Under the pieces are notes generated by a model. That model was given only the letters and a program-made list of their open reading frames with translations. It was not told where the DNA came from and searched no databases. Positions 1-64,000 of a stretch of 64,000 bases of DNA are shown here, one piece after another. Origin of the DNA: Acidobacteriota bacterium (GTDB lineage Bacteria; Acidobacteriota; Terriglobia; Bryobacterales; Bryobacteraceae); assembly GCA_029776225.1 (NCBI GenBank), contig JAKOTR010000051.1, positions 1 to 64,000 of the forward strand. Direction: 5' to 3'. The translations under genes were made by a program, and so were the position numbers. The stretch's first letter is position 1. Each line of letters opens with the position of its first letter.

Positions 1-333
1 TGGTGGGCCACATCGGTCTCCTTTCCGTTGAACTCCTCATTCCCGGAATAGGAAAACAGATTTGGCCCACCCAGCACAAGGCCGCCCAGATTTGTTTTGG
101 GACCTCCGCTGCGGCTCGGTGCCCTCGCCTCCGCTCCGGCCCCAAAACGAATGCGACTCAACCGGTCTGAACGGAATTTACAGAAAGGATGTTACACCGA
201 CACTCAGCACGGTTCTCCTCGTTGTTGTTGGGCCTTTACGCCGCTGATGCCATCGCCTTCTCACCCTGGGCTAATCATTATTACTAGGTCCGGTGGTTCG
301 GTTATAGACTGTTCTGGTGCAAAAAGCAATCCA
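1..333. other. no supportable gene (left edge)
   Basis: I see no coding frame here that resembles a known protein. Two weak inverted repeats are visible: 2-10 with 63-71 (nine bases), and 94-101 with 141-148 (eight bases). They could be hairpins or debris of an old element, but there is no transposase and no target-site duplication. Composition is more mixed than in the coding regions. Confidence 0.5.
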
Positions 334-498
334 CTATCTGCTTCGAGGAAAACCAATCATCTCTTTGGCGTCTTCAGCCAGGTCTTCCAGTGAAGCGTGA
401 ACTAAGTCTGAAAACTCGCGGCGGTTTGTGCGCAGCTCAAGGGATGAAATTGATATATTGGCTGGCGGCTGTTTAGGGGAGCGTTCTAGCGGCTTCAT
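334..498 (-). CDS. possible 54-aa small protein, unknown
   Basis: A 54-residue frame begins at an ATG and ends at TAG. The C-terminal half is acidic and amphipathic and reads like a helical antitoxin-like tail (EFSDLVHASLEDLAEDAKEM), which is why I list it; the N-terminus is basic and proline-rich. There is no Shine-Dalgarno sequence and no recognised family. It starts 12 bases after another small frame (511-720) on the same strand. In this decayed stretch it may be a fragment of a longer lost gene, or chance. Confidence 0.25.
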   Translation of the reverse strand: MKPLERSPKQPPANISISSLELRTNRREFSDLVHASLEDLAEDAKEMIGFPRSR

Positions 499-510
499 TG
501 TCGAAGCGGA

Positions 511-720
511 TCAGACTGGCCTTTGCGCTGCGCTGGACATCCCATCGACATAGGCGATCCAAGCGGCGCTGGGCAAGGGGGGCAACAGGGCAGCAAGAGA
601 GACAGGGCAATGGCCGATTATGGAACCTATTCCGATAGCCCAACCTGATTGAATGCAAGCTATTTGCATATCGAGCGGCGGTACGTTGGGCTGTATGCCT
701 TCCGCCTGTTCCAATCTCAC
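511..720 (-). CDS. possible 69-aa hydrophobic small protein
   Basis: GTG-initiated frame of 69 residues with a central hydrophobic segment (about residues 25-57, containing GWAIGIGSIIGH and SLAALLPPLPSAAW) that could form one or two membrane passes. No family is recognised. It lies just upstream of the 54-aa frame at 334-498 and downstream of the broken gene at 819-1060. Support is weak: no ribosome binding site, and the surroundings look degenerate. Confidence 0.18.
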   Translation of the reverse strand: MRLEQAEGIQPNVPPLDMQIACIQSGWAIGIGSIIGHCPVSLAALLPPLPSAAWIAYVDGMSSAAQRPV

Positions 721-818
721 TTGTGGCCGTAGCTCAGAAAAGCCCTAGAACGCGTTTAGAGCGCCATATAATCGTCTGGCGCTAGACAAGGTAATCCCTG
801 CCTGTGGTCGGCAAAGGC

Positions 819-1060
819 TCAGAGAGGCTGTTCCAATTGCGCCGTTAGTTGGCAGCCAAGCCGCTCCAAGAGGACTTCTGGCCACGCAAGGATTAGACGG
901 AGTCTGTCACACAACTGCTCCCAACTTGCATCAGTCGGGCGCCTTTCGACAATAAGAACGGGAACGGCATCCCCAGTCGGCCTCAACTGGTGGGCGTACC
1001 TAAGAACTTGCCCGAGACCGATCGGAGTTCCGGTTCGCGGATGTCGGTGAAGCCACTCAG
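819..1060 (-). pseudogene. frameshifted fragment of an accessory (nuclease-like?) protein
   Basis: On the minus strand, positions 1022-819 encode a 67-residue tail beginning IGLGQVLRYAHQLRPTG and continuing AVPVLIVERRPTD and LILAWPEV before a TGA. This reads like the C-terminal part of PD-(D/E)XK-like accessory proteins (GLGQVL.Y then PVLIVERxPxD then WP). Immediately upstream the sense moves to another frame (FTDIREPELR, about 1052-1023), so one base appears to be missing near 1022. No start codon or full domain is present. It lies directly beyond the 3' end of tRNA-Ser, a classic landing site for integrating elements. The family assignment is from memory of the pattern and is tentative; the frame continuity across the shift is the stronger evidence. 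Confidence 0.5.
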
Positions 1061-1253
1061 GCCCAGTTGCACCCGATTGCTTCCGCCCTTAGATCTTCGT
1101 AGCGCCGGGGCTGAGAATCTGAGCCTTTTTCCTTCCGTAGACGCTACGCCTCAGTTGCACAGTGCGCACACCGCAGATGTGTACACGCGGCGCACAAGAC
1201 GGCCACATTTGGGCGCTCTACACCCTATGTGTTTGAAAATACAAGGAGGCTTC

Positions 1254-1343
1254 TGGCGGAGAGAGAGGGATTCGAACCCTCGATACGGTTTCCCGTATAC
1301 ACGCTTTCCAAGCGTGCGCCTTCAACCGCTCGGCCATCTCTCC
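1254..1343 (-). tRNA. tRNA-Ser (GGA anticodon)
   Basis: Read on the minus strand the gene starts GGAGAGA and closes with TCTCTCC, giving a perfect seven-pair acceptor stem, followed by discriminator G and an encoded CCA (1256-1254). The anticodon loop TTGGAAA is closed by CACGC/GCGTG and puts GGA at 1309-1307. A long variable arm (GTATACGGGAAACCGTATC region) and the T arm GGTTCGAATCC are present, as expected for class II tRNA-Ser. Confidence 0.97.
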
Positions 1344-1503
1344 TTTGAGATTCGTTGCGGCTTTCCCAACAGGATACCAGCATCGGCGGGCGGAAGGCAT
1401 CCGGGGCGGGACGGGCCGCGGCGGGCGGCGGCGCCGTCCGGTGTCTTGCCGGCGTAAACGGCCACCCGGGGGCGGAATGGGGCACCCGGGGCGCCGAGTT
1501 GGT

Positions 1504-1509
1504 TAAAAT
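1504..1509 (+). promoter_or_regulatory. -10-like element, probable leaderless start
   Basis: TAAAAT lies six bases before the TTG start of the GT2 gene, with no Shine-Dalgarno sequence between. The spacing would place the transcription start at or next to the start codon. No clear -35 is seen. Confidence 0.45.
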
Positions 1510-1515
1510 CGTGAG

Positions 1516-2529
1516 TTGTCCGAGCCCCGTGTATCCGTCGTCATTCCGACGCTGGTTGCCGGACCAGCGCTCGTGGAGTGTCTTGCTTCGCTGGTGCGGC
1601 AGTCCTACCGGGGCTTTGAAATCCTGGTGGTCGATAACAGCGGCAGGCAGCTCGCGCGGGAGGCGGGCGCAGAGCGTTTCGGCGCCGTCATCCTGGAACA
1701 GAAAGAAAACATCGGGTTCGGCGCGGCCGTAAACGCGGGTTTTCGCTACTCCCGGGCGCCGCTGCTGGCCACTCTGAACGACGACGCCGTGGCGCATCCG
1801 GACTGGCTCGCCCAGCTCGTCGCCGCGGCCGAGGCGCACCCTCGCGCCGGCATGTTCGCCTCGCAGGTGGTGCTGTCGGAAACCGGGCAGCTCGATTCGG
1901 CCGGCATGCTCATCTGCGGCGACGGCACCAGCAAGCAGCGCGGGCATTTCGAGCCGCCCGAACGCTACAACCGGCTCGAAGAGGTGCTGCTGCCCAGCGG
2001 GTCCGCCGCGCTCTACCGCCGCGAAATGCTGGATGAAATCGGCATGTTCGACGAGGATTTCTATCTCTACTGCGAGGACACGGACCTGGGCCTGCGCGCG
2101 CGGTGGGCCGGCTGGACGTGCATTTACGTCCCCGGCGCGCGGGTCGATCACGGATACTCGGCGACGGCGGGCAGGGCGTCGCCGCTCAAGGCCTACTACG
2201 TGGAGCGCAACCGGCTGTGCGTGCTGCTGAAGAATTTTCCGGCCAGCCTGCTGCTGCGCGCGCCGGGCGAAACCCTGGCGCGGTACGTCTGGCACTGCGT
2301 CTCCATCCTGCAGAACCGGGGAATGGCGGCGCGTTTCACCGAGGGGAATCACGGCATGCTCGATCTGGCGTTCATCGTCGTCCGGGCGCACGCCGCGGTC
2401 GCCTTTCGCGCCTGGAGCATCTGGAAGAAGCGGCGCGCGCTCCGCAAAACCGCGCGGCTGACCGCCGCGGAATTCCGCGCCCTGCTTGAGAAACACCGGA
2501 TCGCGGCGCGGGAGGTGGCTGCTCTATGA
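1516..2529 (+). CDS. glycosyltransferase family 2 (rhamnosyltransferase-like)
   Basis: A 337-residue GT-A fold glycosyltransferase. The N-terminus SVVIPTLVAG starts the nucleotide-sugar fold; NIGFGAAVNAGF and the acidic LNDDAVAHPDW motif (metal/nucleotide site, about residue 90) follow. A conserved PSGSAALYRREML and EDFYLYCEDTDLGLRARWAG segment (acceptor side, ED dyad) is typical of the WbbL/rhamnosyltransferase branch. The TTG start is chosen because it sits six bases after a -10-like TAAAAT and directly precedes the fold. First gene of a five-gene glycosylation operon; its end overlaps the next gene by four bases (ATGA). The donor sugar cannot be read from sequence. Confidence 0.85.
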   Translation: MSEPRVSVVIPTLVAGPALVECLASLVRQSYRGFEILVVDNSGRQLAREAGAERFGAVILEQKENIGFGAAVNAGFRYSRAPLLATLNDDAVAHPDWLAQLVAAAEAHPRAGMFASQVVLSETGQLDSAGMLICGDGTSKQRGHFEPPERYNRLEEVLLPSGSAALYRREMLDEIGMFDEDFYLYCEDTDLGLRARWAGWTCIYVPGARVDHGYSATAGRASPLKAYYVERNRLCVLLKNFPASLLLRAPGETLARYVWHCVSILQNRGMAARFTEGNHGMLDLAFIVVRAHAAVAFRAWSIWKKRRALRKTARLTAAEFRALLEKHRIAAREVAAL

Positions 2530-3254
2530 GCGTTCCCGAACCCGGTTCGCTGCTCATCGTCGTGCCCGCGTTCAACGAAGAAGGCGCCATCGGGAACGTG
2601 GTGCGGGAGGTGCGCGAGACGCTTCCCGGCGTTCCCGTGCTGGTCATCGACGACTGCTCGATCGACAACACGGCGGCGCTGGCGCGCGAGGCAGGCGCCC
2701 AGGTGCTTCCGCTGCCGCACCATCTCGGCCTGGGGGGCGCCGTGCAGGCAGGCTACAAGCTCGCTTTCGAACTCGGATACGATTACGTCATCCGCATCGA
2801 CGGCGACGGCCAGCACGACCCCGCCTACATCATGAAGATTTACGAAACGCTGCGCGTCACCGGCTGCCAGATGGTCATCGGCTCGCGCTACCTCAACAAC
2901 GATCACGCTCATTCCAGCTTCATACGCGGGCTGGGGATACGCTTCTTCCGCCTCGTGCTGTGGCCCATTCTCGGCCAGTACGTTCACGACCCGACCTCGG
3001 GTTTCGTCGGCGTGAACCGCGAGGCGCTCCAGGTCTTCAGCAAAAGCTTCCCGCTCGAGTACCCGGAAATCGAAGCGCTGGTCGTGTTGCAGCGCAAGGC
3101 GTTCCGCTTCGTCGAGGTGCCGTGCCGCATGCGGCCGCGCGCCGCGGGCAAGAGCAGCATCACCGCTTTGAAGTCGCTGTACTACATCATTCACGTACTG
3201 CTTGGCGTTTTCGTCAACGTGCTCAAGTACGAGCCGAAGCGCAGAAAGCGATAA
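2526..3254 (+). CDS. GT2 polyprenyl-phosphate sugar synthase (DPM1/DPG-like)
   Basis: A 242-residue soluble GT2 enzyme like dolichyl-phosphate mannose/glucose synthases, which charge a polyprenyl phosphate with one sugar for later use on the outer face of the membrane. Seen: VVPAFNEEGAIGNVV at the N-terminus, VIDDCSIDNT, LGLGGAVQAGY, the catalytic RIDGDGQHDP (about residues 91-100), and GSRY. A basic tail (YEPKRRKR) ends the protein and no C-terminal membrane helices follow, as in the short DPM1-type forms. Translationally coupled to the upstream GT2 (ATGA overlap). The next genes, DUF2304 and a TMTC-like GT-C protein, fit a route in which the lipid-linked sugar made here is used outside the cytoplasm. 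Confidence 0.85.
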   Translation: MSVPEPGSLLIVVPAFNEEGAIGNVVREVRETLPGVPVLVIDDCSIDNTAALAREAGAQVLPLPHHLGLGGAVQAGYKLAFELGYDYVIRIDGDGQHDPAYIMKIYETLRVTGCQMVIGSRYLNNDHAHSSFIRGLGIRFFRLVLWPILGQYVHDPTSGFVGVNREALQVFSKSFPLEYPEIEALVVLQRKAFRFVEVPCRMRPRAAGKSSITALKSLYYIIHVLLGVFVNVLKYEPKRRKR

Positions 3255-3268
3255 ACGCGGGGAAAACA

Positions 3269-3628
3269 ATGGACGGTCTGATGAACTTCCTGACGGGGCT
3301 GAGCCTGGTGTTGATCGCCCTGGTGCTGTTCTCGGTGCGCCGGTCGCACATCCGCGTCGAGTACTCAGTGAGCTGGCTGGGCGCTGCGCTCACGCTGCTT
3401 GTGGTTTCGCGTTCCGAGGCGTTGATGAACCGCGCGGCCGCGATTCTGGGACTGACAACCGCTCCGCTGGCCCTGCTCACGCTGGTGGGCTGCGTCTTTC
3501 TCATCGTTCTGTTCCGGCTCTCGGTGCTCATCTCGGCGTTGAAAGACGCCAACATCGCGCTCGCCCAGCGCGTTGCGGTTTTAGAATTCCATTTGCGCTC
3601 CCTCAATGAAAAAATCCAGACGCGTTGA
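3269..3628 (+). CDS. DUF2304 membrane protein
   Basis: A 119-residue protein with three hydrophobic helices (about residues 5-20, 34-50 and 61-84), the polar VRRSHIRVEYS loop after the first, and a C-terminal coiled segment (LAQRVAVLEFHLRSLNEK). Length and layout match DUF2304, small membrane proteins usually encoded next to polyprenyl-phosphate glycosyltransferases. The ATG at 3269 is preceded by GCGGGGA, a plausible ribosome binding site. It starts 15 bases after the DPM-like gene and its end overlaps the next gene by 23 bases, so it is almost certainly co-translated. Its role is unknown; partnership with the neighbouring GT2 is inferred from context. Confidence 0.8.
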   Translation: MDGLMNFLTGLSLVLIALVLFSVRRSHIRVEYSVSWLGAALTLLVVSRSEALMNRAAAILGLTTAPLALLTLVGCVFLIVLFRLSVLISALKDANIALAQRVAVLEFHLRSLNEKIQTR

Positions 3629-5342
3629 AAAGAAGGAAAAGGAAAAAGCCGCCGTCGCTCCGGCGGTATTCAAGTTCCGCGCGTGGCACTACGCCGTTGC
3701 GCTGGCGGCGGCGCTCATCGCCGTGCTCGAGGTATACGGCCCCGCGCTGCGCGGCGAGTTCGTCTTCGACGATCACTACCTGCCCTTCACGGGGCAGGAG
3801 TTCGCCAACGCGCCGCTCAAAAACTGGCTCGGCGTCCGCCCGCTGTTGATGATTTCCTTTTGGGCGAATCTCCGCCTGTACGGCCTCGAACCGTTTTCCT
3901 ACCACCTGTTCAATGTCCTCTGCCACCTCGTGACGAGCGTGCTTGTTTTCCTCGCAGTGAGGCGGCTGCTCACCTGGGCCGGCAGCGGCGGGACCGCCGG
4001 AACCGCGCTGGCCGCGTTCGCCGGGGCGTTGTTCCTGCTGCACCCGGTGCAGACCGAGTCCGTCGCTTACGTGGCGAGCCGCTCGGAAGTGCTCAGCGTG
4101 ATGTTCTTTTATGCGGCCTTCGTCGTCTTCCTTTATCGCCGCTCGGAATCCATTTCCTGGATTGCCGCCGTAGCGGTTCTGTTGCTGTTCGGCGCGGCCG
4201 CAAGCACGAAGGAGCATGCCGCGGTCCTTCCGCTGCTGCTTCTGCTGACGGATTACTACTGGACCCCGGGATTCTCGCTGAAGGGGATTGTTCGAAACTG
4301 GCGCCTGTACGCCCTGATGGCGATCGGAGGGGCGCTGGCGGCCCGGATGATTATCCGCGTGTTGTCGGAGGCCGATACGGCGGGATTTTCGCTCAAGGAA
4401 TTCACTTGGTATGAGTACTTCTACACCCAGTGCCGCGCGATCTGGGTGTATATCAGGCTTTTCTTTTTGCCCTACGGCCAGACGGTGGACTACGACTTTG
4501 CCGTCTCGCGCACCCTGTTCGAGCACGGCGCGATCTTCGGCCTCGTTGGCCTGGCGGCGCTGGCGGCGGCCGCGTTTTATTTCCGCCGGCGCTACCCGCT
4601 GGCTTCCTACGGGTACTTCGCTTTTCTGATTTTGCTGGCGCCCACCTCGTCGGTGCTGCCCATCGCCGACCCCGTGGCGGAGCGGCGCATGTACTTGCCG
4701 ATCATCGGCCTGATTCTGATCGTGTTGGAGTTTCTCCGCCGCTGGAAGACCACTCCCGCCACTAAGGCAGCCGCGCTGGTGGCAGTTCTTTGCATCTTTG
4801 GCGCGCTCACTTTCCAGCGCAGCAAGGTGTGGGCCGGCCCGCTGCCGCTCTGGGAGGACGCCGCCCGGAAATCTCCGAACAAGCAGCGCGTTCAGTTCCA
4901 GCTTGGCTTTGCCCATTTCACGCAAGGGCGCTGCGCCGAGGCGCTCGAGCGGTTCGAACTAGCCGCGCGGCTGGCCCCGCCCGATTACCGGCTTCTTACC
5001 GATTGGGGGCTGGCGTTGGACTGCCTGAACCGGCGCGAGGAGGCGATCCAGAAACTGCGCGAAGCGGCCGCGATCTGGAATAACGCGCACGTGAACTCGC
5101 TGATCGGCTTTGTGTACATCAAAGCGGGCAAGCGCGACGAGGCCCTGGCCGCTCTCAACACCGCCGCCGCGATCAACCCGCGCTACGACATGACCTACGT
5201 CTACCGCGGCGCGCTCTACGCTTCGGAGAACGACTGGGAGAAGGCGCTCGCCGACTACCGCCACGCCCTCAAGCTCAACCGCATGAACGATCTGGCGCGC
5301 CAGGGAATCGCGCAAGCCGAGCGCGCCCTCAAAGGCCGCTGA
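3606..5342 (+). CDS. TMTC-like polytopic GT-C protein with C-terminal TPRs
   Basis: A 578-residue protein. A lysine/glutamate-rich N-terminus precedes the first helix (about 25-45), followed by RGEFVFDDHYLPF, the acidic first-loop motif of GT-C enzymes that use lipid-linked sugars. About ten hydrophobic helices reach residue 405, including LLHPVQTESVAYVASRSEVLS, a hallmark of bacterial relatives of the TMTC O-mannosyltransferases, and DPVAERRMYLP. Residues about 430-575 form three or four tetratricopeptide repeats (QFQLGFAHFTQGRCAEALERF, LLTDWGLALDCLNRREEAI, YVYRGALYASENDWEKAL). The helices would transfer a sugar outside the cytoplasm while the TPRs may bind the acceptor. It overlaps DUF2304 by 23 bases and is followed by a GT4 gene after one base. 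Confidence 0.78.
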   Translation: MKKSRRVEKKEKEKAAVAPAVFKFRAWHYAVALAAALIAVLEVYGPALRGEFVFDDHYLPFTGQEFANAPLKNWLGVRPLLMISFWANLRLYGLEPFSYHLFNVLCHLVTSVLVFLAVRRLLTWAGSGGTAGTALAAFAGALFLLHPVQTESVAYVASRSEVLSVMFFYAAFVVFLYRRSESISWIAAVAVLLLFGAAASTKEHAAVLPLLLLLTDYYWTPGFSLKGIVRNWRLYALMAIGGALAARMIIRVLSEADTAGFSLKEFTWYEYFYTQCRAIWVYIRLFFLPYGQTVDYDFAVSRTLFEHGAIFGLVGLAALAAAAFYFRRRYPLASYGYFAFLILLAPTSSVLPIADPVAERRMYLPIIGLILIVLEFLRRWKTTPATKAAALVAVLCIFGALTFQRSKVWAGPLPLWEDAARKSPNKQRVQFQLGFAHFTQGRCAEALERFELAARLAPPDYRLLTDWGLALDCLNRREEAIQKLREAAAIWNNAHVNSLIGFVYIKAGKRDEALAALNTAAAINPRYDMTYVYRGALYASENDWEKALADYRHALKLNRMNDLARQGIAQAERALKGR

Positions 5343-5343
5343 C

Positions 5344-6462
5344 GTGCCGCTGCGCATTGGCATCAACGCCCTGTACCTGATTCCCGGCGGGGTGGGGGGC
5401 ACCGAAATTTACCTGAGGCACCTGCTGGCGGCGCTCGCTGCCATCGATCGGGAAGACGAATACACCGTTTTCACCAACCGTGAGACCGGCCCGGACCTTG
5501 TGCCCGCGCAGCCGAATTTCCGCCACGCGCCGCAGAGAGTTCCCGCCTCGTTCCGCCCGGCGCGCATCATCTGGGAGCAGACCGTGCTGCCCGTAGAAGC
5601 CGCGCGCCGGAAGCTGGACGTGCTGTTCAACCCTGGCTTCACGGCGCCCGTGCTGCGCGCCTGCCCGAACGTCACCGTCTTTCACGACTTGCAGCACAAG
5701 CGCCACCCGGAATACTTCCGCTGGTTTGATTTGCCGTTCTGGCGCTTTTTTTTGTGGTCCGCCGCGCACACGTCGAGGCTGCTGTTGGCCGTTTCCGATG
5801 CTACCCGCGCGGATCTGCTGCGGTTTTACAGCGTGCCGGAGGACAGGGTCCGCACGGTGCTGCACGGCGTCGATCCGCGGTTTTTCGAGATCGGACGGGA
5901 GCGCGGTTGTCCCGAGCCGTACATCCTGTGCGCTTCCACGCTGCACCCGCACAAGAACCTCGGCCCGCTGATTCGCGCCTACGCCGAACTGCGGCGCGTT
6001 CGGCCGGAGTTCAAGCTGGTGATCACCGGCGTGCGGGGTTTCCACACTGAGGCGCTGGAAGCGCTGGTCGGCGAACTGGGTTTGCAAGACTGCGTGCGCT
6101 TTACCGGCTGGCTCGCGCGCGAGGAGCTGTATCGCGTGTTCCGCGACGCCTGGGCGTTCGTCTACCCGTCCACTTTTGAGGGATTCGGGCTGCCGGTGCT
6201 GGAGGCCCTCGCCGCCGGCATTCCCACGGCTTGCTCCTCGATTGAGCCGCTGGCCTCACTCGCGGCGGATGCCGCCGTGCAGTTTGACCCCGGCGATCAC
6301 AAGGCGATGCTCGAAGCGATCGACCGCGTGGTGTCCGACGATGACTTGCGCGCGCGCCTCTCCGCGGCCGGACCGCGCCGCGCCGCGGAATTCTCCTGGC
6401 AGAAGGCCGCCGCAGCCACGCTCAAAGCCCTGCGCGACGCCGCGGGACGGATCAGCCCGTAA
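5344..6462 (+). CDS. glycosyltransferase family 4
   Basis: A 372-residue GT-B enzyme. The N-terminal half opens with RIGINALYLIPGGVGGTE, the glycine-rich acceptor/donor loop. The C-terminal half holds YILCASTLHPHKNLGPLIRAY, GWLAREELYRVFRDAWAFVYPSTFEGFGLPVLEALAAGIPTACSSI, the conserved EGFGLPVLEA nucleotide-sugar loop (about residues 280-290). It retains configuration, by family rule. The GTG start lies one base after the stop of the TMTC-like gene. Last gene of the glycosylation operon; it converges with the CpaE-like gene, overlapping tail to tail by 11 bases. Acceptor and sugar are unknown. Confidence 0.85.
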   Translation: MPLRIGINALYLIPGGVGGTEIYLRHLLAALAAIDREDEYTVFTNRETGPDLVPAQPNFRHAPQRVPASFRPARIIWEQTVLPVEAARRKLDVLFNPGFTAPVLRACPNVTVFHDLQHKRHPEYFRWFDLPFWRFFLWSAAHTSRLLLAVSDATRADLLRFYSVPEDRVRTVLHGVDPRFFEIGRERGCPEPYILCASTLHPHKNLGPLIRAYAELRRVRPEFKLVITGVRGFHTEALEALVGELGLQDCVRFTGWLAREELYRVFRDAWAFVYPSTFEGFGLPVLEALAAGIPTACSSIEPLASLAADAAVQFDPGDHKAMLEAIDRVVSDDDLRARLSAAGPRRAAEFSWQKAAAATLKALRDAAGRISP

Positions 6463-7657
6463 GCCTTTTGAGAAGGCCCGAAAAAAACGAGCCAAAACTG
6501 TTCTTCTCGACCGCCGCACCGTCCTTGCCGGTAAGCTGCTGCGCGAGCTGCGAAACGGCCTTGGCGAACTTGCTCCCCGAGGCGGCCGGTTTGCCCTCGA
6601 TGATCGACTTCTTGATGGCCTCGGGATCGGCGGGCAGAACGGCGAACACCGGGCATTCGAGCGCCGTTTCGATTTCCTCCCGCCGCAGCCTCAGGTCATT
6701 GCGGTCGCGGTTGACGACGATCCGCATCTTCGACCGGTCCGTCCCGTTCCTTTGAAGATAGGCGCGGGCGCGCTGGACCGAGTGCAAAGCGCCCAGTTCA
6801 TTGGTGGTCACCATCAGCAGGTCGTCGCACATGCGCGCCAGCGCGGCGTTCCAGGGCCCGTACGCCCCGCCGGCGTCGAGCACGATGGCCGAATAGGCCC
6901 GGCGCGCGTAGTTGATGATGCAGGCGGGGTCCGCCGTTTCCCCCATGCCGTCCACCGGGTTTTCCGGCGAGAGCAGGACATCGACGCCCTGGCAGGGCGT
7001 GACGAGCGCCTTCCACAGGTCGGCGTCGAGGCTGCCCGCGTGGGCCAGCGCATCGGCGAAGCTGTAACTCGATTTCAGCTTGAGGAGAAACCCGGCAGTG
7101 CCGGTCATCCAGTCGAGGTCGGCCAGCAGCACGCGGTCATGGTCTCGCTTGAAGGCGAACGCGAGCTGGCAGGCCAGAGTGGTGGCCCCGCAGGCACCCT
7201 TGGCCGGCATGACGCAGTAGACGCGGCCGGCTGGTTCGGTCTCCCGGGAGACCCGCGAGGCGTGGAAGCGCGACAGCTTGGCGAGCGCCGCATGGAGTTG
7301 CTCCGCGGTGAACGGCTGTACGAGGAACTCGCTGGCGCCTTCGCGCAGGCACTGAAGGATCAGATCGGGGTCGTTCGAGCGCAGCAGGGCGACGATGAGG
7401 AGTCCCGGGCACACGTCCGCGGCGTGAGCCATGGTCTCGAACGCGGCCGCCCGGTCCGACGCGGCGTCGAGAAAGCACAATTGCGCCTCTTCCGCCGTGA
7501 GTTCCGCCATTTTGGCCCGGCCGGGGTAGCTGTCGAGCACGACGGTCGTCATCCGCGGAAGTTCGCGGCCCAGCAGGCGCCTCAGTTCGGCCGCCATCTG
7601 CGGGTCCGGCGACACCAGCACGGCCCGGCTGGCTGGGGATGCGTGCGGTTCGGGCAT
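6452..7657 (-). CDS. CpaE-like pilus/septum-site ATPase (MinD/ParA family)
   Basis: A 401-residue protein with two domains. Residues about 1-130 form a receiver-like domain (AVLVSPDPQMAAELRRLL ... REGASEFLVQPFTAEQL) without a clear phospho-acceptor pocket. Residues about 145-385 are a MinD/ParA-type ATPase with deviant P-loop KGACGATT (153-160), switch LLADLDWMTGTAGFLL and the AIVLDAGG strand. As in other CpaE proteins the second P-loop lysine is replaced. CpaE proteins localise type IV/Tad pilus secretion machinery to a cell pole. No pilus genes are seen nearby, so it is an orphan here. It diverges from the LuxR-type regulator at 7764, leaving 106 bases for both promoters. Confidence 0.75.
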   Translation of the reverse strand: MPEPHASPASRAVLVSPDPQMAAELRRLLGRELPRMTTVVLDSYPGRAKMAELTAEEAQLCFLDAASDRAAAFETMAHAADVCPGLLIVALLRSNDPDLILQCLREGASEFLVQPFTAEQLHAALAKLSRFHASRVSRETEPAGRVYCVMPAKGACGATTLACQLAFAFKRDHDRVLLADLDWMTGTAGFLLKLKSSYSFADALAHAGSLDADLWKALVTPCQGVDVLLSPENPVDGMGETADPACIINYARRAYSAIVLDAGGAYGPWNAALARMCDDLLMVTTNELGALHSVQRARAYLQRNGTDRSKMRIVVNRDRNDLRLRREEIETALECPVFAVLPADPEAIKKSIIEGKPAASGSKFAKAVSQLAQQLTGKDGAAVEKNSFGSFFSGLLKRLTG

Positions 7658-7763
7658 GTGAAGCGACGGCGCGACGCCGGTTCATCTTTCACATCGGCCG
7701 CGTGGCAGGATTTTTGAGACGAATGGCCGCCTCGGCGCACTAGTCCATTCTGGAGTCCTCCGT

Positions 7764-8435
7764 ATGAAGAAGAGCGTTGCCATTTGTGACACGCAGCCCG
7801 TAACCGCAGCCGGGCTGCGCGCCATACTGGAAGCCTGCCCCGATCTGGAATTCAGCAGGGCCGGCGACTGCCTGCCGGCCGCGCTGGAGATTGTCCGCAC
7901 GTTCCAGCCGGCGCTGTTGATTCTCGACAAAGCTTTCGGAGCTCAGGCCGTCGTGGACACGCTGGATGAGTTGAAGATGACCGGCTGGCACGGCGCCGTC
8001 GTGGTCTGGGGCGTTTCGATGACGGAGGCCGAAGCGCTGCGATTCGTGCGCGCCGGCGCGCGCGGCATCATTCGCAAGTCGGCCGACCAGGAAACGCTGC
8101 TGGTGTGTCTGCGGTCGGTTGCCGCCGGCGCCACCTGGATGGAAAGAAGCGTTTTCCGCTTCGATGCCCGCCGCGACCGCCGCAGGGCCCGCTCCGCTTT
8201 GACGCCCAGGGAACAGCAGGTGATGGAACTGGTGGGTCAGGGCTTGAAGAACCGGGAAGTGGCCGCGGAACTTGGCATTAGCCCCGGCACCGTCAAGGTG
8301 CATCTCAAGCACATTTTTGAAAAGACCGGCGCGCAGGGCCGGTACAACCTGGCGCTGGCCGGTTTGACGACGGACTCCCGCCGGGTGGAAGTGATGTCCG
8401 GCAGCCGTCCCATCTCCGCGGCGGCGGCGCTATAG
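7764..8435 (+). CDS. LuxR/NarL-type response regulator
   Basis: A 223-residue two-domain regulator. The receiver domain (about 1-120) has the phospho-acceptor candidate D55 (ALLILDKAF) and the conserved lysine in IIRKSADQE, but only one acidic residue near the N-terminus (AICDTQPV rather than the usual DD pair), so phosphorylation may be weak or absent. Residues about 142-205 form a LuxR-type helix-turn-helix (LTPREQQVMELVGQGLKNRE then SPGTVKVHLKHIFEKTGA). No cognate kinase is adjacent. A GGAG 10-15 bases before the ATG may serve as ribosome binding site. Divergent from the CpaE-like gene. Confidence 0.82.
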   Translation: MKKSVAICDTQPVTAAGLRAILEACPDLEFSRAGDCLPAALEIVRTFQPALLILDKAFGAQAVVDTLDELKMTGWHGAVVVWGVSMTEAEALRFVRAGARGIIRKSADQETLLVCLRSVAAGATWMERSVFRFDARRDRRRARSALTPREQQVMELVGQGLKNREVAAELGISPGTVKVHLKHIFEKTGAQGRYNLALAGLTTDSRRVEVMSGSRPISAAAAL

Positions 8436-8576
8436 CACTCCCGCGTCTTGAATTGCGTACAGGTAAAGGTCTGAGCCGGGCGGCGAAGCCGCCAGCGCGG
8501 GCCGCCGTGCGTGCCGCGGGCGGGCGGCAACGCCTGTCTGCCTGCATTCGGCGCCTATTCTGTTATCCTGATTGGC
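8436..8576. promoter_or_regulatory. promoter region of tldD-like operon
   Basis: This spacer contains an extended -10 sequence, TGTTATCCT at 8561-8569, ending seven bases before the GTG at 8577. No Shine-Dalgarno sequence is present. I see no strong hairpin that would end the upstream regulator transcript. Confidence 0.5.
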
Positions 8577-10244
8577 GTGCCGGTGCTCTTACGGATCGCT
8601 CTAGCGGCTGCTTGTGTCTCACTGGGATTGGCGCAGACGCCGCCGCTGCTTGACACGCTGGCGGACGAGCTGCACCGAAATTTCCGCATTCTGAAGGAAA
8701 AGGCCGACCCGGCGCCCTACTACATCTCCTATGAGGTGACCGAACAGGAAGTGGCCGCGGTCTCGGCCACCCTCGGGGCGCTGAGGTCCAACCGCCGGGA
8801 GCGCATACGGCGCCTGGATGTAAGCGTCCGCATCGGCACGCCGAAGCTCGACAACTATCACCGCATAGCCGGCGACCGCGCGAGGTTCACCGGCGGCATT
8901 ACCATTCCGATAGAGGATAACCCCGCCGCCATTCGCCGCTATTTGTGGCTCGAAACAGACCGCGTTTACCGGCTCGCCGCCGAACGCCTGATCAAGGTGC
9001 GCTCCAACCAGCAGTTGAAAGCCGCCGAGGAGGACGATTCCGACGACTTTTCCGCCGAAGAACCGGAGCAGTATTCCGAGCCCGTGCGGCGGTTGAGTTT
9101 CCCGGCGGACGAAGCGGCCGCGCGCGTGCGGAAGTGGTCCGCCGCCTTCGCGCGGCATCCTCTGATCGTCTTTTCGCAAGCGACGCTCACCGTGCGGCGC
9201 GATACGCGTTATTTCGTCAACACCGAAGGCGCACGCATCCAGCACGGCCGCGGGTACGCCAATATCACCCTTTACGGGGGCGGCAAAGCCGCCGATGGCA
9301 TGGACATCACCGCCAGCCACGGTTTCGACGCCGAGGATTATACCGGTCTGCCGGGGGATAAGGAAGTGCTCGCGGCCGCCGAGCGGGTGGCCGCCGATGT
9401 GAATGGCATGCTGCGGGCGCCGCTGGCCGAACCGTTTGTCGGGCCCGCCATCCTTTCCGGCAGCGCGGCCGCCGTCCTTTTTCACGAGATATTCGGGCAC
9501 CGCATTGAAGGCCATCGCCAGAAGGACGAAACCGAGGGCCAGACCTTCACGAAAAGCGTGGGCGCCAAGGTGCTCCCCGAGTTCCTCTCCGTGATCTTCG
9601 ACCCGACACGCAAGGAGTACAACGGCACATCGCTCAACGGTTCCTATCTGTACGACGACGAGGGCGTGAAGGCGCGCCCGGTCACCATAGTGGAAAATGG
9701 CGTTCTGAAAGGCTTTCTGATGTCGCGGTCGCCCATTCGCGGCTTCGCGCGCTCGAACGGGCACGGCCGCCGCTCGCCGGGCTATGAGGTGGTCTCGCGG
9801 CAATCGAACCTTATCGTCGAATCCACCCAAAAGGTTCCGGAAGCGAAGCTGCGCGAGATGCTGATTGCCGAAATCAAGCGGCAGAACAAGCCGTACGGGC
9901 TGTATTTCCGACAGGTGACCGGCGGATTCACCACTACCGGCAGGCAGGGAGTCCAGGCGTTCAAGGTCATGCCTGTCGTGGTCTACCGCGTCTTTCCGGA
10001 CGGCCGGCCGGACCAGCTTGTGCGCGGCGCCGATATCGTCGGCACGCCTCTGGCCAGCTTTTCGAAAATCGTGGCCACCTCGGACCGCGCCGAGGTGTTC
10101 AACGGATACTGCGGCGCCGAGTCCGGCAACGTGCCTGTGGCGGCGGTGTCGCCGGCAATCCTCGTTTCGGAAATCGAAATCGAGAAGAAGGCGACATCGC
10201 AGGACCGGCCGCCGTTTTTGCCGCCACCCGGAGATTCGCGATGA
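8577..10244 (+). CDS. exported TldD-like metalloprotease (active subunit)
   Basis: A 555-residue TldD/PmbA-family protein. The GTG start gives a clear signal peptide (VLLRIALAAACVSLGLAQ), so export is likely, unlike cytoplasmic E. coli TldD. The family metal site is intact as HEIFGH (H303, E304, H308) within AAAVLFHEIFGHRIEGH, and the C-terminal half carries the conserved GSYLYDDEGVKARP and GFLMSRSP segments. TldD proteins degrade unfolded or modified peptides, as metal-bound heterodimers with a TldE/PmbA partner. The next gene overlaps by four bases and is a homologue without the metal site, which fits a heterodimer. An acidic insert (EEDDSDDFSAEEPEQ) lies near residue 160. The upstream in-frame ATG at 8511 would bury the signal peptide and is less likely. 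Confidence 0.85.
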   Translation: MPVLLRIALAAACVSLGLAQTPPLLDTLADELHRNFRILKEKADPAPYYISYEVTEQEVAAVSATLGALRSNRRERIRRLDVSVRIGTPKLDNYHRIAGDRARFTGGITIPIEDNPAAIRRYLWLETDRVYRLAAERLIKVRSNQQLKAAEEDDSDDFSAEEPEQYSEPVRRLSFPADEAAARVRKWSAAFARHPLIVFSQATLTVRRDTRYFVNTEGARIQHGRGYANITLYGGGKAADGMDITASHGFDAEDYTGLPGDKEVLAAAERVAADVNGMLRAPLAEPFVGPAILSGSAAAVLFHEIFGHRIEGHRQKDETEGQTFTKSVGAKVLPEFLSVIFDPTRKEYNGTSLNGSYLYDDEGVKARPVTIVENGVLKGFLMSRSPIRGFARSNGHGRRSPGYEVVSRQSNLIVESTQKVPEAKLREMLIAEIKRQNKPYGLYFRQVTGGFTTTGRQGVQAFKVMPVVVYRVFPDGRPDQLVRGADIVGTPLASFSKIVATSDRAEVFNGYCGAESGNVPVAAVSPAILVSEIEIEKKATSQDRPPFLPPPGDSR

Positions 10245-11974
10245 CACGCCGCCTGCTGCTCTTCACTCTGGTAGCCGCGCTCGGCGCGCCGGCCCAGGAC
10301 GACGTTATCCTGCGCGCGATGCAGGACGAACTTGCGCGTTCCAAGGCGCTGGGCGTCGTCAGTGCGGAGCAGCCTTACTACATCGAGTACACGCTCTTTG
10401 ACGGCGAAAGCGTTTCGGCTTCGGCCTCTCTGGGCGCGCTCATCGGCTCCCGGCGCCTGAACTACCGCCTGCCGCGGATTGAGGTGCGAGTCGGTGACTA
10501 CGAGTTCGACAACACCAATTTCGTCGCCACGGGCGTCTACTCCGGCACGCGCTACGACGTCGATCAGTTTCCGCTTGATAACTCCTATCTGGCGCTGCGG
10601 CGCTATCTCTGGCTGGCCACCGACGCGGCCTACAAGAGCGCGGTGGAGGCATACACCCGCAAGCGCGCCGCCTTGAAGAACGTCACGCTGAGCGAAAAGC
10701 TCCCGGACTTCGCCCGCGTTGAACCGCTGGTGCGGATCGAAGAGATCCGCGGCCCGCTGCCCGACGAATCTCAATGGATCGCGCTCATCCGGAAGCTCTC
10801 CGCCGTGTTCCTCAGTTTTCCCGACGTCCACTCCGCCATCGTGGATTTCGAGGGCGGCCGGAACACGCGGTACATGGTGACATCGGAAGGCACGAGGCTC
10901 AGGGTGGCCGAAGGCAGGATCTCTTTCCGCGTCCGCGCCACCGCTCAGGCGCCCGACGGGATGGTCCTCCGGGACGCCATCGTCTTCAATGCCCTCGATC
11001 CGGACCGGCTGCCGCCCGAAGCGGAGATGGAGCGTGGTTTCCGGCAGGTTGGAGAAAATCTTACGGCGCTGGTGCGCGCGCCCGTGGGTGAAGCGTACGC
11101 GGGGCCGATTCTTTTCGAAGGGATTGCCGGCCCGCAGCTATTGGCGCAGTTGCTGGGCAAGAACCTCGCCGTGCCACGCAAGCCCGTCACGCTGCCCGGC
11201 CGCCCGCTCACATTCCCTGGGAGCGAGTTGGAAGGGCGGCTCAACGTGCCCATTCTCCCCGAGTGGATCGACGTGGTCGACGACCCGACACAAAAAGAAT
11301 GGCGCGGCCGGCCACTGTTCGGCCACTACACCGTGGATCTGGAGGGCGTGGCGCCGAAGCCGCTCGTGCTGGTGGAAAAGGGAGTGCTCAAGAATTACCT
11401 GCTCACGCGCCAGCCGGTTAGGGGGTTCGAAGGCTCGAATGGCCGTGCGCGCCTCCCCGGAAACTTCGGCGCCAAGGCCGCAGGCTTCGGCAACCTGTTT
11501 GTGCGCGCCTCGAAGACCGTGCCGGCGCCGGAACTGCGCAAGAGGCTCATTGAGCTGTGCGTGCAGCGCAACAAGCCGTACGGCATGATCGTGCGCAAGC
11601 TGGATTTCCCGTCCTCGGCGCCGCTATCCGAGGTGAGGCGGCTTCTCACCAGCATGGCGCAATCGGGTTCCCGGCCCGTGAGCCTGCCCATCCTCGCCTA
11701 TCGCGTCTATCCCGACGGGCGGGAGGAGCTCGTGCGCGGCCTGCGCTTCCGCGGCCTCACCGCGCGCGCCCTCAAGGACATTATTGCCGCCTCGGATGAG
11801 ACTCACGTATTCGACTTCCAGGACAACACCGCGCCGTTCGCCCTGATGGGCGGCGCCAACTTCGTCTCGGAGACCTCGATCATTGCGCCATCGATTCTGA
11901 TCGATGATCTTGAGATGGAGGCGGCGCAGGAGCAGTTGCCGACGCTGCCGATCGTTCCGCCGCCGCCGCTGTGA
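10241..11974 (+). CDS. exported TldE/PmbA-like partner lacking the metal site
   Basis: A 577-residue homologue of the preceding protein, also with a signal peptide (MTRRLLLFTLVAALGAPAQ). Aligning GPILFEG with the partner puts AQLLGK (A302, Q303, K307) where the protease has HEIFGH, so all three catalytic/metal positions are lost. The rest of the family pattern is kept (YTVDLEGVAPKPLVLVEKGVLKNYLLTRQPVRGFEGSNG). In E. coli the non-metal subunit TldE is needed to shape the TldD active site; the same division of labour is inferred here. Start overlaps the upstream stop by four bases (ATGA). A proline-rich tail (LPIVPPPPL) ends the protein. Confidence 0.82.
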   Translation: MTRRLLLFTLVAALGAPAQDDVILRAMQDELARSKALGVVSAEQPYYIEYTLFDGESVSASASLGALIGSRRLNYRLPRIEVRVGDYEFDNTNFVATGVYSGTRYDVDQFPLDNSYLALRRYLWLATDAAYKSAVEAYTRKRAALKNVTLSEKLPDFARVEPLVRIEEIRGPLPDESQWIALIRKLSAVFLSFPDVHSAIVDFEGGRNTRYMVTSEGTRLRVAEGRISFRVRATAQAPDGMVLRDAIVFNALDPDRLPPEAEMERGFRQVGENLTALVRAPVGEAYAGPILFEGIAGPQLLAQLLGKNLAVPRKPVTLPGRPLTFPGSELEGRLNVPILPEWIDVVDDPTQKEWRGRPLFGHYTVDLEGVAPKPLVLVEKGVLKNYLLTRQPVRGFEGSNGRARLPGNFGAKAAGFGNLFVRASKTVPAPELRKRLIELCVQRNKPYGMIVRKLDFPSSAPLSEVRRLLTSMAQSGSRPVSLPILAYRVYPDGREELVRGLRFRGLTARALKDIIAASDETHVFDFQDNTAPFALMGGANFVSETSIIAPSILIDDLEMEAAQEQLPTLPIVPPPPL

Positions 11975-11975
11975 C

Positions 11976-14300
11976 ATGGGTATTCTCAGCCGGACCATTT
12001 TCACGGAAATAGCCTCGAGCGCTGTTCTGGGAACGGTGCTGTTCACCTTCGTGCTGTTTCTCCAGCGCGCGGGCAGGAGTTTCGAGATTCTCGTCCGCAG
12101 TTCGGCCGGCCTGGATACGGTGGCCTATCTGTTTGTGCTGATCCTGCCGGCCACATTGACCTTCACGCTGCCCGTCGGTGCGCTGGTGGGGATCCTCATC
12201 GGGCTGAGCCGCATGTCGAGCGACGGGGAGATTATCGGCATGAGGGCCGCCGGCATCCCCAGCCGCCGCGTGATCCTGCCCGTGCTGATGTTCTCGCTGC
12301 TGGCGACCGCCGTCACCGCGGCCTGTTCGCTCTGGCTGACGCCCTGGTCGATCCGCGAGACCTACCGCATTCTCAACCGTTTGGCCGGCGAAGAGCTCAC
12401 CGCCGAGATCCAGCCGCGCGTTTTTCAGGAGCAGTTCCCGAACACGATCCTCTATGTGAGCGACGTCATTCCAGGGCCGATCGAGCGCTGGCGCAACGTC
12501 TTCATGGCCGATACGCGGCCGCCCGAGGAACGGGGCAACAGCTCGTCCGAGCAGGCGGTAGATGGACCGCGCATCACGCTCGCCCGCGAGGCCATCGCCA
12601 TCCCCGATCTCAAGCACAACCGCATCCAGCTCCACATGCTCGACGGAAGCTGGCACGAGCCTCTCGCCGGCGGCGACTACCGCAGCGCCAGCTTCACCGA
12701 CAGCGACCAGGCCCTGCAGGCAACTCGCCCCAACGAGGTGCACACCGCGCGCCCGTACAGCGAACTCGATACCATTCCGCTGTTCCGCGAGGCTCGCCGC
12801 TCGCGCGAAGCCGCCATCGAGCTGCACCGGCGCCTTGCGCTCCCATTCAGTTGCGTGCTGCTGGCCCTGACCGGCATTCCGCTCGGCGTTTCCTCCCGCA
12901 AGGCGGGGAAATCGGCCGCGTTCGTCATGACGGTCTTTCTGGCGTTCCTGTATTACATGGGGTTTGTGAGCCTGACCAAGCTGGCGGCGCAGGGAGCCAT
13001 CCCGGTCGCTCCGGCCGTGTGGACTCCGAATGCCGTATTCGCGGTGTTGGGATTGCTGCTGCTCATCCGGCTGGAGCGCCCCGGTGAACGCGATCTGCTC
13101 GCGATGGCCGCCCGCCCGTTCCAGTTTTTGGCGGAGCGCTTCGGGAGCTCCAGGCCCTCGGCGGGCGGCGGGTTTGGAGGCGGGCTCGGACGCCTGCCGC
13201 TGCTTCCGCAGATTCTCGACACTTACATCCTGTCCACTTTTCTGTTCTACTTCGGGCTGCTGTTGTTCAGCTTCGTGATGATGACCCACATCTTCACGTT
13301 TTTCGAGTTGCTGAGCGACATCATCCGCAACGGCATCCCGATGGTCAAAGTGGCGGCGTATCTGTTCTTCCTGACGCCGAAGTTCGTTTACGATTCCGCG
13401 CCGATCAGCGTTCTGGTGGCCGTTCTGGTTACGTTCGGCGTCATGTCCAAGAACAACGAGGTCACGGCCTTTAAGGCGAGCGGCGTCAGCCTGCACCGGC
13501 TGTCGCTGCCCGTTCTGATCGCCAGCCTCTTTTTCAGCGTGGGCTTGTTCGCGCTGGATTTCTACCGCATCCTCCCCGAAGCCAACCGCCGGCAGGAGGC
13601 TTTGCGCAACGAAATCAAAGGCCGGGCGCCGCAGACCTACCTCAACCCGGACCGCAAATGGATCCGCGGCCAGGGCCCGCGCATTTACTACTACAAGTAT
13701 TTCGATCCGAATCAATCGGTGATGGTCGGCGTGAACGTTTACGAGCTGGACGAGTCACCGTTCCGGCTCCGCCGGCACATTTCGGCTGCCCGCGCCCGCT
13801 GGGAACCGGGACTGAAAGCCTGGATCTTCGAGGACGGCTGGCGGCGCGACATCCAGGGCCGCAACGGGATCGCGCGCTACGAGACATTTCAAGCCGCCAC
13901 CTTCCCCGAGTTGGACGAGGAGCCCGGGTACTTCCTCAAGGAAGTGATCCAGGACAAGCAGATGAACTACCCAGAGCTGGAGGCCTACATCGCGGACCTT
14001 CGCCAGAGCGGTTTCGACACCGTTCATCTGCGGGTACAGTTGCACAAGAAGCTGTCCGTGCCGATGTTCGCCTTTATCATGGCGCTCATCTCGGTTCCGT
14101 TCGCGTTTTTGACCGGGAGCAAAGGGGCGATGGCGGGCGTCGGCGTCAGCCTGGGGATCGCGGTGGCGTACTGGGCCGTCGGGCAGCTTTTCGAGCAGTT
14201 CGGCAACGTGAATCAGTTGCCGGCGGTCCTGGCCGCGTGGTCTCCCGACATCCTGTTTGCTTTGGCCGCCATGTACCTCATGGCCCGCATGCGCACATAG
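11976..14300 (+). CDS. fused LptF-LptG lipopolysaccharide export permease
   Basis: A 774-residue protein about twice the length of LptF or LptG. Residues about 1-370 are one YjgP/YjgQ unit (N-terminal helix, LPVGALVGILIGLSRMSSDGEIIGMRAAGI, periplasmic beta-rich stretch, then LPFSCVLLALTGIPLGVSSRKAG). Residues about 410-774 are a second (ILDTYILSTFLFYFGLLLFSF, SAPISVLVAVLVTFGVMSKNNEVTAFKASGV, periplasmic region, LSVPMFAFIMALISVPFAFLTGSKG). A low-complexity glycine-rich linker joins them near residues 388-402. LptF and LptG are the membrane subunits that pull lipopolysaccharide out of the inner membrane with LptB2. The ATG lies one base after the stop of the TldE-like gene. An upstream in-frame start would lie inside that gene. 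Confidence 0.88.
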   Translation: MGILSRTIFTEIASSAVLGTVLFTFVLFLQRAGRSFEILVRSSAGLDTVAYLFVLILPATLTFTLPVGALVGILIGLSRMSSDGEIIGMRAAGIPSRRVILPVLMFSLLATAVTAACSLWLTPWSIRETYRILNRLAGEELTAEIQPRVFQEQFPNTILYVSDVIPGPIERWRNVFMADTRPPEERGNSSSEQAVDGPRITLAREAIAIPDLKHNRIQLHMLDGSWHEPLAGGDYRSASFTDSDQALQATRPNEVHTARPYSELDTIPLFREARRSREAAIELHRRLALPFSCVLLALTGIPLGVSSRKAGKSAAFVMTVFLAFLYYMGFVSLTKLAAQGAIPVAPAVWTPNAVFAVLGLLLLIRLERPGERDLLAMAARPFQFLAERFGSSRPSAGGGFGGGLGRLPLLPQILDTYILSTFLFYFGLLLFSFVMMTHIFTFFELLSDIIRNGIPMVKVAAYLFFLTPKFVYDSAPISVLVAVLVTFGVMSKNNEVTAFKASGVSLHRLSLPVLIASLFFSVGLFALDFYRILPEANRRQEALRNEIKGRAPQTYLNPDRKWIRGQGPRIYYYKYFDPNQSVMVGVNVYELDESPFRLRRHISAARARWEPGLKAWIFEDGWRRDIQGRNGIARYETFQAATFPELDEEPGYFLKEVIQDKQMNYPELEAYIADLRQSGFDTVHLRVQLHKKLSVPMFAFIMALISVPFAFLTGSKGAMAGVGVSLGIAVAYWAVGQLFEQFGNVNQLPAVLAAWSPDILFALAAMYLMARMRT

Positions 14301-14373
14301 GATCCGCACGCGCACACAGGATCCGCGAATTCCTGTTTACCTTCCCGAAGCAAAGTACGTCAGAATAGAACGA

Positions 14374-15882
14374 GTGCCCTACAGTTTGTTGACACTGCTG
14401 GCGTTCGCCAGCCTGAGCAGCAGTGTGCCGGCAAGCGCGCCGGGCGAAAAGGGGTATTTTGTGCCGTTCAGCCGGCTGCCCGGCATCGGCGCAGGCCGCG
14501 CCGAGCTTACCGACGACATCATCGCGAGGCGCGCCCGGAACATGGTGGAATCGCAAACCTTCGCCATCCTCCGCGACCCGAACGCCGAGGCCGGCGCGCA
14601 GCGAATTCTAGGGGCGCAGCTCCAGCGCCTCTTCAACAAGGCCAGCTCAGAGAGCGGCGTTCCGTCGTCTTTGCTGGCCGCCATGGCCTATCTGGAGAGC
14701 TGGGGCGACCCGCGCGCGCAGAGCCCGACGGGGCCGCGCGGCATCATGCAAATCTCCGCCGGCACGGCCCGCGCGATGGGACTCAGGGTTGTGTATCAGA
14801 CGCGCTATCGCGTGCAGACGCAAACGCGCAAGGTGCGGGTGAAGGGCAAGGTGGTCACCCGGCGCGTTCGGGTGCGTGTCCCGTACAGAGTGCTCGTGCG
14901 CGACGACCGCCTGGTTCCGGAGAGGGCGATTCCCGCGGCGGCGAAGTACCTTGCGCGGTTGTCCGACAAATTCGGTGGCCTGGACTGGGCCGTCTTCGCC
15001 TACCACTGCGGCGAGAACTGCGTTGCTTCGATGCGCAGCCTCACCGAGCAGGCCCGGGGCATCGAGCCGCCCTACACCGTGGCCAAAATGTTTTTCGCGG
15101 CCAGTCCGGCCGTTAATCGCGACCTGTATCTCGCCATCCAGTACCACATGAACCGCGATTATTCGCCGACGTACTGGTTCCGCGTGATGCGAGCGCGCGA
15201 GTTGCTCGAGATGTACCGCAAGGACCGGGCGGAATTTCGCAAGCTCGCGGCCGAGTACCGTGCCGGAATGGAACCGAAGCAACGGACGCCGCATCGCCTT
15301 GCCGTCTGGCACGGCGGCGGAGCTGCATCGCGAAGCCGCGAGGCTCTTTACAGCGAAGGAGACAGGTGCCCGGCGCGGATCTTTGAGGATCCGCACTATT
15401 ACGGTTTTCGGATTCGCCATACAGCGGAGAGCGGCTGCCTGCCCGCCTCACCTTCCACTCTTGGCGCGCTGGCTTACATTGCTTACGAAACCCGCCGGCT
15501 CCATGAGGCCATGAATGTGAGAGGGGAGCGGTTTGTTCCCCTCGAGGTGACGGCCCCGGCGGCGCCCGATGCGTCCGCGGGCGAAAGTACGCGCGGCAAA
15601 GAGTTTCTGCAATCCATCGGCCACGTGCTGAATATCAATTACGCCAAGCTCCCGCCCGGGCAGCGCGAGGCGTTTGAGTTCGTAATGGACGAGTTGGGCT
15701 GGGAGGGCTATCTCGGTTTCATCCATGCCGAGGGAGAACGCCACACCCTGCACGTGGGCTGTTCGCCCCAGTCGCGCGAGTTCTTCGAAAAGGTGTTCGC
15801 GGAGGCGGTCGAAGGGAAAACCGATTTTTCAAACACCCGTGAGCGGGCGTCGGCCGGATGGTTCTGGCGCGAAGCGGCGTGA
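14374..15882 (+). CDS. lytic transglycosylase (SLT domain)
   Basis: A 502-residue exported protein; the GTG start gives a hydrophobic leader (SLLTLLAFASLSSSVPASA). The SLT/lysozyme-like fold is at residues about 80-250: LLAAMAYLESWGDPRAQSPTG contains the presumed catalytic glutamate E108, followed by RGIMQISAGTARAMG. It would cleave the glycan strands of peptidoglycan with anhydro-muramic products. A basic, repetitive insert (RVQTQTRKVRVKGKVVTRRV, about 145-170) interrupts the domain and is unusual. The C-terminal region is of unknown fold. A -10-like CAGAAT ends seven bases before the start. Likely separate from the LptFG transcript, which ends 73 bases upstream. Confidence 0.8.
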   Translation: MPYSLLTLLAFASLSSSVPASAPGEKGYFVPFSRLPGIGAGRAELTDDIIARRARNMVESQTFAILRDPNAEAGAQRILGAQLQRLFNKASSESGVPSSLLAAMAYLESWGDPRAQSPTGPRGIMQISAGTARAMGLRVVYQTRYRVQTQTRKVRVKGKVVTRRVRVRVPYRVLVRDDRLVPERAIPAAAKYLARLSDKFGGLDWAVFAYHCGENCVASMRSLTEQARGIEPPYTVAKMFFAASPAVNRDLYLAIQYHMNRDYSPTYWFRVMRARELLEMYRKDRAEFRKLAAEYRAGMEPKQRTPHRLAVWHGGGAASRSREALYSEGDRCPARIFEDPHYYGFRIRHTAESGCLPASPSTLGALAYIAYETRRLHEAMNVRGERFVPLEVTAPAAPDASAGESTRGKEFLQSIGHVLNINYAKLPPGQREAFEFVMDELGWEGYLGFIHAEGERHTLHVGCSPQSREFFEKVFAEAVEGKTDFSNTRERASAGWFWREAA

Positions 15883-15895
15883 GCGCCGCCCGGTT

Positions 15896-17509
15896 CTATT
15901 CCGCCGCCGCCCTGGCCAGCACGACGACCGAACCCGGCGCCGCGTCCCTGTAGTAGCGCAGAAACCGCCGGGGTTCCTCCGCATTGTAGCTGTCCAGGTT
16001 CATCGCCCAGCGGTATGACACCGTTTGGAAACACAGTTCGGCGTCCACCCGGAAGGGCCCTCTTGCGCTGCCGATGTCAATGGAATAGCGTACGCGGTCT
16101 TCGCCGCCTTTGAAGTCCTCATCCTCCAGGGCGGCTCCTGTCACGGCAATCTCTCGATCCGCCGTCCGCTTATCGAATCCGCGCGGCAGCAGCCGGTTGT
16201 CCTTCAAGTACCGGACGGCGGTCAGCAGTCCTGTTGTCACCCGGTTTGCGCTGTCGCCCAGAATGGATTCGTAAATCTGCACCTCGCCGGGATTGCGAAT
16301 CTCCGTATAGTGCGGCTCAAACCGCGCGGCATCCTCGTCGTTGTCATTGCCGGTGATGGCGCCCGTTGGCGTTGGCGCCCCGGATTCGAATACCACACGG
16401 CCGTCCCGATCGCGCACCGTTACGTGCAGCCACATCCGGCGCGAAGGGTAAGCTGTCGGGAGCTTGTGTCCGCCCAGGTTCTCAACCCTCACTTCCGTTT
16501 CCAGGCGCCCTCCCCGGATCTCCGGTTTCCTGATCGAGAGTCTTGCGGTTTCCAACTGAAGAAAGGCAACCGTGCGCAGCGCCGAGGACGCCAGCTCCTG
16601 CGGAAGCGCGGTGACGCCCAACTCGCCGCGGAAGCGGTTGAGTATCCCCATCATGAAGGAATTGCCGCCCACGAAAGTGTGGCGCGATACGTCGGTTCGT
16701 GGGGCGCCGAGGACACTGGATACCGGAACAGGCTCTTCGACCGGCGGCATGTGGCATGACTGACAGCTACGGCTTCCACGGAATTCGCTGTGCAGCCACT
16801 CCTGGTAGGGCATCTGCTCGGGAAGTTCGCCGATTACCTTCTTGCCCGGCCCCAGCGCCTTGGTGATCAGCGTGTGGCAGGTGGCGCAGATTTCGCTTTC
16901 CTGGATGTGCGGCGACTGGGTGGGACGGAATCCTCCCGTGGAACTTCGCATAATCCTCGCCAGCCCGGCGTCCGGTTCGAAAGGACCGAACACGGGCCGT
17001 TCTCCCAGCTCGTTCGGTCCGGCGATTGCGAATCCGCCCACGAAGCTTTCCCGGGTCCCGAGCTTTTCTTTGCTGATCTGGTGGCAGAGCGAGCAGGAAA
17101 CGCCGTCGGCGGCCAACTGGCTGCCCCGGCCGCCCGCCAGGAAATTGAGATGTGCGAACACGACGCCCTCATGGCCGTTGGCTTTCGCTTCGTAACGGGC
17201 CATGGGCATGTGGCAGATCGAGCACTCGTCTTCGATCTCCGCGCGCCACTCCGGGTGGTCCATAGTCTCGCGCCGCACGGCTGCCTGCCAGTAAGGGTCG
17301 CGTGCCGAGTTGGCCATCATCGTGGGCCGCCAGTCGAAGCCGATCGAGACATCCTCTCCCTTCTTTGTGGTGATCCCGTTGTGGCAGGCCACACACCTGT
17401 CCGAAGTCTGGAAAATGGGCGCGGTTTTGCCGCGGGGCTCGGCGCCTGAAGCCGCCCATATGCATGCCGCGGCCGGGACGATCAAGAGCAATCTCTTCGG
17501 CATCCTCAT
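15896..17509 (-). CDS. exported pentaheme c-type cytochrome
   Basis: A 537-residue protein with a signal peptide (RLLLIVPAAACIWAASGA) and five CXXCH heme sites: C39-H43 (CVACH), 96 (CSICH), 139 (CSLCH), 208 (CATCH) and 249 (CQSCH). The pattern and following text (NGITTKKGEDVSIGFDWRPTMMANSARDPYW) resemble multiheme cytochrome-c554-like proteins of Acidobacteria. Residues about 300-500 lack hemes and look beta-rich. It is presumably a periplasmic or surface electron carrier. The chosen ATG overlaps the stop of the upstream gene in an ATGA, with GAGGG just before it. The in-frame ATG at 17515 is an alternative. Redox partner unknown. Confidence 0.82.
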   Translation of the reverse strand: MRMPKRLLLIVPAAACIWAASGAEPRGKTAPIFQTSDRCVACHNGITTKKGEDVSIGFDWRPTMMANSARDPYWQAAVRRETMDHPEWRAEIEDECSICHMPMARYEAKANGHEGVVFAHLNFLAGGRGSQLAADGVSCSLCHQISKEKLGTRESFVGGFAIAGPNELGERPVFGPFEPDAGLARIMRSSTGGFRPTQSPHIQESEICATCHTLITKALGPGKKVIGELPEQMPYQEWLHSEFRGSRSCQSCHMPPVEEPVPVSSVLGAPRTDVSRHTFVGGNSFMMGILNRFRGELGVTALPQELASSALRTVAFLQLETARLSIRKPEIRGGRLETEVRVENLGGHKLPTAYPSRRMWLHVTVRDRDGRVVFESGAPTPTGAITGNDNDEDAARFEPHYTEIRNPGEVQIYESILGDSANRVTTGLLTAVRYLKDNRLLPRGFDKRTADREIAVTGAALEDEDFKGGEDRVRYSIDIGSARGPFRVDAELCFQTVSYRWAMNLDSYNAEEPRRFLRYYRDAAPGSVVVLARAAAE

Positions 17510-18621
17510 TTCCATCCCTCGAAAAGCCCGCCGTCGAACGTGTCCCACAGCAGGTAGAAAAGGATCTGAGTTGTCCTGGGCCCGGCATTGTTGACGGGCA
17601 GCCTGACACCTATGTTTGCCCTGATGTGCTGCCGCCGGCTGAGAGTCACCTGGAACTGCGGAACGACGTCCCAGTTGACGCGCTCGCCCGTTGCCAGTTC
17701 GCGGTCGGCCAGCAGTTCCACCATGGGCGACCAGAGCCGCCCGAGCCCGCCGTCCGGCGCGAAGCTCTTGCCCACCACCGTGCGCCAGAACACCGCCCTG
17801 TTCGCATCGTCGGTGTGTGTCGGTAATTCCACGCCGCCCTGGAATTGCAGAAAGCTGTTACGCGGCAGAAGCTGGCCGTAACTGGCGAAGGTCTCAAAGA
17901 CCGTGACTCCCTTGCCCATGCCGCGCGCCGCGTCTCCGGTCGGCCACACGACCTCGCCGGCCAGGCTGAGAATGGAACCGGTCCGCAGATTGCTCAATAC
18001 CACGTGTTTATAACCCGTGACCAGGTCTCCCGCGCCGCCCATCCAACTGGTCCCGCCCGGCTTCTGCAACCGGAACGGCAGGCTTATGTCGAGCTGTCCC
18101 CGCGCTCCGAGGCGTTTTTCGTATACGAACTTGTCGGTGATGCCTGCGTTTCCCTCGGCGTTGACGGCGAAGTCCATCACCATTTCGTCCTCGGGAAACG
18201 CCTTTTCCGTGACCAGGGCGCGAGGCAGGTTCAGGTTGCCATGCGGCCAGGCCGATTCCCTGCAGAATCCGCGGACGTAGTCGATGACCCTGGCGATCTC
18301 GTCGGAGGTGAGCGCCTCGCGGAACGAGGGCATGATTTCCGAAAAACCGCGGTCCGGGCCCCCGTTGTGGATGATGGCGCTCCAGAACCGGTCCGGCTCG
18401 CGCGCGGTGGCGACGCAGTCGGTGAAATCCGGAAAAGTTGGCGGAGCCTCGAACCCCCGGCTCGCCTCGGGCGCTCCCCGTCCGTCAAATCCGTGGCAAG
18501 CCGCGCAGGCCGAGCGGAAAATTTCCCGCCCGCTTTTCTGTTCCGCAGCCTTGCCTTGCCCCAGCAACAACCCCGCGACCGCGGGGACCAGAGCGAATTC
18601 TTTCACCAGCTTCCAAAACAT
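17506..18621 (-). CDS. mono-heme cytochrome c fused to outer-membrane-like beta domain
   Basis: A 371-residue protein. After a signal peptide (LVPAVAGLLLGQGKA) a cytochrome c domain spans about 28-130 with heme site C39-A-A-C42-H43 (FRSACAACHGFDGRGAP) and a later methionine ligand candidate (EIMPSFREALTSDEIARVIDYV). Residues about 150-371 consist of alternating short strands (RGQLDISLPFRLQ, TGYKHVVLSNLRTGSILSLAGEVVWPTGD, HIRANIGVRLPVN) typical of transporter-like outer-membrane barrels. Its stop overlaps the start of the pentaheme gene, so the pair is translated together and may form an electron conduit. An extended -10 (TGGTATGCT, TATGCT on the minus strand at 18638-18633) lies 11 bases upstream, supporting this ATG over more distal starts. 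Confidence 0.78.
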   Translation of the reverse strand: MFWKLVKEFALVPAVAGLLLGQGKAAEQKSGREIFRSACAACHGFDGRGAPEASRGFEAPPTFPDFTDCVATAREPDRFWSAIIHNGGPDRGFSEIMPSFREALTSDEIARVIDYVRGFCRESAWPHGNLNLPRALVTEKAFPEDEMVMDFAVNAEGNAGITDKFVYEKRLGARGQLDISLPFRLQKPGGTSWMGGAGDLVTGYKHVVLSNLRTGSILSLAGEVVWPTGDAARGMGKGVTVFETFASYGQLLPRNSFLQFQGGVELPTHTDDANRAVFWRTVVGKSFAPDGGLGRLWSPMVELLADRELATGERVNWDVVPQFQVTLSRRQHIRANIGVRLPVNNAGPRTTQILFYLLWDTFDGGLFEGWK

Positions 18622-18734
18622 GCCGTATGCCGAGCATACCAGAGCCACCGTGCATTCTTGAAGAGTCGGGGGTCTTAATTTACGTGGATGAACCCGGGGC
18701 TGGAGAAGAGGGAAGAGCACACGTGACAGAAACA

Positions 18735-18763
18735 TTGCACGTTTTTTGCGATCAGGCTGTATA
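18735..18763 (+). promoter_or_regulatory. candidate promoter for outer-membrane protein gene
   Basis: TTGCAC at 18735-18740 and TGTATA at 18758-18763 are separated by 17 bases, a reasonable -35/-10 pair. The gene starts 46 bases further on and has a Shine-Dalgarno sequence, so this transcript would carry a normal leader. Confidence 0.4.
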
Positions 18764-18808
18764 TCCCCGGCGGAGAGGAGCGCAAGCTGGGGCTGCGAGG
18801 AGAAAGCC

Positions 18809-19342
18809 ATGCACACCTTCACGTCCGTGGGCTCCGCTCTGAAAGGCTCGGCCGCCTTTCTGTCGCTCGCCGCCCTCGCTTCCGGCCAAAACTTCCAGAT
18901 CGGAGGGATGACCGGGGGTGGCGGCGCCGTCAAGTTATTTGAGACTTCCGCCTATCACGTCGTCGCTGGTGTTGAGAGCTGTCTGTTCTGTAGCGGCCGC
19001 TTCGGGTTGGTGCTGGAATACCACCACTGGCAAAAGACCGGTTCCGGCACCGATCAACCGGTCACGCTGGATCTCGCCGCCGGCGGCGTAAGAATTCAAG
19101 GCACGGGCAGGCGAGTACGGCCGTTCGTGGATTTGTCCTTTGTTGCCGGCACGGAATTGAAAGACCGCCCGGTGATACCGTTCGACAAAACCCGCCAGGG
19201 GGTATATGGCGGCCTGCTCGGTCTCGGGGCGACGATTCCAATCACCCGCCACTGGTACGTGCGTCCGATGGTGAGGATCATCGGGCTGTCTTCAGCGGAG
19301 TACGGTGGCTTTGGTGGGGTTGGGGTGGGGTATAGTTTTTGA
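18809..19342 (+). CDS. small outer-membrane beta-barrel protein
   Basis: A 177-residue exported protein. Signal peptide (GSAAFLSLAALASGQ) then alternating hydrophobic strands with glycine turns and the terminal pattern MVRIIGLSSAEYGGFGGVGVGYSF, which ends in an aromatic residue as do many outer-membrane barrels. Two cysteines (ESCLFCSGRFG) near residue 54 form a CxxC. Size fits an OmpX/OmpA-like eight-stranded barrel. GAGGAGAAAG lies 5-12 bases before the ATG. It diverges from the cytochrome pair. Function unknown. Confidence 0.65.
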   Translation: MHTFTSVGSALKGSAAFLSLAALASGQNFQIGGMTGGGGAVKLFETSAYHVVAGVESCLFCSGRFGLVLEYHHWQKTGSGTDQPVTLDLAAGGVRIQGTGRRVRPFVDLSFVAGTELKDRPVIPFDKTRQGVYGGLLGLGATIPITRHWYVRPMVRIIGLSSAEYGGFGGVGVGYSF

Positions 19343-19404
19343 CGCCCTCCGGCCCGGGCGTGTGCGGCCCCTTGGCAACGCTCGGCCCGCAGCGTTCTTC
19401 CTAT

Positions 19405-20436
19405 CTATAGGCCGAGCTGCTCGCGGGCGTAAGCCAGGCTGCGCCGGACATTCTCATCTTCCAGCGCCCTGCGCGCTTCCGGATCCAAACCTTGCACGCC
19501 AGGCAGCGGTCCTTTCGGCTGATGTGAGCGGATCGTGCGTAAAGTTCGCGCCAGATCGCGCGCCGGCCGGTCCGGGAAAGTTACCCAATACTTCGGAGTG
19601 AAGCAAGGAATCTTGAGCGGGCTTCTTGTGTACATCTCCAGCGTGAAATTTACCTTCGGCCGTTCCTTTCTGATCTTCTCCACAATGTACTTAACATCCA
19701 CCATCCCTTGCCCCAGCGGCACCTCCACGTTCAGAAATCCCTCCTCGTATTCTTGGCCCGCAATGTCCTTTATGTGTGTGCTGACCGTGTACGGCGCCAG
19801 CCCGTCGACCAGCTCGCGGGTGTCATCGAGCAGCGCAATGTTGTTTCCAGTATCCAGGCAGGCCCCGAGGTACTCGCTGTCGTACTCCTTCATCAGCCCC
19901 ACCATCTCTTCCAGGGTCCAGTCCTTGTGATTCTCCAGCCCCAGCACAACCTTGTGTTTCTCGAGAATGGGAAGCGCCCGGGACAGGCTGGCTCTCGATC
20001 TGGCCACAAACTGCTTCCATTCTTCGAGCGTATTGAACTGCTCGTAGCGCCGCCCGCCCAAGCAAAATGCGCGCAAGCAGGACGCGCCGATCTGTTTGGC
20101 GGAGATCACAGTTCGTTCGAAAGCAGATGTGTCTTCTCCTCCGGGCAATGTAGCCCACAGTTCTATATACATCCCGAGCTGCTCCGCCCGCTCGCGGAGC
20201 TTCTTCAAGTAGGCCGGCTCGTGCGAATCCAGCGGCCCCTCAATGCCGCCGGCCCCAAACGGCACGCAAAACTCGAGGAACCCGGCAAGTCCCTTCCATC
20301 TCGGCCCGGCCGGAAAACAATCAACCGTAAGGCCCATCCGCGTCCGCGCCGCACCGCTTCCGTTACTCTCGCTCACTGCAAAGGGCATGTCTGAATTCGG
20401 TTCCTCCAGCCACCAAGAACTGGCACGAGATCTCAT
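19405..20436 (-). CDS. sugar phosphate isomerase/epimerase-like TIM barrel
   Basis: A 343-residue protein of the xylose-isomerase-like TIM barrel superfamily (IolE/hydroxypyruvate-isomerase type). Metal-ligand candidates are spread as expected: VVLGLENHKDW (Glu), YLGACLDTGNN (Asp), YTVSTHIKDI (His) and VNFTLEMYTR (Glu). It would interconvert or epimerise a sugar or polyol; the substrate cannot be read. A -10-like TAGAAT (minus strand, 20446-20441) lies four bases before the ATG, consistent with leaderless translation from this start; the in-frame ATG at 20388 is an alternative. Downstream of the glycoside hydrolase at 20498, on the same strand. Confidence 0.75.
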   Translation of the reverse strand: MRSRASSWWLEEPNSDMPFAVSESNGSGAARTRMGLTVDCFPAGPRWKGLAGFLEFCVPFGAGGIEGPLDSHEPAYLKKLRERAEQLGMYIELWATLPGGEDTSAFERTVISAKQIGASCLRAFCLGGRRYEQFNTLEEWKQFVARSRASLSRALPILEKHKVVLGLENHKDWTLEEMVGLMKEYDSEYLGACLDTGNNIALLDDTRELVDGLAPYTVSTHIKDIAGQEYEEGFLNVEVPLGQGMVDVKYIVEKIRKERPKVNFTLEMYTRSPLKIPCFTPKYWVTFPDRPARDLARTLRTIRSHQPKGPLPGVQGLDPEARRALEDENVRRSLAYAREQLGL

Positions 20437-20497
20437 CGGGATTCTATCGCCGTTCTGCCCGGCAACGGGACAAGCACCCCACGCCGGCTTCCGCGCC

Positions 20498-22690
20498 TCA
20501 GGCTTTGAAATCTACGACGTAGTACAGCGTCCGGTACTTACCGCCGTCGATTTGGAATCTGGAACGGCCGTCCGAGTGACTGACCTTGAGTTCCGCAGCG
20601 TCCGGCCTGCGGCGCCCGTCGTGGTCCAACGCGAACACCTGGCATTTGCCTTTGCGCAGGATGCTGATGGAAGCCCGCACAGGCTCAATCAGCACCGGAG
20701 CATGCCCCCGCTGCGCCACCTTTCCTTCGGGCGTTACCACCATCCCGGTATTTGCCGTCCGCGCAATCGCGAGAACCAGGAGGGAATCCGCCGTTGCTAT
20801 AGGGCGCTTCTTGTCCAGGCTCGAAACGTAGACCAGCGCGAACGGTGTCTCCACCTCGATCCAAACGTCGGAAAGGACGTGTGTCCGTCCGGAGGCGAAG
20901 CCCACGACGGCCTGAGTGCCGGGAGTGTTAATCGTGAAAAACCCGCGGCCGCTGAAATCCCAGATCAGTTGCCCGGTTTCCGAACGTGCGGTTTTCCGCT
21001 CCTCGCTAACGAACCGCGTCAGATCGGGCGCGACGGTCGGAGTGGGGCGCTTCACGAAATCGACCACCACGCGGCCCACGGCCAGCGCCACGGGCGGCAC
21101 TGTCCCGCTGAACTCCTTCACATCGCCGCGCTGGCGGATCGTATCCCGGAACCCGAGCTTGCCGGTTATCAGGTTTTCCATCGCCACTGACCGCGTCGAA
21201 ATCGTTTTCCCTTCGCGAACGTCCCCCCGATGCACCATCCGGGCCAGTACTGGAAATTGCCCCATGTCTCCCGGGGAATCCACGCCGAATTCGACCAGCG
21301 CTTCCCGCATAGTGTCGAAATCGCTCGCGAACTCGCAGGAGTAGTCCCAGCCCTGCAGTCCCATTCCATAGGCGGCGACGATCGCCGGCGCTTCGGCCTG
21401 CCAGGGATTGCCCAGCGTGCTCTTCCACTCCGAAATGCCGAAGGGGCGTGTTGCCACCTGTTGCATGCCGGCGCCCAGAATGCCGCTGCCGGGCGCGCTC
21501 ACCATCGCCCGCATGCCGCCCGAGTAGTTGTGCCGGTCTATGGGACCGACGAGGCTGTCTGAGAGCAGGTTGTAGTAGTGGCTGACGCCGATGCCGGCCT
21601 GCCAGCAGGAGCCGATGATCACCCCCTTGTACCCCGTCTCGCGAATGGCTTCTACGAACCGCGAGTAAAACTCGTTCTGCTTTTCGTGGAGGAAGAGGCA
21701 GTTGTCGAGCAAACGCTGGGGCGGCTTCCGTCCTTCGCGCACGGCCTGCTCGACTTGGGGGCTCATCGAGGTATTCGCATAGGCGGCGACGGCGCCCCGC
21801 TCCAATCCTTCGCCGGCTTCCAGAGCATCCCGCCCCCACGCGGCGAGGAGTTTCTCCTCGGTCCCGTATTTCTTCTTGAGCCACGCGGCGAACTGTTCAT
21901 GCAGCATCCGCTTATACGTGGGGCACTCGTCCATCTGGCGCTGCGTGTGGTTCCAGAAAATGTCGTCTTCGTTCTGGAGTTCGATGAAGGCCAGGCTTGG
22001 GTCGTCGGCGTAACGCCGGCCCGTCACCGTGTTCACGCGATTGAGCATGTTGACGGTGAGCCCGATGTTGAGCTTCTGGAGGTCAGGAGCGAAATTTACC
22101 AGCCCCAGCGTGCTGTGCTGCAGGTTCGGCCAGGGGAGATTCGCGTTCATGATCTCGTCGTAGGCCACGACGCGCTCGCGGTCCGCTGGCGAAAGCCGGT
22201 GGGGATAGATGTGCGACCAGCCGGTGTAAATGCCCCGGGCGGCCAGCGTGGCGCAGAAATAATCCCACTGCCTCGCGAGCGACTCGATCAAGACGAGGGA
22301 GTCGGACGGCTCGCGGATTCCCTGCCGCGGGCCGGGGCGCGTGAACTTGTGCAGCCGCACCAGGTTCACCCCGTACTTGGCGAAGCGGTCTGCGAGACGC
22401 TCGGCACGCTCTTTGGGAGGGGCAACGCGGGCGTTGCACACATTGGTGCCCCAGAATTTCACGGGAGTGCCGTCTTCGAAAACGAGACGGTCGCCGCGGG
22501 CCTGCAGAAAGCCGTGCTTGCCCGCGGGGCGGTCCAGCCAGTCGGCCATGCCGATGACGCTGGGGCCGGTGAAATCGTCCTCCGGCTCGAAAGGAAACCA
22601 GTCTGGCTGTGCCACCGGAGCGTTCTGGCCCCGGGACAGTCCGGCGGAAGCCGCCAGCGTTGCAGAGAGCAGAAAGGAGCGGCGCTTCAT
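20498..22690 (-). CDS. exported glycoside hydrolase, clan-A TIM barrel
   Basis: A 730-residue protein. The N-terminus (MKRRSFLLSATLAASAGLSRGQ) is Tat-like (RRSFL). The barrel has LVFEDGTPVKFWGTNVCNARVAPP and VNLVRLHKFTRPG near the N-terminus, the acid/base candidate in LAFIELQNEDDIFW (about residue 245) and a nucleophile candidate in FGISEWKSTLGNPWQ (about 425), the layout of GH5/GH-A hydrolases. Residues beyond about 560 are beta-rich and may bind carbohydrate. Substrate unknown; a plant or microbial polysaccharide is likely. An extended -10 (TGCTAGAAT, minus strand 22707-22699) ends eight bases before the ATG with no Shine-Dalgarno sequence. Confidence 0.75.
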   Translation of the reverse strand: MKRRSFLLSATLAASAGLSRGQNAPVAQPDWFPFEPEDDFTGPSVIGMADWLDRPAGKHGFLQARGDRLVFEDGTPVKFWGTNVCNARVAPPKERAERLADRFAKYGVNLVRLHKFTRPGPRQGIREPSDSLVLIESLARQWDYFCATLAARGIYTGWSHIYPHRLSPADRERVVAYDEIMNANLPWPNLQHSTLGLVNFAPDLQKLNIGLTVNMLNRVNTVTGRRYADDPSLAFIELQNEDDIFWNHTQRQMDECPTYKRMLHEQFAAWLKKKYGTEEKLLAAWGRDALEAGEGLERGAVAAYANTSMSPQVEQAVREGRKPPQRLLDNCLFLHEKQNEFYSRFVEAIRETGYKGVIIGSCWQAGIGVSHYYNLLSDSLVGPIDRHNYSGGMRAMVSAPGSGILGAGMQQVATRPFGISEWKSTLGNPWQAEAPAIVAAYGMGLQGWDYSCEFASDFDTMREALVEFGVDSPGDMGQFPVLARMVHRGDVREGKTISTRSVAMENLITGKLGFRDTIRQRGDVKEFSGTVPPVALAVGRVVVDFVKRPTPTVAPDLTRFVSEERKTARSETGQLIWDFSGRGFFTINTPGTQAVVGFASGRTHVLSDVWIEVETPFALVYVSSLDKKRPIATADSLLVLAIARTANTGMVVTPEGKVAQRGHAPVLIEPVRASISILRKGKCQVFALDHDGRRRPDAAELKVSHSDGRSRFQIDGGKYRTLYYVVDFKA

Positions 22691-22771
22691 GGGGCATCAT
22701 TCTAGCAACGGGGAGTTTTAAGAATTTAGGGCCTAATAGGAGTGTTGCGGGTCGATCTGCAGCAAACCGGA

Positions 22772-23645
22772 TCACGCTGAATCAGTTAGCCTTGGCTCCG
22801 CCTCCCTCCAGACCCTTTCCAAATACTGGCGCAACGCGTCCACAATGGGCTGATCCTGAAGACGGCTGATCAGAAAAGCTCGTTTCCCGGCATCCTTGAA
22901 AGAAGCTCCAACGTGGTAGTACTCAGAGCCGTCAATAACGATGAATCGGTCATGAAGCTCTCGGGTGGTCCGCACGTCAAGTTGCACGGCGGAAAACTGT
23001 TTGCGGAAGGCATTCGCTTCAAGCTTGAAGTCGGGTTTGACGGCCTCCTCCCTCGTCAGAACGTCCACTGCAGCTGGCATTGTGGGCGCCGCGCGCAGCG
23101 TTACGAAAATCGTTTTGGCAATGTACGGATCAACGATCAGGATTTGCTGGCTCGCTTGGTGCAGAATTGATTTGATCGCAACATAGGCATCGAAGAAGGT
23201 CCCGGCTGGAAAGAACCGTTCACTCAAAAGGGCATCTTGCGTCTTTAGCTCGCCATCAGCATCGATCGTCCACCCGATTTCGCTCAAGCTCTGCTCCATC
23301 TGCGTTTTCAGCTCGGGCGTGACAGCCCGCGATTGCCACACCCGCTTAGCCACGATTCGTGTGAAGCGGCCCTTCTCTTCATCCGGCAGCTTGGGATATG
23401 CCTCTTGGATCACAGGGCGGAACGCTCGAATGCGGGTTCTGTGCGAGCTTCTTGTGCACTCATCCAAAACGGGCCACTCGACAGGGATGCCGCCAAAGTC
23501 GAATCCGAATCCCCCGTTGAAAACAGCGTGGCGGAAACCGGACCCCAGGATCGTACTTGGTCATCGCGTCGCCCATGGCGCCTTTAATGCCTCCTCGATG
23601 TAGCTCAGACTCAGTCTGCTTGATCCTTCCCGCCTCGACGTTCAC
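22772..23645 (-). pseudogene. phospholipase-D-like protein, frameshifted
   Basis: The minus strand encodes a PLD-like domain in 23467-22772: SILHQASQQILIVDPYIAK and the catalytic-type RELHDRFIVIDGSEYYHVG (one H-x-D-type motif, so a single-motif family member). The same frame is open further upstream (ILGSGFRHAVFNGGFGFDFGG, to about 23550) but has no start codon before a TGA. A different frame from GTG at 23645 begins MNVEAGRIKQTESELHRGG and has a strong AAGGAAGGG ribosome binding site seven bases before it. Removing one base in the CCCC run at 23543-23546 joins the two into one protein of about 290 residues. I therefore read it as a gene broken by a one-base insertion, or a sequencing error. 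TTG at 23467 would give a 231-residue remnant. Confidence 0.6.
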
Positions 23646-23792
23646 GCCGACGCCCTTCCTTGCACGGAGGACTTTCTAGTTCCCGCGGAACGTCTGAAGG
23701 ACTGGCCGTTCTACCGAGTTAGTCAGCATTTCGCGTGAACGCCGGTTCTGCGAAGATGTCTCTGGTAAATGATACAGACGGTTGAGGGGTAT

Positions 23793-23882
23793 TGGTGCTG
23801 GAGGAGGGGGTCGAACCCTCATGCCCCGCGAAAGGGCGCGGGATTTTGAGTCCCGTGCGTCTGCCAGTTCCGCCACTCCAGC
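23793..23882 (-). tRNA. tRNA-Leu (CAA anticodon)
   Basis: On the minus strand the gene begins GCTGGAG and its partner CTCCAGC closes the seven-pair acceptor stem; discriminator A and an encoded CCA (23795-23793) follow. The loop CTCAAAA between CGGGA and TCCCG gives anticodon CAA (23848-23846). A long variable arm (CGCCCTTTCGCGGGGCATG region) and T arm GGTTCGACCCC are present, as expected for class II tRNA-Leu. Confidence 0.97.
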
Positions 23883-23976
23883 GGCCAGGCCCCGGAGGCA
23901 TGGGGCCTATAGGTAGATCCTAGCAGATCAAACCACGTTGAGGTACGGGCGCCTCCCAAACGGCGACCCAGTTGGC

Positions 23977-24846
23977 TCACTTGATGGCGCCGCGCGCCTT
24001 GAGCCAGTCTGCCAGCCGATCGGGCCAGGAGGAGAGCACCGGGTCCTTTGGCGCCAGCCCGACGCCGTGGTTCCCCTTTTCGTAGATGTGCAGCTCGGCG
24101 GGCACGCCCGCCCGGCGCAGCGCGAGATAGAACAGAACGCTGTTTTCCGGAGGCACCCCGCGGTCCGCGTCGGTGTGGAACAGAAACGTGGGCGGCGTCT
24201 GCGACGTGACCTGCTTCTCGTTAGAAAGGAATTCCGCCAGCTTCGGGTCGAAGTTCTCGCCGAGCAGGTTGGCCCGCGATCCTTTATGGACGTACTCGGT
24301 TACAAGCGACACCACTGGGTAGCAGAGAATCATGAAATCCGGGCGGCAGCTCACGCGGTCGATGGGATCGGGCGCGTCCGGATTGCCGCTATCGAAGTGA
24401 GTGCCCACGCTGGACGCCAGATGGCCGCCGGCGGAAAAGCCCCAGATGCCGATGCGGCCGGGATCGATGCGGAACTCCGACGCCAGCGCCCGCACCGTGC
24501 GGATGGCGCGCTGGGCGTCCCCGAGTTGGATCGGGTGGTGATAGCGCGGGCCGAGCCGGTAACTCAGGACGAACGCCGCGATACCGTGCCCGTTGAGCCA
24601 TTCGGCCACCTGCTTGCCCTCGTGGTCCATGGCAAGGACGCGGTAGCCTCCGCCCGGACACACCACTACAGCCGCGCCGGTGGCTTTTTCCCGCGGGGGC
24701 AGGTAAATCGCGATCGAGGGCTTGTCCTCGGGCCCGTCGCCGAGCGCGCCTGGGGCGCCCTGGGGCCATAACAGCCGGGTTTCGGGTGTCTGCGCCGCTC
24801 CGGCAGCGGCGGCCAGCAGAATGAATACAGCAGCTCGCTTCATCAT
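23977..24846 (-). CDS. exported alpha/beta hydrolase (acetyl-esterase-like)
   Basis: A 289-residue protein with a signal peptide ([16 protein letters not shown]). Alpha/beta hydrolase features: oxyanion region [18 protein letters not shown], nucleophile elbow [13 protein letters not shown] (GxSxG, serine near 144), acid candidate in [13 protein letters not shown] and catalytic histidine in [10 protein letters not shown]. This matches the BD-FAE/acetylxylan-esterase-like branch that deacetylates or de-esterifies plant polysaccharides. The start codon shares a 13-base spacer with the divergent gene at 24860; a -10-like TATGCT (minus strand 24860-24855) lies eight bases before this ATG. Confidence 0.82.
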
Positions 24847-24862
24847 ATTCTGTTAGCATATG
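24844..24862. promoter_or_regulatory. overlapping divergent leaderless promoters
   Basis: The two divergent start codons are separated by 13 bases. For the plus gene TATTCT (24846-24851) ends eight bases before its ATG and overlaps the other gene's start codon. For the minus gene TATGCT (24860-24855) ends eight bases before its ATG and overlaps the plus ATG. Each promoter's core therefore lies within the other's initiation site. Confidence 0.5.
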
Positions 24863-25471
24863 CCGATCTTGATCTTGTTGCTTCTCGCCGGCGGTCTTCT
24901 CGCGCAGGACCGCCCGGGTTTGTTTTTCCGTGAGGATTGGAAGGAGATTCCGGCAGCGCTGCCGGTCACGCAGGAACACGTCGCCAACCCGGATCTTGTC
25001 ATGTCGCTCTACGGTCCGGGCAAAGCGGGTATCAAGAAGTCGCACCACGATGTCCCGGCCGACGATCCCTACTACATCTGGAACGGCGATTGCCAGGGGA
25101 CGTGGGCCATCACGCTGCGCCACAAAACGGCGTATGCCGATCTGACGGGACTCGCCAAGATTCGCTGGCGCTCAAAACAGTCCGGTTTCCGCCAGCTCCG
25201 CATCATTCTGAAGCTGGCCGACGGCACCTGGCTTGTCAGCGACGAGAGCGACGGGCCCTCCAGGGACTGGCGCGTGCGCGAGTTCAATATTCAGGACATA
25301 CGCTGGCGCAGGCTCGATATTGAGAAGGTCGTGGAGGGCGACTGGGCGCGGAATCCGAATTTGAGCCGCGTCGACGAAATCGGTTGGACCGACCTGATGC
25401 GCGGCGGCGGCACGCCCGCCTCCTCGCGCGTGGACTGGATTGAGGTCTACGCAAGAGCCGTGAAGCGCTGA
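24860..25471 (+). CDS. small exported protein of unknown function
   Basis: A 203-residue protein with a short signal peptide (PILILLLLAGGLLAQ). The mature part is rich in tryptophan and charged residues (FFREDWKEIPAALPVTQEHV, DPYYIWNGDCQGTWAITLRHK, KIRWRSKQSGFRQLRIILKL, DWIEVYARA) and looks like one beta-sandwich, in the style of carbohydrate-binding modules or laminin-G-like folds. No catalytic motif is visible and no family is recognised. It is divergent from an esterase, so a polysaccharide link is possible but only inferred. TTG at 24869 is an alternative start. Confidence 0.65.
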   Translation: MPILILLLLAGGLLAQDRPGLFFREDWKEIPAALPVTQEHVANPDLVMSLYGPGKAGIKKSHHDVPADDPYYIWNGDCQGTWAITLRHKTAYADLTGLAKIRWRSKQSGFRQLRIILKLADGTWLVSDESDGPSRDWRVREFNIQDIRWRRLDIEKVVEGDWARNPNLSRVDEIGWTDLMRGGGTPASSRVDWIEVYARAVKR

Positions 25472-25522
25472 AGCGGCCCGAACCAGGCCGGCCTGCCTGC
25501 TGGTATGCTGTTCTGCTAGCGT

Positions 25523-26860
25523 GTGAAGGCCGCGTTGTCATCTCCGACGAGCCGCCTTTTGGCCGGCCTGGCGGTCACACTGGCCGCGGTCGCCGTCTTC
25601 TCGCTTTACACGCTGAGGCAAATCGCCGGGCTGAGAGAACTGCAAACCAGCACGGTAGACCGGAACCGCAGGGACTCGCTGCAACTGCTCCGCATACAGA
25701 ACAACCTGCATTCCCTCGGGCTGGCGATGCGGGACATGCTGGATCCCGACGAGCCGTACCCGCTCGAGGCCTGGAAGGGGCAGTTCAACCGGATCCGCCT
25801 GGACCTTGCCGACGCCCTCGAAAAGGAGGCGCACCTCTCGCCCGCCGGGCGCGACCCGGGGCGGCGGCAGTACGTGGCGAACGCCGTATCGCAGTTCTTC
25901 ACCTCGGTGGACCAGTTGTTCGCGCTCGCGCGGGAAAGCGAAGACAAGGCCAGGAAGCTCATCCGCACGTCGCTCCAAGCCCAGCAGGCCGCGCTTACGA
26001 ACACCGTGGCGCGGCTGCTTGTCGAAAACAACGAGGCCGAGCAGCAGGCCATGGAGCGGATCCAGCAAATCTACGCGCGCGTCGAGCGCCAGATCTATGT
26101 CTTCCTGGCCGCGATGCTGCTGGCGATATCCCTTACCTTGCTGTATGTGATCCGCTCGAACCGCCTCCTTTTCGACCGGCTCGCGCTGCTGTCCGAGCAT
26201 CGCAGCGAGCTGGCGCGCAGGCTGATCACGATGCAGGAAGAAATTCTGCGCTCGATATCGCGCGAGCTGCACGATGAGTTCGGCCAGATCCTGACGGCGA
26301 TCGGCGCGATGCTGCGCCGGGCCGAAAAGAAGGGCCTTGCGCCCGGCTCGGAGCTAAAGGAAGAGCTGAACGAGGCGCGCGAGGTTGCCCAGGTTGCACT
26401 GGAGAAGATACGCAGCCTGTCGCAGGTGCTCCATCCCCCGATTCTGGACGACGGCGGGCTGGAAAAAGCGATCGACTGGTATCTTTCCACTTTCGAAAAG
26501 CAGACCGGCATCAAGGTGAAATACGAAAAAGCCGGAGTAGCTCCTCCCATCGCCGACCGCGTCGCCATCAACGTTTACCGCGTGCTTCAGGAGGCGTTGA
26601 ACAACGTGGCGCGCCACTCCCATTCACCGGTCGCCTTTGTTCGGGTGCGGTTCGCGCCGGACCGTTTACAGCTGGAGATAGAAGACCGCGGCGTAGGCAT
26701 GCCTCCAAAGGGCGATTCCTCGCTGAATAGGGGCACCGGGCTGGTGGCGATGCGGGAGCGGGCCGAGTTACTGCGCGGGAGAATCGAGTTCCTTAAGCCG
26801 GGCGAGAAGGGCGTCCTGGTGAGGCTTGATGTCCCGCTCTTGGAGGACGCCGCCGTATGA
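25523..26860 (+). CDS. NarL-type sensor histidine kinase
   Basis: A 445-residue membrane kinase. Two membrane helices (about 10-28 and 193-213) flank an extracytoplasmic helical sensor of about 165 residues resembling four-helix-bundle sensors. The H-box is HisKA_3 type: SRELHDEFGQILTAIGAMLRR with phospho-acceptor H250. The ATPase region has VLQEALNNVARHSHSPVAF (N box), LEIEDRGVGMPPKG (G1) and GTGLVAMRERAELLRG (G2). It would pass phosphate to the response regulator that overlaps it by four bases. The GTG start follows a -10-like TATGCT by 13 bases, without a clear Shine-Dalgarno sequence. The signal sensed is unknown. Confidence 0.88.
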   Translation: MKAALSSPTSRLLAGLAVTLAAVAVFSLYTLRQIAGLRELQTSTVDRNRRDSLQLLRIQNNLHSLGLAMRDMLDPDEPYPLEAWKGQFNRIRLDLADALEKEAHLSPAGRDPGRRQYVANAVSQFFTSVDQLFALARESEDKARKLIRTSLQAQQAALTNTVARLLVENNEAEQQAMERIQQIYARVERQIYVFLAAMLLAISLTLLYVIRSNRLLFDRLALLSEHRSELARRLITMQEEILRSISRELHDEFGQILTAIGAMLRRAEKKGLAPGSELKEELNEAREVAQVALEKIRSLSQVLHPPILDDGGLEKAIDWYLSTFEKQTGIKVKYEKAGVAPPIADRVAINVYRVLQEALNNVARHSHSPVAFVRVRFAPDRLQLEIEDRGVGMPPKGDSSLNRGTGLVAMRERAELLRGRIEFLKPGEKGVLVRLDVPLLEDAAV

Positions 26861-27486
26861 GCGATGTAATCTCAGTCCTGTTAGTGGACGACCACGCGCT
26901 GGTGCGGAAAGGATTCCGGCGGATGATCGAGGATGACCCCGGCATTGCCGTAATCGGAGAAGCAAGCAACGGGATGGAAGCCGTACAGCTCGCGCAACAG
27001 CTCAGGCCGCGGGTGATCGTAATGGATATGGCGATGCCGGGGATGGACGGGGTCCAGGCGACGCGCGAGATCCTCCGGCGCCTGCCGGAAACCGCCATTG
27101 TGATTCTCAGCATGTATGCCCAGGAAAGTTACGTCCGGCACGCGTTCGATGCCGGAGCGCTGGGCTACATCCTCAAAAACGCGATCGACGTGGATCTCGC
27201 CGCCGCGATCCGCGACGTTGCCGCCGGAAAGCGCGTGCTGGACCCGGGGCTGATCGCCGCCGAACGCGAGCCCGACGACGTGTTCGGCCGCCTCACCCAG
27301 CGCGAAAAACAGATCCTGCAACTGATCGCCGAAGGCCATTCCAACAGGGAGATCGCGGCCATGCTGAATCTGAGTGTAAACACCGTGGCTGTGCACAGGG
27401 CGAATCTGATGGACGCCTTGGGCATCCACCGCACGGCCGAGCTGGTGCTCTATGCGGTCCGCAAGGGTTTGGTAAGGGTGCCATGA
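26857..27486 (+). CDS. NarL/FixJ-type response regulator
   Basis: A 209-residue regulator with all receiver residues: LLVDDHALVRKGF (acidic pair D11/D12), phospho-acceptor D57 (RVIVMDMAMPGMDG) and lysine in GYILKNAIDVD. Residues about 142-205 form the LuxR-type DNA-binding domain (LTQREKQILQLIAEGHSNRE, NLSVNTVAVHRANLMDALG). Coupled to the kinase by ATGA overlap and to the CRTAC1 gene by another (ATGA at 27483). The genes it controls are unknown; the coupled CRTAC1 protein is the obvious first candidate partner. Confidence 0.9.
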   Translation: MSDVISVLLVDDHALVRKGFRRMIEDDPGIAVIGEASNGMEAVQLAQQLRPRVIVMDMAMPGMDGVQATREILRRLPETAIVILSMYAQESYVRHAFDAGALGYILKNAIDVDLAAAIRDVAAGKRVLDPGLIAAEREPDDVFGRLTQREKQILQLIAEGHSNREIAAMLNLSVNTVAVHRANLMDALGIHRTAELVLYAVRKGLVRVP

Positions 27487-29156
27487 GGTGCAGGAGCTTC
27501 CTTTTCGGGCTGCCCGCTTTTCTTGCGGCTCTTGCGGCGCCGCAGCACAAACTCGGCTTTCGCTTCGAGGATGTCACCGCGCGCGCCGGACTGGTCTTCC
27601 AGCACAACAACGGGGCTTTCGGAGGCAAGTACCTGCCGGAGACCATGGGCTCTGGCTGCGCCTTTCTGGATTACGACAACGACGGCTGGCCGGACATTCT
27701 GCTGGTGAACGGCATGGACTGGCCGGGGCGCCGCAAACAGCGCAGCACCATGCGCCTCTACCGCAACAATGGCGACGGCACATTCACGGACGTGACGCGC
27801 CGCGCGGGGCTCGATATCGAGATGTATGGAATGGGCGTGGCCGTGGGCGACTACGACAACGACGGTTTCCAGGATATCTTCATTTCCTGCGTTGGCCAGA
27901 ACCGGCTTTTCCGGAACACCGGCAAGGGCTCGTTCGTCGATGTGACCGAGCGCGCCGGCCTGGGGGGCCGCAACGCGTTTTCCAGCTCCGCGCTGTGGTT
28001 CGACTACGATCGCGACGGGCTGCTTGACCTGTTCGTCGCCAACTACGTCAAGTGGTCGGCTGATATCGACGTCTTCTGCACGATGGATGGCAAGCAGAAG
28101 GCCTACTGCACTCCTGAAGCGTACCGCGGAGCCACCTGCTGGCTGTTCCGCAACCGCGGCGACGGCACGTTTGAGGACGTCACCGCGAAAAGCGGCATCT
28201 TCGACACCAGCTCGAAGTCGCTCGGCGTGGCGATGTTCGACTACGATCTGGACGGGTGGATCGACCTGTTCGTGGCCAACGACACCGAGCCCAACAAGCT
28301 CTATCACAACCAGCGCGACGGCACGTTCCAGGACGCGGCGCTGCGTGCGGGCGTGGCCTTGAGCGAGGAAGGCAAAGCGCGCGGCGGAATGGGCGCGGAT
28401 GCGGGCGACTTCGACAACTCCGGCATCCCGAGCCTGGTGGTGACTAACTTCGACAATGAAATGCTGGGCTTTTATCAGGCCAGTAAACGCGGTTTGTATG
28501 TGGACAAGGCGCCGCGCTCGGAGATAGGCCGCCGTTCGCGCCGCAGCCTGGGATTCGGGTGTTTCTTCTTCGATGCCGATCTCGATGGCTTACTGGATCT
28601 GCTGGTTGTTAACGGCCACATTGACGAGACGGTGACCACCGTACGGCGCGACGTGCAGTACGCGCAGCCGCCCCACCTCTTCCTGAATTGCGGCCCCGAT
28701 GGGTTCCGCGATGTGGCCGAAGAGGCCGGTGGAGGGTTCGCAAACCCGAAAGTCGGACGCGGGGCCGCCTTTGCCGACTTCGACCGCGACGGCGATCTGG
28801 ACGTTCTCATCACCACCAATCACGGTCCCGCGTATCTGTATCGAAACGATCAGTTTTCCGGAAACCACAGTATCCGGTTCCGGCTCATCGGAACGAAGTC
28901 GAACCGGGACGCAATCGGGGCGGTGGTGAAGATCTACTACGGCGGGGAGTCCGGCTCGCGCATCGTGAAAAGCGGATCGAGCTACCTGTCGCAATCCGAA
29001 CTGGCGCTCACATTCGGATTGGGCAAGCACAACAGGGTGGACCGTGCGGTTATAACATGGCCGAACGGCCGTGTCGAAGAGCACAAGAACCTTGCCGCGG
29101 GCCGCCTCTATGAGTGCGTCGAGGGGAAGCTCATCCGCGACACCGGCGGTTTTTGA
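27483..29156 (+). CDS. CRTAC1/ASPIC-UnbV family FG-GAP repeat protein
   Basis: A 557-residue exported protein. A short leader (SFLFGLPAFLAALAAPQ) is followed by seven or so FG-GAP/VCBS blades with calcium-type DxDxDG loops (DYDNDGWPDILLVNG, DYDNDGFQDIFISC, DYDRDGLLDLFVANY, DYDLDGWIDLFVAND, DADLDGLLDLLVVNG, DFDRDGDLDVLITT). The C-terminal ASPIC/UnbV domain (about 470-555) has IGAVVKIYYGGESGSRIVKSG and ALTFGLGKHNRVDRAVITWPNG. The family is abundant in Acidobacteria and thought to mediate surface or carbohydrate binding. Unusually it is translationally coupled to a two-component system rather than to a TPR/CRTAC1 cluster. Confidence 0.88.
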   Translation: MRCRSFLFGLPAFLAALAAPQHKLGFRFEDVTARAGLVFQHNNGAFGGKYLPETMGSGCAFLDYDNDGWPDILLVNGMDWPGRRKQRSTMRLYRNNGDGTFTDVTRRAGLDIEMYGMGVAVGDYDNDGFQDIFISCVGQNRLFRNTGKGSFVDVTERAGLGGRNAFSSSALWFDYDRDGLLDLFVANYVKWSADIDVFCTMDGKQKAYCTPEAYRGATCWLFRNRGDGTFEDVTAKSGIFDTSSKSLGVAMFDYDLDGWIDLFVANDTEPNKLYHNQRDGTFQDAALRAGVALSEEGKARGGMGADAGDFDNSGIPSLVVTNFDNEMLGFYQASKRGLYVDKAPRSEIGRRSRRSLGFGCFFFDADLDGLLDLLVVNGHIDETVTTVRRDVQYAQPPHLFLNCGPDGFRDVAEEAGGGFANPKVGRGAAFADFDRDGDLDVLITTNHGPAYLYRNDQFSGNHSIRFRLIGTKSNRDAIGAVVKIYYGGESGSRIVKSGSSYLSQSELALTFGLGKHNRVDRAVITWPNGRVEEHKNLAAGRLYECVEGKLIRDTGGF

Positions 29157-29199
29157 AAAAACCATTCCATTTATCACCTGTTTGATGTACTCTGCAAGT

Positions 29200-29382
29200 A
29201 TGGCAACTACTAAGAAGAAGGCAGCTAAGACTGCAGCAAAAAAGAAGGCCGCTCCAAAGGCCGCAAAGAAAGCAGCGGTGAAAAAGACCACCGCGAAGAA
29301 GTCTGTTGTGAAAAAGAAGGCGGTAGCAAAGAAGTCCGCCAAGAAAACCGCCAAGGCCGCAAAGGCCGCCAAGAAGGCTTAG
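29200..29382 (+). CDS. histone H1-like lysine/alanine-rich protein
   Basis: A 60-residue protein made almost wholly of K, A, T and V, with repeating KKAA/AKK units, like the C-terminal tails of eukaryotic histone H1 and bacterial Hc1/AlgR3-type nucleoid proteins. It would bind DNA through charge and may act as a nucleoid-compacting factor. A -10-like TACTCT (29188-29193) ends six bases before the ATG and there is no Shine-Dalgarno sequence, suggesting a leaderless transcript. A hairpin at 29403-29425 would end it, so it appears to be a stand-alone unit. Codon use is AAG/GCC-biased, in keeping with the repeats. Confidence 0.75.
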   Translation: MATTKKKAAKTAAKKKAAPKAAKKAAVKKTTAKKSVVKKKAVAKKSAKKTAKAAKAAKKA

Positions 29383-29402
29383 TGAATCCATCTCTTCTTT
29401 GA

Positions 29403-29425
29403 GGCCGCTCGCAGTTTGAGCGGCC
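29403..29425 (+). terminator. hairpin terminator after histone-like gene
   Basis: Eight-pair perfect stem GGCCGCTC/GAGCGGCC with loop GCAGTTT. The T-tract afterwards is weak (CTGATTGTCC). Confidence 0.6.
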
Positions 29426-29505
29426 CTGATTGTCCTTCCGCAAGTTTGCCTGCACCGCCCTCGTCAACTCCGGCTTTTCCGCACTACCATATAGGCTATA
29501 TAGGC

Positions 29506-32133
29506 TTGGCTTCGATCCAGACATCCCTGTTCCGGCAGGCCGGCGCCGCTCCGGCCAAAGCTGCTCTGGCCGCTCCCGGCCGTTGTCCGCTCACCTACTC
29601 CGCGCTCGCGGCGCTGATCGAGCAGGCTTCGGCGGACTTGCGCCGCTTCGGAGTGGCGCCGGGCGAGCGCGTCGCCCTCATTGCTCCTAACGGTCCCGAG
29701 ATGGCGGCCGCGTTCCTCGCGATTACGTCCGTAGCCTCCTGCGCGCCGCTCAATCCCGCCTATCGCGCCGAGGAGTTCGCGTTCTATCTCGAGGACCTGC
29801 GCGCCAGCACGCTGGTGGTTGCCGAAGGCATGGCCGCCGAGGCAGTGCAAGTGGCCCGCGATCTCGGACTGCGGTTGGTCGAACTCAGACCGGACACAGG
29901 CGGCGCGGCAGGTTCGTTCACCTTTTGTGGAACTCCGGCGGCGGCAGCGCCGGCCGGGCGTGTGCCTGGTCCGGAAGATGAAGCTCTCGTGCTGCACACC
30001 TCGGGCACGACGTCGCGCCCCAAGCTCGTGCCGCTTTCGCATGGGAACCTGGTTGCTTCCGCACGCGCCATACGGACAAGTCTGGAGCTGACGCCAGACG
30101 ACCGCTGTCTGAACGTGATGCCGCTGTTCCACGTGCACGGGCTGGTGGCTGCGCTGCTTGCTTCTCTGGAAGCCGGCGCGGAGGTGGCGTGCTGCCCGGG
30201 ATTCGTTCCTGCGCGCTTCTTCGAATGGATGGACGAGCTGGCGCCGACGTGGTACACCGCCGTCCCCACCATGCACCGTATGGTTTTCGAAGCCGCCGAG
30301 CAGAACCGCGGTTCGATTGCGCGCAGCCGGCTGCGGTTCATCCGCTCCTGCTCGGCGGCGCTGCCTCCTACGCTGATGGCTTCGCTCGAATCGGCTTTCG
30401 GCGTTCCGGTGATCGAGGCGTACGGGATGACGGAGGCGGCGCACCAGATCGCGTCGAACCCGCTGCCCCCGCGCGCGCGCAAGCCGGGGTCGGTCGGTGT
30501 GGCGGCAGGCCCGGAAATCGCCGTGATGGATGCCGCGGGCGTTCTGCTTCCGCGAGGGCAGTCCGGGGAGGTCGTGATCCGCGGCCCGAACGTGACCGCG
30601 GGCTACGAGGGGAACCCGGAGGCCAACGCGAGCGCCTTCACAAACGGCTGGTTTCGCACCGGCGATGAGGGCTACCTCGACGAGGAAGGGTATCTGTTCC
30701 TCACCGGGCGGCTTAAGGAGCTGATCAATCGCGGCGGCGAAAAGATCGCTCCGCGCGAAATCGACGAGGCGTTGCTCGCTCATCCCGCGGTGGCCCAGGC
30801 GGTTGCATTCGCGGTGCCCCACTCAAAACTTGGCGAGGCGGTCGCCGCAGCCGTAACGCTCAACGGCAAGGCCGACGAACTGGAGTTGCGGAACCACGCC
30901 GCCGGACGGCTCGCGCACTTCAAAGTCCCCGAGCGCATTTTCATCGTGGAGAGCTTGCCCAAGGGGCCTACGGGGAAGTTGCAGCGGATCGGCTTGGCGG
31001 AGAAGCTGGGCGTCACGGAAGCTGACCTGCGCCGTTCGTGGAGCCCGCAGGCAAACGAGCCTCCGCGTAACCGGCGTGAGCGGATACTGGCGCGCTGCTT
31101 CGCCCAGGTGCTCTCGCGCAAAGAGCTCCCCGGCATCCACGACAATTTCTTCACTGTGCTCGGCGGCGATTCCCTGAAAGCCGCCGAGCTGATGGTTCGC
31201 GTGGAAGAGGAAACCGGCGTTGCGCCGCAGTTAGAGGCGTTCTTTGCGAATCCCACCGTCGCCGGGCTGGCTTCCGCGCTCGATGCGAGCGGGCAACGGG
31301 GCAGCCGCTTTCTGGTTGCCGTACGCGCCTCGGGAACTCTGCCGCCGCTGGTTTGCATTCCGGGCGCCCGCGGAGACATCTCGGGATTTTACAATCTCGC
31401 CCGGCGGCTCCACCCGGGGCGTCCGGTTTACGCGCTGCGCTCGCCGCGCGCCCGCGGGCCCTACCGTCGCTACCGCATCGAGGACCTGGCGCAAGAGTAC
31501 CTGGAAGAAGTGCTGGAACGGGTGCCGCAGCAGGAGATAGCGCTGCTGGGCGTCTGCGCTGGAGCGCCGGCCACGCTGGAGCTGGCGCACAGGTTGACCG
31601 CTGCGGGGCGGCGGATCAAGCTGATTGCGCTTCTTGACAGCTACAACGTTGCCGCGTTCCGCGCACTTCCGGCCCTACAAAGGCTGCGCCTGCTGCTCGA
31701 TCAGCTCCGGCGGCGCGCCGCGTACATTCGCAGGAACATGCGCGGAGGAGGCACCGGGACTGCGCAAGTTGACCTATGGCGGCGTTTTCGCGCGTTCTGC
31801 CGGGTACGGCGGGACGCCTGCGGTAAGGTTCTGTACCGGGTTTTTGTCCGGGTCCGCATCCCGCTTCCCAAATGGCTTCAGAATCCGCACTACGCCTGTG
31901 TCGATGCCGGGCGGCGCTACAACCCGGCGCCCTGGGATGGGCCCGGATTGCTGCTCCGCGTCGAAGAGCCGCGCGCGGGCTCGTTCGATCTGGAGGGCAT
32001 GGGCTGGAGCGGAGTGTTCACCGGCGGCTATGAGTTGAAAGAAGTGCCGGGCGGACACCTGACCTGCCTCAAGGAGCCTTACGTCGGTGCTGTTGCCGCT
32101 CAGCTTGAGCAGGCGCTCGCATCAAAATCATGA
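29506..32133 (+). CDS. NRPS-like adenylation-carrier-thioesterase protein
   Basis: An 875-residue three-domain enzyme. Residues about 1-505 are an adenylating enzyme with P-loop LHTSGTTSRPKLVPLSHGN, YGMTEAAHQ, WFRTGDEGYLDEEGYLFLTGRLKE and GPTGKLQR; INRGGEKIAPREIDEA resembles acyl-CoA/oxalyl-CoA synthetases more than amino-acid A domains. Residues about 530-600 are a carrier domain (DNFFTVLGGDSLKAAEL, phosphopantetheine serine S556). Residues about 615-875 are a thioesterase with LLGVCAGAPATLEL, so the nucleophile is cysteine (C684) where serine is usual; D711 and H851 (GGHLTCLKEP) complete the triad. It would activate an acid, hold it as a thioester and release it or pass it on. TTG 29506 is chosen because the distal TTG at 29416 lies inside the preceding hairpin. 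A -10-like TAGGCT lies eight bases upstream. Confidence 0.85.
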   Translation: MASIQTSLFRQAGAAPAKAALAAPGRCPLTYSALAALIEQASADLRRFGVAPGERVALIAPNGPEMAAAFLAITSVASCAPLNPAYRAEEFAFYLEDLRASTLVVAEGMAAEAVQVARDLGLRLVELRPDTGGAAGSFTFCGTPAAAAPAGRVPGPEDEALVLHTSGTTSRPKLVPLSHGNLVASARAIRTSLELTPDDRCLNVMPLFHVHGLVAALLASLEAGAEVACCPGFVPARFFEWMDELAPTWYTAVPTMHRMVFEAAEQNRGSIARSRLRFIRSCSAALPPTLMASLESAFGVPVIEAYGMTEAAHQIASNPLPPRARKPGSVGVAAGPEIAVMDAAGVLLPRGQSGEVVIRGPNVTAGYEGNPEANASAFTNGWFRTGDEGYLDEEGYLFLTGRLKELINRGGEKIAPREIDEALLAHPAVAQAVAFAVPHSKLGEAVAAAVTLNGKADELELRNHAAGRLAHFKVPERIFIVESLPKGPTGKLQRIGLAEKLGVTEADLRRSWSPQANEPPRNRRERILARCFAQVLSRKELPGIHDNFFTVLGGDSLKAAELMVRVEEETGVAPQLEAFFANPTVAGLASALDASGQRGSRFLVAVRASGTLPPLVCIPGARGDISGFYNLARRLHPGRPVYALRSPRARGPYRRYRIEDLAQEYLEEVLERVPQQEIALLGVCAGAPATLELAHRLTAAGRRIKLIALLDSYNVAAFRALPALQRLRLLLDQLRRRAAYIRRNMRGGGTGTAQVDLWRRFRAFCRVRRDACGKVLYRVFVRVRIPLPKWLQNPHYACVDAGRRYNPAPWDGPGLLLRVEEPRAGSFDLEGMGWSGVFTGGYELKEVPGGHLTCLKEPYVGAVAAQLEQALASKS

Positions 32134-32883
32134 ACCGGGGCGCTCCGGCTTGCGCCCGCAGGCCGCGACAAACACGGCCGTATAGCAGCGCGTGGGGAGT
32201 GTCCCGGCGAGGGAAAACAGTTTCAGCAGCGCGCCGATCACCCGGTCTCCGGCGCGCAAACGCCGCAGCGCCATGAACAGGAGGGTCGAGAGGAACCGCG
32301 GATTGTGCAGCAGCAGGTCGGTGCTGATCGGTTCCAGCCCGGCATGTTTCAGCAGGCGCACCAGTTCGCTGCTACTGGCGGTGTGTCCCAGCCGGAAGGA
32401 GATGCCGCACCATTGCACTCCCGCACGGAACAGCCGGTAGAGCGGATTTCGCGGGTTATCCAACGTGATCAGCAGCAGGCCGCCCGGTTTCAGCACGCGC
32501 GCGAGTTCGCAAATGGAATGCTGCAAATCCTCCGCTACTTCGAAATGATCGAGCGTGGAGTTGGACAGCACCAGATCGATCGAATCGTTCTTGAATGGGA
32601 GGCGCCGCACGTCGGCGGCGGCGAAGCCGGAGTTCCCGTCGAGCCGGAGCGCCGCGCGCCGGGCCGTGCTCTCGTCCACATCGATCCCGAGCTTCAGATC
32701 GGCTTCGAAAGGCAATGAGGAGAGGAGCTCGTCCTCCCCGTTCGCCTCCTCGAAGAGATCGGTCTTGAGCACCACCGCTACCCTGCGCTGTTGCACGTTG
32801 CGGCAGATCCACTCCAGGTGTACTTCCTTCTTTTGCTTCGCAACCAAAGGATCCAGATACCAATTTGGAGGGCGGTTGCGCAC
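32128..32883 (-). CDS. class I SAM-dependent methyltransferase
   Basis: A 251-residue Methyltransf_11-type protein. The SAM-binding region is modified at the glycine-rich motif (LKLGIDVDESTARRAALRL) with AAADVRRLPFKNDSIDLVLSNSTLDHFE (motifs II/III) and ELARVLKPGGLLLITLDNPRNPLYRL following. A C-terminal hydrophobic stretch (SLAGTLPTRCYTAVFVAACG) ends the fold. Substrate unknown. Its tail overlaps the tail of the A-T-TE gene by six bases, convergent, so the two belong to separate transcripts. It diverges from the membrane protein at 32918 with a 34-base spacer. Confidence 0.8.
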   Translation of the reverse strand: MRNRPPNWYLDPLVAKQKKEVHLEWICRNVQQRRVAVVLKTDLFEEANGEDELLSSLPFEADLKLGIDVDESTARRAALRLDGNSGFAAADVRRLPFKNDSIDLVLSNSTLDHFEVAEDLQHSICELARVLKPGGLLLITLDNPRNPLYRLFRAGVQWCGISFRLGHTASSSELVRLLKHAGLEPISTDLLLHNPRFLSTLLFMALRRLRAGDRVIGALLKLFSLAGTLPTRCYTAVFVAACGRKPERPGS

Positions 32884-32917
32884 TTCGGGACAATGATACC
32901 CCGTTTACAGGCTTACA

Positions 32918-34159
32918 ATGAGCATTCGCATGGAAAACGCTGGCGGTAGCGCAATGGCGGCGGGGCCCCGGGCGATCGCGGCCGAGGCGCAGCATCCCTG
33001 GAGATGGGCTGCGCTGGCCGTTCTGCTGGTATTCGCCTGGATGGCGGCCACCGTCGCGGCGAACTATGACGGACACTGGAGTGGTCTGTTCCGGACGGGG
33101 CAAAAATTTGCCGTTCCGCCGCATCTGGAGGCGTCCACCTACCGAGATCCGAGCCCCTACGGCTACGACGGGCAGTTCTATCGCTTTCTGGCGCACGATC
33201 CCCTGCTGCGGAAGGGCACGGCCGCTTACATCGATGCGCCCATCCTGCGCGCGCGGCGGATCCTGGTTCCGGGCGCCGCATGGCTTCTGGCCTGCGGGCA
33301 GCCCGGGTTAATCGACGGCGCTTACATCGTGGTGATCCTGGCGTCCATCTTCGGCGGCGTCTACTGGCTCGGGGCGTTGTTCATCAGGCAGGGCCGTCGC
33401 GCTTATCTGGGTCTGCTGTTTCTCATCGTGCCGGCGACGGTCGCCTCCATCGACCGCATGACGGTCGATATCACTCTCGCGGCGCTGGCTGCAGGGTTCG
33501 CATTCTATCTCCTGGAAAACCGCGAGCCCGAGCTATGGCTGGTTACGGCCGCGGCGGGCCTGGTGAGGGAAACCGGACTCCTGTTCGCCGCCGCTTGTGT
33601 GCTGGCGGCCCTCCTCCAGCGCGATTTCAGGAAATCGGCGCTCTGGGCTGCCACGGCGCTTCCCGCGCTGGGCTGGTACGCCTACCTGCACTGGGGATTG
33701 CCGCAACTGGCGCAAGTGCCCGGCGGCGGCGAGGCGGCGCCGGCGTGGGTGTATCCGCGGTTCCGGCTGGGTATTCTGCTTCGCGCGCTCGATCCTCCGC
33801 GCTACCCGCTTCCGCCCCTTAAGGAAGCGATCGCCCGCGGGCTCGACGTGGTGGCGCTGATAGGCATGATGGCGGCGTTCGTACTAGCTGCCCTGCGTTT
33901 GCGGGTGGCGCCCCGGGGCGCGCTGCGAATCGCTCTCGCGCTTCAGTTGCTGCTTCTGCTTGCCATGACCAGCAAGGGTTTCTGGAACACGCCGTTCGGA
34001 TATGCCCGGCCCTTTGGGCCTTTGTTCGTGCTTCTGCTGGCCGGCGCGGGTGCCCGCGCATCGAACGGCGCCATAGCGGGCGCTCTTGCGGCATCCGCCG
34101 CAGTAAACCTGCGTCTGGCGGCCGAGATTCGGGAGCAAGTCATGGGCTTTTTTGGGTGA
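32918..34159 (+). CDS. polytopic membrane protein, GT-C-like
   Basis: A 413-residue protein with about nine hydrophobic helices. After the first helix (about 28-46) comes STYRDPSPYGYDGQFYRFLAHDP, the acidic YGYDGQFY motif seen in many bacterial GT-C-like and sugar-related membrane proteins. Later RETGLLFAAACVLAALLQ and AMTSKGFWNTPFGYARPFGPLF are conserved-looking loops. Function unknown; its position beside a GT2 gene supports an envelope-sugar role. TACAAT at 32914-32919 lies 10 bases before a second in-frame ATG at 32930, so that start may be the true one. Its 3' end is part of a direct repeat (34138-34165). Confidence 0.7.
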   Translation: MSIRMENAGGSAMAAGPRAIAAEAQHPWRWAALAVLLVFAWMAATVAANYDGHWSGLFRTGQKFAVPPHLEASTYRDPSPYGYDGQFYRFLAHDPLLRKGTAAYIDAPILRARRILVPGAAWLLACGQPGLIDGAYIVVILASIFGGVYWLGALFIRQGRRAYLGLLFLIVPATVASIDRMTVDITLAALAAGFAFYLLENREPELWLVTAAAGLVRETGLLFAAACVLAALLQRDFRKSALWAATALPALGWYAYLHWGLPQLAQVPGGGEAAPAWVYPRFRLGILLRALDPPRYPLPPLKEAIARGLDVVALIGMMAAFVLAALRLRVAPRGALRIALALQLLLLLAMTSKGFWNTPFGYARPFGPLFVLLLAGAGARASNGAIAGALAASAAVNLRLAAEIREQVMGFFG

Positions 34160-34230
34160 GTTTTGATGTCTTCGCCGAATCGCGCTGGCAGTCTGATGCG
34201 CGAGTCATGGGGTTTTTGGGGTGAGTTTTG
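34138..34230 (+). repeat. 28-base direct repeat spanning a stop codon
   Basis: Copies at 34138-34165 and 34203-34230 match at 26 of 28 bases, with a 65-base period. The first copy includes the last codons and TGA stop of the membrane protein gene. Both contain T- and G-runs followed by TGAGTTTTG. Confidence 0.85.
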
Positions 34231-34277
34231 GCGGAGTAGTACTTCCCCACCAGCGCCGGAGAGAGTACACTTACTGT

Positions 34278-35432
34278 TTGCACAATTTGACACTCTCCGT
34301 AATCATTCCCGTTCTCGACGGCGCGGGCTATCTGCCGGCGTGCCTGAATGCCTTGAAGCTCAGTCAGGGCAGGGAACACATCCGGGAAGTGATCGTAGTG
34401 GACGACTGTTCGTCGGACGGGTCGGCGGCTGTGGCCGAGGCCGCCGGCGCGACCGTTCTACGTACTCCCGGTAGGATGGGGCCGGCTGCCGCCCGCAATC
34501 TGGGCGCTGCGCATGCTTCCGGCGATTTGCTGGTGTTTATCGATAGCGATGTGTGCATCCACCCCGGCGCTCTTGCCCGCATGCGCGAACGCTTTGAGAA
34601 CGAGCCCGATCTGGACGCCCTGATCGGCTCCTATGACGACGAGCCCGCCGCCCCTGGGTTCGTATCGCAATACAAGAACCTGATGCAGCACTATGTGCAC
34701 CAGAACGGGCGGCGGGAGGCCACAACGTTTTGGTCGGGCTGCGGCGCGGTGCGGCGCGAAGTCTTCTTGAGCGTGGGGGGATTCGACGAGGCATACAGGC
34801 GCCCCTCGATCGAGGATATCGACCTTGGCTATCGCCTGCTGAAGCAGGGACACCGGATTGCGCTTGACCCGGCGGTGCTTGCCAAGCACTTGAAACGCTG
34901 GAGGCTGACCTCGCTGCTCCATTCGGATATCTTCGACCGCGCACTTCCGTGGTCGCAGTTAATTTTGCGCTCCGCCCGCCTTCCGAACGATCTCAATGTC
35001 GCAGTGTGCCAGCGCTGGAGCGCGGCGCTGGTGGTTGCAGCGGCCGGTCTCGCCGGGGCCAGCGTAGTTTGGGGGATAATTCCAGCGCTGGCGGCTGTGG
35101 TTCTGCTTGGGGCCACGATACTGCTCAACCGTCGGTTTTACGGTTTTCTTGCTGCCAAGCGGGGCTGGATCTTCGCGCTGCGCGCGGTGCCGCTCCATTT
35201 GGCTTACTATCTCTACAGCGCGCTGACTTTCGCGGCCGCGGCAGCCGCTCATCCCTTCAGCCGCCGTCCGGATCACCCGGCTGAGTTCTCCTCCAGCATT
35301 CCATCGCTGTACGAAGCGGGTTCAGCTGTCGGGGCGGTTCCGGTTGGGGCGGAACGGCAGACCTACGCAGCGCGTCGCAGCCGTTTTAGTCTCCGCTCGA
35401 ACTCCTCCTCGGAGATCTCTCCGCGCGCATAA
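34278..35432 (+). CDS. glycosyltransferase family 2 with C-terminal membrane segment
   Basis: A 384-residue enzyme. TLSVIIPVLDGAGYL opens the GT-A fold; VIVVDDCSSDGS, RMGPAAARNLGAAHASGD, VFIDSDVCIHPG (metal DxD, about residue 95) and IEDIDLGYRLLKQGH (ED acceptor motif) follow. Two hydrophobic stretches at about 250-300 anchor it in the membrane. TTG at 34278 is chosen because TACACT (34266-34271) ends six bases before it; TTG at 34287 would start right at the fold. The last 70 bases overlap the SHOCT-protein gene on the other strand, and the C-terminal tail there (RSRFSLRSNSSSEISPRA) looks non-conserved. Confidence 0.8.
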   Translation: MHNLTLSVIIPVLDGAGYLPACLNALKLSQGREHIREVIVVDDCSSDGSAAVAEAAGATVLRTPGRMGPAAARNLGAAHASGDLLVFIDSDVCIHPGALARMRERFENEPDLDALIGSYDDEPAAPGFVSQYKNLMQHYVHQNGRREATTFWSGCGAVRREVFLSVGGFDEAYRRPSIEDIDLGYRLLKQGHRIALDPAVLAKHLKRWRLTSLLHSDIFDRALPWSQLILRSARLPNDLNVAVCQRWSAALVVAAAGLAGASVVWGIIPALAAVVLLGATILLNRRFYGFLAAKRGWIFALRAVPLHLAYYLYSALTFAAAAAAHPFSRRPDHPAEFSSSIPSLYEAGSAVGAVPVGAERQTYAARRSRFSLRSNSSSEISPRA

Positions 35433-35608
35433 CGCTCTCTCAGGAGCTGCTCTTCAGCCCCCATATCGCCGGCTTCAATGCTTGTTTCGTCCAGGCCGTG
35501 GCGGCTCCAGCCCCAGCCTACGCCCCAGACAATTAGGAAAAGAACCAGGGCCCAGAAAACCCAGAACCACCAGCCCCATCCCCAGTAACCCCAGCCGGCT
35601 CCCCACAT
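35363..35608 (-). CDS. SHOCT-domain small membrane protein
   Basis: An 81-residue protein. An N-terminal tryptophan/glycine-rich helix (about 1-35, FWVFWALVLFLIVWGVGWGW) is followed by a SHOCT motif (EEQLLRERYARGEISEEEFERRLKRLR, residues about 52-78), a short helical module found at the C-terminus of many small proteins. The family role is unknown. It overlaps the GT2 gene by 70 bases tail to tail, an unusually long antisense overlap. GAGGAGAGATCGAT precedes the ATG, so it has a good ribosome binding site. Confidence 0.8.
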   Translation of the reverse strand: MWGAGWGYWGWGWWFWVFWALVLFLIVWGVGWGWSRHGLDETSIEAGDMGAEEQLLRERYARGEISEEEFERRLKRLRRAA

Positions 35609-35650
35609 ATCGATCTCTCCTCACCTATCCTTGCCTTCATTATCCGGCAA

Positions 35651-36649
35651 TCAGGAGTTGCCGCCTGAGATTTCAATGGGCACTCTGAGAAGGTTTTCGT
35701 CCTCGTCCCAGAGTGCGTGTGTGCCGAGTTCGTCGCATAGAGATTGCATTTTGGCGGCGATCCACCAGGCGAGGCGGGGTTCGGCAAGCCGCGCCTGAAA
35801 ATCCCGGATCACCGCCGGCCGGAGGGCAAGCTCCCGAACAGCGCCGCCGCTGATCTCCACGCTGAACAGGAACGATTCGTCGTTGGGCTCGACTTCGTCC
35901 ACCGCGTAATCGTCGATGAAGTCTCCGGCGCTGTAAAGAATCGGCTTTCCGTTGCGGAGCTCGATCCCGCGAAAGACGTGCGGTGAATGGCCGAAGACGA
36001 TATCCGCGCCCGCATCGATGAGCGCGCGGCCGAATGTGACGTGTTCCGGCGGCGGCCGGTAGCCCCAGTTCGGCCCCCAGTGGAAGGAGACGAGAAGACA
36101 GTCCACCTGAGCGGCTGTGGTGGACACCAGTTCCAGCAGCCGCTTCGCCCTGTGGTCCTCAAGGTCTGCCGGAACGTAGCAGATGCCGGGCTTCTGCTCC
36201 GCCGCTTCCCAGCCCGGCTCGTTATCCGTGCAGGCGATCAGGCCGAAACGGGTCCCGTCTTTCACGAGCGAAGCGGGCCGCCATGCCTCGGCCTGGTTGC
36301 GGCCCGCTCCCGCAGCATGGATGCCGGCCTGCTCCAGCACCTCCAGCATTTCCAGTAGTGCGTCGTACTCGTAGTCGAGTACGTGATTGTTGGCGATGGA
36401 AACCAGTCCGATGCCGGCCGCCTGGAGTACGGCGACATTCTTGCTGTCGGAGCGGAAATGAAACATCTTCTCGGAGGCCGACCACGGGCGGCCGCGGTCG
36501 CTGAGCACGCATTCCAGGTTGCAGGCGCTTACGACGGCTTCCTGGAAACAGGGAAGCGTGTCTCCCCACGGGTATGTGGGAGGTGCCTCCTTCAACTTCT
36601 GATTCACCAGGCGGCCCAGCATCACGTCGCCAACGATCAGGACGCGCAC
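35651..36649 (-). CDS. CapA-like metallophosphatase-fold protein
   Basis: A 332-residue CapA/PgsA-type protein. Metallophosphoesterase-like motifs: MRVLIVGDVMLGRLV at the start, NLECVLSDRG, VSIANNHVLDYEYDALLE, VSFHWGPNWGYRPPPEHV and ADIVFGHSPHVFRGIE, then ILYSAGDFIDDYAVDE. CapA proteins function in poly-gamma-glutamate or capsule production, though many relatives are uncharacterised. The GTG start is chosen because the fold begins there; a longer open frame upstream reads through a region overlapping the UroD remnant on the other strand and looks non-coding. No signal peptide is seen with this start. Confidence 0.78.
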   Translation of the reverse strand: MRVLIVGDVMLGRLVNQKLKEAPPTYPWGDTLPCFQEAVVSACNLECVLSDRGRPWSASEKMFHFRSDSKNVAVLQAAGIGLVSIANNHVLDYEYDALLEMLEVLEQAGIHAAGAGRNQAEAWRPASLVKDGTRFGLIACTDNEPGWEAAEQKPGICYVPADLEDHRAKRLLELVSTTAAQVDCLLVSFHWGPNWGYRPPPEHVTFGRALIDAGADIVFGHSPHVFRGIELRNGKPILYSAGDFIDDYAVDEVEPNDESFLFSVEISGGAVRELALRPAVIRDFQARLAEPRLAWWIAAKMQSLCDELGTHALWDEDENLLRVPIEISGGNS

Positions 36650-36730
36650 ACTTACTGAGACGCGCCTCGTTTGCGCGCGGTTTTCGAGCATGAGTGGCAT
36701 TGCGGAGCCGGAAAGAGTAAATTGGCGCGC

Positions 36731-36855
36731 ATGACCTCGAGAGAACGGTTGCTCGCAGCCCTCACCGGGAAAATGCCGGACAGGCTGCCCGTCACCACGC
36801 ATCATGTCATGCCCTATTTCCTCGATAAGTACCTGGGCGGCATTCCGGCGCAAGG
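36731..36855 (+). pseudogene. truncated uroporphyrinogen-decarboxylase-like remnant
   Basis: From ATG 36731 the frame reads MTSRERLLAALTGKMPDRLP, then VTTHHVMPYFLDKYLGG: the N-terminus of UroD/MtaA-family methyltransferases and decarboxylases. After about 40 residues the similarity stops and the frame becomes unrelated until a stop near 36955. The family is normally 320-390 residues, so nearly 90 percent is missing. A -10-like TAAATT (36718-36723) still lies seven bases before the ATG, as for functional genes in this window. The remaining piece ends close to the next gene, suggesting an internal deletion. Confidence 0.65.
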
Positions 36856-36956
36856 CTCTAATGGCAGCGGGCGTGCTTGCGCTGCTTTCCGGGGTATAGC
36901 TCATTGGCCTTGCGGCCTCGGCTTAGCCCGTTGTTTGACTGCCGGAGAAGCTTGAA

Positions 36957-37697
36957 ATGACGTCCAGAAAGATTGCAGCTGCGAGAAGTCACATTCTGCC
37001 GTTCTTTCTGCTTGGTTTCGCCGTCGCGCAGGCGCAGGAGCCGCCGCTTCCTCGCTACGAAGTGAAGTATGCGAAATCGCGAATCGAAATAGACGGCAAG
37101 CTTGAAGACAAAGCCTGGGAACAGGCCGGCGTGATCGAACTGATCTTTCCCTTCGAGCAGCAAACCGGGCGGAAGCAGAAAACGCGCGTCCGCCTGCTCT
37201 GGGACGATAACGCCCTCTATGCCGGCTTCGATTGCGACGACGAGGATATCACCGCCCAGCACGTGAGCCGCGACGCTCCCACTTACCAGGACGACGTCGT
37301 GGAGCTCTTCCTCAATCCCTTGCCTTCGCAGCGGCTCGTTTACGTGGGCATGGAAATGAACGCCCGGGCTGTCATGTACGACTACCTGATGGTGAGCGGA
37401 ACCGCCCTTTTCAAGCAGTTCGACCTCAAGGACTTCAGGCTGGCTACGTTTCTCCGGGGCACGTTGAACGCCCGGGGCGACAAGGACGAGGGCTGGTCGC
37501 TTGAGCTTGCCATCCCATGGGAGAACTTCGAACGTCCGGTGACGCGGCCCAAACCCGGCGTCGAATGGCGCGCTCAGTTGAGCCGGTGGGATAACGTGAA
37601 TCCGGAGCGCGTGCTGAGCATGTGGTCCCATCCGCTGCGCCGTTCGGCCTCGCCGCACGTACCGGAGCGCTTCGGCATTCTGGTGTTCACCGAATAG
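36957..37697 (+). CDS. exported CBM9-like carbohydrate-binding protein
   Basis: A 246-residue protein with a signal peptide (ILPFFLLGFAVAQAQ). The mature part matches the carbohydrate-binding family-9-like domain: RIEIDGKLEDKAWEQAGVIEL, RLLWDDNALYAGFDCDDEDI, DDVVELFLNPLP and WSLELAIPWENFE (a PWxxF close). It likely binds sugar chains at the cell surface or in the periplasm. GGAGAA lies eight bases before the ATG. First intact gene of a sugar-acid cluster that ends at 45054. Confidence 0.8.
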   Translation: MTSRKIAAARSHILPFFLLGFAVAQAQEPPLPRYEVKYAKSRIEIDGKLEDKAWEQAGVIELIFPFEQQTGRKQKTRVRLLWDDNALYAGFDCDDEDITAQHVSRDAPTYQDDVVELFLNPLPSQRLVYVGMEMNARAVMYDYLMVSGTALFKQFDLKDFRLATFLRGTLNARGDKDEGWSLELAIPWENFERPVTRPKPGVEWRAQLSRWDNVNPERVLSMWSHPLRRSASPHVPERFGILVFTE

Positions 37698-37739
37698 CCC
37701 GCGCCCGGTTTTTGTGTGAGAGAATTTCAGGCGGCCATC

Positions 37740-39020
37740 ATGTCACCTGCATCTTCGATTGCACGGCTTACACGGCGAGACTTTTTCCTGCGGGCGGGCG
37801 CCGCGCTTGGAGCGTGCGCTTTGTCCCCGGCGATGCGGGCTGCGGCCGAGGCCGCCGGGCCGATGAAGATCACCGCCATCGAGGCGGTCACGTTCCGCAA
37901 GGACCTTCGCATCGGCGGTAACTCGGGCGGCGCCGACGGCGCGGAATTCTTCTGGGTCCGGCTGCACACGGACCGCGGCATTACCGGAACGGGCGAAACC
38001 TACCCCTACTCGCAGGGCGAAATCGGCGCGCTCAGGGATTACGCGCGGCAGATCCTCGGCCGCGACCCGCGCGACATAGACGGGCTCTGGCGCAGCTACT
38101 ACCACAACATGGCCATGCGCAACGCGGGCGGCTCGGATATGCGGGTCCTCAGCGCCATCAACATGGCGCAGCTCGACATTCTCGGCCAGGCTGCCGGCCT
38201 CCCCCTTTACCGGCTGCTGGGCGGCAAGACGCGCTCGCGCGTCCGCGTTTACAACACCACTACGGATTACTGGGCCATCAACGGGATGAAAATGGGCCCG
38301 GACACGCTGGCCATCGCCCGCTTCCTGCTTGATCGCGGCATTACCGCCATGAAGATTTACCCGTTCTCCGCCCGCGACAACTACCTCTCCAACCAGGAGC
38401 TTGACCGCGGGCTGAAGTGGATCCGCGATATTCGCGACGAGTTCGGCATGCGGATGGACATCTGCGTGGACCTCTGGGGCCGCTTCGATCTGCCGAGCGC
38501 GATCCGCATCGCAAAGGCGCTCGAGCCCTACAACATCATGTATCTCGAAGACGCCATGCTGATGAACAACGCCCAGTCTTACGCGCGGCTGGCGCAGGAG
38601 ACCAGCATTCCCATCTGCATGAGCGAGACTCTCGCCACCCGCTACGAGTACCGCGAGTTTTTCGAACTGAAAGCCTGCGACGTGGTGATGTACGATCTCT
38701 CCTGGTGCGGCGGCGTTTCGGAAGCGAAAAAGATTGCCGACATGGCCGACGCGTATTTCATCCCCACTTCGCCTCATACCTGCGGCGGCCCGCTGCTTTA
38801 CATCTGCTCGACGCACCTGAGCGCGGCCGTGCCGAATTTCCTCATTATGGAAAGCAATTACTGGAAGTACACGCACCAGTTTCCGCGTTTCGTGGCCAAC
38901 GCTCCGGTTCCGGAGAACGGCTCGGTAGCACCTCCGGAGGAGCCGGGCATCGGCGCAGGCATCAGGCCCGAACTCTTTTCGAGCGGCGATGCCATCGTGG
39001 AGACCATCGCCCGGGCCTAG
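37740..39020 (+). CDS. Tat-exported enolase-superfamily dehydratase
   Basis: A 426-residue mandelate-racemase/muconate-lactonising-type enzyme. The Tat leader is RRDFFLRAGAALGACALSP. The barrel follows: ITAMKIYPFSARDN, first metal ligand in MDICVDLWGRFD, second in MYLEDAML, third in ICMSETLATRYE, and a catalytic-histidine candidate in PTSPHTCGGPL. This is the acid-sugar dehydratase (galactonate/gluconate) branch, though the substrate is unknown. Family members are normally cytoplasmic; a Tat leader is notable. ATG 37740 is chosen over GTG 37716, since it places the twin arginine about 13 residues in. Confidence 0.82.
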   Translation: MSPASSIARLTRRDFFLRAGAALGACALSPAMRAAAEAAGPMKITAIEAVTFRKDLRIGGNSGGADGAEFFWVRLHTDRGITGTGETYPYSQGEIGALRDYARQILGRDPRDIDGLWRSYYHNMAMRNAGGSDMRVLSAINMAQLDILGQAAGLPLYRLLGGKTRSRVRVYNTTTDYWAINGMKMGPDTLAIARFLLDRGITAMKIYPFSARDNYLSNQELDRGLKWIRDIRDEFGMRMDICVDLWGRFDLPSAIRIAKALEPYNIMYLEDAMLMNNAQSYARLAQETSIPICMSETLATRYEYREFFELKACDVVMYDLSWCGGVSEAKKIADMADAYFIPTSPHTCGGPLLYICSTHLSAAVPNFLIMESNYWKYTHQFPRFVANAPVPENGSVAPPEEPGIGAGIRPELFSSGDAIVETIARA

Positions 39021-39068
39021 ACGGCGCCTCGTGCAAAGCTGCCCGAGAAGTGTAAGAATAGCGACATT

Positions 39069-39974
39069 ATGAAACGGAACCTTTGGCTCGCACTTTCATT
39101 TGCCCTCATCCTGCTTTTTGCCGGCGAGGGCCGCGCCCAGTTGGGCATGTTCACCAAAGAGCAGCGCATCGAGTTCACCCGGGAATGGAAAGGTGAGCGC
39201 GACGAAGACGGCCGCCCGCTTGTCCCGGACTCGGTTCTCGAGCGCCTGAGAGAGACCACTGCGGAAGAGGCTTGGGGCGTTCTGCGCGGCGCTCGCTATC
39301 CCAACCAGTTCGCCTCCGGCTTCCAGCAGATCGTCACCGTTCCCGGGAAGCGCCTGGTCGGCCGCGCCGTGACCGCCGTCTTCATGCCGCTCCGTCCTGA
39401 CGTAAACGCGGTCATCAATGAAAAGGCCAAAGCAGAGGGACGCAGTAGCGCGGGCGGGCAGAATTCCTGGGTCATCGATATTCTGAAGCCGGGCGACGTG
39501 GTTGTCGTCGATCTGTTCGGCAAGATCAAGGACGGCACCTTCATCGGTGACAATCTCGCCACCTCCATCTTCACCAAGACAGGGACCGGCGTTGTGGTCG
39601 ACGGAGCCGTCCGCGACCTTTCCGGCATTTTGCAGATCAAGGGATTTACCGGCTATGTGCGCGGTTTCGATCCCTCGGCCATCGCCAACGTGATGCTGGT
39701 GGGCATCAACGTGCCGATCCGCATCGGCGAAACCACGGTGATGCCGGGCGATGTGGTTCTGGGCGATCCCGAAGGCGTTACCTTCATTCCTGCGCATCTC
39801 GCGGAGCGGGTCGCGGATGTCTCCGAAAACACCCGGCTGCGCGACCAGTGGGGACACCAGATGCTGCGCGAGGGCAGGTACACCCCCGGCCAGATCGACT
39901 CCCGCTGGACGCCCGAAATGCAGGCCGAATTCAAGAAGTGGGCTGAAGAGCAAAGGAAGAAGCAAAAGAAGTAA
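39069..39974 (+). CDS. exported RraA/HMG-aldolase-like protein
   Basis: A 301-residue protein with a signal peptide (LWLALSFALILLFAGEGRAQ). The RraA-like domain covers about 60-255, with GRAVTAVFMPLRP, LKPGDVVVVDLFGKIKDGTFIGDNLATS, VVVDGAVRDLSGI and GDVVLGDPEGVTFIP. Relatives act as 4-hydroxy-4-methyl-2-oxoglutarate/oxaloacetate aldolases, with GDxx and the RD pair near the metal site. A cationic tail (KKWAEEQRKKQKK) ends it. An extended -10-like TGTAAGAAT ends nine bases before the ATG. Its 3' hairpin suggests the end of a transcript. Confidence 0.8.
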   Translation: MKRNLWLALSFALILLFAGEGRAQLGMFTKEQRIEFTREWKGERDEDGRPLVPDSVLERLRETTAEEAWGVLRGARYPNQFASGFQQIVTVPGKRLVGRAVTAVFMPLRPDVNAVINEKAKAEGRSSAGGQNSWVIDILKPGDVVVVDLFGKIKDGTFIGDNLATSIFTKTGTGVVVDGAVRDLSGILQIKGFTGYVRGFDPSAIANVMLVGINVPIRIGETTVMPGDVVLGDPEGVTFIPAHLAERVADVSENTRLRDQWGHQMLREGRYTPGQIDSRWTPEMQAEFKKWAEEQRKKQKK

Positions 39975-39982
39975 GACAACCG

Positions 39983-40010
39983 GCGAGACCGGGCTTACCC
40001 CCGGTCTCGC
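39983..40010 (+). terminator. strong hairpin after RraA-like gene
   Basis: An 11-pair perfect stem GCGAGACCGGG/CCCGGTCTCGC with a six-base loop, nine bases after the stop codon. No T-tract follows. Confidence 0.65.
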
Positions 40011-40160
40011 TCCCGCCAGTTCATCCTTCCACCGTTCTTGTTAAATCTGCCCCCCGAACCTGATGGGGACGTAACATCTGCGCAGAGCCCGCTCAAAATC
40101 CTTGCAGAAATTCCCAAATCAGAGTATAAGTCGCAGGAGAAACCACGAAGAGGGGGTGTT

Positions 40161-43100
40161 ATGCGCCTGTTTACTTGCGCCTGCCTGCTTGTCTTTACTT
40201 CCTGGCTGGCTCTTGCCCAGGACACCAGAGGGAACATTTCCGGCACGGTCACCGACGCCCAGCGTGCCGTTATCGCAGGAGCGACCGTCGTCGTAACCAA
40301 CACGGGCACGGGGACAAGCGTCCGGCTGACCACCAACGCCAACGGCTACTATGAAGCGCCTCTGCTCCTGCCCGGCTCTTACACTGTCAGCGCCGAGTAC
40401 CCCGGCTTCAAGCGATTGGTGCGGTCCGGGATCACGCTTGCCATCGGCGAGCAGTTACAGATCGATCTGCAACTGGAGGTCGGCGCCGCCGCCGAATCCA
40501 TAACCGTGACCGGCGAGGCGCCGATTCTCGACACCAGCACGGTGAGTACCGGCCGGGCGATCTCAAACCGCGAAATTATGGACCTGCCGGTGCTCGGCAA
40601 TAACACCATGATGCTCACCCGCTTCGCGCCGGGTGTACAGGTCCCCGGAACCACCCAGTTTCTGGTCCAGGGCCAGGTCGGCGGCGGGTCGGGATATTAC
40701 GCGCCGGGCAACGTCGGCGGCAACGAGTGGTCGATCGATGGCGCCTCCACGAACGGGACGGATCGCCGCGTGTCGATCATGCCCAGCCCCGATATCATCG
40801 ACGAGTTCAAAATCGAGATTTCCAACTTCGATGCCGCGTTCGGGCATTCCACCGGCCTGAACATCTCCATGTCCACCAAGTCGGGAACCAACGACTTCCA
40901 CGGAACCGGCACCTATCAGTACATGAACCAGCGCTGGAACGCGGCTTCGTTTTTCGTAAAACAGAACCGCTACCGCCAAATCGCTCAGCTCCGGGCTGCC
41001 GGGGACTTCGCCGCGGCGGATGAGCTGGCCAAACAGCCGCTGCTTCCTGCCGGCCACATGAACAACGTTCATGCGACCATCAGCGGCCCCATTCGCATCC
41101 CCAGGCTGATCGACGGCCGGAACAAGCTGTTTTTCTTCCTGGGTTATTCGAAGCTCAACAATTTCCAGTCCGCCCGTCCGAGCGAAATCAACTACACCGT
41201 TCCCACTGTGGCGATGCGAAACGGCGACTTCTCCCAGCTTCTGAACGTCGATCCCGTTCGCTACCAGATCTACGATCCCCTATCGACCCATCCCGATCCG
41301 GCGCGGCCGGGATTCGTGGTTCGCAACCCGTTCCCGAATAATCAGGTTCCGCAAAACCGGATCACGCATCCCTCCTACAAGTTCTACACCGACCGCATGC
41401 CGCTGCCGAACAACGATCCCACAGACCCGACGCGGGAGCCGGTCAATAACTTTCTGGCTTCCAGCATGCCCAACAACGTCTTCTATCACTCCTGGAACAA
41501 CCGGGTCGATTACATGGCCACCGAGAAGCACCGCTTCTTCTTCCGGTGGATCAAGACTCACTTCATAGAGGACGCCCAGGACTATACCTTCTCGACCGAG
41601 CCCGGCCTTATGGCCTGGAACGAGCGGCGTCCGGCAGCCAGCGCCGCCGCTGACTGGACCTATGCCATGAACCCCAACACCGTGCTGAACGTGACGGTGA
41701 ACGCGAACAGCTTCCTCCTGCAAAACCAGCGCCTGGGAACCCGCAAATACAAGCCCACCGATGTGGGCCTTCCCGCCTACATGGATGCCAAATGCGACGC
41801 CAGTTGCGCGCTCCCCAGATTCATTTGGCCCGGAATGACCGCCTGGTCGGGCGACATGGTCCTCAGCACGCCGGTTGATCCCGGCACGAAGGGCTGGCAG
41901 CGGAGCGTGAAATTCAACGTTTCGCACGTCCGCAATGCGCACTCTTTCCGAGCCGGTATCGACTTCCGCGAGCACCATCGCACGCAGATCCAGACCGGCG
42001 GATTCACCTCCGGGAACTTCAGTTTCGCCAATAACTGGACGAGAAAGGACGGCGACGGATTCACCCCTGCGGGTAGCCTCGGCTTGGGCTGGGCGACGTT
42101 CATGCTCGGTATGCCCACCGCTATGTCGGCGGACACCAACGATACTTTCGCGCTCGTCAGCCCTTATTACGCCTGGTACGCTCAGGATACCTGGCGCGTC
42201 ACCAGGAACCTGACTCTTACGCTGGGCCTGCGCGTGGAGTACGAGCAAGGCGCCACCGAGCGCTTCGACCGCGCCCTGTCGTACTTCGATCCCGACCTTG
42301 AGCTGCCAATCACGGCTGCCGCCCAGGAGGCCTACGCCCGCAATCCCCTGGACGAGCTGCCCCCCAGCCAGTTCATTGTCCGGGGCGGCACTGTCTACGC
42401 CGGGAGAAACGGCGTGCCGAGACGGCTGTGGCGAAACGAGCTGATGTGGCTGCCCAGACTGTCGGCGGCCTGGCAGTTCAGCCCCAGAACAGTCATCCGC
42501 GGCGGCTACGGCATTTACTATGACACCCTGAACGTGATGAACCAGGGGGCCAACCAGTACGGTTTCTCGCGCGCCACCAACACGACTCTTACAAACGATT
42601 TCGGTATCACCTGGCTAGCCGGAGATCCCGCGAATGGAATTTCGCCGCTCGCCGACCCGTTCCCGGTCCGGTCCGACGGCACGCGCTTCGACGCACCCCT
42701 GCGGGACGCTCTGGGCGCGATGGCCCGCGTGGGACAGGGGTATACTTTCGGCCGCTTCGACCGGATGCATCCGCGCGTCCAGCGATGGCGGGTGGGCATC
42801 CAGCGCGAGCTTACGAACAACATGATGGTCGAGGTCGCGTATTGGGGCCAGTGGGCTGACCGCATCAGCATTACCCAGAGACTGGATGCGCTGCCGGAAC
42901 AGTATTGGGCCACCGGGCTTGTGCGCAACGATGCCGTTGCCACCGACATGAACCGCGAGGTGCCGAACCCGTTCTATATCGGAAACTTCGAGTTCCTTCG
43001 CACCTCCGACCCGGTGCTTTATCAGCACCTCTCCACGCTCCAGCAGTTCACCAGGCCCACCATACAGAAGAACCGGCTCCTGCGGCCTTTTCCGCACATG

Positions 43101-43832
43101 AACGGGATTTCGGACAATGCGGTTCCGAAAGGCAAAGCACGCACTCACGCGCTTGAGGTCAACTTCCAGCGCCGCATGTCGAAGGGGCTGACGGTGAACG
43201 CTTCTTATTCGCGGATGAAGCAGGACGCCCTGACGATCCTGGAGAACGAGTTCCACACCGAACCAACCATTTGGTGGCCCAGCGACACCGCCCGGCCGCA
43301 CCGCTTCACCGCCACCGGCGTCTATGAGCTGCCCTTCGGCAGGGGCCGCGCGTTCGCCCAAACGGGCATCCTGAACCACATCGTGGGCGGCTGGCAGATC
43401 GCCCTCACCTTCGAATACCAGCCAGGCCCGCTGCTTAGCTGGGGCAATCTCTTCTACTACGGCGATATCAGCACCTTCGAGCGCGACGCCACTTCCGGTA
43501 CCCGCACGTTGGAGCAGTGGTTCAACACCGACCTGCCCTTCGAGCGCACCTCGACCAGGCTGCCGGCGGCCTTCCACGTGCGAGTATTCCCGCGTTACTT
43601 CAACGGCCTCCGCGCGGACGGCCTGAAGCAATGGAACGGGAACCTTGTGCGCGAATTCCGCATTACGGAGCGCGTCCGCTTCCAGGTCCGCGCCGATGCG
43701 ATCAATCTCCAGAACCGCTCGCAGATGGCGGCTCCCGACCTGTCCCCGACATCGACGAATTTCGGGAGAATTACAAGCCAGACCTCGTCGCTGAACCGCT
43801 TCTATCAATTCCAGGGCAGAATTCAATTCTGA
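40161..43832 (+). CDS. TonB-dependent receptor, Oar-like, with carboxypeptidase-regulatory-like domain
   Basis: A 1223-residue outer-membrane receptor. A signal peptide (LFTCACLLVFTSWLALAQ) precedes a carboxypeptidase-regulatory-like domain (about 22-105: GNISGTVTDAQRAVIAGATVVVTN, YEAPLLLPGSYTVSAEYPGF), then a TonB-plug-type region (SNREIMDLPVLGNNTMML, WSIDGASTNGTDRR) and a long barrel ending NRFYQFQGRIQF, with the terminal aromatic expected of outer-membrane proteins. This family in Acidobacteria imports oligosaccharides or other large ligands; substrate unknown. GAGGGGG precedes the ATG by four bases. It sits between RraA-like and mannonate-dehydratase-like genes, which suggests a sugar-acid ligand. 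Confidence 0.9.
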   Translation: MRLFTCACLLVFTSWLALAQDTRGNISGTVTDAQRAVIAGATVVVTNTGTGTSVRLTTNANGYYEAPLLLPGSYTVSAEYPGFKRLVRSGITLAIGEQLQIDLQLEVGAAAESITVTGEAPILDTSTVSTGRAISNREIMDLPVLGNNTMMLTRFAPGVQVPGTTQFLVQGQVGGGSGYYAPGNVGGNEWSIDGASTNGTDRRVSIMPSPDIIDEFKIEISNFDAAFGHSTGLNISMSTKSGTNDFHGTGTYQYMNQRWNAASFFVKQNRYRQIAQLRAAGDFAAADELAKQPLLPAGHMNNVHATISGPIRIPRLIDGRNKLFFFLGYSKLNNFQSARPSEINYTVPTVAMRNGDFSQLLNVDPVRYQIYDPLSTHPDPARPGFVVRNPFPNNQVPQNRITHPSYKFYTDRMPLPNNDPTDPTREPVNNFLASSMPNNVFYHSWNNRVDYMATEKHRFFFRWIKTHFIEDAQDYTFSTEPGLMAWNERRPAASAAADWTYAMNPNTVLNVTVNANSFLLQNQRLGTRKYKPTDVGLPAYMDAKCDASCALPRFIWPGMTAWSGDMVLSTPVDPGTKGWQRSVKFNVSHVRNAHSFRAGIDFREHHRTQIQTGGFTSGNFSFANNWTRKDGDGFTPAGSLGLGWATFMLGMPTAMSADTNDTFALVSPYYAWYAQDTWRVTRNLTLTLGLRVEYEQGATERFDRALSYFDPDLELPITAAAQEAYARNPLDELPPSQFIVRGGTVYAGRNGVPRRLWRNELMWLPRLSAAWQFSPRTVIRGGYGIYYDTLNVMNQGANQYGFSRATNTTLTNDFGITWLAGDPANGISPLADPFPVRSDGTRFDAPLRDALGAMARVGQGYTFGRFDRMHPRVQRWRVGIQRELTNNMMVEVAYWGQWADRISITQRLDALPEQYWATGLVRNDAVATDMNREVPNPFYIGNFEFLRTSDPVLYQHLSTLQQFTRPTIQKNRLLRPFPHMNGISDNAVPKGKARTHALEVNFQRRMSKGLTVNASYSRMKQDALTILENEFHTEPTIWWPSDTARPHRFTATGVYELPFGRGRAFAQTGILNHIVGGWQIALTFEYQPGPLLSWGNLFYYGDISTFERDATSGTRTLEQWFNTDLPFERTSTRLPAAFHVRVFPRYFNGLRADGLKQWNGNLVREFRITERVRFQVRADAINLQNRSQMAAPDLSPTSTNFGRITSQTSSLNRFYQFQGRIQF

Positions 43833-43849
43833 TTGCGTCTTTCACGCCC

Positions 43850-43884
43850 GCGGCGCCGGCAGCGCAGGGTTTTTCCGGCGCCGC
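43850..43884 (+). terminator. hairpin after TonB receptor gene
   Basis: A 10-pair perfect stem GCGGCGCCGG/CCGGCGCCGC with a 15-base loop, beginning 18 bases after the stop. The loop contains a TTTTT run rather than having one after the stem. Confidence 0.55.
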
Positions 43885-43944
43885 GCACTTGCCGTTCCGG
43901 ATCACCCGCGACAGAATGGTTTGGTACCAAAAAGGAGACCCAAC

Positions 43945-45054
43945 ATGGGCAAGAACTTTTCGAGACGTAACTTGATGCAGCTGGCCGGCGGCGCCGGCAT
44001 TGCCTCTATCGTGGCTCCGCGGCTTGCCAAAGCGGCCAAAACAAAGTGGCCGATCGACGTGATGCGCGAAGGGATTCCCAAGATCTGCGCATACGGGGGC
44101 AGGGACGCGGCAGCCAACCGTGCCTTACAGCAGGTTGGAGTCTTTCATGTCATCGGCAGCGGCGGCCGCATGCCCTGGACCGAGGAAGCCCTCCGCAGGA
44201 TGATCAACACGTACAAGGAACAGGGGATGACCGTCGTGAACGCCATGATAGGCGGGATGAGGGACATCATCCGCGGTGGCCCAAATCGGGACCAGGAGAT
44301 CGAAAACATTATCCTCTCGACGCGGGCTGCCGGCAAAGCCGGACTGCCCTGCATTGAATACAACTTCTACGGCCACCGTTTGACGGAGGGCTACGAGGAG
44401 GAACTCGGGCGTGGCGGTTCCGGCCTCACGCGTTTCAATTACGAACGGGTGAAAGATCTGCCGCCTCTGGAACACGAGGGCAAGCATACGAAGGAAGAGC
44501 TTTTCAAGCGCGCCGAGTACTTCCTCAAGGCCGTCATCCCCGAAGCGGAAAAGGCCAATGTCCGGTTTGCGCTGCATCCGAACGATCCGCCGGCCCCGAT
44601 CTCGCGCGGGACCGAGCAGATGTTCGCCACCTTCGCCGATTGGAAACGCTACCTGGACCTGGTCAAGAGCCCGTACAACGGCATCACCTACGATTGCGGC
44701 GTTTGTTGGGAACTCGGCGAGGACCCGGTGGAAGTCTTCAAGTACCTGAGAAGCCGCGACGTAGTCAATCACGTCCATTACCGCAACGTGGTCATGCGCA
44801 AGCCTTATGTCGACTACACCGAAGTGTGGCTCGACGAAGGCCAGGTGGACATGTTTGCGGTGATGAAGGAGATGGTGCGCAGCAAGTACGGGGGAAGCGT
44901 TCTGCCGGAGCACCCGCGCGCCATCGACCTCGACCGCAACCGCGAGCGCGGAATTGTCGGCCAGTACGCGAAAGTGGGCGGCGGCGGCTTCGCCGGCGAA
45001 ATCTACAACTACGGCTTCACCAAAGCAATGCTTCTGGCCGCACTCTCCGAATAA
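43945..45054 (+). CDS. Tat-exported mannonate-dehydratase-like protein
   Basis: A 369-residue UxuA-like TIM-barrel protein. Tat leader RRNLMQLAGGAGIASIVAPRLA. UxuA features follow: IEYNFYGHRLTEGYEEE, RFALHPNDPPAPISRGTEQM, ITYDCGVCWELGEDP, VVNHVHYRNVVMRKPYVDY and the C-terminal DRNRERGIVGQYAKVGGGGFAGE. UxuA removes water from D-mannonate to give 2-keto-3-deoxygluconate in hexuronate breakdown; whether this exported form keeps that substrate is unknown. AAAGGAG lies eight bases before the ATG. It follows the TonB receptor and ends the cluster. Confidence 0.8.
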   Translation: MGKNFSRRNLMQLAGGAGIASIVAPRLAKAAKTKWPIDVMREGIPKICAYGGRDAAANRALQQVGVFHVIGSGGRMPWTEEALRRMINTYKEQGMTVVNAMIGGMRDIIRGGPNRDQEIENIILSTRAAGKAGLPCIEYNFYGHRLTEGYEEELGRGGSGLTRFNYERVKDLPPLEHEGKHTKEELFKRAEYFLKAVIPEAEKANVRFALHPNDPPAPISRGTEQMFATFADWKRYLDLVKSPYNGITYDCGVCWELGEDPVEVFKYLRSRDVVNHVHYRNVVMRKPYVDYTEVWLDEGQVDMFAVMKEMVRSKYGGSVLPEHPRAIDLDRNRERGIVGQYAKVGGGGFAGEIYNYGFTKAMLLAALSE

Positions 45055-45074
45055 CCGGCCTGTTTTCCAACACC

Positions 45075-45109
45075 GGCGCCGGCGCCGTTTAAACTCACGC
45101 GCCGGCGCC
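45075..45109 (+). terminator. hairpin after mannonate-dehydratase-like gene
   Basis: A 10-pair perfect stem GGCGCCGGCG/CGCCGGCGCC, loop 45085-45099, 21 bases after the stop. No T-tract. Confidence 0.55.
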
Positions 45110-45453
45110 TCCCATACGCGCCCACCGCGCTGCGCGGACCGGAAACGTCTTTCTGTGTTCTCCTGCCGGGCGTGAGTTTTCTCCTTTCCCGAGACCGAAA
45201 TACCGAAATACCCCTGCCGCTGGATTCATGCAGCGGCCTGTGAGAGATTAAGAATAGTTAACGTGCCCGCCGGGGAAAGCGTAAAGGGGTGAACTGAGCC
45301 CGGACGGGCACGGCCGATTCGACGGCGGCTTGATCGCCGAGGCGATTTGCAGTGCCTGCGCCGCCTGCCCTTCTCTCGGATTCCGGCGGCGTCACTCGCA
45401 ACCCCGGGCGCACGCTACTTGAGGTGTGCCCGATTCCACTGTGGGAGAAATCC
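45110..45453. promoter_or_regulatory. intergenic region upstream of Mn-catalase
   Basis: I see no gene here. It holds a direct repeat ACCGAAAT (45194 and 45202), a seven-pair hairpin GCCGCTG/CAGCGGC (45216-45237), and an AT-rich TTAAGAATAGTTAACG near 45247 that could be a -10 region. The catalase gene has its own Shine-Dalgarno sequence (GGGAGAAA) at about 45442. Confidence 0.35.
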
Positions 45454-46413
45454 ATGTTCCACCATGTAAAGGAACTTCAGTTCAATGCACGCGTCTCGAA
45501 TCCGGACCCCCGGTTCGCGCGGCTGCTTCTGGAGCAGTTCGGCGGAGCGAACGGAGAGCTGAAAGCCGCGATGCAGTATTTCACCCAGGCCTTCGGGTGC
45601 CGGCAGGCATACCCGGAAACGTATGACTTGCTGATGGACATCGGCACCGAGGAGTTCAGCCACCTGGAGGTGGTAGGCGCGACCATTCAAATGCTGCTCT
45701 CAGGCGTGAACGGCGAGCTGAAAAACGCCGTCGAGAGTACCGATCTCGGGAAAATTCTGAACGGCGGCAAGGGCGCACGCGAGGACTACATGCACGAAGC
45801 GCTCACCAATCCCGAGTTTCTGGTGCTGTCTGGAGGCACGCCCACGGTCACCAACGCCGCCGGCGTGCCTTGGTCGGGCACGTACGTGGAAGCGAACGGC
45901 GAGCTGACGGTAGATCTGCGGTCGAACATCGCCGCCGAGTCGCGCGCCAAGATCGTCTACGAATACCTTATGCAATTCACCGACGACCCTCTGGTCAAAG
46001 AGAGCCTCGGATTCCTCATGACTCGCGAGATTGCGCACATGCAGATGTTCACCGCCGCGCTGGATTCGATTGCCGCGAACTTTCCTCCGGGTGTTCTGCA
46101 AGGAGATCCGCGGTACACGCACCTGTACTTCAACATGTCCGACGGCGTGGATGTCCGGGGCCGCTGGAACCAGGGCCAGGGCCCCTGGAACAAAGGCGAG
46201 GAGTGGGTCTACGTCTCCAACCCGCACGAACACGTGCAACGGACTCAGGGACTGGTCGAACAGGCGGTCGAGGACTCCTCGCATAATCTCAAGGAGATCT
46301 CGGACCTTGACCGCAGGATGAGCCAGGCGCGGTACGAGGAAGTGAAGAAGGCTGTCCCCACAGGCCGCGCGCAGTGGTCGGACTACAAGGAGCGGGCGCG
46401 CAAGCAGGGCTGA
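45454..46413 (+). CDS. manganese catalase
   Basis: A 319-residue dimanganese catalase, which turns hydrogen peroxide into water and oxygen in the cytoplasm. The four-helix ligand set is complete: E35 (GGANGELKAAMQYF), E67 and H70 (IGTEEFSHLEVV), E162 (AAESRAKIVYEYL) and H195 (REIAHMQMF). The E162-H195 spacing of 33 equals that of characterised enzymes. The C-terminal WVYVSNPHEHV region is usual. GGGAGAAATCC places the ribosome binding site before the ATG. The gene stands alone, ending in a hairpin with TTTT. Confidence 0.92.
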   Translation: MFHHVKELQFNARVSNPDPRFARLLLEQFGGANGELKAAMQYFTQAFGCRQAYPETYDLLMDIGTEEFSHLEVVGATIQMLLSGVNGELKNAVESTDLGKILNGGKGAREDYMHEALTNPEFLVLSGGTPTVTNAAGVPWSGTYVEANGELTVDLRSNIAAESRAKIVYEYLMQFTDDPLVKESLGFLMTREIAHMQMFTAALDSIAANFPPGVLQGDPRYTHLYFNMSDGVDVRGRWNQGQGPWNKGEEWVYVSNPHEHVQRTQGLVEQAVEDSSHNLKEISDLDRRMSQARYEEVKKAVPTGRAQWSDYKERARKQG

Positions 46414-46421
46414 TGTCAGGT

Positions 46422-46457
46422 GGCGGAGCAGCCGTCCAGCGGCTCTCCGCCGCTTTT
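46422..46457 (+). terminator. intrinsic terminator after Mn-catalase
   Basis: Outer stem GGCGGAG/CTCCGCC and inner stem GCCG/CGGC with loop TCCAG, followed by GCTTTT. Nine bases after the stop codon. Confidence 0.7.
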
Positions 46458-46532
46458 CCCACCCGGCGAGTACGGCGGCAGGCGCGTGCGCCGAATGCAC
46501 CTCCGCGATGAATTGTGCTAACGTACTCCCGA

Positions 46533-48008
46533 ATGCAACTTCAACTTCGACGTCATACAAGAGATCCGCTTATATATACAGCCCTGTTTGCGATGTTTTG
46601 GGTGATTGCCCGCGCCTGCCGGCAGTCAATTACGATAGACGAAGCTGATTCCTACCTCTTCTGGGTCTCACGATTCAGCCCTTCCCATTGGGAAGCCGCC
46701 TCAAATAATCACGTGCTGAATTCGATGCTGGAGAGGTTAGTCACAGACATATTTGGCGTGTCTCATTTCACGTTGCGCGCTCCCGCCCTGCTGGGCGCGG
46801 CTATTTACATCCTGGCGGCTTTTTATCTCTGTAAGGCCATTACAAGCGGAAAACTTCTTCAATGGACGCTATTTGTCGGCTTTGTATATAACCCCTTCGT
46901 AATGGACCACCTGGTTGCGGCCCGCGGCTATTCGCTTGCCCTTGCCTTCCTGCTGGCAGCCATCGCAATCGCCTTCAGCGATGTGCCCCCTCTGCGGGCT
47001 GCGGCGCTAAGCTCTGTGTGTATCGCGCTCTCGTTTGCCGCGAACTTCTCCTTCGCTTTTGCCAATGCCGCGGTGTTCCTCATGATCATGCTGTGGCTTT
47101 CGCGGAACGTCGAACGGAGGACATACCCGGGATTGGCGATTGCCGGCATTGTACCGGGATTAGCGGTAACGATATTCCTGACGATGTGGACGTTACTTAA
47201 CTGGCCGAGAGGTCAGCTGTTTTATGGCGCGCACAGCCTGGCCGAGACGTTCCACAGCATCCTTGAATCTTCGCTGTATACGCTGAACCCGTACCTGGTA
47301 AATCCCTCACTCTATCCTGTTCTGGAAAAGGCATCGGACTGGTTGCCGGTTCTGCTGGGCGTCGCGCTGGCGGCGCAAGCCGGAGGCATCGTGCTTAAGC
47401 GGGTCTCGGTTCTCAAAGAGCATTGCGTGTGGCTGCTCGCCGTCGGCGCCGGCGGATTCATCATCGCGACCGCCGCGCACCGGTTGGCGTACGGAATCTG
47501 GCGTCTGCCGATGCCGCTTGCCAGAACCGGGCTGTTTTTTGTCCCGCTCTTTATATTAGTAGCGGGCGCCCTGGCGTCTGCCTTCCCCGTTACGCGCACC
47601 GGCAGAGTTCTCCAGAGCTTTGTTCTTGTCACGCTGTTCGCTACGGCCTGTTACTTCATCTTGTGTCTCCGGCTGTCGCATTTCAAGGAATGGAAATGGA
47701 ATGCGGACTGTAATCACCTTTATGAAGTGATGGCTGATTACAGTCAACGTTATAACGTGAAAAACATCACGACAAGCTGGCGATTTACAGCATGTCTTAG
47801 TTTTTATCGCGAGCTCTCAGGGAATAAGAGTATAGAGGAGATCGAGCCTTTCGTGGATCGGTATCCTTCCGGTAAGCCGTTGTATGTTCTGTTTTATCCC
47901 CATGACATGGGTTTTGCCGACCAGGAGCGGCTGAAAGTCGTCTATCAGGGTGAGTTGAGCGGCGCGGTTGTGGCTATCCGTCCCGACGTGGCGTGCGCGA
48001 ACGAGTAA
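46533..48008 (+). CDS. polytopic membrane protein, PMT/GT-C-like
   Basis: A 491-residue protein with about ten helices. After helix 1 comes ACRQSITIDEADSYLFWV, an acidic first loop (DEAD) like the catalytic loop of GT-C/ArnT-like enzymes, and ASNNHVLNSMLERLV follows, similar to SNNHPLN motifs of dolichol-phosphate-mannose-protein-mannosyltransferase relatives. The last 100 residues are soluble. It would move a sugar from a lipid carrier outside the cytoplasm; acceptor unknown. An extended -10 (TGCTAACGT, 46516-46524) ends eight bases before the ATG with no Shine-Dalgarno sequence. GC content is lower than its neighbours, perhaps marking transfer. Confidence 0.68.
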   Translation: MQLQLRRHTRDPLIYTALFAMFWVIARACRQSITIDEADSYLFWVSRFSPSHWEAASNNHVLNSMLERLVTDIFGVSHFTLRAPALLGAAIYILAAFYLCKAITSGKLLQWTLFVGFVYNPFVMDHLVAARGYSLALAFLLAAIAIAFSDVPPLRAAALSSVCIALSFAANFSFAFANAAVFLMIMLWLSRNVERRTYPGLAIAGIVPGLAVTIFLTMWTLLNWPRGQLFYGAHSLAETFHSILESSLYTLNPYLVNPSLYPVLEKASDWLPVLLGVALAAQAGGIVLKRVSVLKEHCVWLLAVGAGGFIIATAAHRLAYGIWRLPMPLARTGLFFVPLFILVAGALASAFPVTRTGRVLQSFVLVTLFATACYFILCLRLSHFKEWKWNADCNHLYEVMADYSQRYNVKNITTSWRFTACLSFYRELSGNKSIEEIEPFVDRYPSGKPLYVLFYPHDMGFADQERLKVVYQGELSGAVVAIRPDVACANE

Positions 48009-48009
48009 G

Positions 48010-51000
48010 CTAAGCCGGCTGTCCCGCCGCTTCGTGGATTTCCTGCAAGCTCCACACGCGGACGGGGTCGCGCCGGCGCGATGCTATGGCTTCGGCCGCC
48101 GCTCTAGCGCCGCTGATGGTCGTGATGCACGGCACGCGGTAAGCTACGGTCGTCCGCCGGATCGCCCGTTCGTCGCTGAACGAGCGCGCCCCGGCCGTCG
48201 TGTAGATCACGAGATGGATCGTTCCCGCCTTCAGCAGGTCCACTGCGTTGGGCCGGCCTTCGTTCACTTTGAACACAACCCTGGGGGCAAGCCCGGCCGC
48301 CCGCAGCGCCGCCGCCGTCCCGCGCGTCGCCACCAGCTTGAAACCGAGCCCGGCGAGTGTTCGCGCCACCTCTACCGCGGCGGCTTTGTCGCGGTCATTC
48401 ACGCTAATGAAGACCGTGCCGCTGTCCGGCAGCGGAGTCCCCGCGCTTAGCTGCGCCTTGCCGAATGCTTCGCCGAAGTTCTCGCCCACTCCCATCACCT
48501 CGCCGGTGGACCGCATTTCCGGCCCCAGCGCCGGGTCGACGCCCGGAAACTTGGCGAAGGGGAACACCGGCGACTTCACGAAGAACTGCGGCACGGGCAG
48601 CACGCCGTTTACACGCCCGCCCGTCAGGTCGCGAAAGTCCGCCAGCCGCTTGCCCAGCATCAGCCCCACCGCGATCTTCGCCAGCGGCACGCCGGTCGCC
48701 TTGCTCACGTACGGCACCGTCCGCGACGCCCGCGGGTTCACCTCCAGCACGTACACCGTGCCGTTCTGGGCGGCGTACTGCACGTTCATCAGCCCGACGA
48801 CTTTCAGCGCCCGCGCCAGCCGTTCCGTGTATTCCCGCACCTTGCACAGCACTTCTTCGCTCAGCGAGTACGGCGGCAGCACGCACGAGCTGTCGCCCGA
48901 ATGAACGCCGGCTTCCTCGATGTGCTCCATGATGCCAGCGATCAGCACGTCCTCGCCGTCCGACAGCGCGTCCACGTCGATCTCAGTCGCGCTGTCCAGG
49001 AAGCGGTCGATCAGCACCGGGCGATCCTGCGAGAACACCACCGCCTCGCGCATGTACTGGCGCACCATCTCCTCATCGTAGGCGATCACCATTGCGCGCC
49101 CGCCCAGCACGTACGACGGCCGCACCAGCACCGGGTAGCCGATTCGCCGCGCCACCGCGCACGCCTCTTCCACGCTCGTCGCCGTCCCGTTCGGCGGGGA
49201 GGGAATCCCCAGCCTCTCCAGCAGCGCGCCGAACAGCTTGCGGTCCTCGGCGAGGTCGATGTTTGCGGGATCGGTCCCGATGATCGGCACGCCCTGCGCC
49301 TTGAGCGGCAGCGCCAGGGTCAGCGGCGTCTGCCCGCCGAACTGCACGATCACCCCGTCCGGTTTCTCCGTATCGTAGATGTTCAGCACTTCTTCGAGCG
49401 TGAGCGGCTCGAAGTACAGCCGGTTGCTGGTGTCGTAGTCCGTCGAAACCGTCTCCGGGTTGCAGTTCACCATGATCGATTCCACGCCGAATTCCTGAAG
49501 CGCGAACGAGGCGTGGCAGCAGCAGTAGTCGAACTCGATCCCCTGTCCGATCCGGTTCGGCCCGCTGCCGAGAATCATGATCTTCTTGCGCTGCGAGGGT
49601 ACGGCTTCGCACTCGCCCTCGTAGCTGGAATACAGGTACGGCGTGAAGCTCTCAAACTCCGCCGCGCAGGTATCCACGCGGTTGAAAACCGCCCGGATGC
49701 CCGCCGCCTTCCGCTTTTCGCGCAAGACCAGCGGGTCCGTCTTCCAGAGCCGCGCCAGTTGGCGGTCTCCCATGCCGTCGCGCTTGGCCCGGCGCAGCAT
49801 CTCCACGGGAACCGTCTCGAGGGTCTCTTTCGCCAGCTCCTGTTCCAGCTCGACGGTCTCCTTCACCTGTTGAAGGAACCACGGGTCGATGGACGTCCAT
49901 TCCCGCACTTCCTCCACCGTGTGGCCGCACTGGAAGGCGAAGCGTATGTACCGCAGGCGATCCGGGTTCGGCGTGATCAGTTTGTTGGGGATCAGCGCGC
50001 GGTCGTACTCCTCGGCGTCCGGCGATTTGCCCGTCTCCAGGCTTCGCAGCCCTTTTGCCAGCGCCTGCTTGAACGTCCGCCCGATGGCCATCACCTCGCC
50101 GACCGACTTCATCTGCGTGCCGATGGTCGCGTCCGTGCCCGGGAATTTTTCGAATTGCCACCGCGGGATCTTCACCACCACGTAATCCAGCGTCGGCTCG
50201 AAGCACGCCGGCGTCTTGCGCGTGATGTCGTTCGGGATCTCGTCCAGCCGGTAGCCCACCGCCAGTTTCGCCGCGATCTTCGCGATTGGGAACCCGGTTG
50301 CTTTCGACGCCAGCGCCGAGCTCCGCGAGACGCGGGGGTTCATCTCGATGATCACCATCCGTCCGGTTTCCGGGTGGACGGCGAACTGCACGTTGGAGCC
50401 GCCGGTATCGACGCCGATCTCGCGCAGGCAGCGGAGTGCCGCATCGCGCATCACTTGGTATTCGCGGTCCGTCAGCGTCTGCGCCGGCGCGACCGTAATC
50501 GAATCGCCCGTGTGCACGCCCATCGGGTCGAAGTTCTCGATCGAGCAGACGACGATCGCGTTGTCCGCCAGGTCGCGCATCACCTCCAGCTCGTACTCTT
50601 TCCACCCGAGGACGCTCTCCTCCACCAGCACTTCGTGGACTGGCGAAAGATCCAGCCCCCGCTCGAGCAACTGGACGAGTTCCTCGCGGTTGTAGGCGAT
50701 GCCGCCGCCGGTGCCGCCCAGCGTGAAGCTTGGCCGCAGAATCACCGGGTAGCCGGTCCGCTCGGCGAACTCCAGCCCTTGCTCCACCTTGTTCACCAGC
50801 TTCGAATCCGGGCATTCGAGGCCGATCTTCCGCATCGCGTCCTTGAACATCAGGCGGTCTTCGGCCTTCTTGATCGCGTCGATCTTCGCGCCGATCAGCT
50901 CCACGCCGTACTTGTCCAGCACGCCCGTTTCGGCCAGTTCGACAGAAAGGTTCAGACCCGTTTGCCCGCCCACCGTCGAAAGCAGCGCGTCTGGCCGCTC

Positions 51001-51240
51001 GCGCGCGATGATCTTCTCCAGGAAGGGCACGCTGAGCGGCTCCACGTAGGTCCGGTCCGCCAGGTTCGGATCGGTCATGATAGTGGCCGGGTTCGAGTTC
51101 ACGAGCACCACTTCATAGCCTTCCGCTTTCAGCGCCTTGCACGCCTGCGTGCCGGAGTAATCGAACTCGCACGCCTGGCCGATGACGATCGGCCCGGAAC
51201 CTATGATCAGGATTTTGTGCAGGTCGGTTCGCTTCGGCAT
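48010..51240 (-). CDS. carB: carbamoyl-phosphate synthase large subunit
   Basis: A 1076-residue protein, the normal length. Two ATP-grasp halves are clear: [29 protein letters not shown] at the start, [22 protein letters not shown] near the middle (about 555), and the C-terminal MGS-like allosteric domain from about 935 ([22 protein letters not shown]). It makes carbamoyl phosphate from ammonia delivered by CarA, bicarbonate and two ATP, for pyrimidines and arginine. It lies three bases after carA in the same direction and its end is one base from the convergent membrane protein gene. Confidence 0.98.
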
Positions 51241-51243
51241 GGG

Positions 51244-52374
51244 CTATTTCTTGAACTCCGCCATCATTTTCGTGAAGTCGTCGAACAGGTAGAGCGAGTC
51301 GTGCGGCCCGGGAGCCGCTTCCGGGTGGTATTGGACGCAGAACGCGGGCTCGCGCCGGTGCCTGAAACCTTCAACGGTTTGATCGTTCAGATTCACGTGG
51401 GTCAATTCCACATCGGAGGGATTCAGCGAGTCGGGATCCACCGCGAAGCCGTGATTGTGCGAGGTGATCTCCACCTTGCCGGTCAGCTTGTTCAGAACCG
51501 GGTGGTTCGCGCCGCGATGGCCGAACTTCAGCTTGTATGTTTTCGCGCCCAGGGCGATTGCGAGCACCTGGTGCCCCAGGCAGATGCCGAAGATCGGCAC
51601 CTTGCCGATCAGCTTCCGGACGTTGGCCTGCTGAGTGTGCAGCGGTTCCGGATCGCCCGGCCCGTTGGACAGAAAAACTCCGTCCGGCTTCAACGCCAGG
51701 ACGTCTTCGGCCGGGGTCAGCGCGGGCACCACCGTGACCCGGCAGCCCGAGTGCACGAGCCGGCGCAAAATGTTCCGCTTGATCCCGAAATCGTAAGCCA
51801 CCACGTGCCAGCGCGGTTCCGCGGGGCGGTCCGGCGGCTCCGAAGGTAAGCGCCGTTCCAGGCCCTTCTCCCATTGGTAGGCTTCGCGTGTCGAAACCCG
51901 GCTCGCCAGGTCCAGCCCTGCCATTGAGGGAATGGAGCGCGCTTTCTCAACGAGTTCCTGCGGGTCGCGCGGTCCGGTGGCCAGCACGCCCCGCATCACG
52001 CCCCGCGTCCGGAGATGCCGCACCAGCCGCCGCGTGTCGATCTCCGCTGCTACCGGGATATTGGCTTCGGCGAGAAACTCCTGGGCCTGCTGCTGGCTCC
52101 GCCAGTTGCTTGCGATGGGGGAGAACTCCCGCACCACCAGCCCCTCGATATAAGGACGCCCGGACTCGCTGTCCTCGGGCATCACCCCGTAGTTGCCAAT
52201 GTGAGGATTTGTCAAAACCACGATCTGCCCGGCATACGAAGGATCGGTAAAGACCTCCTGATAGCCGGTGATCGCCGTGTTGAAAACAACCTCCCCGCAG
52301 CTTTCCGTGGGCGCACCAAAGCTCCTGCCCTCGAAGATCGAACCGTCTTCCAGGGCCAGAATCGCACTATTCAA
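51244..52374 (-). CDS. carA: carbamoyl-phosphate synthase small subunit
   Basis: A 376-residue glutamine amidotransferase subunit. The N-terminal CPSase domain opens SAILALEDGSIFEGRSFGAP; the class I GATase domain has the nucleophile in IFGICLGHQVLAIALG and histidine in VQYHPEAAPGP. It hydrolyses glutamine and channels ammonia to CarB. Start is TTG at 52374, supported by GGAGG eight bases upstream. Forms an operon with carB. Confidence 0.97.
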   Translation of the reverse strand: MNSAILALEDGSIFEGRSFGAPTESCGEVVFNTAITGYQEVFTDPSYAGQIVVLTNPHIGNYGVMPEDSESGRPYIEGLVVREFSPIASNWRSQQQAQEFLAEANIPVAAEIDTRRLVRHLRTRGVMRGVLATGPRDPQELVEKARSIPSMAGLDLASRVSTREAYQWEKGLERRLPSEPPDRPAEPRWHVVAYDFGIKRNILRRLVHSGCRVTVVPALTPAEDVLALKPDGVFLSNGPGDPEPLHTQQANVRKLIGKVPIFGICLGHQVLAIALGAKTYKLKFGHRGANHPVLNKLTGKVEITSHNHGFAVDPDSLNPSDVELTHVNLNDQTVEGFRHRREPAFCVQYHPEAAPGPHDSLYLFDDFTKMMAEFKK

Positions 52375-52491
52375 GTGATGATCCTCCGGGGGATTGGGGT
52401 AATTACCATTTCACCACAAGACGGCATGTTTTCGCTTCACCCCTGGCGGCGGGACCGGCCACCGCGGGCAGGCCTGCGGCGCCTCCAGGAC

Positions 52492-52520
52492 CCCGAAGCG
52501 GAAGGGCGGGACGCTTCGGG
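52492..52520. other. hairpin upstream of metX promoter
   Basis: A nine-pair perfect stem CCCGAAGCG/CGCTTCGGG with loop 52501-52511, lying between carA and metX and upstream of the metX -10. It could be an operator or a terminator remnant. It does not match a SAM riboswitch. Confidence 0.4.
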
Positions 52521-52550
52521 CAAGGCCCGGACTTCAAAGGCCCAAGCCGC

Positions 52551-52559
52551 TGCTATCAT
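52551..52559 (+). promoter_or_regulatory. extended -10 for metX
   Basis: TGCTATCAT, an extended -10, ends 17 bases before the metX ATG. No clear Shine-Dalgarno sequence follows, so the leader would be about ten bases. Confidence 0.5.
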
Positions 52560-52576
52560 AGTCATCAACGCCCGTA

Positions 52577-53686
52577 ATGATTGTTGAAACTCAGTTTGCG
52601 TGTTTCAATGAATTGCCGCTCGATTGCGGCGCCGTGCTGTCGCCGGTCCAGGTCGCTTATGAGACCTACGGCGAGCTGAACGAGACGCGCTCCAACGCCA
52701 TTCTGATCGCCCATGCCCTCAGCGGAGATGCGCACGCCGCCGGGATTTCTCCGGTCGACGGAAAGCCCGGCTGGTGGGACAGCATGATCGGAAAGGGCAA
52801 GGCGTTTGACACCGATAAATACTTCATCATCTGCTCGAACGTCCTCGGCGGCTGCCGCGGCACCACCGGCCCCGGCTCCATCAACCCGGCCACCGGCCAG
52901 CCGTACGCGATGTCCTTCCCGGTCATTACCATCCCCGACATGGTCCGCCTGCAGAAGATGCTGATTGACCGCCTCGGCATCGAGCGCCTGCTGGCAGTGG
53001 CCGGAGGCTCGATGGGGGGCATGCAGACCCTGGAGTGGGCGGCCACCTATCCCGAGTCGGTGGCCTGCGCCATTCCCATCGCGACAACCGCGCGCCACAG
53101 CGCGCAGCAGATCGCCTTCAACGAGGTGGGCCGCCAGGCGATCATGTCCGACCCGGACTGGAACGACGGCAACTACTACGACAAGAAGCCGCCGGCGCGC
53201 GGCCTCGCCGTGGCCCGCATGATCGGCCACATCACTTACATGAGCGACGAGTCCATGCGCCAGAAGTTCGGCCGGCGTCTCCGCGGCAAGGACAAGTTCG
53301 GGTTCGACTTTTCGGTCGACTTCGAAGTGGAAAGCTACCTGCGCTACCGCGGCATGCAGTTTGTGAACCGGTTTGACGCGAACTCTTACCTGTACATCAC
53401 CAAAGCAATGGATTATTTCGATCTCAGCGACCGCGAGGGATCGCTTGCGGGCGCTTTCCGCAAGGGTAACAATACGCGGTTTCTGGTTATCAGCTTCACT
53501 TCGGACTGGCTGTACCCCAGTTATCAGTCTCAGGAAATCGTTCAAGCTCTGCGCTCGCTCAACCGCGACGTAGCTTATTGCGAGCTGCAATCCAATTACG
53601 GCCACGACGCGTTTCTGGTGGACGTGGGCGAGCAGACCGAAGTCGTGAGGGGCTTCCTGGCCAGCACTTACAAGGCGAGGAATTAG
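52577..53686 (+). CDS. metXA: homoserine O-acetyltransferase
   Basis: A 369-residue alpha/beta-hydrolase-fold enzyme that acylates L-homoserine, the first committed step of methionine synthesis. The triad is S145 ([15 protein letters not shown]), D310 ([10 protein letters not shown]) and H343 ([10 protein letters not shown]). N-terminal [30 protein letters not shown] and [21 protein letters not shown] are family signatures. One base separates it from metW, as in many bacteria where MetXW act together. Confidence 0.95.
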
Positions 53687-53687
53687 T

Positions 53688-54320
53688 ATGCCGGCGACTG
53701 CTTCGGAACCACGGCGCCGTCCCTTTGTCACCGACATACTCGGCAGGAGCGATTACGCGATCATCAGCGAGCTGATCGCGCCCAACTCGCGCGTTCTCGA
53801 CCTCGGCTGCGGCGAGGGCGAGCTGCTGGAGTGGCTTGTGCTGAACAAGTCCGTGGAAGCGCGCGGCATCGAGCTCGACGGCCGCAAGGTGCAGCGGGCC
53901 ATTGCGCGCGGGGTCTCGGTTTACCAGGGCGATATCGACGAAGGCCTCACCGGCTATCCCGACGACTCATTCGACTACGTCATCCTCAGCCAGACGTTGC
54001 AGGAAACGCGCCGGCCGCTCGAGGTGCTTCGCGAAATGCTTCGTGTCGGCAGGCGTGCGATCGTGGCGTTTCCGAATTACGGGCATTGGTCCGTTCGCCT
54101 TTCGCTGCTTTTCACCGGACGCGCCCCGCGTACCCGCTGTTTCCCGCACGACTGGCACAGCTCGCCCAATATTCACTTCCTCACCATCAAAGATTTCGAG
54201 GAGCTGGCCGCCAAACAGCGATGGACCGTCGAGCGCAAGATATTCCTCTCGGGCCGCCGTGTCGGCTATTTTCTGGCTAACCTGATGGCCGAAGTCGCTG
54301 TGTTCCTGGTGCGTAAATGA
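53688..54320 (+). CDS. metW: methionine biosynthesis protein MetW
   Basis: A 210-residue class I methyltransferase-fold protein. ISELIAPNSRVLDLGCGEGELLEWLV is the SAM-type motif; DYVILSQTLQETRRPLEVLREMLRVG and FPNYGHWSVRLSLLFTGRAPRT are MetW signatures. MetW partners MetX in acylating homoserine. GAGGAATT lies before the ATG; the start is two bases from the metX stop and the end overlaps the next gene by four bases. Confidence 0.93.
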   Translation: MPATASEPRRRPFVTDILGRSDYAIISELIAPNSRVLDLGCGEGELLEWLVLNKSVEARGIELDGRKVQRAIARGVSVYQGDIDEGLTGYPDDSFDYVILSQTLQETRRPLEVLREMLRVGRRAIVAFPNYGHWSVRLSLLFTGRAPRTRCFPHDWHSSPNIHFLTIKDFEELAAKQRWTVERKIFLSGRRVGYFLANLMAEVAVFLVRK

Positions 54321-55381
54321 AAGTTGCCTGCCTGATACTGGCCTCGGCAGTCGCATCGTCCTTGGCCGCCGAGCCCGATTTCTCTGGAGTCTGGAAGCTG
54401 AACCGGGAACGCAGCCGCATCTCCGCGCTGCCGGACGCTCCGGCCAGCGTGATGGAGATCGAGCACCGCGGCGGTAGGATTCGGTGTTTCGAGCCGCCGC
54501 TCGCCTGGTCGGCGTCTCTCGACGGCAAGGCCGCCAAGAGCGAATCCGCCGGCGTCACCGCCAACGTGATCCTGAAGTGGGAGGGCTCGGCGCTCCTCCT
54601 GAATGCGTTGATGAGCGGCTCCGGTGGCGATTATGCCCGGATGGACCGCTGGAAGCTGTCCCGCGGAGGCGAGACTCTGACGATCCTCCGGCAGATTGTC
54701 CGCAGCACCGGTGAAGCGGAAGCGACTCTGGTGTACGAGCGCTCCCGGCCGCAAGCTTCGAAGGCTGCCGGCGCGCCGCAGCGCTATGTCGTTCCCGAAG
54801 GCACGCGCATCCCGCTGGCTCTCATCAACAGCGTGAGCACGAAGCAATCCGAAGAGGGAGACCGCGTTTACCTGGTGACGGTGTTCCCCATCATGTCCGG
54901 CGGCCGGGTGGTGATCCCGTCCGGCAGCTATGTCGCGGGCACGCTCACGCACGTGAGGCGTCCCGGCCGCGTGAAGGGGCGCGGCGAGTTGTTCCTGCGG
55001 TTCGATTCCCTCACCCTGCCGAACGGGACGACGCGGGACTTCCGATCGCGCGTGGGATCGCTGGACGGCGAAACCGCGGCTGAGCTGGACCGCGCGGAAG
55101 GCAAGATTTCGGGCGAGGGCGATAAACCCGGCGACGTCCAGAAGGTGGCTGACGCGGCTGTGACCGGGGCTTCCGTAGGCGCGATCGCAGGGGGCGCGGC
55201 GGGCCGCTACGGCATGGGCGCCGGAGTTGGGGCTGCCGCCGGAGCCGCCGCGGGCATCATGGGCGTGCTTCTGTCGCGTGGTCCGGACGTCACGCTGGCC
55301 AAGGGCAGCACGCTGGAAATGGTGCTCGACCGCCCGCTTTACTTCTCGCAGAGCGAACTCGACGCGCCCGCGCACGAATAG
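54317..55381 (+). CDS. exported protein with glycine-zipper C-terminus
   Basis: A 354-residue protein of no recognised family. Signal peptide VACLILASAVASSLAAEP. Residues about 20-140 are a lipocalin-like beta stretch (FSGVWKLNRERSRISALPDAP); 165-250 resembles a beta module with VPEGTRIPLALINSVSTKQ and GSYVAGTLTHVRR (the surface-protein module reminiscent of TrbI-type proteins); about 275-325 is a glycine-zipper (GAIAGGAAGRYGMGAGVGAA then AGAAAGIMGVLL) that may insert in a membrane. The overlap with metW (ATGA) means co-translation with methionine genes, although no metabolic link is obvious. Confidence 0.65.
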   Translation: MKVACLILASAVASSLAAEPDFSGVWKLNRERSRISALPDAPASVMEIEHRGGRIRCFEPPLAWSASLDGKAAKSESAGVTANVILKWEGSALLLNALMSGSGGDYARMDRWKLSRGGETLTILRQIVRSTGEAEATLVYERSRPQASKAAGAPQRYVVPEGTRIPLALINSVSTKQSEEGDRVYLVTVFPIMSGGRVVIPSGSYVAGTLTHVRRPGRVKGRGELFLRFDSLTLPNGTTRDFRSRVGSLDGETAAELDRAEGKISGEGDKPGDVQKVADAAVTGASVGAIAGGAAGRYGMGAGVGAAAGAAAGIMGVLLSRGPDVTLAKGSTLEMVLDRPLYFSQSELDAPAHE

Positions 55382-55384
55382 GTC

Positions 55385-56302
55385 ATGGCAAGAGTTCTGT
55401 TCATCGGCGAAATCAACGTCGATATCCTGATGGGCGGCATGGAAACGCCGCCGGTCGTCGACCGCGAGGTGCCGTGCAAAACCTTCGAGGTCGCAATGGG
55501 CGCATCAACCGTTATCTCGGCGTGTGCCTATGCTTCGCTCGGGGGCGAGGTTTCTTTCGCCGGCCTCGTGGGCGAGGATGACTACGGCGAGTTCATGCTC
55601 AGCGGGCTGCGCGGGTTCGGCATCGATACTTCGCTGGTTCGCCGTACCCGCGAGGTACGCACGGGCGTGACGGTGAACATGATCTGCGGCAGCACGCGCA
55701 CGCAGGTAACTTATCCCGGCACGATCGAAGCGTACGGCGGTGAGGGCCTGGATGAAGCCGTTCTGGCGCGCTTCCACCACATCCATTTCGGAGGCGTGTA
55801 CCTGGAGACCAGCTTGCGGCCGCGCATCGCCGGGCTGCTCGAAAGCGCGCGCTCGCTCGGGCTGACCACCTCGCTCGACCCGCAATGGGACCCTTCCGAA
55901 CGCTGGGAATGCATGGACTCCTGGCTGCCGCTGCTCAGTTACCTGTTCGTTAACGAGGGCGAAGCAGTTTCGATTGCCAGGGCCGGCTCCGCCGAGGAGG
56001 CCTGCCGCGCGCTCGCCGGCAGGACCGCATGCCCGGTAGTCAAAACCGGACCCCGAGGCGCGATCGTCTTCGACGGCGGGCAGCCTGAAACCGTGCCGGG
56101 CTTTCGCGTAGACGTGGTGGACACGACCGGAGCCGGCGACTGCTTCGACGCCGCCTTCCTCTTCGCGCGCCTGGAAAAGAAAGCACCCCTGCGCGAGGCT
56201 GCCCGCTTCGCGAATGCGGTGGCCGCGCGAAGTTGCATGTTCGCGGGCGGAACCGCCGCCCGCACCACCTGCGAGGACGCTCAGGCCATGCTTTCGGCCT
56301 GA
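55385..56302 (+). CDS. PfkB-family carbohydrate kinase
   Basis: A 305-residue ribokinase-fold enzyme. VLFIGEINVDILMGGM and TFEVAMGASTVISACAYASLGG (the glycine-rich substrate region) start it; PfkB signature 2 is DTTGAGDCFDAAFLFARL with catalytic aspartate near 254. It would phosphorylate a sugar or nucleoside; substrate unknown. It begins four bases after the previous stop and so likely belongs to the metXW transcript. Confidence 0.85.
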   Translation: MARVLFIGEINVDILMGGMETPPVVDREVPCKTFEVAMGASTVISACAYASLGGEVSFAGLVGEDDYGEFMLSGLRGFGIDTSLVRRTREVRTGVTVNMICGSTRTQVTYPGTIEAYGGEGLDEAVLARFHHIHFGGVYLETSLRPRIAGLLESARSLGLTTSLDPQWDPSERWECMDSWLPLLSYLFVNEGEAVSIARAGSAEEACRALAGRTACPVVKTGPRGAIVFDGGQPETVPGFRVDVVDTTGAGDCFDAAFLFARLEKKAPLREAARFANAVAARSCMFAGGTAARTTCEDAQAMLSA

Positions 56303-56308
56303 ACCGTG

Positions 56309-57538
56309 CTATCCCCACCAGGTCTCGCCGGGTAGCAGGTTGCTCTTCAGATAGCCTTCATCGAGCACCAGCCCCAGGCCGGGAAGCGTGGACACTTTCA
56401 TTCGGCCGTTTCGAATCACGGGCGCGTTCTCGGCCGCTACCTTGGTCCGGTCCGCGTTGCGCTGGCATTCCATCCAGGGGCAGTTGAAATGCGCCGCGGA
56501 GAACTGCTGGGAGGCCATGTTCAAAACGTGGCCGCTCACGTTGTGCAGGCAGATGGGGACTCGATAGTGCGCGGCCATGTCGGCCAGGATCTTGACGCCC
56601 GTTATGCCTCCTGAGTTGAGCAGGTCGGGTTGAAGGAAATCGACAGCCTGGTTTTGCAGGAACGGCAGTGCGCCTTCCAGCAGTTCGATGTTTTCTCCGA
56701 CCGCCAGGGGAACCCGCGTGGAGCGCCGCAGCGCCAGCCAGGACTCGCTGAATCTCTCGGTCAGCGGATCCTCGAAGAACAAAGGCTTGATCGGCTCGAT
56801 CGCTTCGGCCACCCGGATCGCGGTCGGTGCATCCAGCTCGCAGTGGCAGTGAACGATAATCTCCCACTCGGGGCCCAACGCTTCGCGGGCATTGGCATAG
56901 CCCTGTTGGATGATCCGGATCTCCCGCGGTCCGAGGCTGGGCACGACCTCTTGCATATTGCCGCCGTACGCCGTGTGTATGTCGATCTTGAACGCACGGT
57001 AGCCGCGCGGGTCCTCCGTCCAGCTATCGACGATTCGTTTCCAGTTCTCCTTCTTCAAAAACGACGCGACGCCGCTGCAATGCGAGTACAGCGGGATTTC
57101 CTCGCGGAAGTTGCCGCCCAGCAGCTTCGAAACCGGTTGGTTGAGAATTTTGCCCGCAAGGTCCCAAAGCGCGATGTCGATGCCGCTCAACACGCGCATT
57201 TGCCGGCCCCGCTGCGGGAAGGCGTAAAACATGTTGTGGAAGTGCACACGGATGGCGAGCGGGTCCTTGCCGATCAGGCCGAGGTGCGGCAGCCGGCCCT
57301 TATGCAAGACGTTGATGACGTCGCGCGCGACCGGGCCGCTCGTTCCGCAGGGCCCGATGCCCGAGATTCCGGCATCGGTTTCCACCTTGATCAGCGTGCC
57401 CGGGTCGCGGACCTGCATCGCCTTGATATCGGTGATTTTGATCTGGTTCAGAGCGGGCGCCGCAAGCGCCTCATAGTGAGCGAGCGACGCGCTCGCGGGC
57501 AGTGCGAGAGCGGTTCGGAAGAAATCTCGTCGGGTCAT
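56309..57538 (-). CDS. Tat-exported enolase-superfamily enzyme with altered metal ligand
   Basis: A 409-residue mandelate-racemase/muconate-lactonising-type protein. Tat leader RRDFFRTALALPASASLA. Barrel motifs: first-ligand strand EIIVHCHCELDAP, second LFFEDPLTERF, third LAVGENIELLEG, histidine CLHNVSGH. The first metal ligand, normally aspartate (as in VDFHGR of galactonate dehydratases), is histidine here, with the second histidine kept. Substrate unknown. The frame extends far upstream as open sequence but that part is antisense to the ThuA gene. Divergent from the ThuA gene, with 108 bases between. Confidence 0.78.
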   Translation of the reverse strand: MTRRDFFRTALALPASASLAHYEALAAPALNQIKITDIKAMQVRDPGTLIKVETDAGISGIGPCGTSGPVARDVINVLHKGRLPHLGLIGKDPLAIRVHFHNMFYAFPQRGRQMRVLSGIDIALWDLAGKILNQPVSKLLGGNFREEIPLYSHCSGVASFLKKENWKRIVDSWTEDPRGYRAFKIDIHTAYGGNMQEVVPSLGPREIRIIQQGYANAREALGPEWEIIVHCHCELDAPTAIRVAEAIEPIKPLFFEDPLTERFSESWLALRRSTRVPLAVGENIELLEGALPFLQNQAVDFLQPDLLNSGGITGVKILADMAAHYRVPICLHNVSGHVLNMASQQFSAAHFNCPWMECQRNADRTKVAAENAPVIRNGRMKVSTLPGLGLVLDEGYLKSNLLPGETWWG

Positions 57539-57646
57539 GGCAGGTGGGCCTCGGTGAGAACATACCACTCGCGCTTCCGCGCCGCAATTGCGAGCCGTCC
57601 CGGGTTGCGTTATACCAGGGTGATAGCTTGAGGAGGGCACTCCTGC

Positions 57647-58561
57647 ATGAAGAAAGTCTGTGGCGCAATCCTGGCGTATACGCTGATGGGGCTGCCGTCC
57701 GGCGCTCAGCAGCCGCCGCGGGTGATCACCGAAATCAGAAGCCCGGACCGGCTGCCGCCCGAGGTGCGGCAGAGAATTGAAAACGCCATTCCCACGAAAG
57801 CCTACGCGAAGCCAAAAAAGCCTCGCCGGCTGCTCGTGATGGACCTGCAGGTCAACTACCCCGGGCACCGCTCCATTCCGCACGCCAACCTCGCCGTGGA
57901 CCTCATGGGCAAGAAGCTCGGTGTGTGGGAGGCCGTCTTCAGCAATGAGATGTCCAACCTCAAGTGGGACAACATCCGGCAGTTTGACGCCATCTACCTG
58001 AACAACACCGTGGGACCGCTCTTCAACGATCCGGAAGTACGGGAAAGCCTGCTGCGCTTCATCCGGGAGGGCGGCGGGCTGGCCGGCAATCACGGCTCCA
58101 CGCACTGCTCCATGGACTGGCCCGAATTTACGGAATTGATCGGCGCCAGGAACGGGCCGCACCGCGACGCCGACGAGAAGGTACACATCAAGGTGGACGA
58201 TCCCGACAGCCCGCTCACCAGCATGTTCAGCCGCGACGGGTTCGTCTTCGCCGACGAATACTTCCGTTTCCCCGGACCGCCCTATTCGCGCGAAAAGCTT
58301 CGCATTCTGTTGAGCTTCGACGTCGAGAAGACGGACATGAATCAGGGCAGGGAATGCAAGAACTGCTTCCGCGCCGACAACGATTACGCAATCAGTTGGA
58401 TCCGGAGTTACGACAAAGGCCGCGTCTTCTACTGCTCGCTGGGCCATAACCCAGACGCGTTCTGGACGCCGGTGATCCTGCAACACTTCCTGGCGGGATT
58501 CCAGTTCGCTCTTGGGGACCTTGAGGCGGACACCACGCCCAGCGCGAAGCTGGCGAGATAG
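57647..58561 (+). CDS. exported ThuA-like domain protein
   Basis: A 304-residue protein with a signal peptide (KKVCGAILAYTLMGLPSGAQ). The ThuA-like glutamine-amidotransferase fold (about 60-295): RLLVMDLQVNYPGHRSIPH, FDAIYLNNTVGPLFND, LLRFIREGGGLAGNHGSTHC, and the end GRVFYCSLGHNPDAFWTPVILQH. ThuA proteins belong to trehalose and other sugar utilisation loci; the precise reaction is unsettled, and this one is exported. GAGGAGGG lies 11 bases before the ATG. Confidence 0.82.
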   Translation: MKKVCGAILAYTLMGLPSGAQQPPRVITEIRSPDRLPPEVRQRIENAIPTKAYAKPKKPRRLLVMDLQVNYPGHRSIPHANLAVDLMGKKLGVWEAVFSNEMSNLKWDNIRQFDAIYLNNTVGPLFNDPEVRESLLRFIREGGGLAGNHGSTHCSMDWPEFTELIGARNGPHRDADEKVHIKVDDPDSPLTSMFSRDGFVFADEYFRFPGPPYSREKLRILLSFDVEKTDMNQGRECKNCFRADNDYAISWIRSYDKGRVFYCSLGHNPDAFWTPVILQHFLAGFQFALGDLEADTTPSAKLAR

Positions 58562-58565
58562 GTCA

Positions 58566-59315
58566 TCAGGCGCGGACCGGCCGCCGCCCGCTCCGGGGAG
58601 GTTCCACGAAAAAGCCCACAGGCGCCGCCTGCTTCGCCTGCCGCAGCGGCGAGTTCAGAAACTCAACAAAAGGCGTGAGCACACGGAACCGCGCCACGAT
58701 TTCGTCAAAAAGCTTCGGCGTCAGCGCGATCGGCGGATCGAGCAGCACCCAGAACAGCCACTGCTTGTAGCGCACGAGATCCGCCGCGGGGTGATTTGCG
58801 GGAAAACCCTTGGGCGCGCGGGTAAGACGCTCGCCTCTCAGTTCGCCCATCAGCGCGCGCAGCGGCTTCGCTGAAATGATCCGCCGGAACTCCGCGTGGT
58901 GCTCCAGCAGGTGGAGCCGTATCGTCCGCAGCGTCTCGGGACTGGGCATGTACACTCCCGCGGCGACCTCGACTTCCTCCGGCGACACGCTGACGTACAG
59001 CCCGGCGCCGTCGTGCCGTGCGAAACCGCGCCGCGTGAAAACGGCGTCGATGTGAGTCTTGTACGGCGTCTTGTCGGGACTGAAACGCGTGTCTCGGTAG
59101 ATGCGGAACACAGCCTCGGCCGGTTCGCGGACGTAGGCCGGCGCGAACTCCATCATCTCGGCGTTCAGCGCCGCGACCAGCTCCAGCATGGGCGCTTTCA
59201 CCTGCGATTCATAGATGTGCTTGCGCGGCTGGAACCACTCCCGCCGGTTGTTCTTCTTCAGCGCGCGCAGGAATTGTATGCCTTCTTTGGGAAAGCCGGC
59301 GAATCCCGCTGCCAT
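58566..59315 (-). CDS. DUF2461 (TIGR02453) protein
   Basis: A 249-residue protein matching the DUF2461 pattern: FPKEGIQFLRALKKNNRREWF, FRIYRDTRFSPDKTPYKTHI, GLYVSVSPEEVEVAAGVYMP and the basic RRGFARHDG loop. Function unknown; widespread in bacteria and some fungi. GGGAGG lies about 10 bases before the ATG. Divergent from murB with 46 bases between; convergent with the ThuA gene. Confidence 0.85.
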   Translation of the reverse strand: MAAGFAGFPKEGIQFLRALKKNNRREWFQPRKHIYESQVKAPMLELVAALNAEMMEFAPAYVREPAEAVFRIYRDTRFSPDKTPYKTHIDAVFTRRGFARHDGAGLYVSVSPEEVEVAAGVYMPSPETLRTIRLHLLEHHAEFRRIISAKPLRALMGELRGERLTRAPKGFPANHPAADLVRYKQWLFWVLLDPPIALTPKLFDEIVARFRVLTPFVEFLNSPLRQAKQAAPVGFFVEPPRSGRRPVRA

Positions 59316-59342
59316 TTAGCAGACCTCCCGATGGAGCGTGAA

Positions 59343-59351
59343 TGGGATAAT
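59343..59351 (+). promoter_or_regulatory. extended -10 for murB
   Basis: TGGGATAAT, an extended -10, ends 10 bases before the murB ATG. There is no Shine-Dalgarno sequence in between. Confidence 0.55.
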
Positions 59352-59361
59352 GGTGGCGTAA

Positions 59362-60324
59362 ATGCAGACCACGAACGAGGCCCTCCGGAGTCTCGGCCAG
59401 ATTCCCAATTTACAGGTTTCTGCGGGCGTGCCGCTTGCCCCGCACACGCGCTTCGGCCTCGGCGGGCCCGCGGATATTTACGTGGAGACCGCCGACGTTG
59501 CGGCGTTCGTCAAGGCGGTTGCGGCGGCGCGGGCCAGCGGCCTGCGTTACACCGTTCTCGGCGGCGGCACAAACGTTGTGGTCGCCGACGAGGGGTTTCG
59601 CGGCATCGTACTGAAGTTCACCGCCAACTCGATCCGCCGGGAAGGCAACCTGGTCACGGCCGACGCCGGCGCCGAGCTTCAGCAGGTGATCGACTTCGCC
59701 ATCGGGCACGGACTCGGCGGCATCGAGACGCTGGCCGGGATCCCCGGCTCGCTTGGCGCCGCCGTCTACGGCAATGCCGGCGCCTACGGGCACTCGATCT
59801 CCGAAGTGGTGCGGCAGGTCCTGTTTTTTGACGGAGCCTGCATCCGCACAATCGATAACGCGCAGTGCGAATTCGAGTACCGCGGGAGCATCTTCAAGCG
59901 CCGGAAGCTGTGGACAATCTTTTCCGCCTCGCTGGAACTCTCCCCCGCCGATCCCGCCGCGCTTCGCCGGACCGCCGATGAGATCATCGCCATCCGCAAC
60001 GCGAAATTCCCGCCCACGATGAAATGCGCCGGGAGCATTTTCAAGAACCTGCTGCTCGCGGAATTGCCGCCGGCGGTGGCCGCACAAGTCCCGGAAAAGG
60101 TGGTGCGCGAAGGAAAGGTGCCGGCGGCGTATTTCCTCGAACAGGTTGGCGCAAAAGGACGCTCCGTAGGCGACATCCACGTGGCCGAAGATCACGCCAA
60201 CCTGATCTACAACGGCGGCGCCGGGACAACGCGCGATCTGTGCGCGCTCATCGCCGAGCTGAAAGCCCGCGTCCGCGAACGCTTCGGGCTGGAACTGGAA
60301 GAGGAAATTCAATACGTGGGGTAA
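59362..60324 (+). CDS. murB: UDP-N-acetylenolpyruvoylglucosamine reductase
   Basis: A 320-residue FAD enzyme that makes UDP-MurNAc for peptidoglycan. FAD-binding YTVLGGGTNVVVADEGFRG; ETLAGIPGSLGAAVYGNAGAYG; catalytic serine S225 in KCAGSIFKNLL; and AGAKGRSVG-type plus HVAEDHANLIYN at the C-terminus. The short loop form places it in the type II group. Spaced nine bases from the following PD40 gene, which has its own -10-like element. Confidence 0.95.
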   Translation: MQTTNEALRSLGQIPNLQVSAGVPLAPHTRFGLGGPADIYVETADVAAFVKAVAAARASGLRYTVLGGGTNVVVADEGFRGIVLKFTANSIRREGNLVTADAGAELQQVIDFAIGHGLGGIETLAGIPGSLGAAVYGNAGAYGHSISEVVRQVLFFDGACIRTIDNAQCEFEYRGSIFKRRKLWTIFSASLELSPADPAALRRTADEIIAIRNAKFPPTMKCAGSIFKNLLLAELPPAVAAQVPEKVVREGKVPAAYFLEQVGAKGRSVGDIHVAEDHANLIYNGGAGTTRDLCALIAELKARVRERFGLELEEEIQYVG

Positions 60325-60333
60325 AATCCCCGT

Positions 60334-61341
60334 ATGAAATCCATCGTGGTTCTGTGTTTGATTGCCGTTCCCGTTCTGGGGCAACGGAAACCCGGCAGTC
60401 CCCTCGATAACCTCCCCAAAAACATCGAGGTGCTCACGCATTTCGGCGAACGCGCCGACATTTCGCCCGATAACCAGAGGATCGCCTTCATGGGCAAAAG
60501 CTTCGGCGACGCGTTCGTCATTGACCTGAAGACCCGCATTATCCGGTGCCTGACCTGCAACGTGCCGGGGGCCGCGTTCCTGCGCGTCATGCACCTGGTG
60601 ACCGGCGACTACATCCTGATCGGGCCGGAGAAATTCATCGATATCCGCGTGAGCCGGAGCCGCGATAACGAGCTGTGGTTCCTCTCCAAGGCGCCCGGCT
60701 CAAAGCCCGTGCGCCTGAACCAGAAGATGAGCGAGGGCATGGCCATTTCCAAGAAGAGCCTCAAGGTGGCGTTCGCGGAAACGCGCGCCCAGAACCCGGA
60801 TTTCCCGCCGGGCTACTCGCGGCTCGTCACTGCCGAGGTCGCCATCTCCGGCAACACGGCCCGGTTGATCAATCACAAGACAGTCTGGGAGAGCAAGGAC
60901 CGCGGATGCACCATCGAAGCCCAGGATTTCTACGACAACGACCGCAAATTGACATTCTCCTGCTACGAACCCGGAGATAAAGCCTCGGTGATGGGGATCG
61001 ATCTGGAAACCGGCGTCGTGCAGAATTTTTCGAAAGCGCCGGGTTTCTATAACGAGCCGGAAGGCATTTTCCCCGACGGGCAATATACAACCGTCGAAGC
61101 CGACCGCCAGATATTGCAGCTCGGCGGCAAAGGCGGCTCGGGCCAGATCGATATCTGGAAATTGCGGCTGGACGGCACGGGCAAGGACTTCGTGCGGCTC
61201 ACGAACTTCAACGATTATGAGGGCTGGAAAGCATCCAATCCGGTGGTATCAACCGACGGCCGCTTTATGGCTTTTCAAGTGGCGCGCAGTTCCGATCCGG
61301 CCGGAGTGGGATACGGCATCCTGCTTTACTGGTTCAGATAG
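60334..61341 (+). CDS. exported PD40/TolB-like beta-propeller protein
   Basis: A 335-residue protein with a signal peptide (SIVVLCLIAVPVLGQ). PD40-type repeats: LTHFGERADISPDNQRIAFMG, GMAISKKSLKVAFAE, DYEGWKASNPVVSTDGRFMAFQ. This is a TolB-like propeller that would bind proteins or peptidoglycan-associated partners; precise role unknown. A -10-like TAAAAT (60322-60327) ends six bases before the ATG, overlapping the murB stop region, so the gene may be read from its own leaderless promoter. Confidence 0.72.
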   Translation: MKSIVVLCLIAVPVLGQRKPGSPLDNLPKNIEVLTHFGERADISPDNQRIAFMGKSFGDAFVIDLKTRIIRCLTCNVPGAAFLRVMHLVTGDYILIGPEKFIDIRVSRSRDNELWFLSKAPGSKPVRLNQKMSEGMAISKKSLKVAFAETRAQNPDFPPGYSRLVTAEVAISGNTARLINHKTVWESKDRGCTIEAQDFYDNDRKLTFSCYEPGDKASVMGIDLETGVVQNFSKAPGFYNEPEGIFPDGQYTTVEADRQILQLGGKGGSGQIDIWKLRLDGTGKDFVRLTNFNDYEGWKASNPVVSTDGRFMAFQVARSSDPAGVGYGILLYWFR

Positions 61342-61886
61342 GACCGGTACCAATTCCGGAAGCATTTTAGGAAAATCAAGGCAGAAGACCTGCGTTTGCG
61401 GATAACGGCTACTCTGGAAATCATACCATCGTACTAGTACCGTCCGTCCGGGTATAGGAGCAGCGGGCTCAAAGAAAAGGGGTGCTGGTTTGTTATCCTT
61501 GGCTAACTTCGTGAGCGGTTTTCGTGTAAGTGGCTCATGCGAGCCGCGTGGAGACATTGCCACACCCGGTGATTGGATTCGCCGGCGCGGAACATATGGG
61601 GATTCAAGGGGACGCAAAAAGGGGTATGAGCCATTCTCAAATGGGGTCTTGCACTCAGTTATCTAAAAAGTGTTAGCTAAAGTTACTATTACTAATCTAT
61701 AAATCGTCGATTACTTTTTGGCTAGTGCTTGAAGTATTTCATCCTCCTTTGTTGCGCCCTGGCGTGGCGCATCCATCTGTATTTCAAAGGTGAAAAACGC
61801 CACCAACTTGTGGTAATAGCGAGAATTTTCGGTTAAAATCAGGAACCGGCATACCCCGGGCATCGTTGTAGGGGGGAAGGAGTCCC
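61342..61886. other. non-coding stretch with AT-rich patch
   Basis: I find no credible gene in these 545 bases. GTACTAGTAC is a perfect palindrome near 61432. An AT-rich patch (about 61645-61735), with repeated TTACTATTACTAATC-type sequence, stands out from the GC-rich surroundings. TAAAAT at 61834-61839 may be the -10 for the gene at 61887, which has a strong GGGGGGAAGGAG ribosome binding site. Confidence 0.4.
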
Positions 61887-64000
61887 ATGACTAATTCGTC
61901 AGTTCCAGCCGAAACTCTCGGTTCCCCATCTCCGGTCTCGGCCTCTTACCTCTGGGAGGCTCCGAATCAGGCGGTTTCGATTCAGATCAGCCTGGATGTC
62001 ATTGACCGCATAGAGCGCGAAGTGATCGACAGCTTCAAGGCCATCACCAAGCGCGGCTCTGAGGTCGGGGGCATCCTGCTCGGACGCATAGCACATGCCG
62101 GTAAGAGGACTGTGTTCGTCGAGAACTATGAGTCCGTTCCATGCGACTATGCCCGTGGCCCGCTCTATCTTTTGGCCGAAGCGGACATAGAACGGCTGCG
62201 CGAAACGCTCCAGCGCTTGAAAGGCAGCCCGCTTTCGGTGGTCGGGTTCTTTCGCAGCAACACACGCAAAGAACTGGTGCTGGACGAAGACGATCTGGCG
62301 CTGGCTCAGGAGTTCTTTTCCGATCCGAACCAGGTCTTCCTGCTCGTCAAGCCCTTCGCGATGAAACCAAGCCAGGGCGCTTTCTTTTTGTGGGAAGACG
62401 GCCGGCTTCAGACGGAAAGCCCCCTGCAGTTCCCGTTCCGGCGTTCCGAGCTGCAAAAGACGCCGCAAGCGATTGTGCAAGCCGGAGGCAGAGCGGGGGA
62501 CGCCGCTCCGCCTGCGCCGGCGCGCGAAGACCGCGCCCCCGTGGTCTTCCCGAAACGCGAGGAGAGGGCGGCGGCGCCGGTGTTCATAAAACGGGAAGAG
62601 CCCAGGCTCGGACCGGTCGTGGTCCCTCCCAAGCGGGAAGGGCCCGTAGTCGCCACGCCGCCGCCCCGCCAGGACCTGCCGCCGGTGAGAGTGGCCGCGC
62701 CCCCTCCGGCCGTATCCAAGCGGGAAGAGCCGGCTTCGCCCGAGGCCTCCGCGGCCGCGCCGGTGGTCCCGAAGCGCGAGGAACGCCCGCCTGTGCCGCT
62801 CACTTTCAAACGCGAGCAGCGGCCTGCTATTGTGCCCGTTCCGAAGCGTGAGGAGCGGCCCGCGCCGGTGCTGCCGAAACGCGAGCAGCGCCCACCGATA
62901 ACGCCGGTCAGCCTGAAGCGCGAGGAGAAGCCGGCGGTTGCCCCCAAGCAGGAAGAACCGCCCAAGAGCGAGGAGCGCCCGGCCGTCCAACCCGCCGCGA
63001 AGCGCGAAGAGGCAGCGCCTCCGCTTCCGCCCGTGGCAAAGGCTGAGAAGAAAGAGGAGCCGGCCGCTGCGTCCTCAACTTCCCAAGCGACTGTGGAACC
63101 TGCGGCTGCCGCCAAGACGGACGAACCCATCGCCGTACCGTTTCTGGCGGAAGAGCCAGCCAAACGCAGCGCCGGCCGTTGGGTCGCCATCATTCTGATC
63201 GTGCTGCTGGCCGTCGCCGCGGGCGTGTACTTCGGACTCATTCGCGGCAGACAGGCTCCTCCCCCTCCCGTGGATACGGCGCTGAACTTGAGGGTGGAGC
63301 GCAACGCGGGCCAACTGGTGCTCACCTGGAACCGCAACGCGCCCATCATCGCCAATTCTCAGAAATCCACGCTTTCCATCACCGACGGCGAACATCAGGA
63401 AGACGTCGAGCTGGACCCGGGAACGCTCCGCAGCGGCAGCATCGTCTACTCGCCGATCACAAACGACGTCAGCTTCCGGCTGGAAGTGAACGGGCAGGAT
63501 GGCACTCCAGTCAGCGAATCGGTCCGCGCGCTGGCGGGCCGTCCCTCGCCCTTGCAGAACATGCCGCCGCCGGCGGTTTCGGAAACCAGGACGCAGCCGG
63601 CCGCCACGACGCCGGCAGCCACTCCGGCCGCGCCTCAACAGCCGCCGGCCACAACCCAATCTTCGTCCGCTGGACAGGCCCAGCCCCAGGCGACAGTCGC
63701 GCAAACCCAGCCGCCGCCTGAGGACGAAGAAGAGCCACCGGTGCAGACTCGTGTGACGGCCGCTCCGCCCAAGCCTTTCTCCCTGGCCGCCCGCCTGAGG
63801 CCGGCTCAGCCGGCGGAGTTGGCCGCGCCCCCACAGATTCAGGGCGGGTCCACGCCGTCTGGAATCGCCGCCCGCCTGCTGCCGGGACAGTCAACCGCAG
63901 TCCCGCCGCCGCCTGCACCTCCGCCGGCGCCGGAACCCAAGCCGGTGGTTGGCGGTGTCGTCCAGGAACCCGTGTTGCTCGAGCGCGTTCAGCCCGTGTA
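61887..64000 (+). CDS. JAB-like/KRE-repeat/TonB-like fusion (cut by window end)
   Basis: At least 704 residues; the stop lies beyond the window. Residues about 30-170 look like a JAB/MPN domain: SEVGGILLG keeps the glutamate, but V118-N125 (VVGFFRSN) has R and N where the zinc histidines would be, so it is probably inactive. Residues 223-375 carry about eleven KRE/KQE units in a proline-rich linker. A single membrane helix follows (about 432-452, WVAIILIVLLAVAAGVYFGLI), then a beta-rich segment (465-545) and another proline-rich linker. The last visible residues (GGVVQEPVLLERVQPV) match the opening of a TonB C-terminal domain, so it may be an energy transducer with a cytoplasmic JAB-like module. 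The ATG has a strong GGGGGGAAGGAG six bases upstream. Confidence 0.7.
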   Translation, partial: MTNSSVPAETLGSPSPVSASYLWEAPNQAVSIQISLDVIDRIEREVIDSFKAITKRGSEVGGILLGRIAHAGKRTVFVENYESVPCDYARGPLYLLAEADIERLRETLQRLKGSPLSVVGFFRSNTRKELVLDEDDLALAQEFFSDPNQVFLLVKPFAMKPSQGAFFLWEDGRLQTESPLQFPFRRSELQKTPQAIVQAGGRAGDAAPPAPAREDRAPVVFPKREERAAAPVFIKREEPRLGPVVVPPKREGPVVATPPPRQDLPPVRVAAPPPAVSKREEPASPEASAAAPVVPKREERPPVPLTFKREQRPAIVPVPKREERPAPVLPKREQRPPITPVSLKREEKPAVAPKQEEPPKSEERPAVQPAAKREEAAPPLPPVAKAEKKEEPAAASSTSQATVEPAAAAKTDEPIAVPFLAEEPAKRSAGRWVAIILIVLLAVAAGVYFGLIRGRQAPPPPVDTALNLRVERNAGQLVLTWNRNAPIIANSQKSTLSITDGEHQEDVELDPGTLRSGSIVYSPITNDVSFRLEVNGQDGTPVSESVRALAGRPSPLQNMPPPAVSETRTQPAATTPAATPAAPQQPPATTQSSSAGQAQPQATVAQTQPPPEDEEEPPVQTRVTAAPPKPFSLAARLRPAQPAELAAPPQIQGGSTPSGIAARLLPGQSTAVPPPPAPPPAPEPKPVVGGVVQEPVLLERVQPV
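62553..63008 (+). repeat. KRE(E/Q) repeat-coding region
   Basis: About eleven copies of a Lys-Arg-Glu-Glu/Gln motif (one KQE) at irregular spacing of 8-20 residues, between prolines, within the linker of the fusion gene (residues 223-375). The repeat is protein-level; the DNA is only loosely repeated (AAGCGCGAGGAG-like). Confidence 0.8.

Follow-up and report, generated by a model that had tools for sequence, protein, structure and literature searches.

The open reading frame that begins at position 61887 of the forward strand, at the end of the DNA stretch analysed here (the window), raises the question of whether a TonB protein can carry a JAB domain in the cytoplasm and, if so, whether such a protein is still an energy transducer. 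MPN/JAB proteins are known for their part in protein-tag removal, and TonB is the motor arm of the outer membrane. We could not find any open-access paper on an MPN–TonB architecture or on the membrane protein family to which the fusion belongs, and the joining of both in one protein may be undescribed. The window comprises bases 1–64,000 of contig C63 (78,491 b), and its own genome amounts to 5.18 Mb in 115 contigs (97.7% complete).

The reading frame is real and still open at the window end (position 64000). Followed into the rest of the contig, it gives a full product of 779 aa, of which residues 702–777 form a TonB C-terminal domain (PF03544, 4.1e-19; TIGR01352, 1e-10) that can be aligned to the TonB domains of the PDB entries 2k9k (8e-8) and 1u07 (2e-7). 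The TonB assignment, which the initial annotation had based on 16 residues, was thus borne out by the extended frame. The other elements listed in that annotation were recovered as well, namely the KRE repeats (10 copies within residues 191–430, in a Pro/Ala-rich linker of 235 residues between the MPN domain and the helix), a single membrane helix at about residues 434–452, and a beta segment after it, which corresponds to a module at residues 460–552. About 430 residues, MPN domain included, lie on the predicted cytoplasmic side of the helix, and about 320 lie beyond it, enough to span the periplasm. An assembly artefact or a chance fusion is ruled out, because this layout recurs in one single frame in 24 proteins from 15 genera. 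The coordinates are collected in Table 1.

Table 1. Coordinates of the fusion gene and of its parts (window numbering; C63 positions refer to the whole contig).
Feature	Position	Strand	Basis or remark
JAB-like/TonB fusion gene	61887..64000	+	first 704 of 779 codons in the window; stop at C63:64226
MPN/JAB-fold domain at the N-terminus (residues 18-190; predicted cytoplasmic)	61938..62456	+	family profile against the PDB, AF2 model, Z scores
Glu59 codon, retained (matches the catalytic Glu of JAMM)	62061..62063	+	family alignment
Arg123-Ser-Asn125, replacing the JAMM His-x-His zinc ligands	62253..62261	+	alignment, family profile
Asp133 (replaces JAMM Ser) and Asp136 (JAMM Asp kept)	62283..62294	+	family alignment
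Linker rich in Pro/Ala, containing 10 KRE copies (residues 196-430)	62472..63176	+	
Single transmembrane helix, residues 434-452, without Ser-x3-His motif	63186..63242	+	
FN3/Ig-like beta-sandwich module, residues 460-552, family-specific	63264..63542	+	AF2 pLDDT 87; FN3-type Z 9-10
Pro-rich periplasmic spacer, residues 553-701	63543..63989	+	
Start of the TonB C-terminal domain (residues 702-777)	63990..64000, on to C63:64217	+	

Taken as a single sequence, the window protein stays below the Pfam threshold for a JAB domain (PF01398, E=0.05). This is too weak for a call, and a family profile and an AF2 model were therefore used instead. Two paralogs from the same genome, C62 and C80, do clear the PF01398 cut-off (3.6e-5 and 3.3e-6, respectively). 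Against the PDB, the 72-row family profile retrieved the Rpn11-like protein of Caldiarchaeum (6fjv, 1e-10), AMSH-LP (1e-6) and CSN5 (4e-6), and also Rpn11. The model of the N-terminal domain, built from the same 72-row alignment, has a pLDDT of 89 and displays the MPN alpha/beta fold. Its best structural matches are Cap3 (Z 13.8), Rpn11 (13.3), Caldiarchaeum Rpn11 (13.3) and P. furiosus JAMM1 (13.2), which are to be considered as tied, all lying within one Z unit; a Foldseek search with this model also pointed to the MPN fold. Profile and predicted structure thus agree with the JAB/MPN domain first read from the letters alone. The description of its site, with a catalytic glutamate but no zinc histidines, proved accurate too: Glu59 and Asp136 are kept, the first histidine (His-1) is replaced by Arg123 and the second (His-2) by Asn125, and Asp133 stands at the Ser position. 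The active JAMM signature (Glu...His-x-His...Ser-x2-Asp) is lacking from the fusion, whereas paralog C80 has it. Judged by this motif, the JAB/MPN domain of the fusion is dead, and the reading as an active JAB–TonB protease is rejected on the same ground.

Five paralogs in the genome share the N-terminal domain, the helix and a roughly 90-residue beta module: the fusion itself on C63, and C62, C14, C81 and C80. Only the fusion ends in a TonB_C domain. Paralog C80, encoded at L013:4817-6148 (-), is membrane-anchored, carries the FN3-like module and combines the full JAMM motif HSHTRSGIALSPRD with its Glu; its gene lies tail-to-tail with a BamA-like gene. It is predicted from its motif to be an active bacterial JAMM protease.

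At least one copy of the family core was found in 232 of the 257 genomes of the order, and in about 231 of 237 within the Bryobacteraceae; among named relatives, it is carried by Bryobacterales/Bryobacteraceae, Solibacter and Sulfopaludibacter. When 396 genomes were sampled evenly across the phylum, 21 of them gave a match, and the matches outside the Bryobacteraceae look for the most part like ordinary soluble JAMM proteins. The JAMM Glu and Asp are invariant in all 138 core members compared, including those without His-1. The His-1 position of these 138 is held by Arg in 80, His in 44 and Val in 12; at His-2, 119 members have His and 15 have Asn. With the variable motif columns left out, the tree has one branch (SH-aLRT 100) that splits a largely intact-JAMM clade, holding all the intact proteins, from an Arg clade, within which the TonB fusions present in the tree are nested; this is a quick tree, and its inner branches are less sure. 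In the Arg clade, the positions of Glu59 and Asp136 are kept in 100% of cases, and proteins from 15 genera share the pseudo-site pattern RSx-TRK...LDxxD. Both acids are maintained while Arg holds the His-1 position and, in 92% of the TonB fusions, Asp replaces the Ser; this suggests a site that has been rebuilt rather than one that is decaying, the Arg possibly substituting for zinc between the acids.

The survey for the same architecture yielded 24 TonB fusions from 23 genomes and 15 genera, all 24 with Arg at His-1, and no TonB_C domain was found in the 40 proteins with an intact JAMM site (E-HxH-S-D). The number of fusion-bearing genomes is not an unbiased rate; among 14 genomes that were not picked for carrying the fusion, three have it. 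The TonB_C domains show good conservation, including the QPVYP...RWRYRP pattern usual for this domain, and divergent heads are seen in two of the 24 (G594 and G601), the G594 head falling just below the Pfam TonB_C cut-off. Two distant proteins from another family of the phylum (L047 and L042) have only weak TonB_C-like tails according to our own profile, with no Pfam match, and were left out of the count.

On which side of the membrane these parts lie can be approached from the helix flanks. The flank that precedes the helix is the richer of the two in K/R in 98 family proteins, as against 14, which is consistent with an N-in/C-out topology for the fusion, and no signal peptide is apparent ahead of the MPN domain on reading the sequence. 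The AF2 model of the beta module (pLDDT 87) resembles FN3/Ig-like sandwiches (Z 9–10); Foldseek matches are weak (best E 1.5e-3), and a sequence search of this module against the PDB gave nothing significant. An FN3/Ig-like fold is nevertheless assigned to it on the model and these Z scores. Within the genome, the module is confined to the five JAB-like paralogs. A second type of head, of about 125 residues, takes the place of TonB_C in nine family members, mostly from the intact clade and with C81 among them, and the periplasmic heads thus look exchangeable. In the C81 paralog, encoded at L012:4151-5914 (-), this head is held in the C-terminal 130 residues.

The question of energisation can then be addressed. 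In TonB and TolA, a Ser-x3-His motif of the helix contacts ExbB or TolQ, and the His is essential (PMC12215075). None of the 24 fusion helices contains this motif, nor any His in the helix core, whereas the motif occurs in three other TonBs of this genome (SAIVH, SLLLH and SAIAH), and Gln takes the place of the His in two more (SFILQ and AVVGQ). Three ExbB and three ExbD genes are present in the genome, on contigs C14, C42 and C21; those on C14 and C42 adjoin other TonB_C genes, and none was found on C63, where the fusion lies. As a separate observation, the TonB_C genes at C40:109416-110004 and C21:145291-145443 have their domain carried on in another frame, which reflects frameshifts or assembly errors.

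The initial annotation as a possible energy transducer loses ground here, since the fusion has a TonB head but its helix is without the SxxxH motif, and no ExbB/ExbD lies nearby. The fusion does resemble the TonB energy transducers (PF03544/TIGR01352) in its TonB_C domain, complete and conserved, in its one helix, predicted to be N-in, and in the Pro-rich periplasmic spacer, the part past the helix being long enough for the periplasm. It differs from them by the cytoplasmic part with an MPN domain, by the FN3-like module, by the helix motif and by the lack of linked ExbB/ExbD. A true transducer would have to couple to ExbB/ExbD through its helix in a non-canonical way, with the MPN domain gating or localising it; the SxxxH motif, known from E. 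coli-type systems, may be dispensable here. The stock of ExbB and ExbD genes and at least 24 receptor plugs in the genome (24 plug domains score above the Pfam cut-off) would suit such a role, but the other paralogs have the same core without TonB_C, and we consider self-energised transduction unlikely.

Within its own genus, the fusion is followed on the same strand by a gene that would also speak for a transducer: a ZIP zinc permease, here 54 bp downstream (L009:7282-8037 (+); C63:64281-65036). Only one congener (L081/L186, 67% identity) has the same order, which was not found in the other genera examined, and the permease counts as a lead only. On its upstream side, the fusion is flanked by MurB and by a 335-aa ORF without Pfam match. 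Another neighbourhood is seen in the RSH/RSQ-type members, where a divergent gene, gene B, lies upstream in all 17 whose flanks were long enough (16 fusions, plus a protein ended by its contig before TonB_C could show). In the clear cases, gene B stands 50–210 bp from the fusion, usually followed by a TPR protein; in L171, L178, L200 and others, the pair is found about 50–2000 bp upstream of RSH-type fusions. Protein B, of about 590 aa where complete, has an N-terminal CxxC...C-x3-H arrangement resembling a zinc knuckle (CQLCG...CSREH) and a C-terminal beta domain, with no Pfam match. No match to protein B was obtained near the window fusion or anywhere in its genome, and the B–TPR pair was thus dropped as a partner of the window gene.

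A second alternative starts from the fold. The MPN domain could still bind C-terminal tails, ubiquitin-like or other, while leaving them uncut, and so recruit tagged cytoplasmic proteins to the envelope. Its nearest folds do belong to MPN proteins that handle ubiquitin or Ubl (Cap3, Rpn11 and JAMM1), and an intact-JAMM paralog, C80, with the full E-HxH-S-D set, is encoded in the same genome. Compared with the bacterial and archaeal JAMM proteases (Cap3, P. furiosus JAMM1 and Caldiarchaeum Rpn11), whose fold it has, the fusion is without either zinc histidine, and no adjoining Ubl/E1/E2 operon was noticed; an unsystematic look beside the five copies of the genome revealed no Ubl, E1 or E2 gene. 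The genome contains two ThiF/E1-like genes, but ThiF genes usually serve the sulfur carriers of thiamine and molybdopterin, and a match was obtained in 12 of 14 control genomes. Tail binding appears quite improbable on this balance. That the MPN domain would be a decaying relic, left over as a cytoplasmic plug on a TonB_C/FN3 protein that spans the envelope, is less probable still: zinc ligands have been lost repeatedly across the family, with R, V, I, L or E in place of His-1, but this hardly accounts for the invariant Glu and Asp, the pseudo-site pattern shared by 15 genera, or the retention of the domain in 24 fusions.

The reading that we prefer, tentatively and with a confidence somewhat short of even, is that of a trans-envelope MPN pseudoenzyme that carries a TonB head and would serve as a tether or sensor, probably not as a self-energised TonB; this function is inferred. 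The protein would be placed N-in/C-out, and its cytoplasmic MPN domain would have lost cutting and would bind a partner instead, with Arg123 occupying the metal site between the kept Glu59 and Asp136. The partner may be an intact paralog, as in the MPN+/MPN- pairs Rpn11/Rpn8 and CSN5/CSN6. At the other end, the TonB_C head would contact an outer-membrane receptor or another periplasmic partner, and the fusion would connect the outer membrane with the state of the cytoplasm, with no ExbB/ExbD drive of its own. The 24 receptor plug domains count in favour of the tether or sensor, as targets for the head to meet. Several points count against it: the TonB_C domain is as well conserved as would be expected of a working, energised TonB, the SxxxH motif may not be needed here, and the pairing of intact and Arg-clade copies, although found in most of 21 genomes, is missing in G466, G467, G471 and G490.

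Another close parallel is the Rpn8, CSN6 and Abraxas type (PF01398), which likewise associates an MPN fold and a degenerate JAMM site with an MPN+ paralog alongside. The fusion differs from this type in being bacterial and membrane-anchored, with FN3-like and TonB_C parts, and in the nature of its pseudo-site, where Arg stands at His-1 and both Glu and Asp are kept.

A broader scheme, speculative and distinctly unlikely as it stands, would be a Bryobacteraceae-wide signalling family, in which membrane-anchored MPN+ enzymes pair in the cytoplasm with Arg-plugged MPN- pseudoenzymes, while exchangeable periplasmic heads, TonB_C or other, report on the outer membrane or control it. If true, bacteria would have their own version of the Rpn11/Rpn8-type pairing, and it would be linked to TonB-dependent transport. 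Nearly all genomes surveyed in a large family of soil bacteria carry this protein family, with active-looking and dead copies together, and this provides a natural test of the roles of MPN pseudoenzymes in bacteria. The fusions also offer a test of whether TonB_C domains can serve as contacts without being energised.
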